Assembly (NCBI RefSeq): GCF_021556615.1
Contig: NZ_JAKGGD010000004.1
Coordinates: 248,001 to 312,000, forward strand
DNA: 64,000 nt
Source of the DNA: Paracoccus salsus
GTDB taxonomy: Bacteria; Pseudomonadota; Alphaproteobacteria; Rhodobacterales; Rhodobacteraceae
Reading direction: 5' to 3'
Below the pieces are notes generated by a model, which worked only from the letters and a program-made list of their open reading frames with translations, made no database searches and was not told the DNA's origin. Positions 1 to 64,000 of the stretch are shown here, in pieces. The position numbers and the translations under genes were made by a program. Position 1 is the first letter of the stretch. Every line of letters begins with the position of its first letter.

Positions 1-122
1 TCGGCGATCTCGATCACCATGTTGGGGCCGGGCCCGTCCTCATGGGTCGGGGCCGGCACCTGCGCGAAGGCGACGCCGGCCGACAGACCCAGCGCGGCGG
101 GGATCAGGATCAGCTTACGCAT
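1..122 (-). CDS. Exported peptidyl-prolyl isomerase, N-terminal part only
   Basis: This is the start of a gene that runs off the left edge. The 40 visible codons begin MRKLILIPAALGLSAGVAFA, a clear Sec signal peptide, followed by a short linker and the sequence NMVIEIA, which resembles the first beta strand of a cyclophilin. Its ATG lies inside the last codons of the upstream cyclophilin gene (8 bp overlap), so the two are translationally coupled. Rhodobacteraceae often carry a cytoplasmic and a periplasmic cyclophilin in tandem next to pgk. The fold is inferred from this context and a few residues, because the catalytic part is outside the window. Confidence 0.7.
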   Translation of the reverse strand, partial: MRKLILIPAALGLSAGVAFAQVPAPTHEDGPGPNMVIEIA

Positions 123-621
123 CGGCAGCCACCTTGACCGAGATCATCCGGTCCGGGCTTGCGGGCGGTTCGCCGCGCGCGATCCTGTCGACATGCTCCA
201 TGCCGTCGACGACACGACCATAGACGGTGTATTGCCCGTTCAGGAAGTGGTTGTCCTTGAAGTTGATGAAGAACTGGCTGTTGGCGCTGTTGGGGTTCTG
301 CGACCGGGCCGCCCCCAGCGTTCCGCGGTCATGCGGCAGCTTCGAGAACTCGGCCGGCAGATCCGGCAGGTCCGAGCCGCCGGTGCCCGCACGGCCGGGG
401 TTGTAGTCCTTTTCCATGTTGGCATGCGCCACGTCCCCGGTCTGGGCCATGAAACCCTCGATGACGCGGTGGAAGGCGACATTGTCGTATTTCCCGGCGC
501 GGGCCAGTTCCTTCATCCGCTCGGCATGTTTCGGCGCCACGTCGGACAGCAACTCGACCACGACGGAGCCGTCCTTCAGCTCGATGATGATGGTGTTCTC
601 GGGATCCTTGATCTCGGCCAT
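115..621 (-). CDS. ppiB: Cytoplasmic cyclophilin-type peptidyl-prolyl cis-trans isomerase
   Basis: The 168-residue protein is a single-domain cyclophilin that interconverts cis and trans X-Pro peptide bonds during folding. The family signatures are present: FHRVIEGFMAQTGD around residues 50-65 holds the catalytic Arg and the Phe-Met-Gln pocket, and SANSQFFINF around 110-120 followed by LNGQYTVYGRVVDGM form the substrate groove. There is no signal peptide, so it should be cytosolic. The start follows an AGGAGGGCC ribosome site (minus strand). Its 3' end overlaps the start of an exported paralogue by 8 bp. It is divergent from pgk. Confidence 0.95.
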   Translation of the reverse strand: MAEIKDPENTIIIELKDGSVVVELLSDVAPKHAERMKELARAGKYDNVAFHRVIEGFMAQTGDVAHANMEKDYNPGRAGTGGSDLPDLPAEFSKLPHDRGTLGAARSQNPNSANSQFFINFKDNHFLNGQYTVYGRVVDGMEHVDRIARGEPPASPDRMISVKVAADA

Positions 622-799
622 GCGGCCCTCCTTTGCGATGTTTGCCCCAAGGTCTAGGGGTTCGCGCCGCCAAGGGCAACGCGCAACCCGATCCCGGCGC
701 GATCACGCCCGCGTCAGATCGGAGGGCTTCGGCAGTTGACGATGTCCGCGCCATGCGTGACAACCCATCCCGAAGCCTCACAGCCCGGAGGGACGCGAC

Positions 800-1993
800 A
801 TGGCCCAGTTCAAGACAATCGATGACATGGATCTGGACGGTAAGGTCGTTCTGACCCGCGTGGATCTGAACGTGCCGGTCGAGGATGGCCGGGTTACCGA
901 TGCCACAAGGATCGAGAAGATCGTGCCGACCGTCAAGGACATCCAGGCCCGGGGCGGGATCCCGGTGCTTCTGGCCCATTTCGATCGCCCCAAGGGCAAG
1001 CGTGTGGACAGCATGAGCCTCAGGCAGATCCTGCCGGCGCTCGAGACGGCCCTGGGGCAAGAGGTGGCCTTCGCCGAAGACTGCATCGGCGGTCCGGCCA
1101 AGCGCGTGGTGGCCGGGTTGCAGGCAGGCGATGTCGGGCTGCTGGAGAACACCCGTTTTCACGAGGGCGAGGAGCGCAACGATCCGACCTTCGCCGCCTC
1201 GCTGGCCGCGCTGGGTGGGGCCTATGTCAACGACGCGTTTTCCGCCGCGCATCGCGCCCACGCCTCGACCGAAGGGCTGGCGCGATTGCTGGACGCGGGC
1301 GCGGGGCGTCTGATGGAGGCCGAACTGAAGGCGCTGGACGCCGCGCTTGGCAATGCCCAACGGCCGGTGATGGCGGTGGTCGGCGGGGCCAAGGTCTCGA
1401 GCAAGCTTGATCTGCTGATGAACCTGATCGAGAAGGTCGATCATCTGGTCATCGGCGGCGGCATGGCAAACACCTTCCTGGTGGCCCGGGGGGTCGAGGT
1501 CGGCACGTCGCTGGCCGAACGCGACATGGCCGACACCGCCCGCGCGATCATGCAGAAGGCCGATCAGGGCGGCTGCACGATCCATCTGCCGGTCGATATC
1601 GTCGTTGCCCGCGAGTTCCGGGCCGGGGCCGACAGCGAGGTTCTTGGCGTCGATGACTGTCCGCCGGACGCGATGATCCTGGATGCGGGGCCGCAGACCG
1701 TCGAGGCGCTGACAGCCGCGATGCAGGGCTGCCGGACGCTGATCTGGAATGGTCCGCTGGGGGCGTTCGAGATCGAGCCGTTCGACCGGGCGACCAACGA
1801 AGCGGCGCGGGCCGCGGCGGAACTGACGCGCGCTGGCAGCCTGATTTCGGTCGCCGGTGGCGGCGACACCGTGGCGGCGTTGAACAAGGCCGGGGCGGCG
1901 GCCGACTTTACCTTCATCTCGACAGCCGGCGGGGCCTTCCTGGAATGGATGGAAGGCAAGGAACTTCCCGGGGTGGCCGCGCTGCAGGCCTGA
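800..1993 (+). CDS. pgk: Phosphoglycerate kinase
   Basis: The 397-residue enzyme transfers phosphate between 1,3-bisphosphoglycerate and ADP in glycolysis and gluconeogenesis. Its length is normal for bacterial PGK. The N-terminal substrate domain has [10 protein letters not shown] (near residue 20) and [12 protein letters not shown] (near 60). The hinge and nucleotide domain has [14 protein letters not shown] (near 195) and a C-terminal [12 protein letters not shown] loop. The ATG is preceded by CGGAGGGACGCGAC, a good ribosome site. A TTGACG hexamer at 735-740 in the 178-bp gap to ppiB is a candidate -35 element. The gene ends at a GC-rich stem-loop shared with the convergent next gene. Confidence 0.97.
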
Positions 1994-2028
1994 CCGGCGA
2001 ACGGACAGCGTGGATCGCCGATGATGAC

Positions 2029-2054
2029 CCGGGGACGGTCAGGACCGCCCCCGG
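2029..2054. terminator. Stem-loop between the pgk and unknown-gene stops
   Basis: CCGGGG-A-CGGTC, loop AG, GACCG-C-CCCCGG forms an 11-pair hairpin with one A-C mismatch. It lies between two convergent stop codons, so it can act on transcripts from both sides. There is no T run on either side, so this may be only a 3'-end stabilising structure. Confidence 0.5.
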
Positions 2055-2065
2055 TCGCAACGGCA

Positions 2066-2563
2066 TCAGCCCAGCAACCGGCCCAGCAGACCGCCATTGC
2101 CCGAGCCCGCCTGCGTCCCGTCACCGGTTTCGGTCGGCTCGGCGTCGGGCTGGTCAGGCGCCGGTTCGACTTCCGCCTCTGAAGCTTCTTCCGCCTCTGA
2201 AGCTTCGGCCGGTTCAGTCGCGCTGCTGCTGGCCTCGGGCTGTGGCGAATCGCCGGTTTCGGCAGCCGCTTCGGCGGCGTCGCCAGTCTCGGCGGGACTT
2301 TCGGCTTCTGCCGTGGCGGCGTCATTTCGCAGCGCCGCGTTCCGATAGATCATGACCGTGTCGAGCCATTGTTCAAACGACATCGGCACGGAGGTCTTGG
2401 ATTGCACCGCCTCGGTCACGGGCAGTTCCGTGACCCCGCCGGCCGCGGTAATGGGCCGGACGAAGATGCTGCGGTGATCCTGGCCGAAATCGGTCGCGGA
2501 TGTGCTGGTGCCAAGACCGAACAGCGGCAGTTGGTAATGCGCGAGGGAAATATTTGTATACAT
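2066..2563 (-). CDS. Unknown acidic low-complexity protein
   Basis: A predicted 165-residue protein I do not recognise. The first 70 residues (MYTNISLAHYQLPLFGLG onward) look ordered and have no signal peptide. Roughly residues 85-155 are almost entirely Ala, Glu, Pro, Thr and Ser in irregular repeats, so they are probably disordered, and the C-terminus ends GGLLGRLLG, a short amphipathic or hydrophobic tail. The ATG at 2563 was chosen over an upstream one at 2590 because AAGGAGA sits at ideal spacing before it. The codon bias of the tail is typical of the region. It faces pgk tail to tail and is divergent from the aldolase gene. Confidence 0.7.
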   Translation of the reverse strand: MYTNISLAHYQLPLFGLGTSTSATDFGQDHRSIFVRPITAAGGVTELPVTEAVQSKTSVPMSFEQWLDTVMIYRNAALRNDAATAEAESPAETGDAAEAAAETGDSPQPEASSSATEPAEASEAEEASEAEVEPAPDQPDAEPTETGDGTQAGSGNGGLLGRLLG

Positions 2564-2778
2564 TCCGTCTCCTTTCTTGAGGGCCCCCATATTCTGATAT
2601 GCGCATTATTTGCGCCCGAGGCGATTCCCGAATGGTTAAGCTTTTACGAACTGCCATTCCGTCGTTCGGAGGCAGGACCGTATTTCAATCGGCATCGGCC
2701 TGTATTTGTTAGCGTCATCAGCGTTGCCTCCGGGTCTGCGCATGGTATGGAACCGCCATCACAGAGGAGAAGTTTTCC

Positions 2779-3705
2779 ATGCAGATGACCGAGACGGTGC
2801 GGCGGATCCTGGCCAATTATGAAGGCGAGACGCCGGGCGTGAAGGCGCAGCTGGCGCGGATGCTGATGAACGGCAAGCTGGCGGGCACCGGCAAGATGAT
2901 CATCCTGCCCGTCGATCAGGGGTTCGAGCACGGGCCCGCACGGTCCTTTGCGCCGAACCCGGCAGGTTATGATCCGCATTATCACTACCAACTGGCGATC
3001 GATGCCGGGCTGAACGCCTTTGCCGCGCCGCTTGGCATGATCGAGGCCGGGGCCGACCGCTTCGCCGGCCAGATCCCGACGATCCTCAAGGTCAACAGCG
3101 CCAACAGCCTGATGTCCGACACGGCCGGCAAGAACCAGGCGATCACCGCCAGCGTCGATGACGCGCTGCGACTGGGCTGCGCGGCCATCGGCTTCACGAT
3201 CTATCCGGGCAGCGACATGGCGCTGGACATGTTCGAGGAAATCGTCGCGATGCGCCGCGAAGCCGCGGCCAAGGGCGTGGCGACGGTGATCTGGTCCTAT
3301 CCGCGCGGCGAGGCGATCACCAAGGACGGCGAGACCGCCATCGACATCGCCGCCTATGCGGCCCAGATCGCGGCGCTGATCGGCGCGCATGTCATCAAGA
3401 TCAAGCTCAGCACCGATCACCTGATGCTGCCCGAGGCCAAGAAGGTCTACGAGGACAGGCAGATCGACGTCTCGACCCAGGCCAAGCGCGTCGAGCACTG
3501 CATGCAGGCGGCATTCGCCGGTCGGCGCATCGTGGTGTTCTCGGGCGGCGCGGCCAAGGGCGCCGACGCGGTCTATGACGATGCCCGCGCAATCCGCGAT
3601 GGCGGCGGCAATGGCAGCATCATCGGTCGCAACAGCTTCCAGCGGTCCCGCGAGGATGCGCTGGACATGCTGTCGAAGCTTGTCGACATCTACAAGGGTG
3701 GCTGA
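2779..3705 (+). CDS. fbaB: Class I fructose-bisphosphate aldolase, DhnA/archaeal type
   Basis: The 308-residue protein is a Schiff-base (metal-independent) aldolase that cleaves fructose 1,6-bisphosphate to DHAP and glyceraldehyde 3-phosphate. Family marks are IILPVDQGFEHG (residues 41-52), a phosphate-binding GFTIYPGS near 138-145, the lysine strand HVIKIKLSTDH with K207 and K209 (one should form the imine), and a C-terminal VFSGGAAKG phosphate loop. A GAGGAGAAG ribosome site precedes ATG 2779; the in-frame ATG at 2785 is the only near alternative. Together with pgk it gives lower glycolysis. Three inverted repeats follow its stop. Confidence 0.93.
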   Translation: MQMTETVRRILANYEGETPGVKAQLARMLMNGKLAGTGKMIILPVDQGFEHGPARSFAPNPAGYDPHYHYQLAIDAGLNAFAAPLGMIEAGADRFAGQIPTILKVNSANSLMSDTAGKNQAITASVDDALRLGCAAIGFTIYPGSDMALDMFEEIVAMRREAAAKGVATVIWSYPRGEAITKDGETAIDIAAYAAQIAALIGAHVIKIKLSTDHLMLPEAKKVYEDRQIDVSTQAKRVEHCMQAAFAGRRIVVFSGGAAKGADAVYDDARAIRDGGGNGSIIGRNSFQRSREDALDMLSKLVDIYKGG

Positions 3706-3720
3706 AGCCGATCCTGCGGG

Positions 3721-3809
3721 CGCGCCGCTGACGCGGCGCGACGCGATCTGCGCCTGGCGGCGCGGGCGAGGGGGCGCATGCGCCCCCTCTTGCATCCGTT
3801 CGGATGCAA
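3721..3809. terminator. Three consecutive perfect inverted repeats after the aldolase gene
   Basis: Three hairpins lie in series. At 3721-3740, CGCGCCGC-TGAC-GCGGCGCG. At 3768-3789, GAGGGGGCGCA joined to its complement, a 22-bp perfect palindrome. At 3790-3809, TTGCATCCG-TT-CGGATGCAA. The second and third are adjacent with no spacer. They most likely form the transcript end of the aldolase gene. None is followed by a T run. Confidence 0.6.
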
Positions 3810-3933
3810 TTCACCCCCGACTCGCGCAACGCGGCGGCGAAGATGGTCGCATTTGATGTCCCGCGCGGCGATTTGCGGGTTTGCGCGCGGCGAAGGGCAG
3901 GGTTAACTCTGCCCGAGGAATGCGAGGTATCTG

Positions 3934-5961
3934 ATGTCGGACGAACCGCTGGTCATCTTCACGCCCTCGGGCAAGCGGGGTCGGGTTCCGGCTGGCACGA
4001 CGGTGCTGGCCGCAGCCCGTCTGCTGGGCGTCGATCTGGACTCGGTCTGCGGCGGACGCGGCATCTGTTCGAAATGCCAGGTCGAGCCGGGAAGGGGCGA
4101 GTTCGCGAAACATGGCGTCACGGTGGCCGCGGATGCGCTGAGCGGCATCAACGCGGTCGAGGCGCGCTATGACCGCGTTCGGGGACTGCGGCCGGGGCGC
4201 CGGCTGGGGTGCCAGGCGCAGATCCTGTCGGACGCGGTGATCGACGTCCCGCCCGAGAGCCAGTTGCATCGTCAGGTGATCCGCAAATCCGCGGCCGAGC
4301 GGGTGATGACGATGGATCCTGCGGTGCGGCCCTTCTATGTCGAGGTCGTCGCGCCTGATCTTGACGATCCGGCTGGCGATTTCCAGCGCCTGTCGAGGAC
4401 CCTTGCCGAGCAATGGGGGATCGAGGGATTGCGCGCCGATCTGCCGGTTCTGGCACGGATCCAGCAGGTCCTGCGCAAGGCCGAATGGAAGGTGACCGCG
4501 CTGGTTGGCGATGATGGCGGGCAGCGCCCCATCCTGATCGATCTGGTGCCGGGGTTGCTGGAAACGCCGCTTTGCGGGCTGGCGATCGATCTGGGCTCGA
4601 CCACCATCGCCGGACATCTGGTGGCCCTGGACGACGGGCGGGTGCTGGCGTCATCGGGGTTGATGAACCCGCAGATCCGGTTCGGTGAGGATCTGATGAG
4701 CCGCGTCAGCTATGCGATGATGAACGAGGGCGGCGCGGCGGACATGACGGCCTCCGTGCGCGCCGGGCTTGGCCAGCTGGCCCGCAGCCTGGCCGACGAG
4801 GCGGGTGTCGTTCCCGAGCGGATCGTGGATGCCGTTGTCGTCTGCAACCCGGTCATGCACCATCTGGTGCTGGGCATCGATCCGGTGGAGCTGGGCCAGG
4901 CGCCGTTCGCGCCCGCCACCTCGGACGCGATGACTGTCCGGGCGGGCGAGATCGGGTTGCAGATCGCGCCGGCCGCGCGCGCCTATGTGTTGCCGATCAT
5001 TGCGGGCCATGTCGGTGCCGACGCGGCCGCGGTGGTCCTGTCGGAACGGCCGCAGAGATCGGACAAGCCGGTCCTGATCGTCGATGTCGGCACCAATGCC
5101 GAGATCATCCTGGGCGACCGTGACCGCGTGCTGGCCTGCTCGTCTCCGACCGGGCCGGCTTTCGAGGGCGCGCAGATCAGCAGCGGCCAGCGCGCCGCGC
5201 CGGGCGCGATCGAGAGGCTCCGCATCGACCCGCAGACCGGCGAGCCGCGCTTCCGGATCATCGGCGTCGATCCGTGGTCCGACGAACCCGGCTTTTCCGA
5301 GGCAGCCGGCGCGACCGGCATCTCGGGGATCTGCGGTTCGGGGATCATCGAGGCGGTGGCCGAGATGCGGATGGCGGGGATCGTCGATGCAAGCGGCCTG
5401 ATCGGTTCGGCCGCACAGACCGGCACGCCGCGCTGCGTGCCGCAGGGCCGCACCCATGCCTATGTCATTCACGACGGGACCGCGCAGGGCGGGCCGCTGA
5501 TCGCCGTCACGCAGGGCGATATCCGGGCGATCCAGCTGGCGAAATCGGCGCTTTACGCGGGTGCCCGACTGCTGATGGATGAATTCGGCATCGACCGACC
5601 CGACCGGATCGTGCTGGCCGGGGCGTTCGGGGCGCATATCTCGCCGCTGCATGCGCTGGTCCTGGGAATGATCCCGGACTGCCCGCCCGAACGGGTGACC
5701 AGTGCCGGCAATGCGGCCGGCACCGGCGCCCGGATCGCGCTGTGCTCGCGCGCCGCGCGGGCCGAGATCGAGGAGCAGGTGCGCCGCATCACACGTGTCG
5801 AGACCGCGCTCGCGCCGCGCTTTCAGGAACATTTCGTCGCGTCCAACGCGATCCCACATGCCACCGACCCGTTTCCCGCGCTCGCCGGGGTGGTCACCTT
5901 GCCCAATCCGGTCTTCAACGCCGGTGGCGACGCGGACCGTCCGCGCCGGCGCCGCCGCTAG
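3934..5961 (+). CDS. RACo/RamA-like corrinoid activator: [2Fe-2S] ferredoxin plus ASKHA domain
   Basis: The 675-residue protein has an N-terminal plant-type [2Fe-2S] domain with C39, C45, C48 and C93 (C-x5-C-x2-C...C). A linker domain follows, then an ASKHA-type ATPase-like fold (DUF4445) with LAIDLGSTTIAGHL near residue 215 and LIVDVGTNAEI near 380. Proteins of this design (RamA, RACo) reduce inactive Co(II) corrinoid to Co(I) using ATP. In Rhodobacteraceae a homologue is thought to reactivate the split B12-dependent methionine synthase, which lacks the usual MetH activation domain. The pterin-binding partner is probably the gene at 38.9 kb. ATG 3934 follows GAGGTATCTG. Its TAG stop shares a CTAG with the opposing gene. 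Confidence 0.88.
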   Translation: MSDEPLVIFTPSGKRGRVPAGTTVLAAARLLGVDLDSVCGGRGICSKCQVEPGRGEFAKHGVTVAADALSGINAVEARYDRVRGLRPGRRLGCQAQILSDAVIDVPPESQLHRQVIRKSAAERVMTMDPAVRPFYVEVVAPDLDDPAGDFQRLSRTLAEQWGIEGLRADLPVLARIQQVLRKAEWKVTALVGDDGGQRPILIDLVPGLLETPLCGLAIDLGSTTIAGHLVALDDGRVLASSGLMNPQIRFGEDLMSRVSYAMMNEGGAADMTASVRAGLGQLARSLADEAGVVPERIVDAVVVCNPVMHHLVLGIDPVELGQAPFAPATSDAMTVRAGEIGLQIAPAARAYVLPIIAGHVGADAAAVVLSERPQRSDKPVLIVDVGTNAEIILGDRDRVLACSSPTGPAFEGAQISSGQRAAPGAIERLRIDPQTGEPRFRIIGVDPWSDEPGFSEAAGATGISGICGSGIIEAVAEMRMAGIVDASGLIGSAAQTGTPRCVPQGRTHAYVIHDGTAQGGPLIAVTQGDIRAIQLAKSALYAGARLLMDEFGIDRPDRIVLAGAFGAHISPLHALVLGMIPDCPPERVTSAGNAAGTGARIALCSRAARAEIEEQVRRITRVETALAPRFQEHFVASNAIPHATDPFPALAGVVTLPNPVFNAGGDADRPRRRRR

Positions 5962-6431
5962 CCGCGCAGGCCGGTCCGTTTCAGCAGACCCTTGCGCCTG
6001 GCCTCGTAGTAATAGCCACGAGAATACCACGTCACCGTGTCCTCGGGATCGCCCTCGGCGACGAGCCAGGCCCCGCGCAGGTATTTCACCCCGTAGCGCA
6101 GATTGACGTCGGGATGAAGCAGACCGGAAGCCGGACCGCGATAGCCCATCGTCCGGGCGGTCTGTGGCCGGATCTGCATCAATCCGTAATAGGGTCCGTT
6201 GCGCGCCTCGGGGCGGTGGCGCGATTCGCGGATCACCACGCGCTGGACCAACGCGGAGGGCACCTCATAGTGCCGCGCCCAGAAATTGATGCGCGATCGA
6301 AGATAGGGTGTCTCGTTGGCATAAAGCCCGTTGCCTTGCAGCCCTTCGGGCATTTGCGGCCCGCCGCGGCCGCCTGCCTTGCCACAGGCGGCCAGAAGCA
6401 GAAGGCCGCCCAGCAGGCCGCGTCGCCCCAT
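5958..6431 (-). CDS. Lipoprotein lytic transglycosylase (SLT domain)
   Basis: A 157-residue protein from the ATG at 6431. MGRRGLLGGLLLLAAC is a lipoprotein signal with the lipobox cysteine at 16. The rest is a compact SLT/lysozyme-like domain: catalytic Glu69 in VVIRESRHRP, then GLMQIRPQTARTMGY, then a repeated-Tyr C-terminus. Such enzymes cleave the MurNAc-GlcNAc bond of peptidoglycan, releasing 1,6-anhydro ends, in the periplasm. A longer reading frame begins at 6512 but would overlap lpd and place 27 odd residues before the signal peptide. Its stop overlaps the opposing RACo stop in a CTAG. Confidence 0.85.
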   Translation of the reverse strand: MGRRGLLGGLLLLAACGKAGGRGGPQMPEGLQGNGLYANETPYLRSRINFWARHYEVPSALVQRVVIRESRHRPEARNGPYYGLMQIRPQTARTMGYRGPASGLLHPDVNLRYGVKYLRGAWLVAEGDPEDTVTWYSRGYYYEARRKGLLKRTGLRG

Positions 6432-6504
6432 GCCATGCGCGACGTCACCCGGCCGGACAAGGCCCCCCGGCCGCGAGGGCGAGAGGGTCGCCCCCCTGGC
6501 ATGC

Positions 6505-7893
6505 TCAGGCATGGATCGCCCCGTCGCCGCAGGCCAGAGCGGCCTCCCGCACGGCCTCGGACGTGGTCGGGTGGGCGTGGCAGGTCAGGGCCAGATCCTC
6601 GGCCGAAGCCCCGAATTCCATCGCCACGCAGACCTCGTGGATCATTTCGCCGGCGCCCGGACCAACAATGTGGCAGCCGAGGATGCGGTCGGTTTCGGCG
6701 TCGGCGATCATCTTGACGAAGCCATCGGATTGCAGCATCGCCTTGGCGCGGGCGTTACCCATGAACGGGAACTTGCCGACCTTGACCTTGCGCCCCGATT
6801 CCTTCGCGGCCTCTTCGGTCAGGCCGACATTGGCGACCTCGGGTGTGGTGTAGATGACGCCGGGGATGGTGTCGTAGTTCACATGGCCATGCTTGCCGGC
6901 GATCACCTCGGCGACCGCCATGCCTTCGTCCTCGGCCTTGTGGGCCAGCATCGGGCCGGGGATGCAGTCGCCAAGCGCGTAGACGCCCTTGACGCTGGTC
7001 GCCCAGTGCTTGTCGACCTTGACGAAGCCGCGATCGGTCATCTCGACGCCCAGACCGTCCAGCCCCAGCCCTTCGACCTGCGGACGCCGTCCGGTGGCGA
7101 CCAGCACGCAATCCGCCTCGACCGTCTCTTCGCTGTCATCCTTTTTCAGCGCATAGGTGACCCGGGCCTTGCCCTTGACGATTTCGGCCCCCTTCACGGC
7201 GGCGCCGAGGACGAACGTGATGCCCTGCTTGGTCAGGATCTTCTGGAACTGTTTCTGGACCTCGGCATCCATGCCGGGAGTGATGACATCGAGATATTCG
7301 ATCACCGTCACATCGGCGCCAAGGCGGGCATAGACCGAGCCAAGCTCCAGCCCGATCACGCCGGCACCGATCACAACCATCGATTTGGGGATTTTCGGCA
7401 AGGCCAGCGCACCGGTCGAATCGACGATGACGCCACCGGCGTTGTCGACCTCGACCGCTTTCAGGCTGGCCGGGACCGACCCGGTGGCGACGACGATGTT
7501 CTTCGTCTCGTGGACGTCGTCACCGACCTTGACCTTTCCCGGAGCCTCGATGATGGCCCAGCCCTTGAGCCAGTCGATCTTGTTCTTCTTGAACAGGAAT
7601 TCGATGCCCTTGGTGTTGCCGGCGACCGTCTCGGCCTTGTAGCTCTGCATCTTGGTCCAGTCGACCTTCACCTTGGCGCCGGTCAGGCCCATCCGGCCGA
7701 AGTTTTCGTGCGCCTCGTGCAGCATGTGGCTGGCGTGAAGAAGCGCCTTGGAGGGGATGCAGCCCACATTCAGGCAGGTGCCCCCAAGCGTTTCGCGCCC
7801 CTCGACGCAGGCCACTTTCAGGCCAAGCTGCGCGGCGCGGATCGCGCAGACATAACCGCCGGGGCCGGCGCCGATCACGATCAGATCATACAT
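6505..7893 (-). CDS. lpdA: Dihydrolipoamide dehydrogenase (E3)
   Basis: The 462-residue flavoenzyme reoxidises dihydrolipoyl groups of 2-oxoacid dehydrogenases with NAD+. It has the FAD Rossmann motif [12 protein letters not shown] (residues 7-18), the redox disulfide C40/C45 in [13 protein letters not shown], an NAD Rossmann [19 protein letters not shown] near 180-200, and the C-terminal HAHPT catalytic histidine-glutamate pair (CHAHPTTSE). It is the last gene of the mdh-suc block on the minus strand, downstream of sucA and sucB, so it probably serves 2-oxoglutarate dehydrogenase. Two small genes and a repeat-like intergenic element separate it from sucB. Confidence 0.97.
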
Positions 7894-7916
7894 GTTTCAT
7901 GTCCCTTCTTTCGGTG

Positions 7917-7972
7917 GCGACGGCCGGCGGCTTTGCGCCCCCGGACCCCCGCAGGATATTTGTGGACCAAGG
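7917..7972. repeat. Dispersed GC-rich intergenic repeat, copy 1
   Basis: The sequence GCGACGGCC...GCCCCCGGACCCCCG...GGATATTTGTGGACCAA lies between lpd and the MAPEG gene. A near copy occurs at 27064-27119, with the shared blocks GCGACGGCC, GCCCCCGGACCCCCG and GGACCAA in the same order and orientation. It resembles short intergenic elements I associate with Rhodobacteraceae. It does not encode protein. Confidence 0.6.
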
Positions 7973-7976
7973 CAAG

Positions 7977-8369
7977 TCAGAACAGGCTTGCCAGGATCAT
8001 GACCAGTGTCGCCGCAAAGCCCACGGTCCAGATGACCGAGCGCCACGGCACCCAGCCGAGCACATAGGCCGGTACGTAGGCGGTGCGCGCGACGAGATAG
8101 ATCCACGCGCAGGCCGCTGTCAGGCCGGAGGCCGCGCCGCCGAGCGTGACCAGCACCACCGCGAGTGTGAAGAGGATCAGCCCTTCGAAATGATTGTTCA
8201 GCGCGCGTTGCAGCCTGCCGGCGATACCGCTGAGCGCGGGCGGATCGTCGCGCGGTCCCATCGCCACACTCGGCCCGACCTGGCGATTGGCGGCGATGGA
8301 AAAGGCCGCGAACTGAATTGCCTGCAGCAATCCCGCAAGAGCCAGGACGGTCAGTTCGACGGTCATCAT
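7977..8369 (-). CDS. MAPEG-family integral membrane protein
   Basis: A 130-residue protein with about four hydrophobic segments (residues 5-28, 60-82, 84-100 and 112-130). The loop GRLQRALNNHFEGLILF and the later TAYVPAYVLGWVPWRS are typical of bacterial MAPEG proteins, relatives of microsomal glutathione transferases whose substrates here are unknown. The start is ATG 8369 (or the next codon, 8366), sharing one base with the TGA of the preceding small gene (TGATG), so the two are translationally coupled. It lies between sucB and lpd in the same direction. Confidence 0.85.
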   Translation of the reverse strand: MMTVELTVLALAGLLQAIQFAAFSIAANRQVGPSVAMGPRDDPPALSGIAGRLQRALNNHFEGLILFTLAVVLVTLGGAASGLTAACAWIYLVARTAYVPAYVLGWVPWRSVIWTVGFAATLVMILASLF

Positions 8370-8632
8370 CAGGCCGTCTCGACGAAATGAAAGCTGGTCG
8401 CGGTGACGCCGCCCTGCGCGTTGAAGACGCCCGCCGCCCCGTCCAGATAGTTGCGCGCGGCCGTGGGATTGCCGACATTGAACAGCGCCCAGGCGCTGCG
8501 GTCGTCTTCGCGCCATAGTTGCAGCAGCGACAGGCCGTTATTGCCCCGATCCTCGGCATCCGCGTCGAACGCGGATTTGAAGTCGGCATAGTTCCTGATG
8601 CTGTAGTGGGCGATCATCTGCATCTGGATCAT
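8369..8632 (-). CDS. Small unknown protein between sucB and the MAPEG gene
   Basis: An 87-residue protein with no signal peptide or membrane segment. The pattern IAHYSIRNYADFKSAFDAD...ALFNVGNPTAARNYLDG resembles a dimeric alpha/beta-barrel (ABM-like) fold, but I cannot name a family or function. The start is uncertain among ATG 8632, 8623 and 8617; an AGAGGAA site sits just before 8632. It is coupled to the MAPEG gene by a TGATG junction. Longer frames extending to 9124 contain Arg/Pro/Cys-rich sequence typical of non-coding GC-rich DNA. Confidence 0.7.
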   Translation of the reverse strand: MIQMQMIAHYSIRNYADFKSAFDADAEDRGNNGLSLLQLWREDDRSAWALFNVGNPTAARNYLDGAAGVFNAQGGVTATSFHFVETA

Positions 8633-9177
8633 TTTCCTCTGGTTGTGGCGCGGAACGGCTGGAGATCCGCGCCGGTAAGGGGGTAACGCCCGCGCCGGAC
8701 CGGCAGGCAGGCAGGCGAGGCCGTGGGTCGGTTCCAGCCTGTCGCCCAACGGCGCGACTTGCCTTCGGGTTGCCTTGCGGCGGCGGTTGTCGCGAAATCC
8801 GGTCGGGTCGCGCAGCCGGATCATGCGGTTTCGAGCGGTGTTGCGCAACGCCCGCGAGCGTTGCGCGGGAGGGGGCGCGCAGGACCGGGCGCGTCGGGGC
8901 CGGCAAATGCCGGGTTTCGGGTGGCACCGGGCGTCCACCCGGCGAGCACAGCCTGTGCACAGCACGTACACCGCTTGCGCGCGTTGCGTGGCGGGCTGTG
9001 CAGGATTGCACGGCGACCCCGAGCAAGACGTCCATTCGGTGCGGTCGCGCGGGACCCTCGCGCGACCGGCGACCACGGACCGCCCGGTCGCCTCGGCGGG
9101 CCAGCGATGACCGGGCATGGGCACGCCGTCCGGGATGCATGTCAGGCCTCGATCCGCGCGCAGTGCACCCGCCCTTC
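8633..9177. other. 545-bp gap between sucB and the small unknown gene, with hairpins
   Basis: No convincing gene was seen on either strand. It contains two perfect stem-loops: GCGCAACGC-N6-GCGTTGCGC at 8843-8866 and GGTCGCGCG-N7-CGCGCGACC at 9043-9067. There is also a short CAGG/GGCA run near 8700. The second hairpin is about 110 bp past the sucB stop and may mark the end of the suc transcript, leaving the small gene, MAPEG gene and lpd to a promoter inside this gap. No tRNA, RNase P, SRP or tmRNA signature was found. Confidence 0.6.
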
Positions 9178-10803
9178 TCAGAGATCCATCAGCAGGCGGC
9201 GCGGATCCTCCAGCGCCTCCTTGACCCGCACCAGGAAGGTCACGGCGCCCTTGCCGTCCACGACCCGGTGGTCGTAGCTGAGCGCCAGATACATCATCGG
9301 GCGGATGACGATCTGGCCGCCGACGACCATCGGGCGTTCCTGGATCTTGTGCATGCCCAGGATACCCGATTGCGGCGGGTTCAGGATCGGGCTGGACATC
9401 AGCGAGCCGTAGACGCCGCCATTCGAGATGGTGAACGTGCCGCCCTGCATCTCGGCCATCGACAGCTTGCCGTCCCGGCCCTTGGTGCCCAGGTCGCCGA
9501 TCTCCTTCTCGATCGCGGCGAAGCCCTTCTGGTCGGCGTCACGGACCACCGGGACGACCAGTCCCGAGGGCGTGCCGACGGCAACGCCCATGTTGACATA
9601 GTTCTTGTAGACGATGTCGGTGCCGTCGATCTCGGCATTGACCTCGGGCACTTCCTTCAGCGCATGGCAGCAGGCCTTCACGAAGAAGGACATGAAGCCC
9701 AGCTTCACCTTGTGCTTCTTTTCGAACACATCCTTGTATTCGTTGCGAAGCTGCATGATGGCCGACATGTCGGCCTCGTTATAGGTGGTCAGCATCGCCG
9801 CCGTGTTCTGGGCGTCCTTCAGGCGGCGCGCGATGGTCTGGCGCAGGCGGGTCATCTTGACCCGTTCCTCGCGCTGCGCATCCTGGGGCGCCGAGGGCGC
9901 GCGGGGGGCCTCGGCGGGCGCCGCAGGCTTCGGGGCCGACCCGGCCTTGGCGACGTCCTCTTTCATCACCCGGCCATCGCGACCGGTGCCGGTGACCTGA
10001 TCCCGGTCCACGCCCTTCTCGGCCATCGCCTTCTTCGCCGATGGCGCGTCCTCGACATCCTCGCGCAGCCTCATCTCCTCGGGTCCGGCGTCCTTTGCCT
10101 TTTCCTCGGGGGCGGCGGGTTCGGGGCTGTCGGAGGACTCGTCGGCAGACTCATCGGCGGTCGCGCCTTCGGAGATCACCGCCAGCCTGGCCTTCGCATC
10201 GACGGTCGCGCCCTCCTCGGCCACGATCTCGGCCAACACGCCCGAGGCCGGAGCCGGAACCTCGACCGACACCTTGTCGGTTTCCAGTTCGCACAGCATC
10301 TCGTCGGCGCTGACCTGGTCGCCGACCTTCTTGAACCAGGTCGCCACGGTCGCCTCGGTCACGCTTTCACCCAGCGCCGGCACCATGACGTCAACGGATT
10401 TGCCGCTCATCTTCTTCTTTTCCTCCGGGGCACTCTGGGCCTTGTCCTCGGCCTTCGTCTTGTCGGCCTTTGCCTCGGCCTTCGGTTTGTCTGCCTTGCC
10501 GTCGGCCTTGGCCTCGGCCTTGCTGTCGGGCGCGGATTTCTGCGCGCTGCCGCCGGCTTTCGCGCCGGCCTCGTCGATCTGGGCCAGCAGCGCGTCGGGG
10601 GCGACGGTCTCGCCCTCGGCGGCCACGATCTCGGCCAGCACGCCGGCGGCCGGGCTGGGGACCTCGACGGTGACCTTGTCGGTTTCCAGCTCGCACAGCA
10701 TTTCATCGACCTCGACCGCATCGCCCGGCTTCTTGAACCAGGTCGCGACGGTCGCCTCGGTAACGGATTCGCCCAGAGTGGGCACGCGGACTTCGGTGGG
10801 CAT
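9178..10803 (-). CDS. sucB: Dihydrolipoyllysine succinyltransferase (E2) of 2-oxoglutarate dehydrogenase, two lipoyl domains
   Basis: The 541-residue protein carries two lipoyl domains (about residues 1-75 and 137-212), each with the lipoylated lysine in ELETDKV (K43 in the first). A highly charged Ala/Lys/Glu linker separates them. A peripheral E1/E3-binding domain follows (about 250-290, with a GTGRDGRV signature), then the C-terminal catalytic domain with [12 protein letters not shown]. It moves the succinyl group to CoA. Many bacterial SucB proteins have one lipoyl domain, so the duplicate is notable. Its start lies 4 bp past the stop of sucA. Confidence 0.97.
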
Positions 10804-10807
10804 CAGA

Positions 10808-13774
10808 TCATCCTTCGATATTCAGCGCTTCGTTCACCAGCGCCTCTTGTTCTGCCTTGTGGCGCGAGGCGAGGCCGGTCGCGGGCGAGGCCGCCGCGTT
10901 GCGGCCGACATAGCGGGGGCGGGTGTGTTTTGACCCCAGCCGTTCCAGAACCCATTCCAGATAGGGTTCGACAAAGGTCCAGCCGCCCTGGTTCTTGGGC
11001 TCTTCCTGGCACCAGATCACCTCGGCCTGCTTGAAGCGGCCCAGCTCCTTGACCATCGCCTGCGCCGGGAACGGATAGAACTGCTCCAGTCGCAGCAGGT
11101 AGACATCGGTGATGCCGGCCTCGTCGCGGGCCTTCAGCAGGTCGAAATAGACCTTGCCCGAGCAGATCACGATGCGCTTGATCTTGCCATCCGCGACCAG
11201 CTTGGTCGGCGAACTGCCACGCTGCGCGTCGTCCCACAGAAGCCGGTGGAAGGTCGAGCCGGTCTGGAATTCCTCGGCCTTGCTGACCGCCAGCGGGTGG
11301 CGCAGCAGCGATTTCGGGGTCATCATCACCAGCGGCTTGCGAAACCCGCGATGGATCTGCCGGCGCAGGATGTGGAAATAGTTCGCGGGCGTCGTGCAGT
11401 TCGCGATGATCCAGTTGTCCTCGGCGCACATCTGCAGAAAGCGTTCGAGGCGGGCCGAGGAATGTTCCGGACCCTGGCCTTCGAAGCCGTGCGGCAGCAG
11501 CATGACAAGGCCGGACATCCGCAGCCATTTCTTTTCGCCCGACGAGATGAACTGGTCGAACATGATCTGGGCGCCATTGGCGAAGTCGCCGAACTGGGCC
11601 TCCCACAGCGTCAGGGTGTTCGGCTCGGCCAGCGAATAGCCGTATTCGAAACCAAGCACCGCGTATTCCGACAGCATCGAGTCGATGACCTCGTAGCGGG
11701 CCTGACCCTCTTCGATATTGTTGAGCGGGTAGTAGCGGTCCTCGGTCTTCTGGTCGATCACCGCCGAATGGCGCTGGCTGAACGTGCCTCGCGTACTGTC
11801 CTGACCGGCCAGACGAACGCCGTGGCCCTCGAGCAGAAGCGAACCGAAGGCCAGCGCCTCGCCGGTGGCCCAGTCGAAGCCCTCGCCGGATTCGAACATC
11901 TTGCGCTTGGCTTCAAGAAGCCGGGTGACGGTCTTGTGCACGTTCACCCCGTCGGGCACGCTGCTGAGCGCGCGTCCGATCCGGGTCATCGCCTCGGGGC
12001 TGACGCCGGTCTCGCCGGCGACGTATTCGGCGCCCTCGCGTTCGAAGCCGGACCATTTCCCGTCCAGCCAGTCGGCCTTGTTCGGCTTGAAGTTCTTGCC
12101 GATGTCGAACTCTTCGTTCAGATGTGCCTGGAAGGCGGCCTTCATGTCCTCGATCTCGCCCTCGGGGATCAGCCCGTCAGCGACCAGCCGTTCGGTATAC
12201 AATTGCAGCGTCGTCTTGTGCGACTTGATGCTGTTGTACATCGCCGGGTTGGTGAACATCGGCTCGTCGCCTTCGTTGTGACCGAAGCGGCGATAGCAGA
12301 AGATGTCCAGAACCACGTCCTTGTGGAATTTCTGGCGGAATTCGATCGCGACGCGAGCCGCGTGCACCACCGCCTCGGGATCGTCGCCGTTGACGTGGAA
12401 GATCGGCGCCTCGACCATCAGCGCGATATCGGTCGGGTAGGGCGAGGTGCGGCTGAAATGCGGGGCGGTGGTGAAACCGATCTGGTTGTTCACGACGATA
12501 TGGATCGTGCCGCCGGTGCGGTGGCCGCGAATGCCCGACAGCTGCAGGCATTCGGCGACCACGCCCTGTCCGGCGAAGGCCGCATCGCCATGCAGCAGGA
12601 TGGGCAGCGAGGCGGTCCGTTCCTTCCGGTCGTTCATCTGGTCCTGTTTTGCGCGCACCTTTCCCAGCACGACGGGATTGACCGCCTCGAGATGACTGGG
12701 ATTGGCAGTCAGCGACAGATGCACGGTGTTGCCGTCGAACTCACGGTCCGAACTGGCGCCGAGATGGTATTTCACGTCGCCTGACCCGTCCACGTCCTCG
12801 GGCTTGAAGCTGCCACCCTGGAATTCGTGAAAGATTGCGCGGTAGGGCTTTGACAGCACATTGGCCAGCACCGACAGCCGGCCCCGGTGGGGCATGCCGA
12901 AGACGATCTCCTGAACACCCAGCGCGCCGCCGCGCTTGATGATCTGTTCCATCGCCGGGATCAGCGCCTCGGCGCCATCAAGACCGAAGCGCTTGGTGCC
13001 CATATACTTGACGTGCAGGAACTTCTCGAAGCCCTCGGCCTCGACCAGCTTGTTCAGGATGGCGCGGCGGCCGGTCTTGGTGAACTGGATTTCCTTGCCG
13101 TAACCCTCGATCCGCTCCTTCAGCCATGCGGCTTCCTCGGGGTTCGAGATGTGCATGTATTGCAGCGCGAAGGTGCCGCAATAGGTGCGTTTCATCAGAT
13201 CGGTGATCTGGCGGATCGTGGCGATCTCGAGGCCCAGCACGTTGTCGATGAAGATCGGACGGTCCAGATCGCCGGATTCGAAACCGTAGGTCGAGGGCCG
13301 CAATTCGCCATGGTCGGGAACGCTGCGCAGCCCCAGCGGGTCCAGATTGGCGTGCAGATGGCCGCGGATCCGGAAGGCGCGGATCAGCATCAGCGCGCGG
13401 ATACTGTCCAGCACCGCCTGGCGCATCTGCTGGGTGGTCAGCTCGACGCCCTTTTCGGTGGCCTTCTGCGCGATCTTCCGGATCGCGGCGTCGGCGTCGG
13501 ACTTGCTGGATTGCGGCCATTCGCCGGTCAGCGCGGCGGTGGTGTCATCGACCGGCGCCGGCGGCCAGTCGGCGCGTTTCCAGCTTGCACCCTCGGCCTC
13601 GCGGACCGCGTCGGCCTCGGCATCGCCCAGACCACGAAAGAATTCATCCCAGGCCTGATCGACCGCTTCCGGGTCTTTCGCCCACTGGCCGTAAAGCTGT
13701 TCGACCCAGGCGGCGTTGTGGCCCTGAAGGAACGAGGAGTCGTGGAAATCGGTGTTCTTGGGTTGGTCGTTCAT
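10808..13774 (-). CDS. sucA: 2-oxoglutarate dehydrogenase E1 component
   Basis: A 988-residue thiamine diphosphate enzyme that decarboxylates 2-oxoglutarate and succinylates the E2 lipoyl group. The N-terminus ([17 protein letters not shown]) is the conserved E2/E3-binding peptide. The ThDP signature [13 protein letters not shown] with a downstream NNQIGFTT lies near residue 395-430, and [20 protein letters not shown] near 755. ATG 13774 was chosen rather than 13786 because GAGGTCCACC precedes it. It is followed at 4 bp by sucB. It is preceded by two small lipoprotein genes, an arrangement that places them between sucD and sucA. Confidence 0.97.
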
Positions 13775-13890
13775 GGTGGACCTCACAGGTCAGGAAAAGC
13801 GGATGAAGCGGTAGCCGGGGATCGAGCCGGATGGAGCCGGGAAGGCGGCCGAGGCGGGCATGGCGGCCGCCGCCGCGGAGAACGCGCCGC

Positions 13891-14394
13891 CTAGCCGCAT
13901 TTGACGACCATGACCTTCACGCCCGGCATGGCGCTGGACCCGCCCGACGTGTTGGTGCGCGCACTGGCGACACCGGCATCGCCGCACAGGCGTCCGGCGA
14001 CGCCCTCGACGCTGGCGGGTTCGGTGCGGTCGGGCCGGAAGAGCACGCTGAAGCCCCGGTCGGCATTGCCGGTGACCGCGACGACGGCGTTCTGGCGCAT
14101 GCCGGTGCGGGCATCGACCGGGCCCGAGAAGCCGGGCGCGGCGGGCTTGGGTTCCTCGGGCTGGGATGCCGCAGGCGCAGCCGCGGGCAAGGGCATCTCG
14201 ATCGGCCGCGGGGCAGGGACGGCGGCCGGTGCGGTGGCCGCGCGTGCGGCCGGCGCCGGGGCCGACGATCGCGCCGCCGGTGTCTGAAGATGTGCGGGCA
14301 CGACCGCGCAGCCGGCCAGCGACAGCACGGCCAGGACCGCCGCCGCGCGACCGCGCGCCAGACTGTGCATGAGGGTGTTCTTCTTGAAGGTCAT
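13891..14394 (-). CDS. Small lipoprotein, paralogue of its upstream neighbour
   Basis: A 167-residue predicted lipoprotein: a KK...R n-region, hydrophobic AAAVLAVLSLAGC with lipobox Cys29 (Cys21 if the ATG at 14370 is used), an Ala/Pro-rich linker to about residue 95, then a folded C-terminal domain of about 75 residues ending KVMVVKCG. That domain, with the pattern GFSVLFRPDR...LCG...VKCG, matches the neighbour's GWRLIYHPDR...LCG...VYCG, so the two are tandem paralogues, each with two C-terminal cysteines. The start 14394 lies 13 bp after the neighbour's stop. I do not recognise a named family. It sits directly upstream of sucA. Confidence 0.75.
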   Translation of the reverse strand: MTFKKNTLMHSLARGRAAAVLAVLSLAGCAVVPAHLQTPAARSSAPAPAARAATAPAAVPAPRPIEMPLPAAAPAASQPEEPKPAAPGFSGPVDARTGMRQNAVVAVTGNADRGFSVLFRPDRTEPASVEGVAGRLCGDAGVASARTNTSGGSSAMPGVKVMVVKCG

Positions 14395-14407
14395 GTCTGG
14401 AATCCGA

Positions 14408-14809
14408 TCAACCACAATAGACATCGATGATGACGGCGCCGGGGTCGGAATAGGGGTCGAGCCGCGGGATGTTCTCGATCCGCGCGACCGGCCGCCGTTC
14501 CAGCCCGCACAGCGCGCGGGCAGCGCCCTGTCCGGCATTCGGCGGCGCACGGTCAGGGTGATAGATCAACCGCCAGCCGTAATCGCGGCGCGCGACTGTG
14601 CGCACGGATTCCGGGGGCAGGGTGCTGGCCTGATGCAGGTCGGTGCGGGCCGGGATGCCGCCGGGCAGGATCAGGTCGGTGGATCGCTGGCCGCAGGCGG
14701 CCAGCGTCAGCAGGGCGGCCAGCGACAGCGGTCCGACCGTGAAACGGACAGGCACCGGGCGTGACGCCGCGGCAATGGCCGGTCCTGGCTGGGGCTGATG
14801 CTGGCTCAA
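14408..14809 (-). CDS. Small lipoprotein between sucD and sucA
   Basis: Predicted lipoprotein of about 133 residues. The hydrophobic stretch GPLSLAALLTLAACG with a preceding Arg is a clear type II signal. The mature part ends RLIYHPDR...ALCGLERR...IIDVYCG and is a paralogue of the next gene. The start is uncertain. A TTG at 14809 follows GAGGCAGGA, a GTG at 14755 would begin just before the signal peptide, and an ATG at 14845 lies in the loop of a strong hairpin and is less likely. The two C-terminal cysteines could pair in the periplasm. Function unknown. Confidence 0.65.
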   Translation of the reverse strand: MSQHQPQPGPAIAAASRPVPVRFTVGPLSLAALLTLAACGQRSTDLILPGGIPARTDLHQASTLPPESVRTVARRDYGWRLIYHPDRAPPNAGQGAARALCGLERRPVARIENIPRLDPYSDPGAVIIDVYCG

Positions 14810-14833
14810 TTCCTGCCTCGCACGGTGGGTGGT

Positions 14834-14865
14834 CCCGCGCCCCATAGTCAGATGGGGGGCGCGGG
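14834..14865 (-). terminator. 10-bp perfect stem-loop just after sucD
   Basis: CCCGCGCCCC and GGGGCGCGGG form a perfect 10-pair stem with a 12-nt loop, starting 12 bp past the sucD stop. There is no clear T run in the minus-strand direction. It could end or attenuate the mdh/sucCD transcript before the lipoprotein-sucAB genes, or protect the sucCD mRNA 3' end. Confidence 0.6.
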
Positions 14866-14876
14866 CTGTCAAATCA

Positions 14877-15761
14877 TCAGCCCTTTATGGCTTTCAGAAC
14901 CGCCTCGCCAAGCCCCGCGGGGCTTTCGGCGACCACGATTCCGGCCTTCTTCATGGCTTCGATCTTCGATTCAGCATCGCCCTTGCCACCCGACACGATC
15001 GCGCCGGCATGGCCCATGCGGCGGCCCGGAGGCGCGGTGCGGCCAGCGATGAAACCCGCCGTGGGCTTCCATTTGCCCTTCTTCTTCTGCTGGGCCAGGA
15101 ATTCGGCGGCCTCCTCCTCGGCCGAGCCGCCGATCTCGCCGATCATGATGATCGACTCGGTCTCGTCGTCGTCGAGGAACATCGCCAGCACGTCGATATG
15201 TTCCATCCCCTTGATCGGGTCGCCGCCGATGCCGACGGCGCTGGACTGGCCCAGTCCGACATCCGAGGTCTGCTTGACCGCCTCGTAGGTCAGCGTGCCC
15301 GAGCGTGATACCACGCCGACGCTGCCGCGCTTGAAGATGCTGCCGGGCATGATGCCGATCTTGCATTCGTCCGGCGTCATGATGCCGGGGCAGTTCGGGC
15401 CGATCAGGCGCGAGGCGCTGCCTTCCAGCGCGCGCTTCACGCGCATCATGTCCAGAACCGGGATGCCCTCGGTGATCGCCACGATCAGCGGGATCTGCGC
15501 GTCGATGGCTTCCAGGATCGAGTCCGCCGCGAAGGGGGGCGGGACATAGATCGCGGTCGCGGTGGCGCCGGTCTTGGCAACGGCCTCATGGACGCTGTTG
15601 AACACGGGCATGTCCAGATGTTCGATCCCGCCCTTGCCAGGCGTGACGCCGCCGACCATTTGCGTGCCATAGGCGATCGCCTGTTCGGTGTGGAAGGTGC
15701 CCTGGGACCCGGTGATCCCCTGGCAGATGACTTTGGTGTTCTTGTCGACGAGAATGGCCAT
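14877..15761 (-). CDS. sucD: Succinyl-CoA synthetase alpha subunit
   Basis: The 294-residue subunit binds CoA and carries the phosphohistidine of succinate-CoA ligase. The N-terminal CoA-binding Rossmann part has [13 protein letters not shown] (residues 12-24), which also binds the CoA phosphates. The active-site loop [16 protein letters not shown] near residue 246 contains the phosphorylated His. The length is standard. It starts 4 bp after the sucC stop, forming a tight sucCD pair. The stop is followed by a strong stem-loop and then two lipoprotein genes before sucA. Confidence 0.98.
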
Positions 15762-15765
15762 CGGG

Positions 15766-16959
15766 TTATCCTTTCACCGCTTTGACAATCTTCTCGGCCG
15801 CATCCGACAGATCGTCGGCCGAGGTCACGTTGAGACCGCTACCCGCGATGATCTCCTTGCCCTTCTCGACATTGGTGCCTTCCAGACGCACGACCAGTGG
15901 AACCTGCAGGCCGACCTCCTTCACGGCGGCGACGATGCCTTCCGCGATGATGTCGCAGCGCATGATGCCGCCGAAGATGTTGACCAGGATACCTTTGACG
16001 TTCGGATCGCTGGTGATGATCTTGAACGCCTCGGTGACCTTGTCCTTGGTCGCGCCGCCGCCGACGTCGAGGAAGTTGGCCGGTTCCGCGCCATACAGCT
16101 TGATGATGTCCATGGTCGCCATCGCCAGACCGGCGCCGTTGACCATGCAGCCGATCTCGCCGTCCAGCGCGATGTAGTTCAGGTCGAATTTCGAGGCGGC
16201 CAGCTCCTTGCTGTCTTCCTCGGTCTCGTCGCGCAGCGCCATGATGTCGGACTGGCGATAGAGGGCGTTGTTGTCGAAGCCCATCTTGGCGTCGAGGCAT
16301 TTGATCTGCCCCTCGGGGGTGACGATCAGCGGGTTGATCTCCAGCATCTCCATGTCCTTCTCGATGAACATGCGATACAGATTCCGGACCAGCGCCACGC
16401 ATTGCTTGACCTGACCGCCGGTAAGACCCAGCGCGAAGGCGACGCGGCGGCCATGGAAATCCGACAGGCCCGAGGCCGGATCGACGCTGAAGCTGACGAT
16501 CTTCTCGGGGGTCTTCGCGGCGACTTCCTCGATGTCCATGCCACCTTCGGTCGAGGCGACGAAGCTGACGCGGCTGGTCTGGCGATCGACCAGCAGGGCC
16601 AGGTACAGTTCGCGCGCGATGTCGCTGCCATCCTCGATATAGATGCGGTTGACCTGCTTGCCGGCCGGGCCGGTCTGGTGGGTCACGAGGGTGCGGCCCA
16701 GCATCTGCCGGGACATCTCTTCGGCCTCGGCCACCGACTTGGCCAGCCGCACGCCGCCCTTCTCGCCGGCCGCGGCTTCCTTGAAATGGCCCTTGCCGCG
16801 GCCACCGGCATGGATCTGCGCCTTGACGACCCAAAGCGGGCCGTCCATCTCGCCCGCGGCTGCCTTGGCCTCGTCGGCCTTTACCACAACCCTGCCATCG
16901 CTGACCGGCGCGCCATACTGACGCAGCAGCGCCTTGGCCTGATATTCGTGGATGTTCAT
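15766..16959 (-). CDS. sucC: Succinyl-CoA synthetase beta subunit
   Basis: The 397-residue beta subunit has an N-terminal ATP-grasp fold ([22 protein letters not shown], then [18 protein letters not shown] near residues 45-65) and a C-terminal power-helix domain with [14 protein letters not shown] near 320. It makes ATP or GTP from succinyl-CoA, with specificity not evident by eye. AAGGGGGT precedes ATG 16959. The 338-bp region between it and mdh holds a paired GTGATCAC operator and the likely promoter, so sucC can be transcribed independently of mdh. Confidence 0.98.
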
Positions 16960-16993
16960 CCCGACCCCCTTGTTCGGTTCGACAGATTTGCCG

Positions 16994-17003
16994 TTGTATT
17001 GGC
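16994..17003 (-). promoter_or_regulatory. GCCAATACAA decamer upstream of sucC, shared with sdhC
   Basis: The decamer GCCAATACAA lies in the sucC leader, 34 bp before the start codon, downstream of the paired operator. The same ten bases occur in the sdhC upstream region at 21993-22002 in the same direction relative to transcription. It may mark a transcription start zone or a second regulatory site. The role is unproven. Confidence 0.35.
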
Positions 17004-17069
17004 ACAGACTGTCCTAGCCTAGAAACGTTTTCCCGGCAAAGAGCCGAAAACCGGCAGGAAGACGCATAA

Positions 17070-17100
17070 TGTGATCACAGTCCGAAAATCCGTGATCACA
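17070..17100. promoter_or_regulatory. Paired palindromic operator upstream of sucC
   Basis: Two GTGATCAC palindromes lie at 17071-17078 and 17092-17099, 21 bp apart start to start (two helical turns). In the direction of sucC transcription the distal copy reads TTGTGATCACG and the proximal copy TGTGATCACA. The identical pair with identical spacing precedes sdhC. The proximal site is about 110 bp before the sucC start. The regulator is not identified by sequence. Confidence 0.75.
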
Positions 17101-17247
17101 ATCGCGCCGCTGTTAACGCCAGCAGGGCGATTCGGTTTGCCGGGCGGCGGGCGTCCGGTTCAGGAGAATCATGCAAACGCCGGCATTGCCATGGAAAAGT
17201 CGGGCGAGGCCATATCGCGCCATGCCGCGGGGAACGCCGAACGACAC

Positions 17248-17273
17248 ACGGCGCGCCAGTCAGGGCGCGCCGT
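17248..17273. terminator. Stem-loop downstream of mdh
   Basis: ACGGCGCGCC, loop AGTCAG, GGCGCGCCGT is a perfect 10-pair hairpin 25 bp past the mdh stop codon on the minus strand. There is no obvious T run. It separates mdh from the sucC promoter region. Between it and the operator pair (17101-17247) I see no gene. Confidence 0.6.
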
Positions 17274-17297
17274 CCGGACGATCGCGAGTTGCGCGGA

Positions 17298-18299
<1,002 letters not shown>

Positions 18300-18542
18300 T
18301 TAAGGGGTCGCGAAACGAATCGCAAGCCTCTGGCGCCGCGACGCGGCGCTGATGGCCCTAACACCTGCCGCAAGGCGGCAGCGGGCGCGGCAGATCGCGT
18401 CGCGCAAAAGCGGGCCGCGGCGGCTGTCGCAGGGGATGCCGCCGGTGCAGGCGGTGGAGAGATGCCGCGCCGCGGCATAAAGTCCCTTGCCATTTCTGAC
18501 GCGGTTGGGCAGTTTCGCGCAAGAAAATTGCCGGAGGTTGTC

Positions 18543-19394
18543 ATGGCCCGTCCTTACAGGTCCGTTCTCTATATTCCCGCCGCCAATACGCGTGCCATGG
18601 AGAAGGCGCGCGGACTGGCCGCGGATGCGATCATCTTCGATCTCGAGGATGCGGTCGCGCCGGGCGAAAAGGCCGCCGCGCGCGATGCCCTGACGGCGGC
18701 GCTGGCCGCGGATTATGGCCAGCGGGCACGGATCGTGCGGATCAACGGGCTGGCCAGCGACTGGGGCCGCGACGATGCGCGGTTCTGCGCCGAGACACTG
18801 GGCCGCCGTGCCGATGCGGTGCTGATCCCCAAGGTCGATGCCGCGGCCGACCTGGACCGGGTGGCCACGTTGATCCCCGACACGCCGCTCTGGGCGATGA
18901 TGGAGACGCCGCTGGGGATGCTGAATGCCGCCGGCATCGCCGCGCATCCCCGGCTGGAGGGGCTGGTGATGGGCACCAACGATCTGGCCAAGGAACTGAA
19001 CAGCCGGTTCCGCGCGGACCGCCTGCCGATGCAGGCCGGCCTGGGTCTGTGCCTGCTGGCCGCGAAGGCGCATGGCAAGGTGATCGTGGATGGCGTGTTC
19101 AACGCCTTCAAGGATGACGAGGGCCTGCGCGCCGAATGCGAACAGGGCCGCGACATGGGCTTTGACGGCAAGACGCTGATCCATCCGGCGCAGCTTGCCG
19201 TGGCCAACGAGTGCTTCGCCCCGACCGAGGCCGAGGTCGACCTGGCCCGCCGTCAGATCGAGGCCTTCGAGCAGGCGACCGCCGAGGGCAAGGGTGTCGC
19301 GGTGGTGGACGGCAAGATCGTCGAGAACCTGCATGTCGAGACCGCCCGGAAGACGCTTGACCGATCGGCGGCGATTGCGGCGATGGCCGGATAA
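18543..19394 (+). CDS. mcl2: (3S)-malyl-CoA thioesterase-like HpcH/HpaI-family protein
   Basis: A 283-residue CitE/HpcH-type TIM barrel: RSVLYIPAANTRAMEKAR (residues 5-22), IIFDLEDAVAPGEKAAAR near 33-50 with metal-binding acids, WAMMETPLGMLNAAGI near 120, and GFDGKTLIHPAQL near 210. In Rhodobacter sphaeroides the paralogue Mcl2 lies between mdh and mch and hydrolyses (3S)-malyl-CoA to malate in the ethylmalonyl-CoA pathway. The same neighbours here support that call over malyl-CoA lyase (Mcl1), which is longer. GGAGGTTGTC precedes ATG 18543. Confidence 0.82.
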   Translation: MARPYRSVLYIPAANTRAMEKARGLAADAIIFDLEDAVAPGEKAAARDALTAALAADYGQRARIVRINGLASDWGRDDARFCAETLGRRADAVLIPKVDAAADLDRVATLIPDTPLWAMMETPLGMLNAAGIAAHPRLEGLVMGTNDLAKELNSRFRADRLPMQAGLGLCLLAAKAHGKVIVDGVFNAFKDDEGLRAECEQGRDMGFDGKTLIHPAQLAVANECFAPTEAEVDLARRQIEAFEQATAEGKGVAVVDGKIVENLHVETARKTLDRSAAIAAMAG

Positions 19395-19436
19395 GGGCAG
19401 GGTGGGCGCAATTCAAATCCAGCGGAAGGTATCCAG

Positions 19437-19988
19437 ATGCTGATCCTGATCCTCGGCGTCGCCCTGTGGTGGGCCGCGCATCTCTTCAAGCGCGTCGCGC
19501 CCGCGAAGCGGGCTGAAATGGGTGACAGGGGCAAGGGGCTTGTCGCCGCCGCGCTGATCCTGTCGGTCATCCTGATGACCTGGGGCTACAAGATCGCCGA
19601 CGGGCCGTTCTGGTGGGGGCCGTCGCCGGCGCTGGTGGGGATCAACAACCTGCTGGTGCTGATCGGCTTCTATCTCTACGCCGCCAGCGGCATGAAGACC
19701 CGCGTGACGGCGACGACCCGGCATCCGCAACTGATCGGCTTTTCCCTGTGGGCCTTCGCGCATCTGATGGTCAATGGCGACCTGCCCGGCCTGATCCTGT
19801 TCGGCGGCCTGCTGATCTGGGCGCAGGTCGAGATCGTCGTCATCAACCGCGCCGTGCCCGGCTGGACCCCGCCCGCCGGCCCGTTCCCGGCCCGCAAGGA
19901 AGCGATGGCCGCCGCCGGCGCGGTCATCGTCACGCTGGTGGTCGGGCTGATCCATGGCTGGATCGGGCCGTGGCCCTTCGGCGGCTAG
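19437..19988 (+). CDS. NnrU-family membrane protein
   Basis: A 183-residue integral membrane protein with about five hydrophobic segments (residues 1-18, 36-55, 62-80, 98-118 and 155-178). It has the NnrU landmarks TRHPQLIGFSLWAFAHLMVNGD near 93-115, including the conserved histidines. NnrU relatives are linked to nitric-oxide reduction and carotenoid isomerisation (Z-ISO), but the biochemical role of this one is unknown. It lies between mcl2 and a DUF1737 gene in one direction with 2-43 bp spacing, a linkage also seen in Rhodobacter. Confidence 0.85.
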   Translation: MLILILGVALWWAAHLFKRVAPAKRAEMGDRGKGLVAAALILSVILMTWGYKIADGPFWWGPSPALVGINNLLVLIGFYLYAASGMKTRVTATTRHPQLIGFSLWAFAHLMVNGDLPGLILFGGLLIWAQVEIVVINRAVPGWTPPAGPFPARKEAMAAAGAVIVTLVVGLIHGWIGPWPFGG

Positions 19989-19990
19989 CC

Positions 19991-20197
19991 ATGGCGCTGA
20001 TCTATCGCTGCATCACCGAGGACGACACGCCACGGTTCTGCCACCGGGTCAGTGCCGCCTTGTCCCAGGGCTGGGCGCTGCATGGCGCAGCGTCCATGGC
20101 CTTCGATCCGGTCAAGGGCGTGATGCGGCTGGCGCAGGCGGTCACCAAGGAGATCGACGGCGAATACCATCCCGACATGAAACTGGGCCAGCAATAA
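19991..20197 (+). CDS. Small DUF1737-type protein
   Basis: A 68-residue protein beginning MALIYRCITEDDTPRFCHRV and containing GWALHGAASMAFD, the short two-motif pattern of DUF1737. It has no signal or membrane segment. The ATG is 2 bp after the stop of the NnrU gene, indicating translational coupling. mch starts 9 bp downstream. Function unknown. A much longer frame covering it from 19613 is only the out-of-frame shadow of the NnrU gene. Confidence 0.8.
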   Translation: MALIYRCITEDDTPRFCHRVSAALSQGWALHGAASMAFDPVKGVMRLAQAVTKEIDGEYHPDMKLGQQ

Positions 20198-20206
20198 GGG
20201 GTCACG

Positions 20207-21241
20207 ATGACCAAGACCAATCCGGGCCGCTTCTTCGAGGACTACGCGCTGGGTCAGGTGATCCGCCATGCCGTCCCGCGCACCGTGGCCGAGGGGGAAC
20301 GCGCCCTGTATCACGCGCTGTATCCGGCCCGCCACGCGCTGTATTCCAGCGACGAGTTCGCCGCCTCCTGCGGGCTGGACGGCAGCCCGATGGACGACCT
20401 GATCGGCTTTCACGTCGTTTTCGGCAAGACGGTGCCGGATGTCAGCCTGAACGCCATCGCCAATCTGGGCTATGCCGAGGGCCGCTGGCTCAGGCCGGTC
20501 TGGCCGGGTGACACGTTGCGTTCGGAATCCGAGGTGATCGGGCTGAGGCAGAACAGCAACGGCAAGTCCGGCGTGGTCTGGGTCCGCACAAGGGGGCTGA
20601 ACCAGCTGGACGAACCGGTGCTGGACTATGTGCGCTGGGTGATGGTCCGCAAGCGCGATGCCGCAGCGCCCGCCCCCGAGACGGTGGTTCCCGACCTGTC
20701 GAACAGCGTCGCGCCCGCCGATCTGGTGATCCCCGAGGGGCTGAGCTTTTCGGACTATGACTTTGACCTTGCTGGCGAACCGCATCGCTGGGGCGACTAC
20801 GCGGTGGGCGAGAAGATCGACCATGTCGACGGCGTCACCATCGAGGAGGCGGAGCATATGCTGGCCACGCGGCTGTGGCAGAACACCGCCAAGGTGCATT
20901 TCGATGCCACCAACCGCGATGACGGCAGGCGTCTGATCTATGGTGGCCATGTCATCAGCATGGCGCGTGCGCTGTCCTTCAACGGCCTCGCCAACGCGCA
21001 GATGATCGTCGCGCTGAACGCCGGCGCGCACGCCAATCCCTGTTTCGCCGGCGACACCGTCCGGGCCTGGTCCGAGGTGCTGGACAAGGCCGACACGGAC
21101 GCGCCGGGCGTCGGCGCAATCCGCCTGCGGCTGGTCGCGACCAAGGGTGACAGCGCGGCCTTCACGCTGAAGGACGCCGATGGACGATACGCGCCAGAGG
21201 TCCTGCTGGACCTCGATTGCTGGGCGTTGATGCCGGTCTAG
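20207..21241 (+). CDS. mch: Mesaconyl-CoA hydratase (beta-methylmalyl-CoA dehydratase)
   Basis: A 344-residue tandem hot-dog (MaoC-like) enzyme that interconverts mesaconyl-CoA and beta-methylmalyl-CoA in the ethylmalonyl-CoA pathway for C2 assimilation. Recognisable parts are FFEDYALGQVIRHAVPRTV at the N-terminus, MDDLIGFHVVFGKTVPDVSLN near 65-85, and a second hot-dog half from about residue 185 with WGDYAVGEKIDHVDGVTIEEAEHM and YGGHVISMARALSFNGL. The length and the mcl2/NnrU neighbours match the Rhodobacter locus. AAGGGGTCACG precedes the ATG. Other genes of the pathway (ccr, ecm, msd) are outside the window. Confidence 0.92.
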   Translation: MTKTNPGRFFEDYALGQVIRHAVPRTVAEGERALYHALYPARHALYSSDEFAASCGLDGSPMDDLIGFHVVFGKTVPDVSLNAIANLGYAEGRWLRPVWPGDTLRSESEVIGLRQNSNGKSGVVWVRTRGLNQLDEPVLDYVRWVMVRKRDAAAPAPETVVPDLSNSVAPADLVIPEGLSFSDYDFDLAGEPHRWGDYAVGEKIDHVDGVTIEEAEHMLATRLWQNTAKVHFDATNRDDGRRLIYGGHVISMARALSFNGLANAQMIVALNAGAHANPCFAGDTVRAWSEVLDKADTDAPGVGAIRLRLVATKGDSAAFTLKDADGRYAPEVLLDLDCWALMPV

Positions 21242-21245
21242 GTCG

Positions 21246-21809
21246 GTGGCGCGGGCTGTCCAGCGAATCATGATCGTCGGCGGGCCCGGAGCGGGCAAGT
21301 CCTGGATCGCGCGCCGGCTGGGTCGGATCAGCGGATTGCCGGTCTTCCACATGGACCACATCCACTGGCTGCCCGGCTGGACGCCGCGCGATCCGCTGGA
21401 GAAGGACATGCTGACGAAAGACATCCACGCGCGCGACCAGTGGATTTTCGAGGGTGGCCATTCGCGGACCTACCAGGCCCGCGCGGCCAGAGCCGAGATG
21501 CTTGTGTGGCTGGATCTGCCCGTCGGCCTGAGGGTGCGGCGGGTCTTGTGGCGATCGCTGCGTTTTCACGGCCGGACGCGCCCCGACCTTCCCGCGGGAT
21601 GCCCCGAAATTCTGGGCCGCCAGACGCTTAACTTCCTGCGCTTCGTCTGGCGCACGGCCGAGACGGGGCGGCAGGCGGTGCGCCGCGTGACCGACGCGCC
21701 GCCCGCGCATCTGCGCGTCGTGCATCTGCAAGGCGCCGCCGAGATCCGCGACTTCGTGCAGGGCTGCCGGCCGGCCGGGCAAGGCGCCGGACTGATCCCG
21801 CCGCGATGA
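21246..21809 (+). CDS. Small P-loop kinase-like ATPase
   Basis: A 187-residue protein with a Walker A motif GGPGAGKS near residues 11-18 and a lid-like arginine-rich helix VRRVLWRSLRFHGRTRPD. The pattern FHMDHIHWLPGW...FEGGHSRTY is typical of the topology-modulation (FlaR-like) / adenylate-kinase-like family. The substrate is unknown. A GTG at 21246 follows the mch stop by 4 bp; an ATG at 21270 just before the Walker A is an alternative start and would lose only eight residues. It is the last gene of the mcl2-mch unit. Confidence 0.75.
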   Translation: MARAVQRIMIVGGPGAGKSWIARRLGRISGLPVFHMDHIHWLPGWTPRDPLEKDMLTKDIHARDQWIFEGGHSRTYQARAARAEMLVWLDLPVGLRVRRVLWRSLRFHGRTRPDLPAGCPEILGRQTLNFLRFVWRTAETGRQAVRRVTDAPPAHLRVVHLQGAAEIRDFVQGCRPAGQGAGLIPPR

Positions 21810-22094
21810 GCGTTTCCCTGTCAGCGCGCGCGGCGATTGCGGGCCTCCGGCTCGATCCGGGGTTCGGCATGCCGAAGTATGCCTTCGCCCGGCGCGCGGC
21901 CGGCCATCTTGTGATCACGCGCGGCGTGGGCGTGATCACAAAGTGCGGATTCCGCGACTTTTCGTCCGGGGGTCTGGTATATGCGGATGACAGCCAATAC
22001 AAAAGCCGACAGAAGATGCGCCAATCGCCAGCCCGCGAGGCCAGCCGAAAGCCTGCGACGGGTCGAGCTTGAACCGACAAAGGAGGGCCGCACC
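21810..22094. promoter_or_regulatory. sdhC upstream region
   Basis: This 285-bp region holds the sdh operon promoter. A TATATG at 21978-21983 is a plausible -10 element. The paired GTGATCAC sites lie upstream, and a GCCAATACAA decamer shared with the sucC leader is at 21993-22002. An 88-codon frame (21806-22072) crosses these sites. It has no family resemblance and I treat it as spurious. Confidence 0.6.
21910..21940. promoter_or_regulatory. Paired palindromic operator upstream of sdhC
   Basis: GTGATCAC occurs at 21911-21918 and 21932-21939, again 21 bp apart start to start, embedded as TTGTGATCACG and CGTGATCACAA. This matches the sucC site in core, spacing and distal flank. The proximal copy is about 154 bp before the sdhC start. 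Confidence 0.75.
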
Positions 22095-22487
22095 ATGGCC
22101 GACGTGAACCGGGGTAACCGGCCGCTTTCCCCCCATCTTCAGGTCTACAAGCTGCCGGTGGCGGCGGTGACCTCGATCCTGACGCGCGTCACGGGGCACG
22201 CGCTGGTCGCGGGCATCCTGCTGATCGTCTGGTGGCTGCTCGGTGCCGTCAGCGGCCCGCGGGCCTTCGCGACCGCCGACTGGGTGGTGCGGTCCTGGCT
22301 GGGCTTCCTGATCCTGACCGCGTCGGCCTGGGCGCTGTGGTATCACGCGCTGGCCGGCATCCGGCACCTGTTTTACGACGCCGGGATCGGCCTCGAGATC
22401 GACGAGTCCCGGAAATCGTCCTGGGCGATCATCATCGGCTCGGGCGTGATGACCCTGATTTCCCTGATCCTGTTCTTCATCGGCTGA
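22095..22487 (+). CDS. sdhC: Succinate dehydrogenase cytochrome b556 subunit
   Basis: A 130-residue membrane anchor with three helices (about residues 32-52, 65-88 and 107-129). RPLSPHLQVYKLP is the conserved N-terminal signature, SILTRVTGHAL forms the quinone-site loop, and HALAGIRHLFYDAG carries the heme-ligand histidine. AAGGAGGGCCGCACC precedes ATG 22095, which excludes longer upstream frames. It heads the sdhCDA-x-x-x-B operon and is 15 bp from sdhD. Confidence 0.96.
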   Translation: MADVNRGNRPLSPHLQVYKLPVAAVTSILTRVTGHALVAGILLIVWWLLGAVSGPRAFATADWVVRSWLGFLILTASAWALWYHALAGIRHLFYDAGIGLEIDESRKSSWAIIIGSGVMTLISLILFFIG

Positions 22488-22502
22488 GGCGAGGGCAAAG
22501 AC

Positions 22503-22889
22503 ATGCGCTATATCACCCCACGGAAGGTCGCCGAAGGTCTGGGCGCCGCCCATAGCGGGACCGAACATCACTGGGCCATGACCGTCAGCTCCTGCGCGCT
22601 GATCCTGCTGACACCGGCCTTCCTGCTGGTCATCGGAACCGCCATCGGCCTGCCGCGCGAAGCCGTCATCGGCTATTTCGGCCGGCCCTATCCGGGCATC
22701 ATCACCGCGCTGTTCGTGATCGTGGGCATGATCCATTTCATCAAGGGCACCCGGATCATGATCGACGACTATTTCCGGGGCACCGCGCGCAAGGGCGCGA
22801 TCATCATCTCGGTGATCTTCGGCTGGGCGGTGATCGCCGCCGCGGTCTTCGCGCTGGCGAAGATGAGCTTCATCAACATTGCGATCTGA
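22503..22889 (+). CDS. sdhD: Succinate dehydrogenase hydrophobic anchor subunit
   Basis: A 128-residue protein with three membrane helices (about 28-50, 65-82 and 98-120). It begins [30 protein letters not shown], a typical alphaproteobacterial SdhD start, and has [16 protein letters not shown] before the last helix. With SdhC it holds heme b and the ubiquinone site. It sits between sdhC and sdhA with 7-15 bp spacing. Confidence 0.95.
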
Positions 22890-22896
22890 GGGAAAC

Positions 22897-24699
22897 ATGG
22901 CTTCTTACGAAATTCAGACGCATGATTACGATGTCGTCGTGGTGGGCGCCGGTGGCGCAGGGCTTCGTGCGACGCTGGGGATGGCGGAACAGGGGCTGCG
23001 GACGGCCTGCGTGACCAAGGTCTTTCCGACCCGGTCGCACACCGTCGCCGCGCAGGGCGGGATCGCCGCCTCGCTGTCGAACATGGGGCCCGACAACTGG
23101 CAGTGGCACATGTACGACACCGTCAAGGGCTCGGACTGGCTGGGCGATACCGACGCGATGGAATACCTGGCCCGCGAGGCGCCCAAGGCGGTCTACGAGC
23201 TGGAACATTACGGCGTTCCCTTCTCGCGCACCGAGGATGGCAGGATCTATCAGCGCCCGTTCGGCGGCCACACCACCGAATTCGGCGAAGGCCCCCCGGT
23301 GCAGCGCACCTGCGCGGCGGCCGACCGGACCGGCCACGCCATCCTGCACACGCTGTATGGCCAGTCGCTGAAGAACAACGCGGAATTCTTCATCGAGTAT
23401 TTCGCGCTTGACCTGATCGTCTCCGACGGACGCTGCACCGGCGTCGTCTGCTGGAAGCTGGATGACGGCACGATGCACGTCTTCAACGCCAAGATGGTGG
23501 TGCTGGCGACAGGCGGCTATGGCCGCGCCTATTTCAGCGCGACCAGCGCCCATACCTGCACCGGCGATGGCGGCGGGATGGTGGCCCGCGCCGGCCTGCC
23601 GTTGCAGGACATGGAATTCGTGCAGTTCCACCCGACCGGCATCTACGGATCAGGCTGCCTGATCACCGAGGGCGCGCGCGGCGAGGGCGGCTACCTGACC
23701 AACAGCGAGGGCGAGCGCTTCATGGAGCGTTACGCGCCGACCTACAAGGACCTCGCCAGCCGCGACGTGGTCAGCCGCTGCATCACCATCGAGATTCGCG
23801 AGGGCCGGGGCGTGGGCGAGCAGAAGGACCACATGTTCCTGAACCTGATGCATCTGCCGCCCGAGGCGCTGCATGAGCGGCTGCCGGGGATCAGCGAATC
23901 GGCGAAGATCTTCGCCGGGGTCGACGTCACGAAGGAACCGATCCCGATCCTGCCGACCGTCCATTACAACATGGGCGGGATCCCGACGAATTACTGGGGC
24001 GAGGTCCTGAACCCGACCGAGAACGCCCCGGACGCGATCTTCCCCGGCCTGATGGCGGTCGGCGAGGCCGGTTGCGCCAGCGTGCACGGCGCCAACCGGC
24101 TGGGATCGAACAGCCTGATCGACCTTGTGGTGTTCGGACGCGCGGCGGCGATCCGCGCCGGGCAGGTGGTCGATCGCGAAGGCGCCATACCGACCGCCGA
24201 TCCGGCGCAGGTGGACAAGGCGCTGGATCGCTTTGACCGTCTTCGCAATGCCAGCGGCGGCACGCCGACGGCGGCGCTGCGCGACCAGATGCAGCGCACG
24301 ATGCAGCAGGATGCCGCGGTCTTCCGCACCGACAAGACGCTGGCCGAAGGCGTCGAGAAGATGGAGTCGATCGCCGCCAAGCTGGACGATCTGAACGTCA
24401 CCGACCGTGGGCTGATCTGGAACACCGACCTGATGGAGACGCTGGAACTGACCAACCTCATGCCGAACGCGCTGGCGACGATCGTCGGCGCCGAGGCTCG
24501 CAAGGAAAGCCGTGGCGCCCATGCCCACGAGGACTGGCCCGAGCGGGATGACGCCAACTGGCGCAAGCACTCGCTTGCATGGGTCGATGGGAAAGAGGTT
24601 AAACTGACCTATCGCCCTGTCCACCTGAAGCCGCTGACCACGGCCGAGGAAGGCGGGATCGACCTGAACAAGATTGCTCCGAAAAAGAGGGTATACTGA
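22897..24699 (+). CDS. sdhA: Succinate dehydrogenase flavoprotein subunit
   Basis: A 600-residue flavoprotein that oxidises succinate to fumarate. The dinucleotide motif [13 protein letters not shown] spans residues 13-25, [10 protein letters not shown] contains His48 for covalent FAD attachment, and [21 protein letters not shown] near 247-267 carries substrate-binding residues. The start ATG 22897 follows GAGGGAAAC; the frame's earlier ATG at 22879 lies inside sdhD. The TGA shares its last base with the ATG of a small lipoprotein gene. Confidence 0.98.
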
Positions 24700-25073
24700 T
24701 GCGTTTCAAACTGACCGCGGCCTTCGGTGCCGCCGCCCTGACACTGGCGGGCTGTGTGGCCCCGCTGCCGACCGCCGGCCCGATGCCGATGCCGACCGCG
24801 CCCGTCATGACCGCCCCGGCACCGACCGTGCTGGACGCGGCCTCGCGCGCGCAGGCCCGGACCGTCATCAACGCCGAGATGCAGAAGCGCCTGCCCGGCG
24901 CGAACGTGACCGCCTATACCGATTGCATCATGTCCAATGCGACGACGGCCGAACTGATCGACATCGCGCAGATGTCGCGCTCGGGCGCCACCGGCACGGC
25001 CGACAGCGTCGCGGCGATCGTCTCGCGTCCGGCGACCACGCAGTGCATTGCCGGCGCCGCGCGGTCGACCTGA
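24699..25073 (+). CDS. Small lipoprotein inside the sdh operon (first of two)
   Basis: A 124-residue predicted lipoprotein: [19 protein letters not shown] with lipobox Cys19, a Pro/Met-rich linker, then about 80 residues beginning SRAQARTVINAEMQKRLPG and containing two further cysteines (TDCIMSN and TTQCIAG). The gene is coupled to sdhA through a TGATG junction. Similar small exported proteins occur beside sdhA in other Rhodobacteraceae as I recall, but the function is unknown. It could be periplasmic and unrelated to SDH activity. Confidence 0.8.
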   Translation: MRFKLTAAFGAAALTLAGCVAPLPTAGPMPMPTAPVMTAPAPTVLDAASRAQARTVINAEMQKRLPGANVTAYTDCIMSNATTAELIDIAQMSRSGATGTADSVAAIVSRPATTQCIAGAARST

Positions 25074-25077
25074 ACCC

Positions 25078-25398
25078 ATGCGGGCGGGCGCCATCCTGTT
25101 GAGCCTGCTGTCGCTTGCTGCGGCCGTCTCGGCCTGCGGACCCGTTCCGGTCGCACAGGCCGAGGCAAGCTGCCTGCGCGACGCCGAGCTTGCCAGCCGC
25201 CCGCGCGGGGACGCGCGCATCGGGATCGGCACGGACGGTGACGGCAACCTGCGCTCGATCGGGCAGATCAATGTCGCCATCTCGTCGGACTACATGGCCG
25301 GGCGTGATCCTTCGGAGGTGTTCAACCGCTGCGTCGTCCGCCGCTCGGGTCAGTTCCCGACACGGGCGCTGTACGACCAGCCTGGCTGGCGGGGGTGA
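25078..25398 (+). CDS. Small lipoprotein inside the sdh operon (second of two)
   Basis: A 106-residue predicted lipoprotein. MRAGAILLSLLSLAAAVSAC gives lipobox Cys20, and the mature region has ASCLRDAELASRP, a GIGTDGDGN turn and FNRCVVRRSGQFPT, so two more cysteines. The start at 25078 is the ATG 4 bp after the preceding stop. It is not obviously a paralogue of the first. The following gene begins by overlapping its stop. Confidence 0.78.
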   Translation: MRAGAILLSLLSLAAAVSACGPVPVAQAEASCLRDAELASRPRGDARIGIGTDGDGNLRSIGQINVAISSDYMAGRDPSEVFNRCVVRRSGQFPTRALYDQPGWRG

Positions 25399-26249
25399 GC
25401 GCGATGGGTGGAAAGGCGGCGGCAGGACGCAAGGGGCGCAGGCTGATCGTCCACCTGGGGGTGCACAAGACCGCCAGCACCGCGATTCAGCGCCACCTGC
25501 AGCGCAATGCCGCCGGCCTGGCCGATCGGCTTGTCGTGCGCACGCCGCAGGAAGGCACCCCGATGCGGCCTCTGGGGCGCGCGGCGCTGGCCTATAGCCG
25601 CAGCCCCTGTGAAGACGGCGCCATCGCGCTGCGGGTCGCGCTTGAGGATGTGCTGGAAACGCTGCCGGCCAATGGTCTGCCAGCCATTCTCAGCCACGAG
25701 AACGTCGCCGGTTCCATGCCCGGCAAGGACGGAGAGACGCGGCTTTACCCGGTGCTGCCGGACATTGCGCGGCTGGTGCTGAAGGCCGCGAAGGGTTTCG
25801 AGGTTGAGTTCGTCTATTACACGCGCGACATGGACATCTGGCGAGCCAGTGTCTGGGCGCAGGCGGTCCGCAGCGAGGGTTATCCGCGCGACTACGCCGC
25901 CTTCCTGTCCGAGACCGGGGACCTTCCCGGCTGGGACGACCTCTACGGCCGCATGACGGCCGCTCTTGGCGCGGGGCGCGTGACGCGCTTTCGCCTCGAG
26001 GACGAGGCCGATCATGCCCGTCCGGGCCGGCAGCTGCTGCGCCATGCCGGGCTGAGCGGGGCCGAGATCGACAGGCTTCTTCCGCTCGACGGTCCTGCGA
26101 ACGAGCGCCTAAGCCCGTCCTCGACCGAATTCCTGCGCCGGCTGAACGGCCTGGCGATTCATCCGCATGCGCGGCGCAAGGTGTCCGACATGGTCGCCCG
26201 CGCGCAGCATCTTTTCACGACGGACACGCCGTCCGAAGGCACTTCCTGA
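25395..26249 (+). CDS. Sulfotransferase-like P-loop protein inside the sdh operon
   Basis: A 284-residue protein. IVHLGVHKTASTAIQRHL (residues 18-35) resembles the 5'-phosphosulfate-binding loop of sulfotransferases, and FVYYTRDMDIWRASVWAQAVR near 138-158 resembles the 3'-phosphate-binding Arg/Ser region. No membrane helix is seen. The start may be the GTG at 25395, which overlaps the preceding stop, or the ATG at 25404. sdhB follows 12 bp later. The true acceptor is unknown, and glycan modification is a guess from the family. Confidence 0.65.
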   Translation: MSAMGGKAAAGRKGRRLIVHLGVHKTASTAIQRHLQRNAAGLADRLVVRTPQEGTPMRPLGRAALAYSRSPCEDGAIALRVALEDVLETLPANGLPAILSHENVAGSMPGKDGETRLYPVLPDIARLVLKAAKGFEVEFVYYTRDMDIWRASVWAQAVRSEGYPRDYAAFLSETGDLPGWDDLYGRMTAALGAGRVTRFRLEDEADHARPGRQLLRHAGLSGAEIDRLLPLDGPANERLSPSSTEFLRRLNGLAIHPHARRKVSDMVARAQHLFTTDTPSEGTS

Positions 26250-26261
26250 AAGGAGCCACCC

Positions 26262-27041
26262 ATGGTCCAGCTCACCCTGCCCAAGAACAGCCAGATCCGG
26301 GTCGGCAAGACCTGGCCCAAGCCGGAAGGCGCGACCAATGTGAAGAAATTCCAGATCTATCGCTGGGACCCGGACACGGGCGAGAACCCGCGTCTCGACA
26401 CGTATTTCGTGGACCTGGACAAATGCGGTCCGATGGTGCTGGACGCGCTGATCAAGATCAAGAGCGAGATCGACCCGACGCTCTCCTTCCGCCGCTCGTG
26501 CCGCGAGGGGATCTGCGGATCCTGCGCGATGGTCATCGGCGGCGGCAACCATCTGGCCTGCATCTATGGCATCGACGAGGTGCCGGGCGACATCGCGATC
26601 TATCCGCTGCCGCATATGCCCGTGGTCAAGGACCTGATCCCGGACCTGACGCATTTCTATGCACAGCATGCCAGCGTGAACCCCTATCTGGTCACCAAGT
26701 CGCCCACGCCCGGCAAGGAGTGGAAGCAGTCGATCGAGGACCGCAAGAAGCTGGACGGGCTGTATGAGTGCATCCTGTGCGCGTGCTGCTCGACGGCCTG
26801 CCCGTCCTACTGGTGGAACGGCGACCGCTATCTTGGCCCGGCCGCGCTGCTGCATGCCTATCGCTGGATCATCGACAGCCGCGACGAGGCCACCGGCGAG
26901 CGGCTGGACGAGTTGGAAGACCCGTTCAAGCTGTATCGCTGCCACACGATCATGAACTGCACCAATACCTGCCCGAAGGGGCTGAACCCCGCGAAGGCGA
27001 TCGCCTCGATCAAGCACATGATGGTCGATCGGATGGTCTGA
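26262..27041 (+). CDS. sdhB: Succinate dehydrogenase iron-sulfur subunit
   Basis: The 259-residue protein carries three Fe-S clusters. [11 protein letters not shown]...HLAC near residues 77-100 binds [2Fe-2S], [12 protein letters not shown] near 168-179 binds most of [4Fe-4S], and [17 protein letters not shown] near 225-241 binds [3Fe-4S]. It passes electrons from FAD to quinone. GGAGCCACC precedes the ATG. Unusually, three accessory genes separate it from sdhA. A strong terminator follows 77 bp downstream. Confidence 0.98.
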
Positions 27042-27063
27042 ACGCGACCGGGCCTTGCGTCCC

Positions 27064-27119
27064 GCGACGGCCGGGGGCGCTGCCCCCGGACCCCCGGGAT
27101 AGGTCAGGACCAAAGCAGG
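27064..27119. repeat. Dispersed GC-rich intergenic repeat, copy 2
   Basis: This matches the element at 7917-7972 (GCGACGGCC...GCCCCCGGACCCCCG...GGACCAA). This copy forms a perfect CCGGGGGC-GCT-GCCCCCGG hairpin at 27071-27089. Confidence 0.6.
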
Positions 27120-27144
27120 GGCGGGCCGTTGGCCTGCCCCTTTT
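27118..27144 (+). terminator. Rho-independent terminator of the sdh operon
   Basis: GGGGC-G-GGCC, loop GTT, GGCC-T-GCCCC forms a 9-10 pair stem with one G-T wobble, directly followed by TTTT. It sits between sdhB and the convergent glyS stop. Confidence 0.75.
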
Positions 27145-27147
27145 CCG

Positions 27148-29499
27148 TCAGCCCTCGATCCGGGTGAAGTCGGCGATCTGGCGGCCGGCGTCGCGGATGC
27201 GGCTGAGCAGGTTCAGGCGGTTGCGGCGCAGGATCTGGTTGTCGCTGTTGACCTGCACCGCCTCGAAGAAGGCGTCGATGGGCCCGCGCAGACCGGCGAT
27301 GGCGGACATGGCGGCAGGGAAATCCTCGGTCGCGATGGCCTGTCCGATGGCGGGTTCGGCGGTGTCGAGCGCGGCGAAGAGGGCGCGTTCCGCGTCGGTG
27401 TCCGCGAATTTCACGTCCGCGCCGAAGCTGTATTCGACGCCGTCCTTCTCCTCGGCCTGGGCCAGGATGTTGGAGGCGCGCTTGAGGCCCTGGGTGAGGT
27501 TCCTTCCATCCTCGGTGGCCAGCATGGCGTTCAGCGCGGTGGCGCGGGCCACCACTTGCAAGAGGTCGTCATTGCCCTCCTGCGCCAGCACCGCGTCGAT
27601 GATGTCATGGCGGATGCCCTGATCGCGGAGATGGACCTTGAGGCGATCGTGGAGGAAGGAGAGGAGGTTCCAGCTTATATCGTCAAGGCGGATGATTTTG
27701 TCTTCACTGACCACGTAGCCTTCAACCGTATCTACATCTTCAACCCAAGCAATATGATGATCTGAAATGATCTGCTTACATTCGGACGGGTTCAAAATGA
27801 TCCGGTCATGCGGATCATAGCGACCTTCGCTTACTTCCTCATAACTCGGTGACCGAATGAACTCTTTCCAGCTTTCGACAGTCAAAAGCTGCCCGTCATC
27901 GTCTCTTTCGTAGTAGTCGAGGTATAGTAATTCGCTCGCCGATGCGCGATCCGAGAACACATTCGTCAAGCCGCTTTTGAAGCGCGACTGTAAGTCCAGG
28001 CTAATTTTGCCCTCCAGCAGCAACCGAATAACACCCAACGCCGCTCGCCGCAGCGCAAAGGGATCTTTCGAGCCGGTCGGCTTCTCGTCGATCACCCAGA
28101 ACCCGGTCAGCGTGTCGATCTTGTCGGCCAGCGCAACGGCGACGGAGACCGGCGCTGTCGGGACTGCATCGGACGGACCCAGCGGGGAATAGTGGTCGCG
28201 GGCGGTGTCGGCGACGGCCTCGGGCTCTCCGGCCTCCAGCGCGTAGTAGCGGCCCATGATGCCTTGCAGTTCGGGGAATTCGCCGACCATGGCCGAGCGG
28301 AGGTCCAGCTTGGCGATGCGGGCGGCGCGTTCGGCCTGATCGGGGTCCGCGCCGACGAGGGGAGCGATCTCGCGGGCCAGGGCGGCGATGCGGGCGATGC
28401 GGTCGGCCTGGCTGCCCAGCTTGTTGTGGAAGGTCACGGATTTCAGGCCCTCGGCCCAGGCCTTCATGCCCGCTTTCGCCTCGCGCAGGTCGTTTTCCCA
28501 GAAGAAGGCCGCGTCGGACAGGCGGGCGGCCAGGACGCGCTGGTTGCCCGCCAGGATCGTCGCGCCGTCATCGGCCGTGTCGATATTGGCGACGGTGACG
28601 AAGCCCTCGATCCGGCCGGTTTTCGGGTTCCTGGCCGAGAAGAATTTCTGGTGTTCCTTCATCGAGGTCTGCAGCACTTCGGGCGGCAGGTCCAGAAAAC
28701 GTTCCTCGATCACGCCCATCAGGGGGACGGGCCATTCGACGAGGCCCGCGACCTCGGTCAGCAGCGCATCGTCGGGGACGATCTGCCAGCCGCGCGCGAA
28801 GGCCAGGTTCTCGGCCTGGCTGCGGATCTGGGCTTCGCGCTCGGCCGGGTCCAGCATCACGCGGGCGCGGCGCAGTTTCGAGGCGTAATCCTCGAAGCCG
28901 GTTACCGTGAAGGCGTCGGGGGCCATGAAGCGATGGCCGCGCGTCGTGTTGCCCGCCGTGATCCCGTCAACGGTCAGGGGCACGATCTCGGCGCCCGCCT
29001 CGTCGGTCAGGATGCACAGGATGGCATGCAGCGGGCGGACCCAGCGCAGGCTGCCCGTCGTTTTGCTTTGCGTGCCCCAGCGCATGGATTTCGGCCACGG
29101 GAAGTCGCGGATCACGCCGTCCAGCACCTCGGCCACGATGTCGGCGGCGGGGCGTCCGGGTTTCTCGATGGTGGCGAACCAGACCTGCCCCTTCCGGTCG
29201 TCGCGGGCCTCGAGCCGGTCGCGGGTCAGGCCGGTCGCGCGCAGGAACCCCTCCAGCGCCTTTTCGGGGGCATCGAGGCGCGGGCCCTTGCGTTCCTCGC
29301 GCGTGGTGGGGCTGTGGGCGGTCAGCCCTTCGACCGTCAGGGTCAGGCGGCGAGGGGTCGAGAAGGCGCCGGCGCTGGCATAGGTCAGCCCGGACTGAAC
29401 CAGGCCCTCGGTCATCAGACGCTTCAGGTCCTCGCGCGCGCGCGCCTGCATGCGGGCGGGGATTTCCTCGGAAAAGAGTTCGATCAGCAAATCGGGCAT
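27148..29499 (-). CDS. glyS: Glycine-tRNA ligase beta subunit with an unusual low-GC internal segment
   Basis: A 783-residue beta subunit of tetrameric glycyl-tRNA synthetase. It begins [18 protein letters not shown] and ends with the conserved RRNRLNLLSRI near 765, so both ends are intact. It is longer than typical (about 690-750). Between LRRAALGVIRLLLEGKISLDL and WNLLSFLHDRLKVHLRDQG lie about 100 acidic, aromatic residues encoded by DNA of clearly lower GC (27673-28010). I counted 113 G/C in the 240 bases 27721-27960 (47%). The frame is open throughout. The start overlaps the preceding stop (TGATG). Confidence 0.93.
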   Translation of the reverse strand: MPDLLIELFSEEIPARMQARAREDLKRLMTEGLVQSGLTYASAGAFSTPRRLTLTVEGLTAHSPTTREERKGPRLDAPEKALEGFLRATGLTRDRLEARDDRKGQVWFATIEKPGRPAADIVAEVLDGVIRDFPWPKSMRWGTQSKTTGSLRWVRPLHAILCILTDEAGAEIVPLTVDGITAGNTTRGHRFMAPDAFTVTGFEDYASKLRRARVMLDPAEREAQIRSQAENLAFARGWQIVPDDALLTEVAGLVEWPVPLMGVIEERFLDLPPEVLQTSMKEHQKFFSARNPKTGRIEGFVTVANIDTADDGATILAGNQRVLAARLSDAAFFWENDLREAKAGMKAWAEGLKSVTFHNKLGSQADRIARIAALAREIAPLVGADPDQAERAARIAKLDLRSAMVGEFPELQGIMGRYYALEAGEPEAVADTARDHYSPLGPSDAVPTAPVSVAVALADKIDTLTGFWVIDEKPTGSKDPFALRRAALGVIRLLLEGKISLDLQSRFKSGLTNVFSDRASASELLYLDYYERDDDGQLLTVESWKEFIRSPSYEEVSEGRYDPHDRIILNPSECKQIISDHHIAWVEDVDTVEGYVVSEDKIIRLDDISWNLLSFLHDRLKVHLRDQGIRHDIIDAVLAQEGNDDLLQVVARATALNAMLATEDGRNLTQGLKRASNILAQAEEKDGVEYSFGADVKFADTDAERALFAALDTAEPAIGQAIATEDFPAAMSAIAGLRGPIDAFFEAVQVNSDNQILRRNRLNLLSRIRDAGRQIADFTRIEG

Positions 29500-29978
29500 C
29501 AGTCCATCACTCCGCGTTCCGGGGTCTTGTCGTTGAATTGGTGCCAGCCATAGACGCGACCGTCGGGATAGACGGCCAGCACGCGGTCCACATCCGGGCG
29601 GATCTCGGCCTGGCTGAGAAACGCGCGCGCCGCGCCGCGTTCCAGATCGGCGCCGATCCGGACGGCATCGAAGCAGTCGAACCAGTCCGGCCCGATCAGC
29701 GGGGTCGGGGCCTCGAAGGGCAGCGCATCGTCCGGCAACGGGTCTTCGAGACGGAAACAGGCGCGCCAGCGGATGGGCGAACTGTCCGCGTCGATCCCCT
29801 CGAACCCGATGCTGGTCAGCGGTTGCGGGCCGGTTTCGGTCTGGACCACGACGGTCGCCGCCGGATCGGCGGCGTCGATCCGGTCGTAGAAGCCGTACTC
29901 CTGTGCGTACCAGACCCCGAAACCGGCCGCGAGGGTCGCCAGCAGCAGCGAGGCGACGGCGATCTTGCCCTTGTTCAC
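29499..29978 (-). CDS. DUF6446-like single-pass membrane protein between glyQ and glyS
   Basis: A 159-residue protein starting at GTG 29978, which overlaps the glyQ stop (GTGA). [25 protein letters not shown] (first codon GTG) is an N-terminal membrane anchor or uncleaved signal. The periplasmic part contains two cysteines (RACFRLEDP and WFDCFDAVR) and ends [22 protein letters not shown]. It is conserved between the two glycyl-tRNA synthetase genes in Rhodobacteraceae as I recall. No function is known. It is coupled at both ends. Confidence 0.8.
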
Positions 29979-30898
29979 GCGGATTCTCCTGCGGCGTCCG
30001 TGGTCAGGAAAAGGTCCGCGCAACCCTTGGCCAGCGCCCGGACCCGACCGATATAGGCCTGGCGTTCGGTCACGCTGATGACGCCGCGCGCGTCCAGCAG
30101 GTTGAAGAGGTGGCTGGCCTTGATCGCCTGGTCATAGGCCGGGTGGGCCATGGGGATGGTGCGTCCGGCGCTGTCGGTGCGGTCGGCGCCCAGGATGCGG
30201 GCGCATTCGGCCTCGGCGTCCTTGAAATGCCGGAACAGGGTGTCGGTGTCGGCCTGATCGAAGTTCCAGCGCGAGTATTCCTGCTCGGTCTGGCGAAACA
30301 CGTCGCCATAGCTGAGCGCGATGGGGCTGTCGGGATCGTTGAAGGGCATGTCCATGACATGTTCGACGCCAAGGACATACATCGCCAGCCGTTCGAGCCC
30401 ATAGGTCAACTCGCCCGACACGGGGCGGCAGTCATGCCCGCCGACCTGCTGGAAATAGGTGAACTGGCTGACTTCCATGCCATCGCACCAGACCTCCCAC
30501 CCAAGGCCCCAGGCGCCGAGGGTGGGGCTTTCCCAATCGTCCTCGACAAAGCGCACGTCGTGGACCATCGGATCGAGGCCGATGGCGCGCAGGCTGCCCA
30601 GATACAGGTCCTGAAGGTCCGGGGGGCTGGGCTTGATGATGACCTGATACTGGTAGTAGTGCTGAAGGCGGTTGGGATTCTCGCCGTAGCGGCCATCGGT
30701 CGGGCGACGCGAGGGCTGGACAAAGGCCGCAGCCCAGCTTTTGCGGCCAAGCGCGCGCAGCGTGGTGGCCGGGTGGAACGTGCCGGCACCCACCTCCATG
30801 TCATAGGGTTGCAGGATCACGCAGCCCTGTCGCGCCCAGTAGGTCTGCAGGCGCAGGATCACCTCCTGAAAGCTGCGGGGTCTGTTGGGGCTGGTCAT
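29975..30898 (-). CDS. glyQ: Glycine-tRNA ligase alpha subunit
   Basis: The 307-residue catalytic subunit of class IIc GlyRS has [32 protein letters not shown] (residues 9-40, class II motif 1 area) and the active-site strand with [23 protein letters not shown] near 65-90. It charges tRNA-Gly together with GlyS. It opens the glyQ-x-glyS unit and diverges from the peptidoglycan-binding protein gene across 119 bp. Confidence 0.97.
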
Positions 30899-31017
30899 CG
30901 GGCCATCCTTTTGCGTAGATCAGGCAGAGCTTTGGCGCCTTCTAGGCGCGGTGTGGGACAGGGTCAATGAAGGGCCGGGCGACGGTGCACCCGGGCAAGG
31001 CTGACAAGGAGTGAACG

Positions 31018-32385
31018 ATGCGGCGTTTCGGGGTGATGGTTCTGGCAGCGGTCCTGCCGGTCGCGGGGTTCGCGCAGGATGCGGTGATCCGGATCGAGGC
31101 CAAGCGTGGCGAACAGGCGGCGGCAGAGGCCGCGTCGGCCTGGGGGCAGCGATTCGAGAACGTCGTCACCTTTCCGCTGGCCCGGGGATGGGTGGCCGTG
31201 GCCCTGGGCCCGCTGACGCCGGAGCAGGCCGCCGCGCGGCTTGCCGAGTTGAAGGCGGCCGGCCGGATCCCGGCTGACAGCTTTGTCGCGGTCCCGCCGG
31301 CATCGGTCACGCTGTCCCCGGCCGGATCCGCATCGGCAGGTGATGGTGCGACCGAGATGCCGCAGGACGCACTCGTCGAAGACGTGCCGGCCGAAGAGGT
31401 GCCCGAAGTGGTTCCAGTCGAAGAGGTCCCGGCCCAGCCCGACATGGCCGCACCCGGAAGCTATATCCGCCTGCAATCGGTGCAATCCGCGGACGAGGCC
31501 GACGCGGCGCTGGCGCTGTGGCGCGAAACCTTCCCCGAGGCCGGGCTTTGGGCCCTGCCGGGCGGCTGGTGGTCCGTGGCGCTGGGGCCGCTGACGCCTG
31601 CCGCCGCCCAGGCCTGGCTGGCCGCCTTCAAGGCCGGCGGCGATCTGCCGGGCGACGCGTTTGCCTCGGACGCCTCCGAGATGGGGCAGGTCGTCGATGC
31701 CGGCCGCACCCCCGACCTGCCGGCGCCCGAAGAGAGCGCCGAGATGCCGCCGCTGGATCAGGTCCAGCGCGCGTTGCGGTGGGCGGGCCATTATGACGGC
31801 GCGATGGACGGCCAGGCTGGCCCCAGGACCCGCGAGGCGATCGCGCGGGCGGTTGCGGATCTGCGCATCTCGCCCGACGCCGGCACCGCGATGCGCGCAT
31901 TGATCGACCGGCGCCAGAACTGGCGCGGCGAGATGGGCCTGACCACTCTTCGCGACGAGGCGACCGGGCTTTCGGTCAATGCGCCGATGGAGAAGCTGGC
32001 ATTCGATCGGGCCGAACGCGCGCTGTCGATTTATGGCCCCAAGGATGAGTCTGGCGCGGCGCTGATCCTGTTCAGCCAGCCGGGTGGACAGCAGGAGCTG
32101 CTGGACCTGTCGGGGCTGGTGACGGCGCTTGGCTGGGTGCCGCAGCCGGACCGGACCATCGAGCCCGGCCATATCCTGCTGGAAGGCGCCAACGAGCACC
32201 ATCGCAGTCGGGCGGAAGGCTGGGTCCGCGACGGTCGGGCCGAGGGCTTCGTGCTGATCTGGCCGGCCGGGGACGCGCAGAACCAGTCCCGTCTTGCGGC
32301 CGAGTTGTCGGACAGCTTCCGACGTTTTGGCCCCGCCGCGAACGACACCGCTGCGGCCACGTCCGCCAATCCGGTGCAGCGCTGA
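31018..32385 (+). CDS. Exported protein with two SPOR-like repeats and a peptidoglycan-binding domain
   Basis: A 455-residue protein with a Sec signal peptide (1-19). Two similar segments, GWVAVALGPLTPEQAAARL near 57-75 and GWWSVALGPLTPAAAQAWL near 183-201, each followed by K-A-G-x-L/I-P-x-D-x-F, look like SPOR-type repeats. They are separated by an acidic Val/Pro/Glu linker. A peptidoglycan_binding_1 module follows (about 245-285, LDQVQRALRWAGHYDGAMDG). The remaining 170 residues are of unknown fold. It probably acts in the periplasm on the cell wall. GAAGGAGTGAACG-type ribosome site precedes the ATG. Confidence 0.75.
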   Translation: MRRFGVMVLAAVLPVAGFAQDAVIRIEAKRGEQAAAEAASAWGQRFENVVTFPLARGWVAVALGPLTPEQAAARLAELKAAGRIPADSFVAVPPASVTLSPAGSASAGDGATEMPQDALVEDVPAEEVPEVVPVEEVPAQPDMAAPGSYIRLQSVQSADEADAALALWRETFPEAGLWALPGGWWSVALGPLTPAAAQAWLAAFKAGGDLPGDAFASDASEMGQVVDAGRTPDLPAPEESAEMPPLDQVQRALRWAGHYDGAMDGQAGPRTREAIARAVADLRISPDAGTAMRALIDRRQNWRGEMGLTTLRDEATGLSVNAPMEKLAFDRAERALSIYGPKDESGAALILFSQPGGQQELLDLSGLVTALGWVPQPDRTIEPGHILLEGANEHHRSRAEGWVRDGRAEGFVLIWPAGDAQNQSRLAAELSDSFRRFGPAANDTAAATSANPVQR

Positions 32386-32609
32386 CCCTGCTCAGCCAGA
32401 CCTGGCCGCAGGAAACCGGGATCTCAGAAGATCCGGTCGGGGGAATGCGCAGGGCGTCACGCGGGCGTCACGCGGATGCTGCCGGACATCAACACCGGGC
32501 TGCCCGGGTCTGTCAGGCCGCATGACACGTCCGGCGGGCGCCGGATCGCGCGCTTCCACGACGATCCCTGGCCGGATGTGTCTCGTGAAACGCTGACCTG
32601 GCCGGGCAT
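32386..32609. other. Convergent intergenic region with a tandem 11-bp repeat
   Basis: GCGTCACGCGG occurs twice in direct tandem at 32454-32475. Several short inverted repeats surround it. No gene is seen. The region separates two convergent genes and probably contains their transcript ends. Confidence 0.5.
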
Positions 32610-34061
32610 TCAGCTGCGCCAGAAGCGCGGCAACAGCAGGACCAGGACCGACACCAGCTCCAGCCGCCCCATGAACATGCCGACGATCATCATCCATTTT
32701 GCGGCGGTCGGAAATTCGACGATCGAGCCGTTGGCTGTGATCTCTGGACCCCAGGCGGGGCCGACATTGGCGATCGCGGTCCATGCCGCCGTCAGCGCGG
32801 TCCTGGAATGCAGGCCGGTCAGCGACAGGCCCACGATCAGCAGGCCGAAGGTCAGCATGAACAGCGTGAAGAAGGCCATGACCGAATCGACCACATCCTT
32901 GTCGAGCGGGCGGCCCTCGTAGCGCAGCGGATAGACGCGGTGCGGCGAATGCATCCGCCGGATCTGCGCCTTGACGGCCTGGAACAGCACCAGATAACGG
33001 AACACCTTGATCGAACAACCGGTCGATCCGGTGCAGCCGCCGATCAGCCCGGCGACGATCAGCACCGCGAAGGGCAGATGCCCCCATGCCAGCATGTCGG
33101 TCGATGCGTAGCCGGTGCCCGAGAAGGTCGAGATGGTGTTGAACACCGTCTCGCGGATCACCTCGAGCGGATGGGCGTCCTGATGCATGTAGAGCAGCCG
33201 ATAGATGACGATGATCCCGCAGGCATAGAGGATCCAGCGCAGATAGGCGCGGATCTGGGTGTCCTGCCAGATCGGGACGAAATTGCCGCGCATCGCCTGG
33301 ACCATGCGGATGAACGGGATCGAGGCCAGAACCATGAAGACCGATGCCGCCCATTCCGGTCCCCCCAGATACGCCCCGAAGCTGGCGTCGTAATTCGAGA
33401 AACCGCCGGTCGAGCAGGTCGTCAACGCATGCACGACGGCGTCAAACCCGTTCATGCCCAGCATGATATAGGTCAGAATGCAGGCGCCGGTCATGAACAG
33501 GTAGATGCGGGTCATCTCGGCGGCGATCTCGCCTGCGCGCGGCAGCACCTTGCCAAGCGTGTCGAAACCCTCGGACCGGAAGAACTGCATGCCGCCGACC
33601 TTCATCACCGGCAGAAAGACCATCGCGACGACGACGATGCCCAGCCCGCCCGACCATTGCAGGATCGCCCGCCACAGATGCGTGCCCCTGGGCAGGCTGT
33701 CGAGGTCGGGAAAGGCGGTCGTGCCGGTCGTCGTCACGCCCGACATCGCCTCGAAAAACGCGTCGGTGATGCCGACGCGCGGTGCGCCCAAGATGAACGG
33801 CAGGGCACCGAAAATCGGCAGCACCGCCCAAAGACCGGATGTGATCAGGAAGGCCTGCTGGATATTGAGCGTGGCGGGTGCGCCGCGGGTTGCCACGACG
33901 ATCATCAGGCCGATCACGACGGTGATGGCCCCGCATTCGAGAAACACCTGCCAGTGGGCGTCGCCGTGCCACCAATCGACCATCATCGGCAGCGCCATCG
34001 CTGCGCCCAACGCGACGATGATCTTTCCAATCGGGTGGGCAACCGGGCGCAGGTCCATCAT
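32610..34061 (-). CDS. trkH: TrkH-family potassium uptake protein
   Basis: A 483-residue membrane protein from ATG 34061 (MMDLRPVAHPIGKIIVALG). The four-repeat M1-P-M2 potassium transporter fold is seen as alternating helices and filter-like loops such as SGVTTTGTTAF near 115-125, TTCSTGGFSNYDASF near 220-235, and GTGYASTDM and GCTGSTGCSIKVFRYL later. It takes up K+, normally with cytoplasmic TrkA, which is not in the window. The frame is open to 34172 but those residues lack family character. It is divergent from the sulfide operon. Confidence 0.92.
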   Translation of the reverse strand: MMDLRPVAHPIGKIIVALGAAMALPMMVDWWHGDAHWQVFLECGAITVVIGLMIVVATRGAPATLNIQQAFLITSGLWAVLPIFGALPFILGAPRVGITDAFFEAMSGVTTTGTTAFPDLDSLPRGTHLWRAILQWSGGLGIVVVAMVFLPVMKVGGMQFFRSEGFDTLGKVLPRAGEIAAEMTRIYLFMTGACILTYIMLGMNGFDAVVHALTTCSTGGFSNYDASFGAYLGGPEWAASVFMVLASIPFIRMVQAMRGNFVPIWQDTQIRAYLRWILYACGIIVIYRLLYMHQDAHPLEVIRETVFNTISTFSGTGYASTDMLAWGHLPFAVLIVAGLIGGCTGSTGCSIKVFRYLVLFQAVKAQIRRMHSPHRVYPLRYEGRPLDKDVVDSVMAFFTLFMLTFGLLIVGLSLTGLHSRTALTAAWTAIANVGPAWGPEITANGSIVEFPTAAKWMMIVGMFMGRLELVSVLVLLLPRFWRS

Positions 34062-34194
34062 CCAGCCTGCTTGCCGCGCGCCCGCAGGACCGTCAAGCGG
34101 GCCCGCGCATGCGCGGGGCGCATCACGTCGCGCTGTTGCCGCTTTGCGCGCGTGTGGGGTAAGCTGCGGCACGGGTCCGGACGGACAAAGGCGC

Positions 34195-34222
34195 TTGACA
34201 TATATTTAATGTTGAATATGTA
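34195..34222 (+). promoter_or_regulatory. Promoter overlapped by an AT-rich palindrome before the sulfide operon
   Basis: TTGACA at 34195-34200 and TATGTA at 34217-34222 are spaced 16 bp, a credible sigma-70 promoter. The interval contains ATATTTAATGTTGAATAT (34202-34219), an 18-bp near-palindrome with 7 of 9 pairs. Such AT-rich palindromes are bound by ArsR-type persulfide sensors (BigR/SqrR) ahead of sulfide-oxidation genes. The repressor gene is not in the window. A GGGCCGG-N8-CCGGCCC hairpin lies in the leader at 34233-34254. Confidence 0.65.
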
Positions 34223-34297
34223 AGCGTCAAGCGGGCCGGCCGGGTGTCCGGCCCTTTGTCAGATCCAGCGTGGGGAAACGACCCCGAGGAGAAAGCA

Positions 34298-35182
34298 ATG
34301 ACCGACTATCCTGTCAACATGTCCGTCAAGCCCGAGGTCAGCGCGCATTTCGATCCCGCGACCAACACCATCAGCTATATCGTCAAGGACCCTGCCTCGG
34401 ATGCCTGCGCGATCGTCGATTCGGTGATGGACATCGACTATGCCGCCGGCAGAATCACCTATGAACATGCCGATGCGCTGATCGACGAGGTCACGCGCCG
34501 CGGCCTGAAGCTGGAGTGGATCATCGAGACGCATGTTCATGCCGACCATCTGTCCGCCGCGCCCTATATCCAGGACCGTCTGGGCGGCAAGATCGGGATC
34601 GGAGAGAACATCCTGATCGTTCAGGACACATTCGGCAAGATTTTCAACGAGGGCACCGAATTCCAGCGCGACGGCAGCCAGTTCGACCGGCTTTTCAAGG
34701 ATGGCGACGGCTATCAGGTTGGCCGGATGCAGTGCCTTGCAATCCACACGCCGGGCCATACCCCGGCCTGCATGACCCATGTCATGGGCGATGCGGCCTT
34801 CGTCGGCGATACGCTGTTCATGCCGGATGGCGGTTCGGCGCGTGCGGACTTCCCGGGCGGCGACGCCGGCGTGTTGTATGACAGCATCCAGAAGGTGCTG
34901 GCGCTGCCCGACGAAATGCGCCTGTTCATGTGCCACGATTACGGGCCGAACGGCCGTGACATCCAGTGGGAAACCACGGTGGGCGAGGAAAAGGCCCACA
35001 ACATCCATGTCGGCCAGGGCAAGACCAGAGAAGAGTTCGTCCGGTTCCGGACCGAGCGTGATGCATCGCTGGACATGCCGAAACTGATCATCCCGTCGCT
35101 GCAGGTGAACATGCGCGCGGGCGAGGTGCCGACCGACAAGGATGGCCGCCCGATGCTGAAAGTGCCGGTGAACGGTCTCTGA
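34298..35182 (+). CDS. Persulfide dioxygenase (ETHE1/Blh-like metallo-beta-lactamase fold)
   Basis: A 294-residue protein. The metal-binding HVHADHLSA motif (near residue 75-83), HTPGHTPACMTHVMGDAAFVGDTLF near 148-172 and MCHDYGP near 210-216 give the single-iron site of ETHE1-type enzymes, which oxidise glutathione persulfide to sulfite. ATG 34298 follows GAGGAGAAAGCA; earlier codons in the frame fall in the leader. It is the first gene of a three-gene sulfide-oxidation operon with SQR next. Confidence 0.9.
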   Translation: MTDYPVNMSVKPEVSAHFDPATNTISYIVKDPASDACAIVDSVMDIDYAAGRITYEHADALIDEVTRRGLKLEWIIETHVHADHLSAAPYIQDRLGGKIGIGENILIVQDTFGKIFNEGTEFQRDGSQFDRLFKDGDGYQVGRMQCLAIHTPGHTPACMTHVMGDAAFVGDTLFMPDGGSARADFPGGDAGVLYDSIQKVLALPDEMRLFMCHDYGPNGRDIQWETTVGEEKAHNIHVGQGKTREEFVRFRTERDASLDMPKLIIPSLQVNMRAGEVPTDKDGRPMLKVPVNGL

Positions 35183-35225
35183 ACACGCCCTGACGGTGCT
35201 GGAATGACGCGCGCTGGTTGCGGGT

Positions 35226-35252
35226 CTGCGTGACCTCCGCCGCGTCACGCAG
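35226..35252 (+). other. Stem-loop just before the SQR ribosome site
   Basis: CTGCGTGAC, 9-nt loop, GTCACGCAG forms a perfect 9-pair hairpin that ends immediately before AAGGAATGG, the likely Shine-Dalgarno of the SQR gene. It may tune expression of the second gene relative to the first. Confidence 0.5.
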
Positions 35253-35268
35253 AAGGAATGGAACGCCC

Positions 35269-36945
35269 ATGGATATTCGCAAGATCGACAACGGGGTCTT
35301 CGTGGCCCCGCAGATCACGGCCGCCGATATTCCCGCGCTGAAGGCGCAGGGTATCCGCGCGGTCATCTGCAACCGCCCGGATGGCGAAGGGGCCGACCAG
35401 CCCGGCTTCGACGAGATCGAGGCCGCCGCCCGCGCCGAAGGCATCGAGGCCCGCTATCTGCCGGTGACCTCGGGCAAGGTCAGCGATGACTCGGCCGCCG
35501 AATTTGCCGCCGTGCTGGACGAACTGCCCGGCCCGGTGCTTGCTTATTGCCGGTCGGGCACCCGGTCGGCCACGTTGTGGGCCCTGTCGCAGGCTGGGCG
35601 CAGCCAGCCATCCCGGATCCTCGCCGCAGCGCAGGACGCGGGCTATGACATGGGCGGCGTCGTCCGCCGCATCGTCAATGGCGGGCGCACGCCGACCGAT
35701 ACCGGCGACGCCAGCTTCGATATCGTGATCGTGGGCGGCGGCGCGGCCGGCATCTCGGTCGCAGCCAGCCTGCTGAGACGGGTCAAGGATCAGTCCATCG
35801 CCATCATCGAACCGGCGGACGTCCACTACTACCAGCCCGGCTGGACCATGGTCGGCGGCGGGATATTCGATTCCCAGCAGACCGCCAGGGTGATGGGCAG
35901 CCTTGTTCCCAGGGGAGTGCGCTGGATCAAGGCGGCGGTGGCGGCCTTCGAGCCGGCCGACGATGCCGTGCTGCTGGATGGCTGCCGGGTGGTGAAATAC
36001 CGACGGCTGGTTGTCTGTCCCGGCATCAAGCTGGACTGGCAAAAGGTCGAGGGGCTGGTCGAGACGCTGGGGCGGAACGGCGTCACCTCGAACTATCGCT
36101 ACGACCTGGCGAGCTATACCTGGGAAATGGTCCAGAAGACCCGCAGGGGAAGGGCGATCTTTACCCAGCCGCCAATGCCGATCAAATGCGCGGGCGCGCC
36201 GCAGAAGGCGATGTATCTGTCTTGCGATGCCTGGCACAGGGCAGGGGCGCTGAAGGATATCGAGGTGAATTTCTGCACGGCCGGCGGCGCGCTGTTCGGG
36301 GTCAGGGAATATGTCCCGGCGCTGATGGAGTATGTCCGCAAATACGACGCCGGACTGAATTTTTTCCATGATCTCGTCTCGATCGACGGGCCGGGCAAGC
36401 GGGCGACGTTCCAGGTGACGGCGCCCGACCGCGAGCCCTCTCGGGTCGAGATGGAGTTCGACATGATCCATGTCTGCCCGCCGCAATCCGCGCCTGATTT
36501 CATCCGCGTCTCGCCACTGGCCGATGGTTCGGGCTGGGTCGATGTCGATCAGGCCACGCTGCGCCACAAGAGCTGGGACAATATCTGGGCGCTTGGCGAC
36601 GCGATGAACGCCCCGAACGCCAAGACCGCGGCGGCGGCGCGCAAGCAGGCCCCGGTGGTGGCCGAGAACATCGCCGCCGACATTGCGGGCAGGTCCGCGG
36701 TCGCGCAATATGACGGTTATGGCAGTTGCCCGCTGACGGTCGAACGCGGCAAGATCGTGCTGGCCGAGTTCGGCTATGGCGGAAAGCTGTTGCCCTCGTT
36801 TCCGAAACGGGTGGTGGACGGCACCCGCCCCTCGCGGATGGCGTGGCTTCTGAAGGAGCGCATCCTGCCGCCGGTCTATTGGCGGGCGATGCTGAAGGGT
36901 CATGAATGGATGGCGAAACCCGAAGGACTGACGGTGGAAGCCTGA
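35269..36945 (+). CDS. Fusion of a DUF442 phosphatase-like domain and sulfide:quinone oxidoreductase
   Basis: A 558-residue two-domain protein. Residues 1-110 resemble the DUF442/TIGR01244 phosphatase-like family, with LAYCRSGTRSATLWAL holding the Cys-x5-Arg loop near 93. From about 145 a flavoprotein follows: DIVIVGGGAAGISVAASLL, then PMPIKCAGAPQKAMYLS (the type II SQR catalytic cysteine region), NFCTAGGALFGV, and IWALGDAMNAPNAKTAAAARKQAP. It oxidises sulfide to a persulfide and reduces quinone. The position matching the second human SQOR cysteine (GDC) reads GDA. The start is ATG 35269. Confidence 0.88.
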   Translation: MDIRKIDNGVFVAPQITAADIPALKAQGIRAVICNRPDGEGADQPGFDEIEAAARAEGIEARYLPVTSGKVSDDSAAEFAAVLDELPGPVLAYCRSGTRSATLWALSQAGRSQPSRILAAAQDAGYDMGGVVRRIVNGGRTPTDTGDASFDIVIVGGGAAGISVAASLLRRVKDQSIAIIEPADVHYYQPGWTMVGGGIFDSQQTARVMGSLVPRGVRWIKAAVAAFEPADDAVLLDGCRVVKYRRLVVCPGIKLDWQKVEGLVETLGRNGVTSNYRYDLASYTWEMVQKTRRGRAIFTQPPMPIKCAGAPQKAMYLSCDAWHRAGALKDIEVNFCTAGGALFGVREYVPALMEYVRKYDAGLNFFHDLVSIDGPGKRATFQVTAPDREPSRVEMEFDMIHVCPPQSAPDFIRVSPLADGSGWVDVDQATLRHKSWDNIWALGDAMNAPNAKTAAAARKQAPVVAENIAADIAGRSAVAQYDGYGSCPLTVERGKIVLAEFGYGGKLLPSFPKRVVDGTRPSRMAWLLKERILPPVYWRAMLKGHEWMAKPEGLTVEA

Positions 36946-36955
36946 AACGAAAGCC

Positions 36956-38719
36956 ATGACAATGAGACGACTAGCCAGATACCTGCCGATTCTGTCATGG
37001 GGCCGGCAATACACCCGCGGCGCGTTGCAAAACGACATGATGGCGGCGGTGATCGTGACCATCATGCTGATCCCGCAATCGCTGGCCTATGCGATGCTGG
37101 CGGGGTTGCCGCCCGAGGCCGGCATCTACGCCTCGATCCTGCCGATCATCCTTTATGCGATCTTCGGCACGTCGCAGGCGCTGGCGGTCGGGCCGGTCGC
37201 GGTCGTGTCGCTGATGACGGCTGCGGCGGTCGGGCAGATCGCGCAAGCCGGCACGGCGGGCTATGTCGCCGCTGCGCTGACGCTGGCGCTGCTCTCGGGG
37301 CTGTTCCTGCTGATGCTCGGGCTGCTTCGCCTGGGCTTCATCGCGAATTTCCTGTCACACCCGGTGATCGCGGGCTTCATCACCGCCTCGGGCATCCTGA
37401 TCGCCACCAGCCAGATCAAGCATGTTCTGGGCGTCAGTGCCGGTGGTGCCACCCTGCCCGAGATGCTGATCTCGCTGTTTCAGCATCTGGGGCAGGTGAA
37501 CCTCATCACCGTGGTGCTGGGTGTCGGCGCCACCGGCTTCCTGTACTGGGTCCGCAAGGGGCTGAAGCCCGCGCTGAAGAAGCTTGGCCTGTCCGACGGG
37601 GTGGCCACGATCGCCACGCGCGCGGGACCCGTGGCCGCCGTGGTGGCGACGACGCTGGCGGTGTGGGGCTTCGGGCTGGACGCGCGCGGCGTCAACATCG
37701 TCGGCAGCGTGCCGCAAAGCCTGCCGCCGCTGACCATGCCGGACCTGTCACCCGAACTGCTGCGGCAATTGCTGGTTCCCGCGATCCTGATCTCGATCAT
37801 CGGGTTCGTCGAATCGGTCAGCGTCGCGCAGACCCTTGCAGCCAAGCGCCGCCAGCGCATCGATCCGAACCAGGAACTGATCGGGCTTGGCATGGCCAAT
37901 ATCGGTGCGGGTTTCACCGGCGGGTATCCGGTCACCGGCGGCTTTGCGCGATCGGTGGTGAATTTCGATGCCGGCGCCGAAACGCCGGCCGCGGGCGCGT
38001 TCACGGCGATCGGGCTGGCCCTGGCCGCCGTGGCCCTGACCCCGCTGGTCTATTACCTGCCCACCGCCACGCTGGCCGCGACGATCATCGTGGCAGTGCT
38101 GTCGCTGGTCGATTTCAGCATCCTCCGCCACGCCTGGGCCTATAGCCGGGCGGATTTCGCGGCGGTCGCCGGGACAATCCTGCTGACGCTGATCTTCGGG
38201 GTGGAAACCGGAGTTTCCGCGGGTGTCGTGCTGTCGATCCTGCTGCATCTCTATCACACATCGCGGCCCCATATCGCCGAGGTCGGGCTGGTCCCTGGCA
38301 CGCAGCATTTCCGGAACATCCGGCGCCACGACGTCCATACCGATCCCGAATTGCTGACCATGCGCGTCGATGAGAGCCTGTATTTCGCCAATGCCCGCTT
38401 TCTTGAGGACAAGATTCTGGACCGGGTGACCGGTGACGAGGCGATCCGCCATGTCGTGCTGATGTTCCCGGCCGTCAACGCGGTGGACCTGTCGGCCCTG
38501 GAAACACTGGAGGCCCTGAACGCGAGGCTGGATGACATGGGCGTCAAGCTGCATTTCTCCGAGGTGAAGGGGCCGGTCATGGACCGCTTGCGCCGCAGTC
38601 ACCTTCTGGATCACCTGACCGGGCAGGTCTTTCTGTCCCAGTGGGACGCCGTCGAGGCCCTGACGCCCGCCGTCTGCCTCAATGGCAGCGGGCAGCCCGT
38701 CCGCGGCGCGGACCATTGA
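36956..38719 (+). CDS. SulP/SLC26-family anion transporter with STAS domain
   Basis: A 587-residue transporter. About a dozen hydrophobic segments span residues 25-430, with the SulP signature MLIPQSLAYAMLAGLPPEAGIYASIL near 38-63 and GGYPVTGGFARSVVNFDAGAETP near 323-345. A C-terminal STAS domain (about 450-575) has VVLMFPAVNAVDLSALETLEAL. In this operon it probably moves sulfite, sulfate or another sulfur oxyanion produced by the upstream enzymes. It begins 10 bp after the SQR stop. Confidence 0.92.
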   Translation: MTMRRLARYLPILSWGRQYTRGALQNDMMAAVIVTIMLIPQSLAYAMLAGLPPEAGIYASILPIILYAIFGTSQALAVGPVAVVSLMTAAAVGQIAQAGTAGYVAAALTLALLSGLFLLMLGLLRLGFIANFLSHPVIAGFITASGILIATSQIKHVLGVSAGGATLPEMLISLFQHLGQVNLITVVLGVGATGFLYWVRKGLKPALKKLGLSDGVATIATRAGPVAAVVATTLAVWGFGLDARGVNIVGSVPQSLPPLTMPDLSPELLRQLLVPAILISIIGFVESVSVAQTLAAKRRQRIDPNQELIGLGMANIGAGFTGGYPVTGGFARSVVNFDAGAETPAAGAFTAIGLALAAVALTPLVYYLPTATLAATIIVAVLSLVDFSILRHAWAYSRADFAAVAGTILLTLIFGVETGVSAGVVLSILLHLYHTSRPHIAEVGLVPGTQHFRNIRRHDVHTDPELLTMRVDESLYFANARFLEDKILDRVTGDEAIRHVVLMFPAVNAVDLSALETLEALNARLDDMGVKLHFSEVKGPVMDRLRRSHLLDHLTGQVFLSQWDAVEALTPAVCLNGSGQPVRGADH

Positions 38720-38732
38720 CGACGGGCGTAGC

Positions 38733-38756
38733 GGGCAGCGCCACACGTCGCTGCCC
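38733..38756. terminator. Stem-loop between convergent SulP and methyltransferase genes
   Basis: GGGCAGCG, loop CCACACGT, CGCTGCCC: a perfect 8-pair hairpin 13 bp past the SulP stop. No T run. It is probably shared by both convergent transcripts. Confidence 0.5.
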
Positions 38757-38893
38757 TGGATGCCCGTGGCGCGGGCCGTTCCTGCCGGACGGCCTGGCGT
38801 GACGATGGCGCCCCTGTCCCTGCCGTCAGCGTAGCCACGCGGATCGCCGGGCCTTGACGGCGGGCGGCAGGGAGGTTGGCGGGCAGGCCGGCT

Positions 38894-39859
38894 CTAGCTG
38901 CGCGATCGCCGCCCGCCGCGCCGGCCGCCGCTGATGCCCGTCGCCATCGCGGCCTTGCCGGCCTCGGCGAAGCTTGCGCCCTGTGCGACCGCTTCGAGCA
39001 CGCGCGAGAAGCGGATCCATTCGCCGCCATTCGGATCGTGGTTCATCAGCAGGTTGGCGGCACGGATCGACTCCATCTCGACCAGACGGACGGGATTCAT
39101 GATCGCACTGGTCATGCCAGCACCGATGGCCATCGGCAGGAACGCCGCGTTGACGCCGTGGCGATGCGGCAGGCCGAAGCTGATATTGCTGGCCCCGCAG
39201 GTGGTGTTCACGCCCAGCTCGTCGCGCAGGCGACGCACCAGCGCAAAGACCTGACGGCCCGCGGTCGCCATCGCGCCAACCGGCATCACCAGCGGATCGA
39301 CCACGATGTCGCATGCCGGGATGCCGAAATCGGCCGCACGCTCGACGATCTTTCTGGCCACATCAAAGCGAATGTCGGGGTCTTCGCTGATGCCGGTGTC
39401 GTCATTGCTGATCGCCACGACCGGGACATTGAATTTCTTGATCAGCGGCAGCACCAGTTCCAGCCGGTCCTCCTCGCCGGTCACGCTGTTGACCAGCGGC
39501 CGCCCGCTCACCGCCTCCAGCCCCGCCTGCAGGGCGCCGGGAACCGAGCTGTCGATGCACAGCGGCACATCGACCAGTTGCTGCACCAGGTCGATCATCC
39601 GGCGCATCAGCGGCGGTTCGGTGATGTTGGGATCGGGATTCGTGTTGTAGACGACGCCGGCATTCACATCCAGCACCATCGCCCCGCAGGCGACCTGCTC
39701 CAGCGCGTCCCGCTCGACGGTCGAGAAATCGCCCGCCTCAAGCTCGGCCGCCAGCTTCTTGCGGCCGGTGGGGTTGATGCGCTCGCCGATGACGCAGAAC
39801 GGTTCGTCGAACCCTATGGTCACGGTTTTCGAGGCTGATTCAAGAACGGTGCGGGTCAT
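38894..39859 (-). CDS. Methyltetrahydrofolate:corrinoid methyltransferase (pterin-binding)
   Basis: A 321-residue pterin-binding TIM barrel of the DHPS/MeTr type: VIGERINPTGRKKLAAEL (residues 23-40), VLDVNAGVV near 62-70, PLCIDSSVPGALQAGLEAV near 97-115, AISNDDTGI and CGASNISFGLP near 232-242. It lacks the homocysteine, B12 and activation domains of a full MetH. In Rhodobacteraceae the B12-dependent methionine synthase is split, and a protein like this supplies the methyl-THF half. The RACo-like gene at 3.9 kb would be its reactivase. The other parts are not in the window. The Arg/Gly-rich tail (GGRRGGRRSRS) is unusual. Confidence 0.88.
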   Translation of the reverse strand: MTRTVLESASKTVTIGFDEPFCVIGERINPTGRKKLAAELEAGDFSTVERDALEQVACGAMVLDVNAGVVYNTNPDPNITEPPLMRRMIDLVQQLVDVPLCIDSSVPGALQAGLEAVSGRPLVNSVTGEEDRLELVLPLIKKFNVPVVAISNDDTGISEDPDIRFDVARKIVERAADFGIPACDIVVDPLVMPVGAMATAGRQVFALVRRLRDELGVNTTCGASNISFGLPHRHGVNAAFLPMAIGAGMTSAIMNPVRLVEMESIRAANLLMNHDPNGGEWIRFSRVLEAVAQGASFAEAGKAAMATGISGGRRGGRRSRS

Positions 39860-40068
39860 GCTGGCACTTTCACTCTGCGTGGAGGGGTCATTCGGCGCGT
39901 TGGCGCCCCGGAGAGGCTGTCGAGGCTGTGATTGCCCCGGGCGGGAACCGATGCGCGGCTCGCGATCCCGGCGGCGAGGCGCGGCATCACCTCTGACGAG
40001 GCGTCCAAGAGACGGTTCCCCAGCCGGGCCGTGTCGCGCGGCGGGGAACGAAACTGCATCAGGGCCAT
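39856..40068 (-). CDS. Small unknown ORF coupled to the methyltransferase gene
   Basis: A 70-residue frame from ATG 40068, 13 bp after the PF13769-type gene stop and overlapping the methyltransferase start by 4 bp (ATGA). The first half (MALMQFRSPPRDTARLGNRLL) could form an amphipathic helix; the last third is rich in Arg and Pro. No family was recognised. The tight coupling argues that it is translated, but GC-rich spurious frames of this size are common. Confidence 0.4.
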   Translation of the reverse strand: MALMQFRSPPRDTARLGNRLLDASSEVMPRLAAGIASRASVPARGNHSLDSLSGAPTRRMTPPRRVKVPA

Positions 40069-40081
40069 GCGATCCAGCCTT

Positions 40082-40366
40082 TCATCGCGGCTCGCGACCG
40101 CCATTGGCGATCAGGCTTCGCAACCGGTCGGTGTCGTATTCCGCCTCTATCCGGGCGGCGAGCGTGGTGGCATCGTCAGCCTCGGCCGGTGCGCGCCGCC
40201 ATTCGGCCAGATAGTCATCGGTGCCGGAAAGACCGGCCTGCATCGCCGCGCGATCGATGGCCTGTTCGAAACGCTCCGACAGCGCCACGCGCTGCGCCGT
40301 CCGGCCCGTGCCATGCAGCACCTGGGCCGGGATGTCTCGCCAAAGGACCAGCGTCAATGCCGCCAT
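40082..40366 (-). CDS. PF13769 'virulence factor' family small protein
   Basis: A 94-residue protein from ATG 40366 (MAALTLVLWRDIPAQVLHG). The pattern VLWRDIPAQV...RFEQAIDRAAM...TDDYLAEWRR is that of the small PF13769 family, misleadingly named virulence factor. In Rhodobacteraceae it is commonly adjacent to the corrinoid methyltransferase of the split methionine synthase, so a role in that system is likely but unproven. AAAGGCAAG lies upstream. It heads a minus-strand unit divergent from ppx. Confidence 0.78.
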   Translation of the reverse strand: MAALTLVLWRDIPAQVLHGTGRTAQRVALSERFEQAIDRAAMQAGLSGTDDYLAEWRRAPAEADDATTLAARIEAEYDTDRLRSLIANGGREPR

Positions 40367-40580
40367 CGCGTCTTGCCTTTCCGTTTGAGGACGTGTCTGC
40401 CACGGATCGCCATGGGGCGCCGCACGGTTGCGACCATGCCAGAGCCCGTTTGCGACCTTTGGCGCCACGGCTTCGTCGCGGTCATGGCCGGCGATGACAG
40501 GGCGGCGGGCCGTGTGCCCCTTGATCGGAGACGGTCGGCACGCTACCTTTCGTTCAACTTGTCATCGGAGGGCGTGTGTC

Positions 40581-41702
40581 ATGACGCCCAGGCGTCCCGC
40601 GGGTGCGGACGCGTTCCCGAAATTGCCGGTCGAGCCGTCGGTCACCCGCCAAGCCGAGGAGGGGGCTTTATACGCTGCCCTCGACCTTGGCACGAATTCG
40701 TGCCGGATGCTGATTGCGCGACCGCGCGACAGTCAGTTTCAGGTAATCGACAGTTTCTCCAAGCCCGTTCAGCTTGGTCAGGGACTGGAAGCTTCGGGAC
40801 GTCTGTCCCGCAGTTCGATGGCGCGCACCGTTCACGCATTGCAGGTCTGTCGGCGCAAGCTGGAACAGCACCACGTCATCAACATGCGGCTGGTCGCGAC
40901 CGAGGCCTGCCGCCGGGCGCGCAACAGCCGCGATTTCCTGCGCACGATCCGCCGCGAGACCGGGTTGCCGGTCGAGATCATCAATGCCGAGGAAGAGGCG
41001 CGGCTGGCGGTGATCTCGTGTGCGCCGCTGGTCAGCCGCATGACCGAGACGCTGATGGTCGTCGATATCGGCGGCGGCTCGACCGAACTGGTCTGGATCG
41101 ATCTCGAGGATGTCGAACCCAAGGATCGTTCGCGGGCCATCATGCGGCTGTCCGAGGGTTTCTCGAATCCGCGCCCGGGTGGCGCGCGTGTGGTCGACTG
41201 GATCAGCGTTCCGCTGGGGGTTGCGACGCTGCGCGACCAGTTCGCGGATGTCGAGGACGATCAGGGCCGATTTGCCCTGATGAGCTGGTATTTCGAGGAA
41301 ATGCTTGCCGACTTTGCCCCCTACGCGGACGGGTCGCCCGACGAGGGCTTCCAGATCATCGGCACTTCCGGGACGGTCACCACGGTGGCGGCCAGCCATC
41401 TGGGCCTGCGCCGCTATGACCGGACAAAGGTCGACGGGCTGTCGATGACCAGCGAGCAGATCGACCGGGTGATCCATTCCTATCTGGCTCTCGGCCCCGA
41501 GGGTCGGCGCGCCGATCCGCGTATCGGCCGCGAACGTCACGCGCTGATCATGTCGGGCGCGGCGATCCTGCAGACGCTGATGCGGGTCTGGCCGACCGAC
41601 CGTCTGTCGGTCGCCGATCGCGGACTGCGCGAGGGGTTGCTTTATTCCCAGATGGTGCGCGATGGAGTGCTGACGCCGGACGGCATGAACGGAGTGGCAT
41701 GA
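40581..41702 (+). CDS. ppx: Ppx/GppA-family phosphatase
   Basis: A 373-residue ASKHA-fold enzyme: [16 protein letters not shown] near residues 36-51 is the phosphate 1 loop and [15 protein letters not shown] near 154-168 is the phosphate 2 loop. A Glu is present in the EEARLAVI strand. Such enzymes degrade polyphosphate or pppGpp; the alphaproteobacterial single copy may do both. Its length matches short Ppx forms without the C-terminal HD domain. GGAGGG precedes ATG 40581; the longer frame from 40428 lacks character. It is followed directly by rlmE, a frequent alphaproteobacterial pair. Confidence 0.9.
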
Positions 41703-41703
41703 C

Positions 41704-42459
41704 ATGAGCAACGGACCGGGCAGCCGCGCGGGCAAGTCCAGCGGCCGTGGACAGCGCGACCTGAGGGTGCGGGTCAAGACCGCCAAGGGGCGCAAGCTGT
41801 CCAGCAAGCTTTGGCTGGAACGACAGTTGAACGATCCCTATGTGGTGCGCGCCCGTCGCGAGGGGTTTCGCGGCCGGGCGGCGTTCAAGATCCTCGAGCT
41901 TGACGACAAGTACCGCTTTCTGGTGCCAGGCGCCCGGGTCGTCGATCTGGGCTGCGCGCCGGGCGGGTGGTGTCAGGTCGCGGTGGCGCGTGTCAATGCG
42001 CTGGGGGAAACATCCGGCAAGCCGATCGGTCGGGTCGTCGGTGTGGACCTGCAGGAGGTGGACCCGATCGCGGGCGCCGAGATCCACCAGCTGGATTTTC
42101 TGGAAGACGGCGCCGATGACAAGGTCAAGGCCTGGCTTGGGGGGCCTGCCGATGTCGTGATGTCGGACATGGCCGCATCGTCTTCGGGTCACAAGGGCAC
42201 CGATCATCTGCGCATCGTGGCCCTGGTCGAGGCGGCCGCGGCGCTGGCGCTTGACGTTCTGGAGGTCGGCGGGACGTTCATCGCCAAGGTGCTGGCGGGC
42301 GGGGCGGAAACCGAGATGCAGACGATACTGAAGCGCAATTTCGAGAAGGTCGCGAACGTCAAGCCGCCGGCGAGCCGCAGCGATTCGTCCGAGAAATTCG
42401 TGATAGCGACAGGGTTTCGCGGCCGGCCTGGCCCCGACGATGCGCCTCAGCGGGACTGA
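41704..42459 (+). CDS. rlmE: 23S rRNA (uridine-2'-O)-methyltransferase
   Basis: The 251-residue SAM-dependent enzyme modifies U2552 of 23S rRNA. The SAM motif [15 protein letters not shown] lies near residues 80-94. The K-D-K-E tetrad is present: [30 protein letters not shown] and [11 protein letters not shown]. It is about 40 residues longer than E. coli RlmE, mainly in a basic N-terminal extension and a loop after motif I. The ATG is one base past the ppx stop. The 3' end overlaps the opposing AraC gene by 13 bp. Confidence 0.95.
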
Positions 42460-43490
42460 GCGCGAAACGCCTCCGGGGTGCGGCCGGTGGCGGCGACGAA
42501 GGCGCGGGTGAAATGGCCGTGGCTTGAATATCCAAGCTCTTGCGCGATCCTGGACGTCGTCTGCTTGCCGTGGCGCAGCAGATCGACAGCGCGTTCAAGC
42601 CGCAGCTCATGCAGCAGTTCGACCGCGCGCCGGCCGCGGGCAGCGATACAGGCGCGATCCAGCGCCGCAGAGGTGGTGCCCAGCTCTCCGGCCAGATCGG
42701 CGACCGAACCGCAATCGCCAAGCCGCATCTGCGCCAATGCCAGGAAACGCTCGACCAGCGGGCGGTCGGGCGCGGATCGGGCCATGCCGTGCATTTGGTC
42801 GGGGGCTGAACTCGGCAGCTGTCCCAGCCGCAAGGCCAGAAGATTCATCAGACATTGTGTCGTCGCGGGGTCGGGCCCCATCGCCTCGGCCGACAGTTCG
42901 CTCAGCGTTGCCAGCAGTTGCGGACCATGCGTTCCGACATGTGCGGACAGCCCGTATTCTGGCAAGGAGGGGCTTGCGATGTCGGCAAGACGGGCTGAGA
43001 TCAGTGCGACATGACCCTGCGCATCCTGCATCGGCGTGGCGGCGAAGGTGACGCCGGCGGGTATATGTCGGATATCGCCGGCCGCCATCAGTTGGCAGTC
43101 AGCGGGCAGGTCCAGTCTCAGCCGCCCCCGGGTCAGCCAGATGATGACGTGGTCGGATCTTGCGCGCGGCCGGGGTGGCAGGGTCTGCCCTCCCCGGATG
43201 AAGGCCGGCAGTGGAAGAAGACGCAGCCCTTCGTGACGTGGCGCCAAGGCTGGCGGCCTCGCCTCACCGTGCGATCCGGGCCGGGCCGGCTGACTGCCAT
43301 CGGGCCCGACGGACGATGCCCCGTCCCGCGGGGACGCATGCGGGCGGGGATCGGGAATGTCCGCCCCGTTGATCCCGGCCCAGCTCAACGGATGCGGGAG
43401 CGGTCGTGCCGCGCCAGCGGGGCCGCGCAGCGCGCTGGGGCTGAACGGGAAGCCCATGTCGAAATGCCTGTTCTTGAACGCCGAACTCAT
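42447..43490 (-). CDS. AraC-family transcriptional regulator
   Basis: A 347-residue protein. The N-terminal two thirds include a cupin-like sensor (around 110-180, [25 protein letters not shown]) after a Pro/Arg/Gly-rich stretch. The C-terminal 95 residues carry two helix-turn-helix motifs, with [19 protein letters not shown] and [30 protein letters not shown]. The target and effector are unknown. It lies downstream of miaA on the same strand, and its stop lies inside rlmE. Confidence 0.88.
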
Positions 43491-43573
43491 CGAGAAACCG
43501 CCTGCGGATACGGATGAGCAAAAGCCTCATCCCTGCTCAACCCACAGTAGCGCATATCAATCTTAAGGCGAGC

Positions 43574-44500
43574 CTAATTTTCGTCGGCACGCCAAGGTTG
43601 CCACTCTTGCATGCGTCCACGGAACCAGATGCGTTGGGATTTGGCATATTGGCGCGTCGATATGATCGCGCGATCGATCGCCGCACGCAGGTCGAGCGTG
43701 CCGTCCAGACAGGCCATCAGTTCGGGCGCGCCGATCGCGCGTGCCCATTGCCGGGCCGGGTCCCAGCGCGGATGCATCGCGCGCGCTTCTTCAAGCGCGC
43801 CCTCGGCCATCATCGTCCGGAAACGCCGCTCGATCCGGTCCGCCAGCCAGTCCCTGTCGGCGGTGACCAGAAGGCGCTGGCTGTGCGCCTGGCCGATCAG
43901 CGGGGGCGGCGTGTCCGCCTGCCAGTCCGACAGGCCGCGCCCGGTGGCACGATACACCTCCCACGCGCGCTGGACGCGGGCCGGGTTCTGGATGTCGATC
44001 CGGTCGCGGGTGCGCGGATCGAGATCCGCGACCATGCGCGCAAGTCCGCCGCTGTCGGCAAGCCGGGCATCGCCCTCGGCCCGTATTTCGGTCGGCGTGG
44101 GCGGCACATAGGCCAGACCCCGGGTCAGCGCGGTCAGATAAAGCCCGGTCCCGCCCACCACGATCAGCCGCTGGTCCTGCAATGTGCCGATGTCGCGCAA
44201 CCAGTCGCCGACCGAATAGCCGCGGTCGGGATCGACATGACCATAAAGCGCATGCGGCGCCTGCGCCTCGTCTGCGGCGGTCGGACGGGCCGTCAGCACC
44301 CGCCAGCAGGACCAGACCTGCAACGCGTCCGCGTTCACGATCAGCCCGCCCTGCGCCCGCGCGACCGCCAGCGCCAGAGCCGACTTGCCACTGGCCGTCG
44401 GACCCGCGATCAGCAGGTGGCGCGAGGCATCGATCTGTGACAGGTCATGGGCGCGCATAGGCAGTTCCGGCAGGTTGAATCTGTCCGCCTTTTGCGACAT
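43574..44500 (-). CDS. miaA: tRNA dimethylallyltransferase
   Basis: The 308-residue enzyme adds dimethylallyl to A37 of tRNAs reading UNN codons. The P-loop [17 protein letters not shown] (residues 31-47) and NADALQVW near 56-63 (the usual D-S-x-Q reads D-A-L-Q here) are present, with [14 protein letters not shown] near 106-119. ATG 44500 has a weak ribosome site; ATG 44458 is an alternative that keeps the P-loop. It is divergent from pyrH over 47 bp. Confidence 0.94.
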
Positions 44501-44547
44501 TTTGCGCCGCGATGAAAGCCGCGCGCCGCCCCAGGGAAGGACAGGAC

Positions 44548-45282
44548 ATGACCGAACAGACGGGCGCCGCGCCCACCCAGTATGGCCGGGTAATGCTGAA
44601 GATCTCGGGTGAGGCGCTGATGGGCGACCAGGGCTACGGGCTGCACCCGCCCACCGTCTCCCGCATCGCCGACGAGGTCGAATCAGTGGCCGAGATGGGT
44701 GTCGAGGTCTGCATGGTGATCGGCGGCGGGAACATCTTTCGCGGCCTTCAGGGCAGCGCCCAGGGGATGGAGCGGACCACTGCCGATTACATGGGCATGC
44801 TGGCCACCGTGATGAACGCGCTGGCCATGCAGTCCGCGCTGGAAACCAAGGGCCTGCATTGCCGGGTCATCAGCGCGATCCGAATGGACGAGGTATGCGA
44901 GCCCTATATCCGCCGCCGCGCGATCCGCCATCTTGAAAAGAAACGGATCGTGATCTTCGCGGCCGGCACCGGCAATCCATATTTCACGACCGACACCGCC
45001 GCCACGCTGCGCGCCAACGAGATGAATTGCGAGGCGATCTTCAAGGGCACCAAGGTCGATGGCGTCTATGACAAGGACCCCAAGCTTCACGCAGATGCCA
45101 AGCGCTACCAGAATGTCAGCTATGACGAGGTTTTGCAGAAGCATCTTGGGGTGATGGACGCCTCGGCGATCGCGCTGGCGCGCGACAACCGTCTGCCGAT
45201 CATCGTCTTCTCGCTGGACGAGCCGGGCGGATTCCGCACCATCCTTGAAGGCAACGGCACCTATACCCGCGTTCACTGCTGA
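44548..45282 (+). CDS. pyrH: UMP kinase
   Basis: The 244-residue amino-acid-kinase-fold enzyme makes [23 protein letters not shown] near residues 16-35, VVIGGGN-type [13 protein letters not shown] near 57-69, and [15 protein letters not shown] near 139-153 are all standard. GGAAGGACAGGAC precedes ATG 44548. rpsB and tsf, usual upstream neighbours, are absent here; miaA is divergent upstream. Downstream comes a sodium channel gene rather than frr. Confidence 0.96.
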
Positions 45283-45289
45283 GGCCGCC

Positions 45290-46108
45290 ATGACGCTGCG
45301 CGGACGAATAGACCTGCTGGTTCACGGACGGACCATGCAGACTGTCATTACCGGGGTCATTCTCTTCAACGCCGTCATTCTGGGGCTTGAAACCTCGGCG
45401 ACGGTGATGGCGCGGGTCGGGCCGCTGATCCTGTTCCTCGACGGGCTGTGCCTTGCGGTGTTCGTCATCGAGATCGCAGCCAAGCTGTTCGCGCGCGGAC
45501 CACGGTTCTTTCGTGACGGCTGGAACATCTTCGACTTCCTGGTCATCGGGATCGCGCTGCTGCCCGCGACGCAGGGGCTTTCGGTACTGCGCGCGCTGCG
45601 GATCCTGCGGCTGCTGCGGATCGTGTCGGTCACGCCCAGGCTGCGCCGCGTGGTCGAGGGGTTTCTGGCCGCGCTGCCGGGCATGGCCAGCGTGTTCCTG
45701 CTGATGGGCATCATCTTCTACATCGGAGCCGTGATCGCGACCAAGCTGTTCGGTCGATCCTTTCCGCAATGGTTCGGCACCTTGGGGGAATCGGCCTATT
45801 CGCTGTTCCAGGTCATGACGCTGGAAAGCTGGTCGATGGGCATCGTCCGGCCGGTGATGGAGGTCTACCCGAATGCCTGGCTGTTCTTTGTGCCCTTCAT
45901 CCTCATGACCACATTCGCGGTGATGAACCTGGTTGTCGGTCTGATCGTGAATTCCATGCAGGAGGCCCACCAGACCGAGGAAAACGAGGTGACGGTCGCC
46001 TATCGCGACGAGGTTCTGGCGCGGCTGGACGGGATCGAGCGCATGCTCGCCGAAACGCGCGCCACCCTCGACGAGGACGCCGGCAGGCAGGACGGGAAGA
46101 ACGGCTGA
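45290..46108 (+). CDS. Bacterial voltage-gated sodium channel (NavBac type)
   Basis: A 272-residue six-helix channel subunit. The S4 sensor LRALRILRLLRIVSV has arginines at 101, 104, 107 and 110, one every third residue. The pore helix and filter FQVMTLESWSMGIV (filter TLESWSM at 177-183) is identical in pattern to sodium-selective NavBac channels. A cytoplasmic C-terminal helix from about 235 (EVTVAYRDEVLARLDGIERML) fits a four-helix-bundle coiled coil. ATG 45290 is 7 bp after the pyrH stop. The physiological role is unknown. Confidence 0.93.
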   Translation: MTLRGRIDLLVHGRTMQTVITGVILFNAVILGLETSATVMARVGPLILFLDGLCLAVFVIEIAAKLFARGPRFFRDGWNIFDFLVIGIALLPATQGLSVLRALRILRLLRIVSVTPRLRRVVEGFLAALPGMASVFLLMGIIFYIGAVIATKLFGRSFPQWFGTLGESAYSLFQVMTLESWSMGIVRPVMEVYPNAWLFFVPFILMTTFAVMNLVVGLIVNSMQEAHQTEENEVTVAYRDEVLARLDGIERMLAETRATLDEDAGRQDGKNG

Positions 46109-46131
46109 GGGAGGTCGGCGCCCGGTCGGGA

Positions 46132-46148
46132 CCCCGGCCGCGCCGGGG
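46132..46148. terminator. Stem-loop between convergent channel and GNAT genes
   Basis: CCCCGGC-CGC-GCCGGGG is a perfect 7-pair hairpin in the 47-bp gap between convergent stops. No T run. Confidence 0.5.
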
Positions 46149-46155
46149 CCTGTCT

Positions 46156-46830
46156 TCAGGGCCGGGCGCGGACCAGCCTGTGCCAGTGATCGGCGCGCGT
46201 CCCGTTCGGGACATAGCCAGCCTTTTCCAGCACGCGCAGCGATCCCCGGTTGTCGGGATGGACATAGGCCACAAGGCGCTTCAGGCTGGGATGGCGGGCA
46301 AAGCCCCGCAGGGTGGCCAGGCGCACCATGTTGGTGCCAAGGCCGCGCCGCCAGTGCTGCCGTCCCATCCAGAAGCTGATCTCGGCTTCGTTCGGCCCGG
46401 TGTCGGGCCCGTCGAACAGGATCCGGGTCTGGCCGATGACCTCGCCGCCAAACTCGGCCGCACGCACCTTGTGGTGCCGCTCGACGCCTGACAGCTGCAA
46501 CAGTTGCCGCGCCATGTCTTCGGTCAGCGGCGCGGGATAGGGTTCATACATGAACCGCCACACCTCCGGATCGTCCAGAAGGGCGCGAAACACGGACAGG
46601 TCGTCGAGCCGCCAGGGTCTGAGGCGGATGCCGCCAAGCTGGGTCAGGTCGCCGCCCGGCTGACGGAAGGACGGTGCCCGCGGCGGATCGTCGTCCGCGT
46701 CACGCGCGTCGCAATAGACCCAGCCAAGCTGGGCAGGGTCATAAGCCAGGGGCGTGCCATTCGCTCGCGCGATCCTGATCTCGGCCGGCGTCAGCGGGCC
46801 GGCCCACCGGCGGGTGATTTCATGGCTCAT
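46156..46830 (-). CDS. GNAT-family acetyltransferase
   Basis: A 224-residue protein from ATG 46830. The acetyltransferase domain begins near residue 67 (IRLRPWRLDDLSVFRALL). The acetyl-CoA loop is WRRGLGTNMVRLATLRGFA near 160-178, followed by VHPDNRGSLRVLEKAGYVPNG near 190-210. It most resembles the RimJ/RimL-like acetyltransferase_3 group. The substrate is unknown. The first 65 residues have no clear match. The frame continues upstream to 47145 without character. It interrupts the usual pyrH-frr order. Confidence 0.85.
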   Translation of the reverse strand: MSHEITRRWAGPLTPAEIRIARANGTPLAYDPAQLGWVYCDARDADDDPPRAPSFRQPGGDLTQLGGIRLRPWRLDDLSVFRALLDDPEVWRFMYEPYPAPLTEDMARQLLQLSGVERHHKVRAAEFGGEVIGQTRILFDGPDTGPNEAEISFWMGRQHWRRGLGTNMVRLATLRGFARHPSLKRLVAYVHPDNRGSLRVLEKAGYVPNGTRADHWHRLVRARP

Positions 46831-47198
46831 CGTGCGCGACTGCGCATGTCTGCAAACGTCATGTCTTGCATTGTAAGAACCTGCGATCGGTTTGCTGTTC
46901 AAGGGTGACAAAGGCACGATAATCGCTGCGGCTCTCACCGACAACGCGGACAGGACAGGATCACGTGCTCGTGTGCGGGTTGTTGCAGATGCTGAATCAG
47001 ATCGCGCAAGAACTGAACCGTTCGTTCTTCTTTCACGAGAATCCGGCCGGGCGTCGTCGATCAGAGCGCGAGCGGGGTCGAGAATCACCCCGCTCTGGCC
47101 AACCCTGCAACACTGTGCCTGCGAGGCGGGCAAAGGCTTTGCCAAGCCTCTGCATTGCGGTTACAAGCGGACAAAATTCAATGCAGAGGCGGTTCCAC
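46831..47198. other. 368-bp divergent region between GNAT and frr
   Basis: No gene is recognised. It contains a perfect hairpin GAGCGGGGT-N8-ACCCCGCTC at 47070-47095 and a smaller GGCAAA-GGC-TTTGCC nearby at about 47130. The frr promoter should be here. The hairpin would lie in or just before the frr leader. Confidence 0.5.
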
Positions 47199-47762
47199 AT
47201 GGCAGAGGACATCGAAATAGACATCGACGATCTGGAACGGCGGATGAAGGGCGCGATGGATAGTCTGCGCCACGAATTCGCATCGCTTCGGACCGGCCGG
47301 GCATCGGCCTCGATGGTCGAGCCGGTGCAGGTCGAGGCTTATGGCCAGATGACGCCCATCAACCAACTGGGCACCGTCAACGTTCCCGAACCGCGCATGG
47401 TCACCATCAATATCTGGGACAAGGCGATGGTCGGCAAGGCCGAAAAGGCGATCCGCGAAAGCGGGCTGGGCATCAATCCCCAGACCAACGGCACGATCAT
47501 CATGCTGCCGATTCCGGAACTGAACGAGGAACGCCGCCGCGAGCTGACCAAGGTCGCCGCGCAATATGCCGAAAGCGCCCGTGTCGCGATCCGCAACGTG
47601 CGCCGCGACGGCATGGACCAGGTCAAGAAGGGCAAGGCGGGCGGCATGCCCGAGGACGATCAGAAATTCTGGGAACAGGCGGTGCAGGACCTGACCGACA
47701 AGATGATCGCCGCCGTCGATCAGGCGCTAGAGGCCAAGCAGGCCGAGATCATGCAGGTCTGA
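47199..47762 (+). CDS. frr: Ribosome recycling factor
   Basis: The 187-residue RRF splits post-termination ribosomes with EF-G. The three-helix-bundle ends [20 protein letters not shown] (residues 30-49) and a C-terminal bundle ([23 protein letters not shown]) are diagnostic. ATG 47199 follows AGAGGCGGTTCCAC; longer frames into the intergenic region lack family residues. uppS starts 8 bp downstream. Confidence 0.97.
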
Positions 47763-47770
47763 GAGGGTCC

Positions 47771-48505
47771 ATGCTTGCCGAAACCGCACAGCCTCTTTCG
47801 ACGGGGGGCGCAGACCAGCGGCCCCGCCATGTCGCAATCATCATGGATGGCAATGGCCGTTGGGCGACCGAACGCGGCTGGCCGCGGCTGGTCGGGCACA
47901 GGCGCGGTGCCGAGCGCGTCAAGCAGATCGTGCGGGCCTGTCCCGGCATGGGCGTCAACTGGCTGACCGTCTATGCGTTCTCGACCGAGAACTGGAAGCG
48001 CTCGACCGAAGAGGTGCTGGGTCTGATGAAGATCTTTCGCCGCTATATCGAGCGCGAGGCCGAGGGGCTGTCCGCGCAGGGAGTGCGGCTGCGCTTTATC
48101 GGCGGGCGGGAAAGGCTGGACCCGAAACTGCAGGCGCTGATGGCGTCGATCGAGGCGCGCACCGCCGGAAATTCGCTGCTGAACCTGACCGTGGCGATCA
48201 ACTATGGCGGCCGCGACGAACTGGCGCGGGCGGCGGCGCGGCTGGCGCAGAAGGTCGCGCGAGGCGAGATCACCGATCCCGGCGAGGCCGATTTCGAGGC
48301 ATGCCTCGACACCGCCGGTCATCCCGATCCGGACCTGGTCGTCCGAACCTCGGGCGAGACGCGAACGTCGAACTTCCTGCCCTGGCAGGCCGCCTATGCG
48401 GAATACGAATTCACGCCGACCCTCTGGCCGGATTTCACGCCCCAGCACCTGGCCGCGATTCTTGACCGCTTCGGCCTGCGCGAACGCCGCTTCGGGGGCG
48501 TATGA
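47771..48505 (+). CDS. uppS: Undecaprenyl diphosphate synthase
   Basis: The 244-residue cis-prenyltransferase makes C55-PP, the lipid carrier for peptidoglycan. IIMDGNGRWATERGWPRLVGHRRGAE (residues 24-49) contains the pyrophosphate-binding Asp-Gly-Asn-Gly-Arg-Trp. VRTSGETRTSNFLPWQAAYAEYEF near 195-218 is the C-terminal signature. Its stop overlaps cdsA (ATGA). Confidence 0.97.
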   Translation: MLAETAQPLSTGGADQRPRHVAIIMDGNGRWATERGWPRLVGHRRGAERVKQIVRACPGMGVNWLTVYAFSTENWKRSTEEVLGLMKIFRRYIEREAEGLSAQGVRLRFIGGRERLDPKLQALMASIEARTAGNSLLNLTVAINYGGRDELARAAARLAQKVARGEITDPGEADFEACLDTAGHPDPDLVVRTSGETRTSNFLPWQAAYAEYEFTPTLWPDFTPQHLAAILDRFGLRERRFGGV

Positions 48506-49353
48506 GGGCAGAACCGCCCATCCCTCCGAAACCGCCCGGCCCGTCCGGCAAATGGGCAGACCTGTCGCGGCGGCTGGCCTCGACGGCCGTGCTTCTGGGC
48601 ATCGGTGTCCTGCTGGCCCTGGCGTCGGGTGTCTGGCTGCGGCTGGGCATGTCGGTGATCGCGGCGGTGACGTTCTGGGAACTGGCGATGATGACGGGCT
48701 GGCGTCACCCCGAGATGCATCTCACGGCCTTCGGGCGCTGGCGGCCGCTGGTGCTGGCGCTGGTTGCCGGCCTGGCGCAATTCGTCGCGCTGGTTTCGTT
48801 TCATCCGCTCGGGATGCTGGCACTGGCGCTTCCGATCCTTGCGGGCCTGCCCGGCGCCGCATCGCGCGACCGGCTGACCTATGCGATCTTCGGCACGGCG
48901 ATCCTGCTGGTCGCCTTCGGGCTGGTCGGTTTCCGCGAGGAGTTCGGCCTTGGCTTCGTGCTGTGGCTGATGGGTGTCGTGATCGTCTCGGATACGGCGG
49001 GCTATTTCTTTGGCCGCATTCTTGGCGGGCCAAAATTCTGGCCCGCGCTGAGTCCCAAGAAGACCTGGTCCGGAACCATCGCCGGCTGGGTGGGGGCCGC
49101 CATGTTGGGCGCGCTGCTGTGGCTGTCGGGCCATGGCGACGCGTCGCTTGTCTGGGTGTCACCGCTGGTTTGTCTTGCAGGCCAGTTGGGTGACATCGCG
49201 GAAAGCTGGCTGAAGCGCCGGGCCGGGGTCAAGGACAGTTCCAACCTGATCCCGGGACATGGCGGGTTCATGGATCGTTTTGACGCGGTGACGGGGGCCG
49301 TGCTTGCCGCCATGCTGATCGGGCTGCTGACCAGCCTGCCGGCGGTGAACTGA
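48502..49353 (+). CDS. cdsA: Phosphatidate cytidylyltransferase
   Basis: The 283-residue membrane enzyme makes CDP-diacylglycerol. The signature LKRRAGVKDSSNLIPGHGG plus FMDR near residues 236-258 fits the CdsA pattern exactly. About seven hydrophobic segments precede it, and a proline-rich N-terminus (MRAEPPIPPKPPGPSGK) is probably cytoplasmic. It overlaps uppS by 4 bp; dxr starts 3 bp downstream. Confidence 0.95.
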   Translation: MRAEPPIPPKPPGPSGKWADLSRRLASTAVLLGIGVLLALASGVWLRLGMSVIAAVTFWELAMMTGWRHPEMHLTAFGRWRPLVLALVAGLAQFVALVSFHPLGMLALALPILAGLPGAASRDRLTYAIFGTAILLVAFGLVGFREEFGLGFVLWLMGVVIVSDTAGYFFGRILGGPKFWPALSPKKTWSGTIAGWVGAAMLGALLWLSGHGDASLVWVSPLVCLAGQLGDIAESWLKRRAGVKDSSNLIPGHGGFMDRFDAVTGAVLAAMLIGLLTSLPAVN

Positions 49354-49356
49354 GAC

Positions 49357-50523
49357 ATGCGCAGAATATCGATCTTCGGAGCGACCGGTTCGGTCGGCAG
49401 CAACGGCGTCGATCTGATCCGCCGTGCGGGCGGTCCTGACGCCTATCACACCGTGGCGCTGACCGGCGGTCGCAACATTCCCCGGCTGGCACGGATGGCA
49501 CGCGACCTGCGGGCCGAGATCGCGGTGACCGCCCATGACGAGCTGCTGGACGATCTTCGCGCCGCGCTGGCGGGCAGCGATGTCCGTGCCGCCGCGGGCA
49601 CGCAGGCGCTGGTCGAGGCGGCAGGGCGTCCGGTCGACTGGGTGCTGTCCGCCATCGTCGGCTCGGCCGGGCTGGTCCCGGGGCTGACGGCTCTGGCGCA
49701 GGGTGGCGTCCTGGCGCTGGCCAACAAGGAATCGCTGGTCTGCGCCGGGCCGCTGATCCATGCGGCAGCCTCGCGAAGCGGCGCCCGGATTCTGCCTGTC
49801 GATTCCGAACATTCCGCGATATTCCAGGCGCTTGGATCCGAAAACCTCGATAGCGTCCAGGATGTGACGATCACCGCGTCCGGCGGGGCCTTCCGCGACT
49901 GGCCACTGGAACGGCTGGCGGCTGCGACGGTCGCCGAGGCCTCGACCCACCCGAACTGGGCAATGGGGCAGCGGATCACGATCGACAGTGCCAGCATGTT
50001 CAACAAGGCAATGGAAGTCATTGAGGCCAAGGAATTCTTTGGCCTCAGGCCTGATCAGATCAAGGTGCTCGTGCATCCGGAATCGATCATCCACGCGATG
50101 GTCAACCACGTCGATGGCGGCAGTATCGCCCATCTTGGCGCACCCGACATGCGGCATGCCATCGGCTATGCGCTGAACTGGCCCACCCGCGCACCGTTGC
50201 CGGTCTCGCCGCTGGATCTTGCGCGGATCGGCAGTCTTTCGTTCCGGGCGCCGGACGAAATTCGCTGGCCGGCCTTGCGTCTGGCGCGCGAGGTCATGGC
50301 CGCAGGAGGGATGGCCGGCGCGGTCTTCAATGCTGCCAAGGAACAGGCGCTTGACGATTTCATCGCCGGACGTATCAGGTTCACGCAGATGTCGCCGCAG
50401 GTCGAGTCGACCCTGGCCTGTCTGGCGGGGCAGTCGGGCTTTGCCGCCGAACCCGCCGATCTGGAGACCGTCCTGCACTGGGACCGGGCCGCAAGACAGG
50501 AGACCGCCGCATGGGCGAACTGA
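49357..50523 (+). CDS. dxr: 1-deoxy-D-xylulose 5-phosphate reductoisomerase
   Basis: The 388-residue NADPH enzyme makes MEP in the non-mevalonate isoprenoid pathway, supplying uppS. ISIFGATGSVGSNGVDLI (residues 4-21) is the NADPH loop, LANKESLVCAG near 124-134 and SEHSAIFQAL near 150-160 hold the metal-binding and substrate residues. The 3' end overlaps rseP by 13 bp. Confidence 0.97.
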   Translation: MRRISIFGATGSVGSNGVDLIRRAGGPDAYHTVALTGGRNIPRLARMARDLRAEIAVTAHDELLDDLRAALAGSDVRAAAGTQALVEAAGRPVDWVLSAIVGSAGLVPGLTALAQGGVLALANKESLVCAGPLIHAAASRSGARILPVDSEHSAIFQALGSENLDSVQDVTITASGGAFRDWPLERLAAATVAEASTHPNWAMGQRITIDSASMFNKAMEVIEAKEFFGLRPDQIKVLVHPESIIHAMVNHVDGGSIAHLGAPDMRHAIGYALNWPTRAPLPVSPLDLARIGSLSFRAPDEIRWPALRLAREVMAAGGMAGAVFNAAKEQALDDFIAGRIRFTQMSPQVESTLACLAGQSGFAAEPADLETVLHWDRAARQETAAWAN

Positions 50524-51842
50524 TCCCGCAATTCGGTGGCACGCTGTGGACGCTGGTGGCGTTCGTCATCGCCCTGGCCGTCATCGTCACGGTGCACGAA
50601 TTCGGCCACTACATCGTCGGGCGATGGTCGGGGATCAAGGCCGAGGTATTCTCGGTCGGGTTCGGCCCGCGCCTGGCGGCGCGGCGGGATCGGCATGGCA
50701 CGGTCTGGCAGATCGCGGCGGTGCCTCTGGGGGGGTATGTCCGGTTCCTGGGCGACGCAAACGCGGCCAGCGCGGGCCCCGGCCGCGCCGTCGATCCGGC
50801 CCTGCAGCGACAGACACTGCCCGGCGCCCCGTTATGGGCGCGGTTCTCGACGCTGCTTGCCGGGCCGGTCTTCAACTTCATCCTGTCGATCCTGATCTTC
50901 GGCGGTTTCGCGCTGGTGCAGGGCCTGCCCACCGACCGGGTCGAGGTGGGCCGCATCGCGCCCAGCCCGCCGGGCGTTGTCAACAACCTGCAACCGGGCG
51001 ACCAGATTCTTGGGATCGGAGGCCAGCCCGTTGAAAACTGGGGCGATATCGGTCGCGCGGCGCAATCGCTGCCGATCGCACCCCGGCAGGACTGGCTGGT
51101 CCTGCGCGACGGCAGCCCGATCACGGTCGAGGGCCCGGACCCGATGCCGGCGCGGGTCACCGGCGTTGCCCCTCGCGGAGCCGCGGCCGATGCCGGCCTG
51201 ATGGCCGGTGATGTGGTGATGGCAATCAATGATCGGCCGATCACGCGCTTCAGCGAGATGCGCGATCTTGTCGAGGAAACCCAGGATAAACCACTGTTGT
51301 TGAAGGTATGGCGTGAGGGGCAGGGCATGGCCAGCTACACGCTGGTGCCCAAGGAACAGGATCTGCCAAGCGCGGAGGGCGGCTTTGAAAAGCGATGGCT
51401 GATCGGCGTGACCGGCGGCGAGAGCTTCTTTTCCCCCGCAACCCGCCGGGCCGGGCCGGTCGAGGCGCTGTGGCTGGGCGCGACTCAGACCTGGGGCATC
51501 ATCGCCGCGTCCTTGTCGGGCATGTGGGCGATGATCACCGGCCAGATCGGCGCCTGCAATCTGGGCGGCGCGATCAGCATCGCCGAAAGCACCGGTCAGG
51601 CGGCCAGTGCGGGCGGTGCCAGCTTCCTGTGGTGGATCGCGGTGCTGTCGGCTGCCATCGGCTTTCTCAACCTTCTGCCGATCCCGGTTCTGGATGGCGG
51701 GCATCTGATGTTTTACACATGGGAGGCGCTGACCGGCCGTCCGCCGTCCGACCGGGTGCTGAACCTGCTGACCGCGTTCGGCATGGCGGCCGTGCTGACG
51801 CTGATGATTTTCGGGCTCACCAACGATCTTTTCTGCCCCTGA
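50511..51842 (+). CDS. rseP: Site-2 intramembrane metalloprotease RseP
   Basis: A 443-residue S2P protease. The zinc motif VTVHEFGHYIVGRW lies near residues 25-38, and IPVLDGGHLM near 389-398 carries the third ligand, both in membrane helices. A central PDZ region (about 195-275, with PRGAAADAGLMAGDVV) regulates substrate access. It usually cleaves anti-sigma factors or signal-peptide remnants. It overlaps dxr and is followed after 101 bp by bamA. Confidence 0.95.
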   Translation: MGELIPQFGGTLWTLVAFVIALAVIVTVHEFGHYIVGRWSGIKAEVFSVGFGPRLAARRDRHGTVWQIAAVPLGGYVRFLGDANAASAGPGRAVDPALQRQTLPGAPLWARFSTLLAGPVFNFILSILIFGGFALVQGLPTDRVEVGRIAPSPPGVVNNLQPGDQILGIGGQPVENWGDIGRAAQSLPIAPRQDWLVLRDGSPITVEGPDPMPARVTGVAPRGAAADAGLMAGDVVMAINDRPITRFSEMRDLVEETQDKPLLLKVWREGQGMASYTLVPKEQDLPSAEGGFEKRWLIGVTGGESFFSPATRRAGPVEALWLGATQTWGIIAASLSGMWAMITGQIGACNLGGAISIAESTGQAASAGGASFLWWIAVLSAAIGFLNLLPIPVLDGGHLMFYTWEALTGRPPSDRVLNLLTAFGMAAVLTLMIFGLTNDLFCP

Positions 51843-51943
51843 ACCGCGATGCGGTTTTGACAGCGCACGGCGTTTGAGGCACAAGCTTCAAGCAAAACAA
51901 GGCGCCGGCAGCGCGCCATGCAGGCTGGAAAAGAGGGGCGGCA

Positions 51944-54244
51944 ATGACACGGAAACTGGGCAAGAGCGCGGTCGCGCTGATGGCGGCTCTGACGATCTCG
52001 GTGCCGGCGGGGCTGATGCCGGTCCCCGCCGCGGCCTATGTCTTCAACGACGTGCGGATCGAGGGCGCGCAACGCATCGAGCCGGCGACGATCCTGTCCT
52101 ATGCCAATGTCGCGCGGGGCCAGGACATCTCGCCGGGCGAACTGAACGATGCGCTGCAGCGATTGCAGGGGTCAGGCCTGTTCGAGACGGTCGAGGTCAT
52201 TCCCCAGGGCGGTCTGCTGGTGATCCGGGTCAGCGAGTATCCGACGATCAACCAGATCAGCTTCGAGGGCAATCGCCGCATCAAGGACGCGGAACTGGCC
52301 ACCATCGCACAAAGCCAGGCGCGCCGCGTCTATCAGCCCAGCCAGGCGATCAGCGACGCCCAGAACATCGCCCAGGCCTATGCCGCCCAGGGCCGCCTGG
52401 CCGCCCGCGTTGACCCCAGGATCATCCGCCGCAGCGACAACCGCGTTGATCTGGTGTTCGAGATCCGCGAAGGCGACGTGACCGAAATCGAACGGATCAG
52501 CTTTACCGGCAACCGCGCCTTCAGCGATCGCCGCCTGCGCCAGGTGCTGGAAACCAAGCAGGCCGGCATCCTGCGGACCTTTATCCGCGCCGATACCTTC
52601 GCGCCGGAACGCATTCCGCTTGACGAACAGCTGCTGACCGATTTCTACCGCTCGCGCGGCTATGCCGATTTCCGCGTCCAGGCCGTGGCCCCCGAGATCG
52701 CGCGCGAGCGCGACGCATTCTACATCACCTTCAACATTCAGGAAGGTCCGCGCTATCGGTTCGGGACCATCAACACGGTCTCGGAAATAGCCGGCGTGGA
52801 CGCCGCCCCCTTCGCGGCCCAGAACCGCGTGGACCGGGGCGACGTCTACAACCCCGCCGCCATCGACAACAGCATCCGGCGGATGGAGACGGTCGCGATC
52901 CAGCAGGGCCTGAACTTCGTCAGCATCGAGCCGCGCGTGACCCGCAATCCGGGCAATCAGACGCTGGACCTGACCTTCGCGCTGACCCGCGGCCCGCGCA
53001 TCTTCGTGGAACGCATCGACATCGAAGGCAACACCACGACGCTGGACCAGGTCATCCGCCGCCAGTTCACGACGGTCGAGGGCGATCCCTTCAACCCGCG
53101 CGAAATCCGCAACGCGGCAGAACGCATCCGTGCGCTTGGCTACTTCTCGGATGCCCAGGTGAACAGCCGCCAGGGCAGCAGCGAGGAGCAGGTGATCGTC
53201 GATGTGAATGTCGAGGAACAGCCGACTGGATCGCTGTCGTTCGGGGCCTCTTACGGTGTCAACACCGGCGTCGGGCTCAACGCTTCGCTGCGGGAAACGA
53301 ACTTTCTGGGCCGCGGGCAGACGCTGGGTCTGACCATCTCGACGGCCAGCGGCGACCGCGCCGGGTCGATCAATTTCATCGAGCCGTTCTTTCTGGGCCG
53401 CGACCTGAAATTCGGCTTCAACGCCTACTACAACGAGACCGAAAGCCTGAATTCGGACTATGACACACGCTCGATCGGGGTCCGCCCGTCGATCGAATTT
53501 CCGATCTCGGCCAATGGCCGGCTGGAACTGCGCTATCGGGTGTCGCAGGAACGACTGACGAATGTCCAGACCGACAGCTCGATCCTGTTGCAGGACGAAG
53601 AGGGCGAGCGCCTGACCTCGGCCCTGGGTTACAGCTATAACTGGGACACAAGGCTGACGGGTCTGGATCCCCTGACCAGCTACAAGCTGCGCTTTTCTCA
53701 GGACATCGCAGGGCTGGGCGGCGACGTGAAAAGCGTGACCACCACGGCGCTTGCCGGCGTCGAAACCAATGCCTGGCGCGAGGAGGTGACGTTGCGCGCG
53801 GAACTCGAGGCCGGTGCCGTCTATGCCTATGACGACTACGACAGCTGGATCCTCGACCGTTTTCGCGGCGGGAACAGGATCCGCGGGTTCGAGCCGAACG
53901 GGATCGGTCCGCGGGATCTTTCCGCCGTGAATCAGGACGGGTTGGGCGGCAACTACTTCTGGGCCGCGCGGGCCGAGGCGCAATTCCCGCTTGGCCTGCC
54001 CGAGGAATACGGCATCACCGGCGGCCTGTTTGCCGATGTCGGCTCGGTCTGGGGTCTGGACAACACCATCGGCAGCGATGGCAGCGCGGTCGATGACGAC
54101 ATGTATGTGCGCGCCTCGCTGGGGGCCTCGATCTTCTGGACGACGCCGATCGGGCCGCTGCGCTTCAACTTCTCGAAGGCGATCCGCAAGGAAGACTATG
54201 ACGAGGAGCAGAACTTCGACCTGACCATATCGACGCAGTTCTGA
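51944..54244 (+). CDS. bamA: Outer membrane protein assembly factor BamA
   Basis: A 766-residue Omp85 protein. The signal peptide spans about 1-29. Five POTRA domains follow (about 30-350), for example YVFNDVRIEGAQRIEPATI and INQISFEGNRRIKDAELATI. The C-terminal 16-strand barrel starts near 420 and contains DRFRGGNRIRGFEPNGIGP, the conserved lock region, and ends with Phe (LTISTQF). It inserts beta-barrel proteins in the outer membrane. AAGAGGGGCGGCA precedes the ATG. Confidence 0.97.
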   Translation: MTRKLGKSAVALMAALTISVPAGLMPVPAAAYVFNDVRIEGAQRIEPATILSYANVARGQDISPGELNDALQRLQGSGLFETVEVIPQGGLLVIRVSEYPTINQISFEGNRRIKDAELATIAQSQARRVYQPSQAISDAQNIAQAYAAQGRLAARVDPRIIRRSDNRVDLVFEIREGDVTEIERISFTGNRAFSDRRLRQVLETKQAGILRTFIRADTFAPERIPLDEQLLTDFYRSRGYADFRVQAVAPEIARERDAFYITFNIQEGPRYRFGTINTVSEIAGVDAAPFAAQNRVDRGDVYNPAAIDNSIRRMETVAIQQGLNFVSIEPRVTRNPGNQTLDLTFALTRGPRIFVERIDIEGNTTTLDQVIRRQFTTVEGDPFNPREIRNAAERIRALGYFSDAQVNSRQGSSEEQVIVDVNVEEQPTGSLSFGASYGVNTGVGLNASLRETNFLGRGQTLGLTISTASGDRAGSINFIEPFFLGRDLKFGFNAYYNETESLNSDYDTRSIGVRPSIEFPISANGRLELRYRVSQERLTNVQTDSSILLQDEEGERLTSALGYSYNWDTRLTGLDPLTSYKLRFSQDIAGLGGDVKSVTTTALAGVETNAWREEVTLRAELEAGAVYAYDDYDSWILDRFRGGNRIRGFEPNGIGPRDLSAVNQDGLGGNYFWAARAEAQFPLGLPEEYGITGGLFADVGSVWGLDNTIGSDGSAVDDDMYVRASLGASIFWTTPIGPLRFNFSKAIRKEDYDEEQNFDLTISTQF

Positions 54245-54978
54245 TGACCCGGTCCGCGGCGCGGCTTGCCCTGCTGGCCCTGCTGATTCTGGCGGGGCAG
54301 GTCGGCGGGGCCGCGGCGCAGCAGGCGGAGGTTCTGCCCGACAGGTCCGATCCGGGTGCCGTCACGCCTGACGATGCTCAGCAGCAGCCACCCTTCCGCC
54401 AGAACGACCGGCAGCAACGGGCGCGATCCGAGGCGATGCCGAACCGCATGATCGAGACGGCCGACGACGCGCCGCGCTATGTGGTCGCGCCGGTCCTGAC
54501 CGTCGATCAGGAACGGCTCTTCACGGATTCGGCCTGGGGTCGGCGCGCGCAGGGCGAGCTGGAAGAGGCCGGTCGTGCCATTGCCGACGAGAACGATAGG
54601 CTGGCCGCGCAGCTTTCGGCCGAAGAGGCGCAGCTGACCCAGCAGCGCAGCGCGCTGGAGCCGGCCGAGTTCCGCCGCCTGGCCGAGGCGTTCGACGCCC
54701 GCGCGACCGAGATCCGCCGCGAGCGCGCCAAGGCGGTGCAGGATCTGAACGCCCGGGCAGACGCCGACCGCGCCGCCTTCTATCAGGCCGCGCTTCCGGT
54801 GATGGGCGAGATGATGCAGCAACGCGGAGCCGTTGCGGTGCTTGACCGGCGCACGGTCTTCGTGTCGCTGGACGCCATCGACATCACGCCGGACCTGATC
54901 GAGCGGCTGGACGAGACCGTGGGCGACGGCGCAGGCGCCACGACCGATTCCGACGCCGCGGCGCCGGTCGCGGACTAG
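54244..54978 (+). CDS. skp: OmpH/Skp-family periplasmic chaperone
   Basis: A 244-residue exported protein. The signal peptide ends near 25 (LILAGQVGGAAAQQA). After a Gln/Pro-rich spacer, the segment FTDSAWGRRAQGELEEAGRAIADENDRLAAQLSAEEAQL starts a long coiled coil (about 98-180) typical of Skp. It shares one base with bamA (TGATG). Its C-terminal tail is Ala/Asp-rich. fabZ and lpx genes, which commonly follow in this family, are absent. Its TAG stop lies in a CTAG shared with the next gene. Confidence 0.88.
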   Translation: MTRSAARLALLALLILAGQVGGAAAQQAEVLPDRSDPGAVTPDDAQQQPPFRQNDRQQRARSEAMPNRMIETADDAPRYVVAPVLTVDQERLFTDSAWGRRAQGELEEAGRAIADENDRLAAQLSAEEAQLTQQRSALEPAEFRRLAEAFDARATEIRRERAKAVQDLNARADADRAAFYQAALPVMGEMMQQRGAVAVLDRRTVFVSLDAIDITPDLIERLDETVGDGAGATTDSDAAAPVAD

Positions 54979-55913
54979 GGCAGTCGGGCGATCCTCTCGG
55001 ACAGCAGATCGAAAAGACCGTCCCGGCCCAGATCATTGATGAACAGCGCATTCGCCGGCCGCCCGCTGACGCGCCACCAGTCGGCCACCGTCATGCCGGT
55101 TGTGAACTCTCCCCGGGTCTCGATCTCGACATTGATCTCGCGCCCGACGAACAGGGCCGGACGCAAGAGCCATGCGATCGTGCAGGGATCGTGCAGCGGC
55201 GCGCCCTGATTGCCATACTTGTCCTTGTCAAAGCGTTCGAAGGAATCGGTCCAACCGGCGACCGCTTGACCACAGCGGCCGGGCAGGGCGCGCATCGTCT
55301 CGACCCAGCCTCGCGAGGTCAGCGCCTTGTGGGTCGCGTCCAGCGGCAGGACCACCAGCGGGACGCCGGCGGCAAAGACGATCTTCGCGGCCTCGGGATC
55401 GACATGGATATTGAACTCGGCGGCGGGCGTGATGTTGCCGACCTCGAAATAGGCGCCGCCCATCAGCACGATACGCTCGACGCGTCCGACGATATCGGGG
55501 GCACGCCGGAAGGCGGATGCGATATTCGTCAGCGGACCGATGGGAACCAGCGTGACCGTCCCGGCAGGTTCGCCACGCAGCGTGTCGATGATGAAGTCGA
55601 CGCCATGCCGTGCCTGCAACGCCAGCGTCGGATCCGGCAGGTCGATACCGTCAAGCCCGGTCTTGCCGTGGACATGTTCCGCCGTCACAAGGCCGCGCGC
55701 CAGCGGCGAGTCGCAGCCCGCAAAGACCGGCACATCGGTCCGGCCCGCCAGTTCGACGATCTTGCGCGCGTTCAGTTGCGTCAGCGCCAGCGGCACGTTG
55801 CCCGCCACCGCGGTTATCCCCAGAACCCGCAATTCCGGGCTGGCCAGCGCCAGCAGGATGGCCACCGCGTCGTCCTGTCCCGGGTCGGTGTCGATGATGA
55901 TCTTGCGTGCCAT
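54975..55913 (-). CDS. Nucleoside hydrolase
   Basis: A 312-residue inosine/uridine-preferring nucleoside hydrolase-like enzyme that splits the N-glycosidic bond. DTDPGQDDAVAILLAL (residues 7-22) holds the calcium-binding Asp cluster, LVPIGPLTNIASAF near 123-136 and AEFNIHVDPEAAKIVF near 163-178 are typical. ATG 55913 follows an unusual ribosome site: ten G residues then AGGC (minus strand). The purine or pyrimidine preference cannot be judged. The gene follows the iron-binding protein gene on the same strand. Confidence 0.92.
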   Translation of the reverse strand: MARKIIIDTDPGQDDAVAILLALASPELRVLGITAVAGNVPLALTQLNARKIVELAGRTDVPVFAGCDSPLARGLVTAEHVHGKTGLDGIDLPDPTLALQARHGVDFIIDTLRGEPAGTVTLVPIGPLTNIASAFRRAPDIVGRVERIVLMGGAYFEVGNITPAAEFNIHVDPEAAKIVFAAGVPLVVLPLDATHKALTSRGWVETMRALPGRCGQAVAGWTDSFERFDKDKYGNQGAPLHDPCTIAWLLRPALFVGREINVEIETRGEFTTGMTVADWWRVSGRPANALFINDLGRDGLFDLLSERIARLP

Positions 55914-55927
55914 GCCTCCCCCCCCCC
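55914..55927 (-). promoter_or_regulatory. G10 homopolymer at the ribosome binding site of the nucleoside hydrolase gene
   Basis: Reading the minus strand, ten G (55927-55918), then AGGC, then ATG at 55913. Length changes of the tract would alter the upstream flank of the Shine-Dalgarno but not the reading frame. Confidence 0.7.
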
Positions 55928-56064
55928 GTTGTCCGGCCCCGTTCTGATCCGGCACGAAAAGCGGCGCAAGTCCAAAACCTGCGCCGCCTTTCGTGCCGGC
56001 TCATCATGGCACGCGCATCCGTGCGGAAGGCCGCGCCCCGCCGCGGGCGCGGCGATCTGTGCGG

Positions 56065-57063
56065 TTAGCCGTCGAAATCGACCTCTTCGATCAGCGTCAG
56101 CGCATCGGGGCGCAGTTCCGAGATCTTGTTGAGCGACACATCGTCGGGCGTGAACGCGCCCCAGCCCTGAACAAGTTCGGACCGCGCGACATGGTCCAGG
56201 ACCGGGAATTCGTGATTGGTCTCGGCGTAGATGCGCTGGGCTTCGTCGCTGACGAGGAACTGCATCAGCTGCAATGCCGCGTCGCGGTTCGGGGCGGCCC
56301 TGGTCATCGCCACACCCGACACGTTCACATGCGTGCCGCCGTCCTCGAAGCTGGGGAACTCGATCCGGACGGCGTCCGCCCAGGCCTTCTGCTCTTCATC
56401 GGCAAGCATCTGGCCCATGTAATAGGTGTTGCCGAGACTGATGTCGCATTCCCCGGCCCAGATCGACTTGACCTGACCACGGTCGTTGCCCTCGGGCTGC
56501 TTGGCCAGGTTGGCCTTCACGCCCTCCAGCCAGGCGCGCGTCTTCTCGGCACCGTGATGGGCCAGATAGGCGGCGGCCAGGGCGACGTTGTAGTCGTTGG
56601 TAAACGGACGGGTGCAGATCCGACCCTTCCATTTCGGGTCGGCCAGATCCTCGTATGTCGTCACCTCGCCATCGCCGACACGATCCTTGCTGGCATAGAC
56701 GATCCTGGCGCGGGTTGTCAGGCCGAACCATTGGTTGTCGGCGTCGCGCAGGTTCTGGGGGATGACCGACAGCGCCTCGTCCTCGACCGGCTGCAGCACG
56801 CCCGCATCCTTGACCTCGCCCAGCCGCGCGACATCCACCGTCATCACCAGATCGGCCGGAGAACGATCGCCCTCGGCCCGCAGGCGCTCGACCATGCCCT
56901 TGTCCACGAAGGCCGTATTGACGGTGATGCCGGTCGCCTCGGTGAAGGCGTCGGTCAGCGGCTTCAGCAACTCGGGCTGCCGGTGCGAATAGATGTTAAC
57001 TTCGTCGGCAAGCGCCGGCAGGGCGGTTCCGCCCAGCAGTGCGGCAAGGATCAGGCTGCGCAT
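56065..57063 (-). CDS. Iron(III) ABC transporter substrate-binding protein
   Basis: A 332-residue periplasmic binding protein of the FbpA/AfuA type. The signal peptide is residues 1-19 (ending PALA). VNIYSHRQPELLKPLTDAF opens the first lobe, and GECDISLGNTYYMGQM near 203-218 includes the adjacent tyrosines that bind ferric iron. ATPase and permease genes are not adjacent on either side, so it appears orphaned in this window. No Fur or Irr box was recognised upstream. Confidence 0.9.
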   Translation of the reverse strand: MRSLILAALLGGTALPALADEVNIYSHRQPELLKPLTDAFTEATGITVNTAFVDKGMVERLRAEGDRSPADLVMTVDVARLGEVKDAGVLQPVEDEALSVIPQNLRDADNQWFGLTTRARIVYASKDRVGDGEVTTYEDLADPKWKGRICTRPFTNDYNVALAAAYLAHHGAEKTRAWLEGVKANLAKQPEGNDRGQVKSIWAGECDISLGNTYYMGQMLADEEQKAWADAVRIEFPSFEDGGTHVNVSGVAMTRAAPNRDAALQLMQFLVSDEAQRIYAETNHEFPVLDHVARSELVQGWGAFTPDDVSLNKISELRPDALTLIEEVDFDG

Positions 57064-57123
57064 CGTTGACTCCTTTTGTCAGAATTGCCCGGAGGTTTTG
57101 CCAGCGTCCCAGGGCTGCGTCAA

Positions 57124-57146
57124 TACCCGACAGAAAAAATCGGGTA
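57124..57146. promoter_or_regulatory. TACCCGA inverted repeat before the ABC-F gene
   Basis: TACCCGA-N9-TCGGGTA is a perfect 7-bp inverted repeat 45 bp before the ABC-F start, in the divergent gap with the iron-binding protein gene. The A-rich loop reads as a T run on the minus strand. It could be an operator or a leader hairpin for the ABC-F transcript. Confidence 0.4.
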
Positions 57147-57191
57147 CCGGGGGCGATTGACCGCCACCGAATGGCGCGATAGGGCGCCCAC

Positions 57192-59006
57192 ATGGCACGC
57201 GCACCTCTTCTGCAACTCACCGATATCTCGCTGACCTTCGGCGGCGATCCGATTTTCCAGGATCTTTCGCTGACCGTCCAGCAGGGCGACCGCGTGGCGC
57301 TGGTCGGTCGCAACGGATCGGGCAAGTCGACGCTGATGAAGGTCATGGCGGGCCTGGTCGAGGCCGATCGCGGCGAGGTGGTGCTGACGGCCGGCGCGCA
57401 TGCCGGCTACATGGAGCAGGACCCGGACCTGTCGGATTTCCGAACTCTGGGCGAATTCGCCCGCGACGGGCTGCCCGAAGCCGAATTCTACCGCGTCGAA
57501 ATGGCCGCAGAGGGGCTGAAATTCGACCCCGACTGCCCGGTGGCGACGGCCTCGGGCGGGGAACGCCGGCGCGCTGCGTTGGCACGCCTTCTGGCCCAGG
57601 CGCCCGAACTGATGCTGCTGGACGAGCCGACGAACCATCTGGACATTCAGGCGATCGGCTGGCTGGAAGATCACCTGAACCAGACGCGCGCGGCGTATGT
57701 GCTGATCAGCCATGACCGCGCCTTCCTGCGCCGCCTGACCCGTGCGACGCTGTGGATCGATCGGGGACAGGTCCGACGGCAGGAAAAGGGCTTCGAGGCG
57801 TTCGAGGACTGGCGCGAAGCCGTCTGGTCGGCCGAAGACGATGCCCGCCACAAGCTGAACCGCAAGATCAAGGCCGAAGGCCGGTGGGCGGTCGAAGGCA
57901 TCAGCGCCCGCCGCAAGCGCAACCAGGGCCGGGTCCGCGCATTGGCGGCGTTGCGGGCCGAACGGGCCTCGCAGATCCGCCGCCAGGGCACGGCGGCAAT
58001 GGCGCTGGCATCGGCGCCGCAATCGGGCAAGCGGGTGATCGAAGCCAAGGGCATCTCGAAGACCTTCGGCGATCGCACGATCCTGAAACCGTTCGATCTG
58101 CAGATCCAGCGCGGCGACAGGATCGCCTTTGTCGGCCCCAACGGCGCCGGCAAGACGACGCTGATCAGGATGCTGACGGGCGAGGTGGCGCCGGACGAGG
58201 GCACGGTGACTTTGGGCACAAACCTGGAAATCGCCGTCTTCGACCAGGCTCGCGCGGCACTGAGCCCCGATCAGACGCTGTGGGATTCGCTGACCGCAGA
58301 TCCCGAAATGCGGGTGTCGGGGCGGGCCGATCAGGTGATGGTTCGCGGACAGCCAAAGCATGTCGTCGGCTATCTCAAGGACTTCCTGTTCGACGAATCG
58401 CAGGCGCGCGCGCCGGTTCGCAGCCTGTCGGGCGGCGAGAAGGCCCGGCTGCTGCTTGCGCGGCTGATGGCGCGGTCCTCGAACCTGCTGGTCCTGGACG
58501 AACCGACCAACGATCTGGACGTGGAAACGCTGGACCTGCTGCAGGATATCCTGGGCGAATACGACGGCACCGTGCTGCTTGTCAGCCATGATCGCGACTT
58601 CATCGACCGGGTCGCAGACACGACCGTGGCGATGGAGGGGGATGGCCATGCCGTCATCTATGCCGGCGGATGGTCCGATTATCGCGCGCAGCGTGGCACG
58701 GACGGGCCAGCGGCCATCGCAAACGCCCCGGCGAAACCCGCTTCCGTGCCGCGGGCGGCCGAACCGTCCGGAAACGCCAGCGGCGGGCTGAGCTTCACTC
58801 AGCGGCACCGGTTGCAGGAATTGCCCGCTATCATCGCCCGGCTGGAAGCCGAGATCGCGAAGCTGTCGGAATTCCTGTCGGATCCGGAACTTTTCCAGAC
58901 GGCGCCAGCGAGGTTCCGCAAGGCGACCGAAGCACTGAGCGAACGCCAGGCCGCGCTGCACGCCGCGGAACACGAGTGGCTGACGCTGGAAGAGAAGGCG
59001 GGCTGA
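57192..59006 (+). CDS. ABC-F family ATPase (Uup-like)
   Basis: A 604-residue soluble protein with two ABC domains. Walker A GRNGSGKST near residues 38-46 and signature ASGGERRR near 119 in the first; GPNGAGKTT near 317-325 and LSGGEKAR near 413 in the second. There are no membrane helices. The linker (about 215-280) is very basic. A C-terminal coiled coil (about 535-600) points to Uup, involved in ribosome-related or replication-fork functions, rather than the resistance ABC-F subfamilies. The gene stands alone. Confidence 0.94.
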   Translation: MARAPLLQLTDISLTFGGDPIFQDLSLTVQQGDRVALVGRNGSGKSTLMKVMAGLVEADRGEVVLTAGAHAGYMEQDPDLSDFRTLGEFARDGLPEAEFYRVEMAAEGLKFDPDCPVATASGGERRRAALARLLAQAPELMLLDEPTNHLDIQAIGWLEDHLNQTRAAYVLISHDRAFLRRLTRATLWIDRGQVRRQEKGFEAFEDWREAVWSAEDDARHKLNRKIKAEGRWAVEGISARRKRNQGRVRALAALRAERASQIRRQGTAAMALASAPQSGKRVIEAKGISKTFGDRTILKPFDLQIQRGDRIAFVGPNGAGKTTLIRMLTGEVAPDEGTVTLGTNLEIAVFDQARAALSPDQTLWDSLTADPEMRVSGRADQVMVRGQPKHVVGYLKDFLFDESQARAPVRSLSGGEKARLLLARLMARSSNLLVLDEPTNDLDVETLDLLQDILGEYDGTVLLVSHDRDFIDRVADTTVAMEGDGHAVIYAGGWSDYRAQRGTDGPAAIANAPAKPASVPRAAEPSGNASGGLSFTQRHRLQELPAIIARLEAEIAKLSEFLSDPELFQTAPARFRKATEALSERQAALHAAEHEWLTLEEKAG

Positions 59007-59032
59007 CCCGGCGCGCGCGCCCGGGACACATG

Positions 59033-60007
59033 TCAGGCGCCGCGGGCGGCGTGACGCTTCAGCCAGCCATGCGCAAAGCACATCTTTTCCCGGATCGCCG
59101 GCGTCAACACGAAAGGGTAGAGATCGGTGTTGTCCAGCGCCCGGTTGATGTCGTTGATCGCGATGGCGACTTCGGCCGCAATGCTCAGCAGATGGTCGGC
59201 ATCGTCATCCGCATAGGGCGCGTAATCCGCCGGCAGGGTCTTCATGTCCAGCCCGGCGCTGACGAAACTGTCGGTGAAATCGACCATGTGCAGCAGATGC
59301 GCGACCGTTTCGGCCCAGTCCTCATGCGGGTGCGCGGTCGCGTACGCGGTGATGTGATCCTCGCCCGGTGCGGCCGGATTTTCATAGTGGCTCTGCAAAG
59401 CCGCTGCATAATCGGCGCGCTCGTCGCCGAACAATGCGCGGAAGGCGTCCGAGAACCCGTCGGCCAGGGTGAGACGGTCGAACAGGAAATGTGCCAGTTC
59501 GTGGCGGAAATGGCCGACCATGGACCGGTATTGTTCGCCAAGCTGGTGCTGGCGCTGGAGGCGGATCAGCTGGTCGGCCTCGGTCACGTTGATGGTGATC
59601 TGGCCGCCGGCATGGCCCATGACGATCTGCGCCGCGCGCTGGCCGCCGGTATGCTCGGACAGCATCAGGAAGCGCGGTCGGGCGCCGGGGTCGGCGTCGG
59701 TGAACCACTGCCAGTTCGCCAGATTCGCAAGCACCCAGCGCTTGGCCCGTTCGGCCCGCGCCAGAAGCCGCTGGTTGTCACCGACATTCAGCGCGGGCAG
59801 CATGTCGGACATCCGACAGGATCGGCACAGCGCCGCGTCGGGGACTGCGGCCCAGTTGCACTGGATGCTGTCGCGGTTCGAACAGGGCGCGGCCTGATTC
59901 CACATCGCCTGTGCCTCGGGTTCGTAGTAGAGCAGGGCGCCGCAGGCGCAGAACAGATTGTCGAAATAGACGCGCGCATGGCAGGCGGGGCAGGTAAAGC
60001 TCTGCAT
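59033..60007 (-). CDS. Zinc-ribbon putative metallopeptidase
   Basis: A 325-residue protein from ATG 60007. The N-terminus has a zinc-ribbon, FTCPACHARVYFDNLFCACGALLYY (four Cys by residue 22), and more cysteines near 65-75. A HELAH motif in GHFRHELAHFLFD near residue 180 is zincin-like, with a downstream EDWAETVAHLLH. This matches the DUF2248/PF15887 putative zinc-binding metallopeptidase family. The substrate is unknown. AAGGAACCTGTC precedes the ATG; the frame's further upstream codons have no family character. Confidence 0.85.
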   Translation of the reverse strand: MQSFTCPACHARVYFDNLFCACGALLYYEPEAQAMWNQAAPCSNRDSIQCNWAAVPDAALCRSCRMSDMLPALNVGDNQRLLARAERAKRWVLANLANWQWFTDADPGARPRFLMLSEHTGGQRAAQIVMGHAGGQITINVTEADQLIRLQRQHQLGEQYRSMVGHFRHELAHFLFDRLTLADGFSDAFRALFGDERADYAAALQSHYENPAAPGEDHITAYATAHPHEDWAETVAHLLHMVDFTDSFVSAGLDMKTLPADYAPYADDDADHLLSIAAEVAIAINDINRALDNTDLYPFVLTPAIREKMCFAHGWLKRHAARGA

Positions 60008-60187
60008 GACAGGTTCCTTGACGGTTGCGACAGGGAATTTCCGGTCGCGGGCACGGTTCCGCGCCAGCGCCCAACTAGCGCGGACGGGCCGGAATGCAAC
60101 AGCTGTTCTTGACTTGCAGGGGCGAATCCGCCATATGCACGCGACCGGCCGGGCAATTGCCCTTGGCCGGTGCGTTAATTTTAATGA

Positions 60188-60231
60188 CATCCCGATTGTC
60201 GGGATGCGCTGTCCGAAGGCGGGGGTACCCC
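60188..60231 (+). promoter_or_regulatory. Hairpins in the rplU upstream region
   Basis: CATCCCGA-TTG-TCGGGATG (60188-60206) and the palindrome GGGGTACCCC (60222-60231) lie upstream of rplU, just after an AT-rich GTTAATTTTAATGA stretch that may hold the promoter. They could form a leader structure for r-protein control. No known L21 leader consensus was recognised. Confidence 0.4.
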
Positions 60232-60288
60232 TCCCGTGAACGCCGGTTTGCCGGGGCCGCAGGACGCGAAGATGAAGGAAACGAAACG

Positions 60289-60693
60289 ATGTTCGCGGTT
60301 CTGAAGACGGGCGGCAAGCAGTACAAGGTGCAGGCGGGTGACGTCCTGCGCGTTGAAAAGCTGAATGCTGCGGCTGGCGACAAGGTCCAGTTCAATGAGA
60401 TTCTGATGGTCGGCTCGACTCTGGGCGCGCCTCTTGTGTCCGACGCCTGCGTGCAGGCCGAGGTGATCGACCAGATCAAGGCCGACAAGGTCATCACCTA
60501 TGTCAAGCGCCGCCGCAAGCACAGCTCGCAGCGGACCCGCGGCCATCGCCAGCAACTGACCCTGCTGCGTGTCACGGATGTGCTTGACAAGGGTGCGGAC
60601 AAGACAGGCGTGAAGGCCGCTGTTGGTGCGCGCACCAAGGACGAGCCCGCGGCGAAGGTCAAGAAACCGGCGAACGACGCCGTCGAAGCGTAA
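60289..60693 (+). CDS. rplU: 50S ribosomal protein L21
   Basis: The 134-residue protein begins MFAVLKTGGKQYKVQAGDVLRVEKL and has TYVKRRRKHSSQRTRGHRQQ near 66-85, the rRNA-binding loop of bL21. The C-terminal extension (VGARTKDEPAAKVKKPAND) is charged and longer than in E. coli (103 residues). GAAGGAAACGAAACG precedes ATG 60289. rpmA follows after 12 bp. Confidence 0.97.
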   Translation: MFAVLKTGGKQYKVQAGDVLRVEKLNAAAGDKVQFNEILMVGSTLGAPLVSDACVQAEVIDQIKADKVITYVKRRRKHSSQRTRGHRQQLTLLRVTDVLDKGADKTGVKAAVGARTKDEPAAKVKKPANDAVEA

Positions 60694-60705
60694 GGAGACT
60701 GACCC

Positions 60706-60978
60706 ATGGCACACAAGAAGGCAGGCGGTTCGTCCCGCAACGGTCGCGATTCGGCCGGCCGCCGTCTCGGCGTGAAACTCTACGGCGGGCAGGAAGCCGT
60801 CGCCGGCAACATCATCGTGCGCCAGCGCGGCACCAAATGGTGGCCGGGCTTGAATGTCGGCATGGGCAAGGATCATACCCTGTTCGCGCTGACCGACGGT
60901 CATGTGAGCTTCAGGAAGGGCCTGAAGGGGCGCACCTTCATTTCGGTGACCCCTGCGAGCCTCGAAGCCGCCGAGTAA
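60706..60978 (+). CDS. rpmA: 50S ribosomal protein L27
   Basis: The 90-residue protein [22 protein letters not shown] is the canonical bL27 N-terminus reaching the peptidyl-transferase centre; there is no N-terminal extension needing a protease. [29 protein letters not shown] is the rest of the signature. AAGGAGACTGACCC precedes it. A strong hairpin pair follows. Confidence 0.98.
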
Positions 60979-60986
60979 CCTGGAAT

Positions 60987-61031
60987 TAACATTTCGATGT
61001 TAGTGGGGGGATCGGCGAAAGCCGGTCCCCC
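60987..61031 (+). terminator. Two hairpins after rpmA, the second with a GAAA tetraloop
   Basis: TAACAT-TTCG-ATGTTA at 60987-61002, then GGGGGATCGGC-GAAA-GCCGGTCCCCC at 61006-61031 (11 pairs including one G-T). The second has a GNRA tetraloop. There is no T run, so it is a terminator-like or 3'-stabilising structure between rpmA and the GNAT gene. Confidence 0.6.
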
Positions 61032-61067
61032 GGATCATGTCGAGGATCTGTTTTCCGGGGAGGGAAA

Positions 61068-61655
61068 ATGGTGATGTCTGCACCGATGCGGGAGGGAACG
61101 CGTTTGGATGACCTGAGACCCGATGGCGTCGTCCCGAACCAGCCTGTCATCGAAACGGAACGCTTCGTGTTGCGTCCCCTGCGCCCCTCTGACGCGGGCA
61201 TGATCGCCCACTACACGTCGGATCGTCGCGTTGCAGAAGGGACGCGCGCGATCCCGCATCCTCTGCCACCCGGTGCGGCCGAGGGGTTCGTCCTGCGTGC
61301 CATGTCGCCAGACAGGACCGAGGATGTCTGGGCCATCGACGGCTCGGGCAACAGGCTGGCAGAACTGCTGGGCGTGATATCCCTGACGCACATGGAGGGC
61401 GACCAGTCCGAATTGGGCTTCTGGATCGGAGCGGGCTTCTGGAACACCGGATTCGCGACCGAAGCCGTCGCGGCGCTGGTGGCGGCCAACCCGCACCGGT
61501 CGCGGACGCTTTTCGCCGAAGCGTTCCAGGACAATCCCGGCTCTGCCCGCGTCCTGACCAATTGCGGGTTTGCCTATCTTGGCGATGCCGAAAGCTGGTG
61601 CGTTGCGCGTGGTGCCCGCGTGCCCACCTGGACCTATCTGCGCAAGATGGCCTGA
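61068..61655 (+). CDS. GNAT-family acetyltransferase near rpmA
   Basis: A 195-residue RimJ/RimL-like acetyltransferase: IETERFVLRPLRPSDAGMIAHYTSD (residues 28-52), LGFWIGAGFWNTGFATEAVAALVA near 115-138, and FQDNPGSARVLTNCGFAYLGD near 153-173. GGAGGGAAA precedes ATG 61068. In related genomes GNAT genes sit between rpmA and obgE; here obgE does not follow. The substrate is unknown. Confidence 0.9.
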   Translation: MVMSAPMREGTRLDDLRPDGVVPNQPVIETERFVLRPLRPSDAGMIAHYTSDRRVAEGTRAIPHPLPPGAAEGFVLRAMSPDRTEDVWAIDGSGNRLAELLGVISLTHMEGDQSELGFWIGAGFWNTGFATEAVAALVAANPHRSRTLFAEAFQDNPGSARVLTNCGFAYLGDAESWCVARGARVPTWTYLRKMA

Positions 61656-63205
61656 TTGCCCGGTTGCGGGTGCCGTCGGCCGAGAGGGTCTGCGCCGGAA
61701 GCAGGATTTTCTGGCTTTCCACGTTCGACCCGCGCAAAATCGTCCGGGCAAGGGGTCGCGCAGGATGAGAACGGCCTGCACCGCGCGGCGAAGACGTCCT
61801 CGCCGGTCAGGGACTGACAGGTCATTCAGCCCCCCCCATCGGGCTTGATCGCGTTGTCGGGTGCGAGCAGACCGCGCTCTGCGGACAGGATGAACCAGTG
61901 CCGACCGCTGGCCTCTGCGGGGGCACGCACCTTCAGGACACGGCATTCCGCAACCTGGCGATCGCCCCGGCGTGCGATGGCTTCCATGGTTTGGCGTTCT
62001 TGCGTGGCTGCCATGGCTCCGAAGGAATGTCCGAACGCGTGTGCGCCACGGTCCGCGGCCGCATCACCGCATCAATCCGCCAGAGCGTATCGGAGGCGCC
62101 GTGCGCGGTCACCGATCCGGTCTTCCCGTCGGCGGGGATCGGGTCCGGTGTTTCGGGCAGCATTGGCGCGTCATCGACGCGGCTTCCGGTGATCGCGACG
62201 GCCGGGATTTCCAGCCTCTGTTCGTTGACGCCAAGGCGGAATTCGCGCCACAGTCGGCGCTTCGTGCCGCCATGCTTGCGGGCGTTCCACTCGCCTTCGC
62301 CCTCGGCCTGGATGCCGGTGCCGGCCACGGCCCGGCAGGCCATTGCGCCAGAATCTCCCGAGAGGGATCAGAAGGTGCAGGGGACCCTTCGAGCCGCGCT
62401 TGGGGATCTTCACCGTCCAGGTCTTTCGGCGTCGGCTCAAGCTGCTGAAGTCCGGCACGGGCCCGTCCGGGCCGGCCAGAGGCAGCTGTCCGCTTCTACC
62501 GCTGCCCCGTCAATCAAGTCGGCCCGGAGCGTGCCATGCGATACGGTCGATACAGCAACGCTTCGACATTGACGCAAATCAACGTCGCCGCGCATACGGT
62601 CGGCTAATCTTTCGTCAATCTGCCGCGGCCGTGCGGGCGAGATCTGCCGCTTCGCTCTCGCCCGGGCCGATATGTCGAAGGAACGTGAAATGGAGTATGG
62701 GGTGGTACCTGGCGCGGGATGCGGCGGCACAAGCTTCGCCTGTGCCATATGTGGCGCGCCTGGTGCGGATCACGCCGTTGCGGTCGTCACGAACCGCACA
62801 GGGTTTCGTTTCGTGCCCTCGAACCCTCGGGCAGGCGTGGGCTGGCGGACCAGGGCAGACGTCGAAGGCGACCCCGAAACGGTTCCTGCCAAGCGCAACA
62901 TCAACCTCCATCCCGCTGAGCGAGTGGGTCTGCCATGTGGATCATGCGCTGCAAGCACAGCCGGCGGCGGACGCGCTGATCGCCGCCGTGCAGGGGGCGT
63001 CCTGCCTTGGCCCGGCCTATGAATTCGTCTTCATCGTCGGCAAGGCGCTGCGCGATGCCAAGATTCGCGACCTGGGGCCGATGACCCTTTCACCTCGGGA
63101 CCCTCTGCCGGGCATCCGGAACGCGATGGGGTCGGGGACACCACGGCGCCGCAGGGAAGCGCACCGCGCGGCCGACGGGCGACCGGATCGGCAAGGAGAG
63201 CTGAA
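61656..63205. other. Decayed region without intact genes
   Basis: About 1.55 kb after the GNAT gene lacks any intact gene I can support. The minus strand holds remnants of an IS5-type transposase (61933-62458). Just beyond, at 61826-61930, is a short sequence encoding WFILSAERGLLAPDNAIKP, reminiscent of DUF6884. The stretch 62460-63205 has open frames on both strands but no recognised family. Confidence 0.6.
61933..62458 (-). pseudogene. Degraded IS5-family transposase
   Basis: Two frames carry recognisable pieces of an IS5 (IS4-superfamily DDE) transposase. 62458-62366 encodes PDFSSLSRRRKTWTVKIPKR and then GSKGPLHLLI. After a frameshift, 62343-61933 encodes GEGEWNARKHGGTKRRLWRE, later AVAITGSRVDDAPMLP and RKNAKPWKP. 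Extra bases and a shift separate the two pieces, and the N-terminal part and the C-terminal YLGRALWRRW block are missing. It is inactive. No terminal inverted repeats or target duplication were identified. Confidence 0.8.
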
Positions 63206-63407
63206 ATGACACGTGATCGCATGATGAAGGCCGTCGCAGGCTTCGTGGTGCTGTTGTCCTCTGGCGCCAACGCTGTGGGTCTTGCCCCATTTCATCTGGC
63301 TGCCGGTCTTCGCAAGCGTGAACCAGATCCAGGCGGCCTTTACCGGGCTCTGCCCGGCGACCATGCTGTTCAAGGCGCTGGAGGTCCGGCCCGGACCCGC
63401 GTTTTGA
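63206..63407 (+). pseudogene. DUF2892 (YgaP-like) membrane protein gene with a 1-base frameshift
   Basis: The frame starts MTRDRMMKAVAGFVVLLS, the usual beginning of a small DUF2892 two-helix protein, then loses sense. If one T at about 63260 is skipped, translation continues LAPTLWVLPHFIWLPVFAS, followed by VNQIQAAFTGLCPATMLFKA, which restores the second helix and the FTG-x-CP motif to a TGA at 63405-63407. The result would be about 66 residues. This is either a real frameshift or a sequencing error. It precedes an RND adaptor gene. Confidence 0.75.
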
Positions 63408-63464
63408 CCACGCGGCGCGCCATCTCTGCTTCCACGCTTCCCCTCTCGCTTTCCACGGAGTGAC

Positions 63465-64000
63465 ATGATCATGCGCATCCTGCTGTGCCTCCTCGCCCTG
63501 GCCATTTCCCTGCCGCGGACTGCGTTGGCCGAAGACTTCACACTGGCCCCGGTGCCGGTCACCGAATGGAAGGCGGTCTATGGCCGGATCGAGGCGCGCA
63601 GCCAGATCCCGGCCCGCGCGAGGCTGGGTGGCACACTCGTGTCGCTCGACATCAGCGAAGGTGATGTGGTGGAGGCGGGGCAGGTTCTGGCGCAGGTCGT
63701 CGATGCCAAGATCGACTACCAGCTTGCCGCCATCGACGCGCAGGCGCAGGCGCTTTCGGCCCAGCTCGACAATGCCCAGAGCGAATTGTCGCGGGGCGAG
63801 GATCTGCTGTCGCGCGGTGTGACCACGGCGCAGAGACTGGATGCGCTGCGCACTCAGGTTGATGTGCTGAAGGGCCAGATCGCCGCGGTCGTCGCGGACC
63901 GCAGGGTTGTGGAACAGCAGGCGCTTGAGGGATCTGTTCTGGCGCCCATCGCAGGCCGCGTGCTGACCGTTCCGGTCGCGGCGGGGGCCGTCGTCCTGCC
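63465..64000 (+). CDS. RND efflux periplasmic adaptor subunit, partial
   Basis: The gene starts at ATG 63465 (an alternative is 63471) and runs past the right edge. The 178 visible codons begin with a signal peptide (MRILLCLLALAISLPRTALA). They continue with a biotinyl-lipoyl-like half (LGGTLVSLDISEGDVVEAGQVLAQV), a coiled-coil hairpin (IDAQAQALSAQLDNAQSELS... and VLKGQIAAVVADRR), and the return half GSVLAPIAGRVLTVPV. This is a membrane-fusion protein of a tripartite pump, and the RND permease should follow outside. GGAG lies 5 bp before ATG 63465. Confidence 0.88.
   Translation, partial: MIMRILLCLLALAISLPRTALAEDFTLAPVPVTEWKAVYGRIEARSQIPARARLGGTLVSLDISEGDVVEAGQVLAQVVDAKIDYQLAAIDAQAQALSAQLDNAQSELSRGEDLLSRGVTTAQRLDALRTQVDVLKGQIAAVVADRRVVEQQALEGSVLAPIAGRVLTVPVAAGAVVL

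Follow-up and report, generated by a model that had tools for sequence, protein, structure and literature searches.

A Small Lipoprotein Family at the sucD-sucA Junction of Paracoccus, behind a Conserved Promoter-Like Hairpin

Introduction

Bacterial lipoproteins, as substrates of SPase II, have a lipobox whose invariant cysteine follows a hydrophobic N-terminal segment. Outer-membrane lipoproteins of the RcsF type are among the closest known counterparts of the two proteins described here, LpA and LpB, which would have in common with them a lipid anchor, a Pro-rich flexible tether (in LpB) and a small C-terminal alpha/beta disulfide domain. RcsF carries two disulfides and has Rcs signaling partners, whereas LpA and LpB have one predicted disulfide, and the comparison serves as a working analogy only. 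In the predicted alpha-beta-beta-alpha-beta-beta arrangement of its domain, LpA may resemble the circularly permuted ferredoxin-like periplasmic domains of PilO (2rjz), XcpY (6ghu) and EpsL (2w7v), although the Z scores are weak (∼4, with Foldseek E > 0.1 for the PilO/GspL-like ferredoxin fold), sequence similarity is lacking and those domains belong to pilus and secretion machines.

In alphaproteobacteria, intrinsic terminators have a GC-rich hairpin after the gene and sigma-70 promoters a TTGAC element followed by a 17-nt spacer. The locus analyzed here has these traits too, but apparently with terminator and promoter in one element and the −10 hexamer in the loop of the hairpin. Searches of titles and abstract openings returned no publication on these lipoproteins or on the hairpin element, the article PMC6956336 being not relevant. 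The finding is a modest but clean one, namely an unnamed lipoprotein family with a single genomic slot and a conserved, testable candidate promoter-hairpin element.

Results and Discussion

Anatomy of the Locus

The window is a stretch of 64,000 nt from Paracoccus salsus. An earlier note on this DNA had placed two adjacent small lipoprotein genes between sucD and sucA, and the open reading frames and sequence bear this out, giving the order sucD, lpA, lpB, sucA on the minus strand. The flanking genes we take to be sucD and sucA, names that come from the earlier note and general knowledge and not from a family search. The gap between lpA and lpB is 13 nt and that between lpB and sucA 116 nt, counting sucA from its putative ATG. 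The genes and their parts are as follows.

14877..15761, minus strand: sucD, succinyl-CoA ligase alpha subunit, 294-aa ORF, left border of the slot
14408..14809, minus strand: lpA, lipoprotein, ORF for a 133-aa precursor with a putative TTG start at 14809
14411-14695, minus strand: mature part of LpA, 95 aa (lipobox LAAC)
14693-14695, minus strand: lipid cysteine of LpA
14507-14509, minus strand: Cys63 of LpA
14414-14416, minus strand: Cys94 of LpA
13891..14394, minus strand: lpB, lipoprotein, 167 aa, ATG start at 14394 (lipobox LAGC)
13894-14310, minus strand: mature part of LpB, 139 aa, a Pro/Ala-rich linker and then the domain common with LpA
13894-14130, minus strand: LpB copy of the common domain, with Cys109 (13984-13986) and Cys138 (13897-13899)
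10808..13774, minus strand: sucA, 2-oxoglutarate dehydrogenase E1, right border of the slot, putative ATG at 13774 (the listed ORF runs from a GTG at 13786)

We propose that lpA and lpB occupy a variable slot between sucD and sucA as cargo and encode small periplasmic proteins that are usually lipid-anchored; the probability that this explanation is right in its anatomy, family and expression logic taken together is, in our estimate, roughly 0.65. A hairpin after sucD would form in transcripts reading through from sucCD and act as a terminator or 3'-end signal. The same stretch would double as the promoter of the next unit, with its −10 in the loop and TTGACA lying 5' of the stem. Transcription from it would yield an lpA-lpB-sucA message headed by lpA and lpB, and the amount of LpA and LpB would follow the expression of 2-oxoglutarate dehydrogenase with no physical link to the enzyme. 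Both proteins would be lipidated at Cys1, and their invariant domain cysteines (Cys63 and Cys94 in LpA) would form a structural disulfide stapling a helix to the last strand, with the LpA domain held near the membrane and the LpB domain at the tip of a Pro/Ala-rich tether of roughly 60 residues.

The Hairpin Element after sucD

The 10-bp stem-loop claimed in the earlier note is present, and it is bordered and occupied by promoter-like hexamers.

14867..14872, minus strand: −35-like hexamer TTGACA
14834..14865, minus strand: conserved hairpin, 10-bp stem (arms 14856-14865 and 14834-14843), 12-nt loop
14844..14849, minus strand: −10-like hexamer GACTAT in the hairpin loop, 17 nt from the −35; putative promoter role

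Across the genus, the 80 nt following sucD (or following lp0, a third gene of the family, where lp0 precedes) contain a stem of at least 8 in 87 of 114 loci. Shuffled sequences gave such a stem in 27 of 570 cases, and stretches taken from within sucD gave one in 4 of 106. Such stems occur in 43 of 54 loci with lpA only, in 10 of 11 lp0-lpA-lpB loci, where they lie at the lp0-lpA junction, in 9 of 16 slots holding a GT2 glycosyltransferase gene and in 12 of 13 cargo-free slots; the stem-loop is tied to the slot and not to the lipoproteins. TTGA lies 26-34 nt ahead of the 3' arm, most commonly at 29 nt, in 70 of the 87 hairpin loci compared with 6% in shuffled flanks, and a 17-nt spacer leads from it to a −10-like hexamer in the loop immediately before the 3' arm. 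Of the 120 genus loci, 62 carry the strict pattern TTGAC-N18-NANNNT in their slot; it is absent from all 61 other loci, one of which (L003) is a duplicate from a genus member.

Covariation was judged from the stem statistics and an arm-swap control, since variation in loop and stem length left a covariance model from the plain MAFFT alignment with no more than 4 pairs. Pairing over the 10-position arms averaged 9.1 for own and 4.9 for swapped arms, a test biased by the choice of arms on their own pairing, and stem mismatches are G-T in 11 cases vs A-C in 3, which merely hints at an RNA hairpin. Alignment A8 took in 56 of the 85 distinct hairpins listed. A covariance model, R1, has a single strong match in the window, at 43.4 bits with the next at 12.7, the window copy being part of the model alignment. 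It matches exactly once in 48 of the 55 named Paracoccus loci searched (of 61), always shortly upstream of lpA. A promoter scan of the window listed none at this site, and GACTAT agrees with TATAAT at 3 of 6 positions. Likewise, a terminator scan gave none here; the 10-bp stem has no T-run and is followed by the tail ACCACCC. Rfam 15 had no match in the window at gathering score; with the limit set to E ≤ 1, the sole match was a chance one to mir-612, on the opposite strand.

From its sequence, the element looks like a sucD terminator fused with the promoter of lpA-lpB-sucA. Outside the genus, a stem of at least 8 follows sucD in 37 of 58 loci (15 of 290 shuffles) and TTGA occurs at the same distance in 0 of the 37, and we read this as a widespread sucD 3' hairpin onto which a promoter may have been fused in Paracoccus. 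The same observation speaks for another account, in which the element is only a sucCD terminator or 3'-end stabilizer, the TTGAC is incidental and lpA-lpB-sucA is read through from the mdh-suc promoter. We consider that account rather doubtful, given that within the genus 70 of 87 hairpins have TTGA at the right distance where 6% would be expected, and that the loop keeps A and T at −11 and −7 of a 17-nt-spaced −10 in the 62 strict-pattern loci.

More tentatively, we suggest that a single 40-bp element is terminator and promoter at once: its stem, in read-through RNA, would end the sucCD message, and its loop −10 would start the sucA unit, possibly in dependence on supercoiling or upstream transcription. 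It would uncouple sucCD from sucA and provide a protected cargo site where a disulfide-stapled lipoprotein family would have been born, duplicated, lost and replaced with its expression locked to that of 2-oxoglutarate dehydrogenase. If real, a promoter within a hairpin would be an example of one short sequence by which a bacterium expresses two neighboring TCA steps separately. The earlier suggestion that the lipoproteins are passengers on a TCA promoter is the one favored by the conserved promoter-like hairpin after sucD and by the position of the genes between it and sucA.

A Family Confined to One Slot

Of the 125 genomes of the genus, 89 were matched in a search with an alignment of the whole superfamily, 65 of them once, 11 twice and 13 three times (126 matches in all), and relatives of LpA were found by tblastn in 85 of the 125. 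The genome of the window has no third copy beyond lpA and lpB. Nearly all matches (122 of 126) share a contig with sucA and lie at most 1861 nt from it; the remaining 4 come from genomes in which sucA was not found or is on another contig (G250, G216). Among 394 genomes of the wider taxonomic family, matches were seen in 8, namely that of the window, one more of the genus and six from six other genera. The seven loci other than the window's own were read, and all seven have sucD on one flank and sucA on the other. Named LpA-type loci number 61 from the genomes of 84,980 species, every one labelled Paracoccus. The family is thus found at the sucD-sucA slot only, in all relatives examined, in seven genera including the window's own, and the gene order that the earlier note had proposed to check holds wherever the surroundings are readable.

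The slot was located in 120 of 125 genus genomes using the first 100 aa of the sucA ORF (window 13487-13786), and its border in relatives was set by tblastn with the SucD protein. These 120 loci hold a family member in 88 cases and none in 32, with the following contents.

lpA alone: 54 of 120 loci
lp0-lpA-lpB: 12 of 120 loci
lpA then a DUF805 protein: 6 of 120 loci
lpA-lpB: 6 of 120 loci, including one (L090, genome G271, also L009) in which the true order is lpA before lpB
lpB alone: 4 of 120 loci, three of them truncated (L068, L158 and L210, cut at contig or flank ends)
lp0-lpA: 2 of 120 loci
lp0 type alone, GT2-lpA-lpB, DUF805-lpA and lp0-GT2: one of 120 loci each
no family member: GT2 glycosyltransferase in 16, DUF805 protein in 2, none of the searched genes in 14

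The distribution of these genes was followed on a sucD tree of 108 tips, which takes in the window as well as three loci that came from other flanks and leaves out ten loci by name (short, missing or odd sucD) along with any others of less than 800 nt. By parsimony, lpA (75 tips) requires 8 changes, lpB (15 tips) 5, lp0 (15 tips) 5, GT2 (17 tips) 6 and DUF805 (9 tips) 7; all except DUF805 are more clustered than in all 300 shuffles. The closest clade to the window (G215, G225, G199, then G257) has lpA only. As this distribution and the lpA-only nearest relatives show, lpA is the core gene of the family, and lpB in the window has been sporadically added or retained. The earlier note took a lack of the pair in the nearest relatives as evidence against itself; of the pair, lpA is kept there and lpB is absent in all four.

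The other occupants of the slot are unrelated to the lipoproteins. GT2 glycosyltransferases (PF00535, E 1.1e-9; e.g., L142 and L146) are often found behind a similar promoter-hairpin, and DUF805 (PF05656) membrane proteins (L172:2399-3010, plus strand; L105:968-1507, plus strand) have the slot in common with lpA in some Paracoccus and are its sole occupants in other genera. Small lipoprotein-like ORFs also occur in the slots of other genera (L114:1070-1465, plus strand; L213:131-478, minus strand; the first slot gene of L004). By blast these three are unrelated to the LpA/LpB/Lp0 family, suggesting that the slot may favor envelope genes more widely. Since the slot takes unrelated genes too, position need not imply a functional tie to sucA. 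This makes the locus a clean natural case of gene turnover within a conserved metabolic operon, with exchangeable envelope cargo in one slot, seen at one conserved, putatively regulatory element across about 120 species' loci.

That every family match with readable surroundings sits at this slot, in seven genera, might instead mean that the lipoproteins work together with 2-oxoglutarate dehydrogenase or succinyl-CoA ligase as a functional module, acting on TCA output and selected for co-regulation with it. We regard such a module as unlikely. Exported proteins cannot touch cytoplasmic enzymes, and LpA and LpB are most likely not part of 2-oxoglutarate dehydrogenase, as that enzyme is cytoplasmic; moreover, 32 of the 120 genus loci have no family member (empty, GT2 or DUF805), and divergence and duplication in place account for the tie to the locus without a function.

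Predicted Fold and the Paired Cysteines

AlphaFold2 models of moderate quality were obtained for LpA (pLDDT 79.5, pTM 0.70) and the LpB domain (pLDDT 81.7, pTM 0.68), and both are predicted to follow the order helix-strand-strand-helix-strand-strand. The structural comparison proposed in the earlier note gives the same predicted secondary-structure order. In VIA-align, both domains match best to one set of circular permutants of ribosomal S6, with Z scores of 6.0 (LpA) and 6.1 (LpB), middling values that show a common arrangement and nothing more. Foldseek returned no match at E ≤ 0.001 for either model, the PDB fold search no clear relative among the matches listed and the PDB sequence search no match.

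No member reaches the gathering score in Pfam (22 members scanned); the best score is to Rotamase_2 (E 0.0044) in 2 members, and the first member has no match. The Pfam, NCBIfam and PADLOC scans yielded only scattered weak matches in one or two members apiece, and the LpA/LpB/Lp0 family is without a name in the libraries searched, uncharacterized and fast-changing. LptM was considered and rejected: LpA scores 17.8 bits (E 0.0029) against PF13627, with a cut-off of 27.3, and 18.7 bits (E 0.0014) against NF047847, with a cut-off of 27.7, and in both cases only signal peptide and lipobox are matched.

The two conserved cysteines that the earlier note had seen in each protein are invariant in the family alignment. 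One falls where a helix ends and the other on the final strand of the small predicted periplasmic domain, positions suggestive of a structural disulfide. The earlier note had also raised a response to redox or envelope state in step with respiration, which finds no support here. As redox or envelope-stress sensors, the proteins would switch their cysteines between disulfide and thiol and signal the state of the envelope alongside TCA flux, which the invariance of both cysteines throughout the family and the adjoining central respiratory enzyme could be taken to favor. Such a role is very unlikely: no signaling partner is seen at the locus, some genomes have an empty slot or a glycosyltransferase instead, and invariant cysteines in a small exported domain are the usual mark of a structural disulfide. 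Returning to the cargo explanation, the likeliest molecular role of LpA and LpB, proposed with low confidence, is that of an accessory envelope adaptor or binding domain. The family is simple enough for direct structural work.

Kinship and Selection

Profiles of LpA (35 sequences) and LpB (12) align over 78 columns (hhalign probability 88, E 3.1e-6), and the Lp0-type profile aligns with those of LpA (probability 95, E 3.9e-8) and LpB (probability 98.7, E 2.2e-16). In a blast network, 112 mature slot proteins form a single component at E < 1e-4; at 1e-10 the LpA cluster splits from the LpB/Lp0 cluster, with 460 cross pairs below 1e-2 and a best of 2e-7 (118-protein set). As judged by these comparisons, LpA, LpB and Lp0 are one paralogous family with similarity spanning the entire domain of ∼78 residues. 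The tandem paralogy proposed in the earlier note is upheld by the profile comparisons, the intermediate sequences and the predicted fold order, and that observation was right and under-stated. The similarity it saw is real and extends beyond the C-terminus to the whole domain, and the two genes are part of a tandem array with as many as three paralogs. Its F/Y-x-PDR motif holds for LpA and LpB, which both have PDR, and fails in relatives, which have HPARAP, RPAQTD and others in its place. That LpA and LpB are unrelated lipoproteins alike in one short motif by chance or convergence, as their direct identity of merely ∼24% and the unconserved PDR might suggest, is hardly credible and already refuted by the profiles, intermediates and predicted fold order as far as sequences and models reach.

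The only invariant columns of the family alignment are Cys63, Gly86 and Cys94 in LpA numbering (22 of 22 rows of alignment A4, 19 of 19 of A7), and C1, C63 and C94 are invariant in all 35 aligned LpA sequences. The lipid C1 is present in 35/35 LpA, 12/12 LpB and 8/8 Lp0-type sequences, all of which had been selected beforehand by lipobox pattern. LpA and LpB have the lipobox of bacterial lipoproteins (SPase II substrates) and are accordingly predicted lipoproteins.

Purifying selection acts on all three members, with pairwise dN/dS below 1. For LpA, 16 pairs were picked and 15 computed, of which 13 lie at 0.03-0.36 and 2 at zero; the medians are 0.27 for LpB and 0.21 for the Lp0 type (36 pairs each). 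That the ratio is below 1 in all three members lifts these lipoproteins above chance.

One far family member from the wider search, directly upstream of sucA (L248:1498-1743, plus strand, the same as L321), has a cleavable-type, SPase I-like signal peptide and no lipobox, which makes the domain and not the lipid the constant part of the family. Two distant members (L322 and L325) have an extra C-x-C (DCGC, DCSC) soon after the lipid cysteine.

Other Features of the Window

The palindrome GTGATCAC occurs in pairs with a spacing of 21 bp at two places in the window, 17069-17101, upstream of sucC, and 21909-21941, upstream of an ORF (21981-22487) that is sdhC-like by eye. The half-site has 4 matches in the window vs 1.06 expected, and a pair lies near the start of sucC, upstream of lpA, in 48 of 60 named Paracoccus loci. 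This sequence pattern may serve the suc and sdh operons as a common operator; titles and abstract openings in the literature gave no name for it. A hairpin with a 20-bp stem and an 11-nt loop lies at 55949-55999 on the minus strand and has by far the longest stem in the scan of the window.
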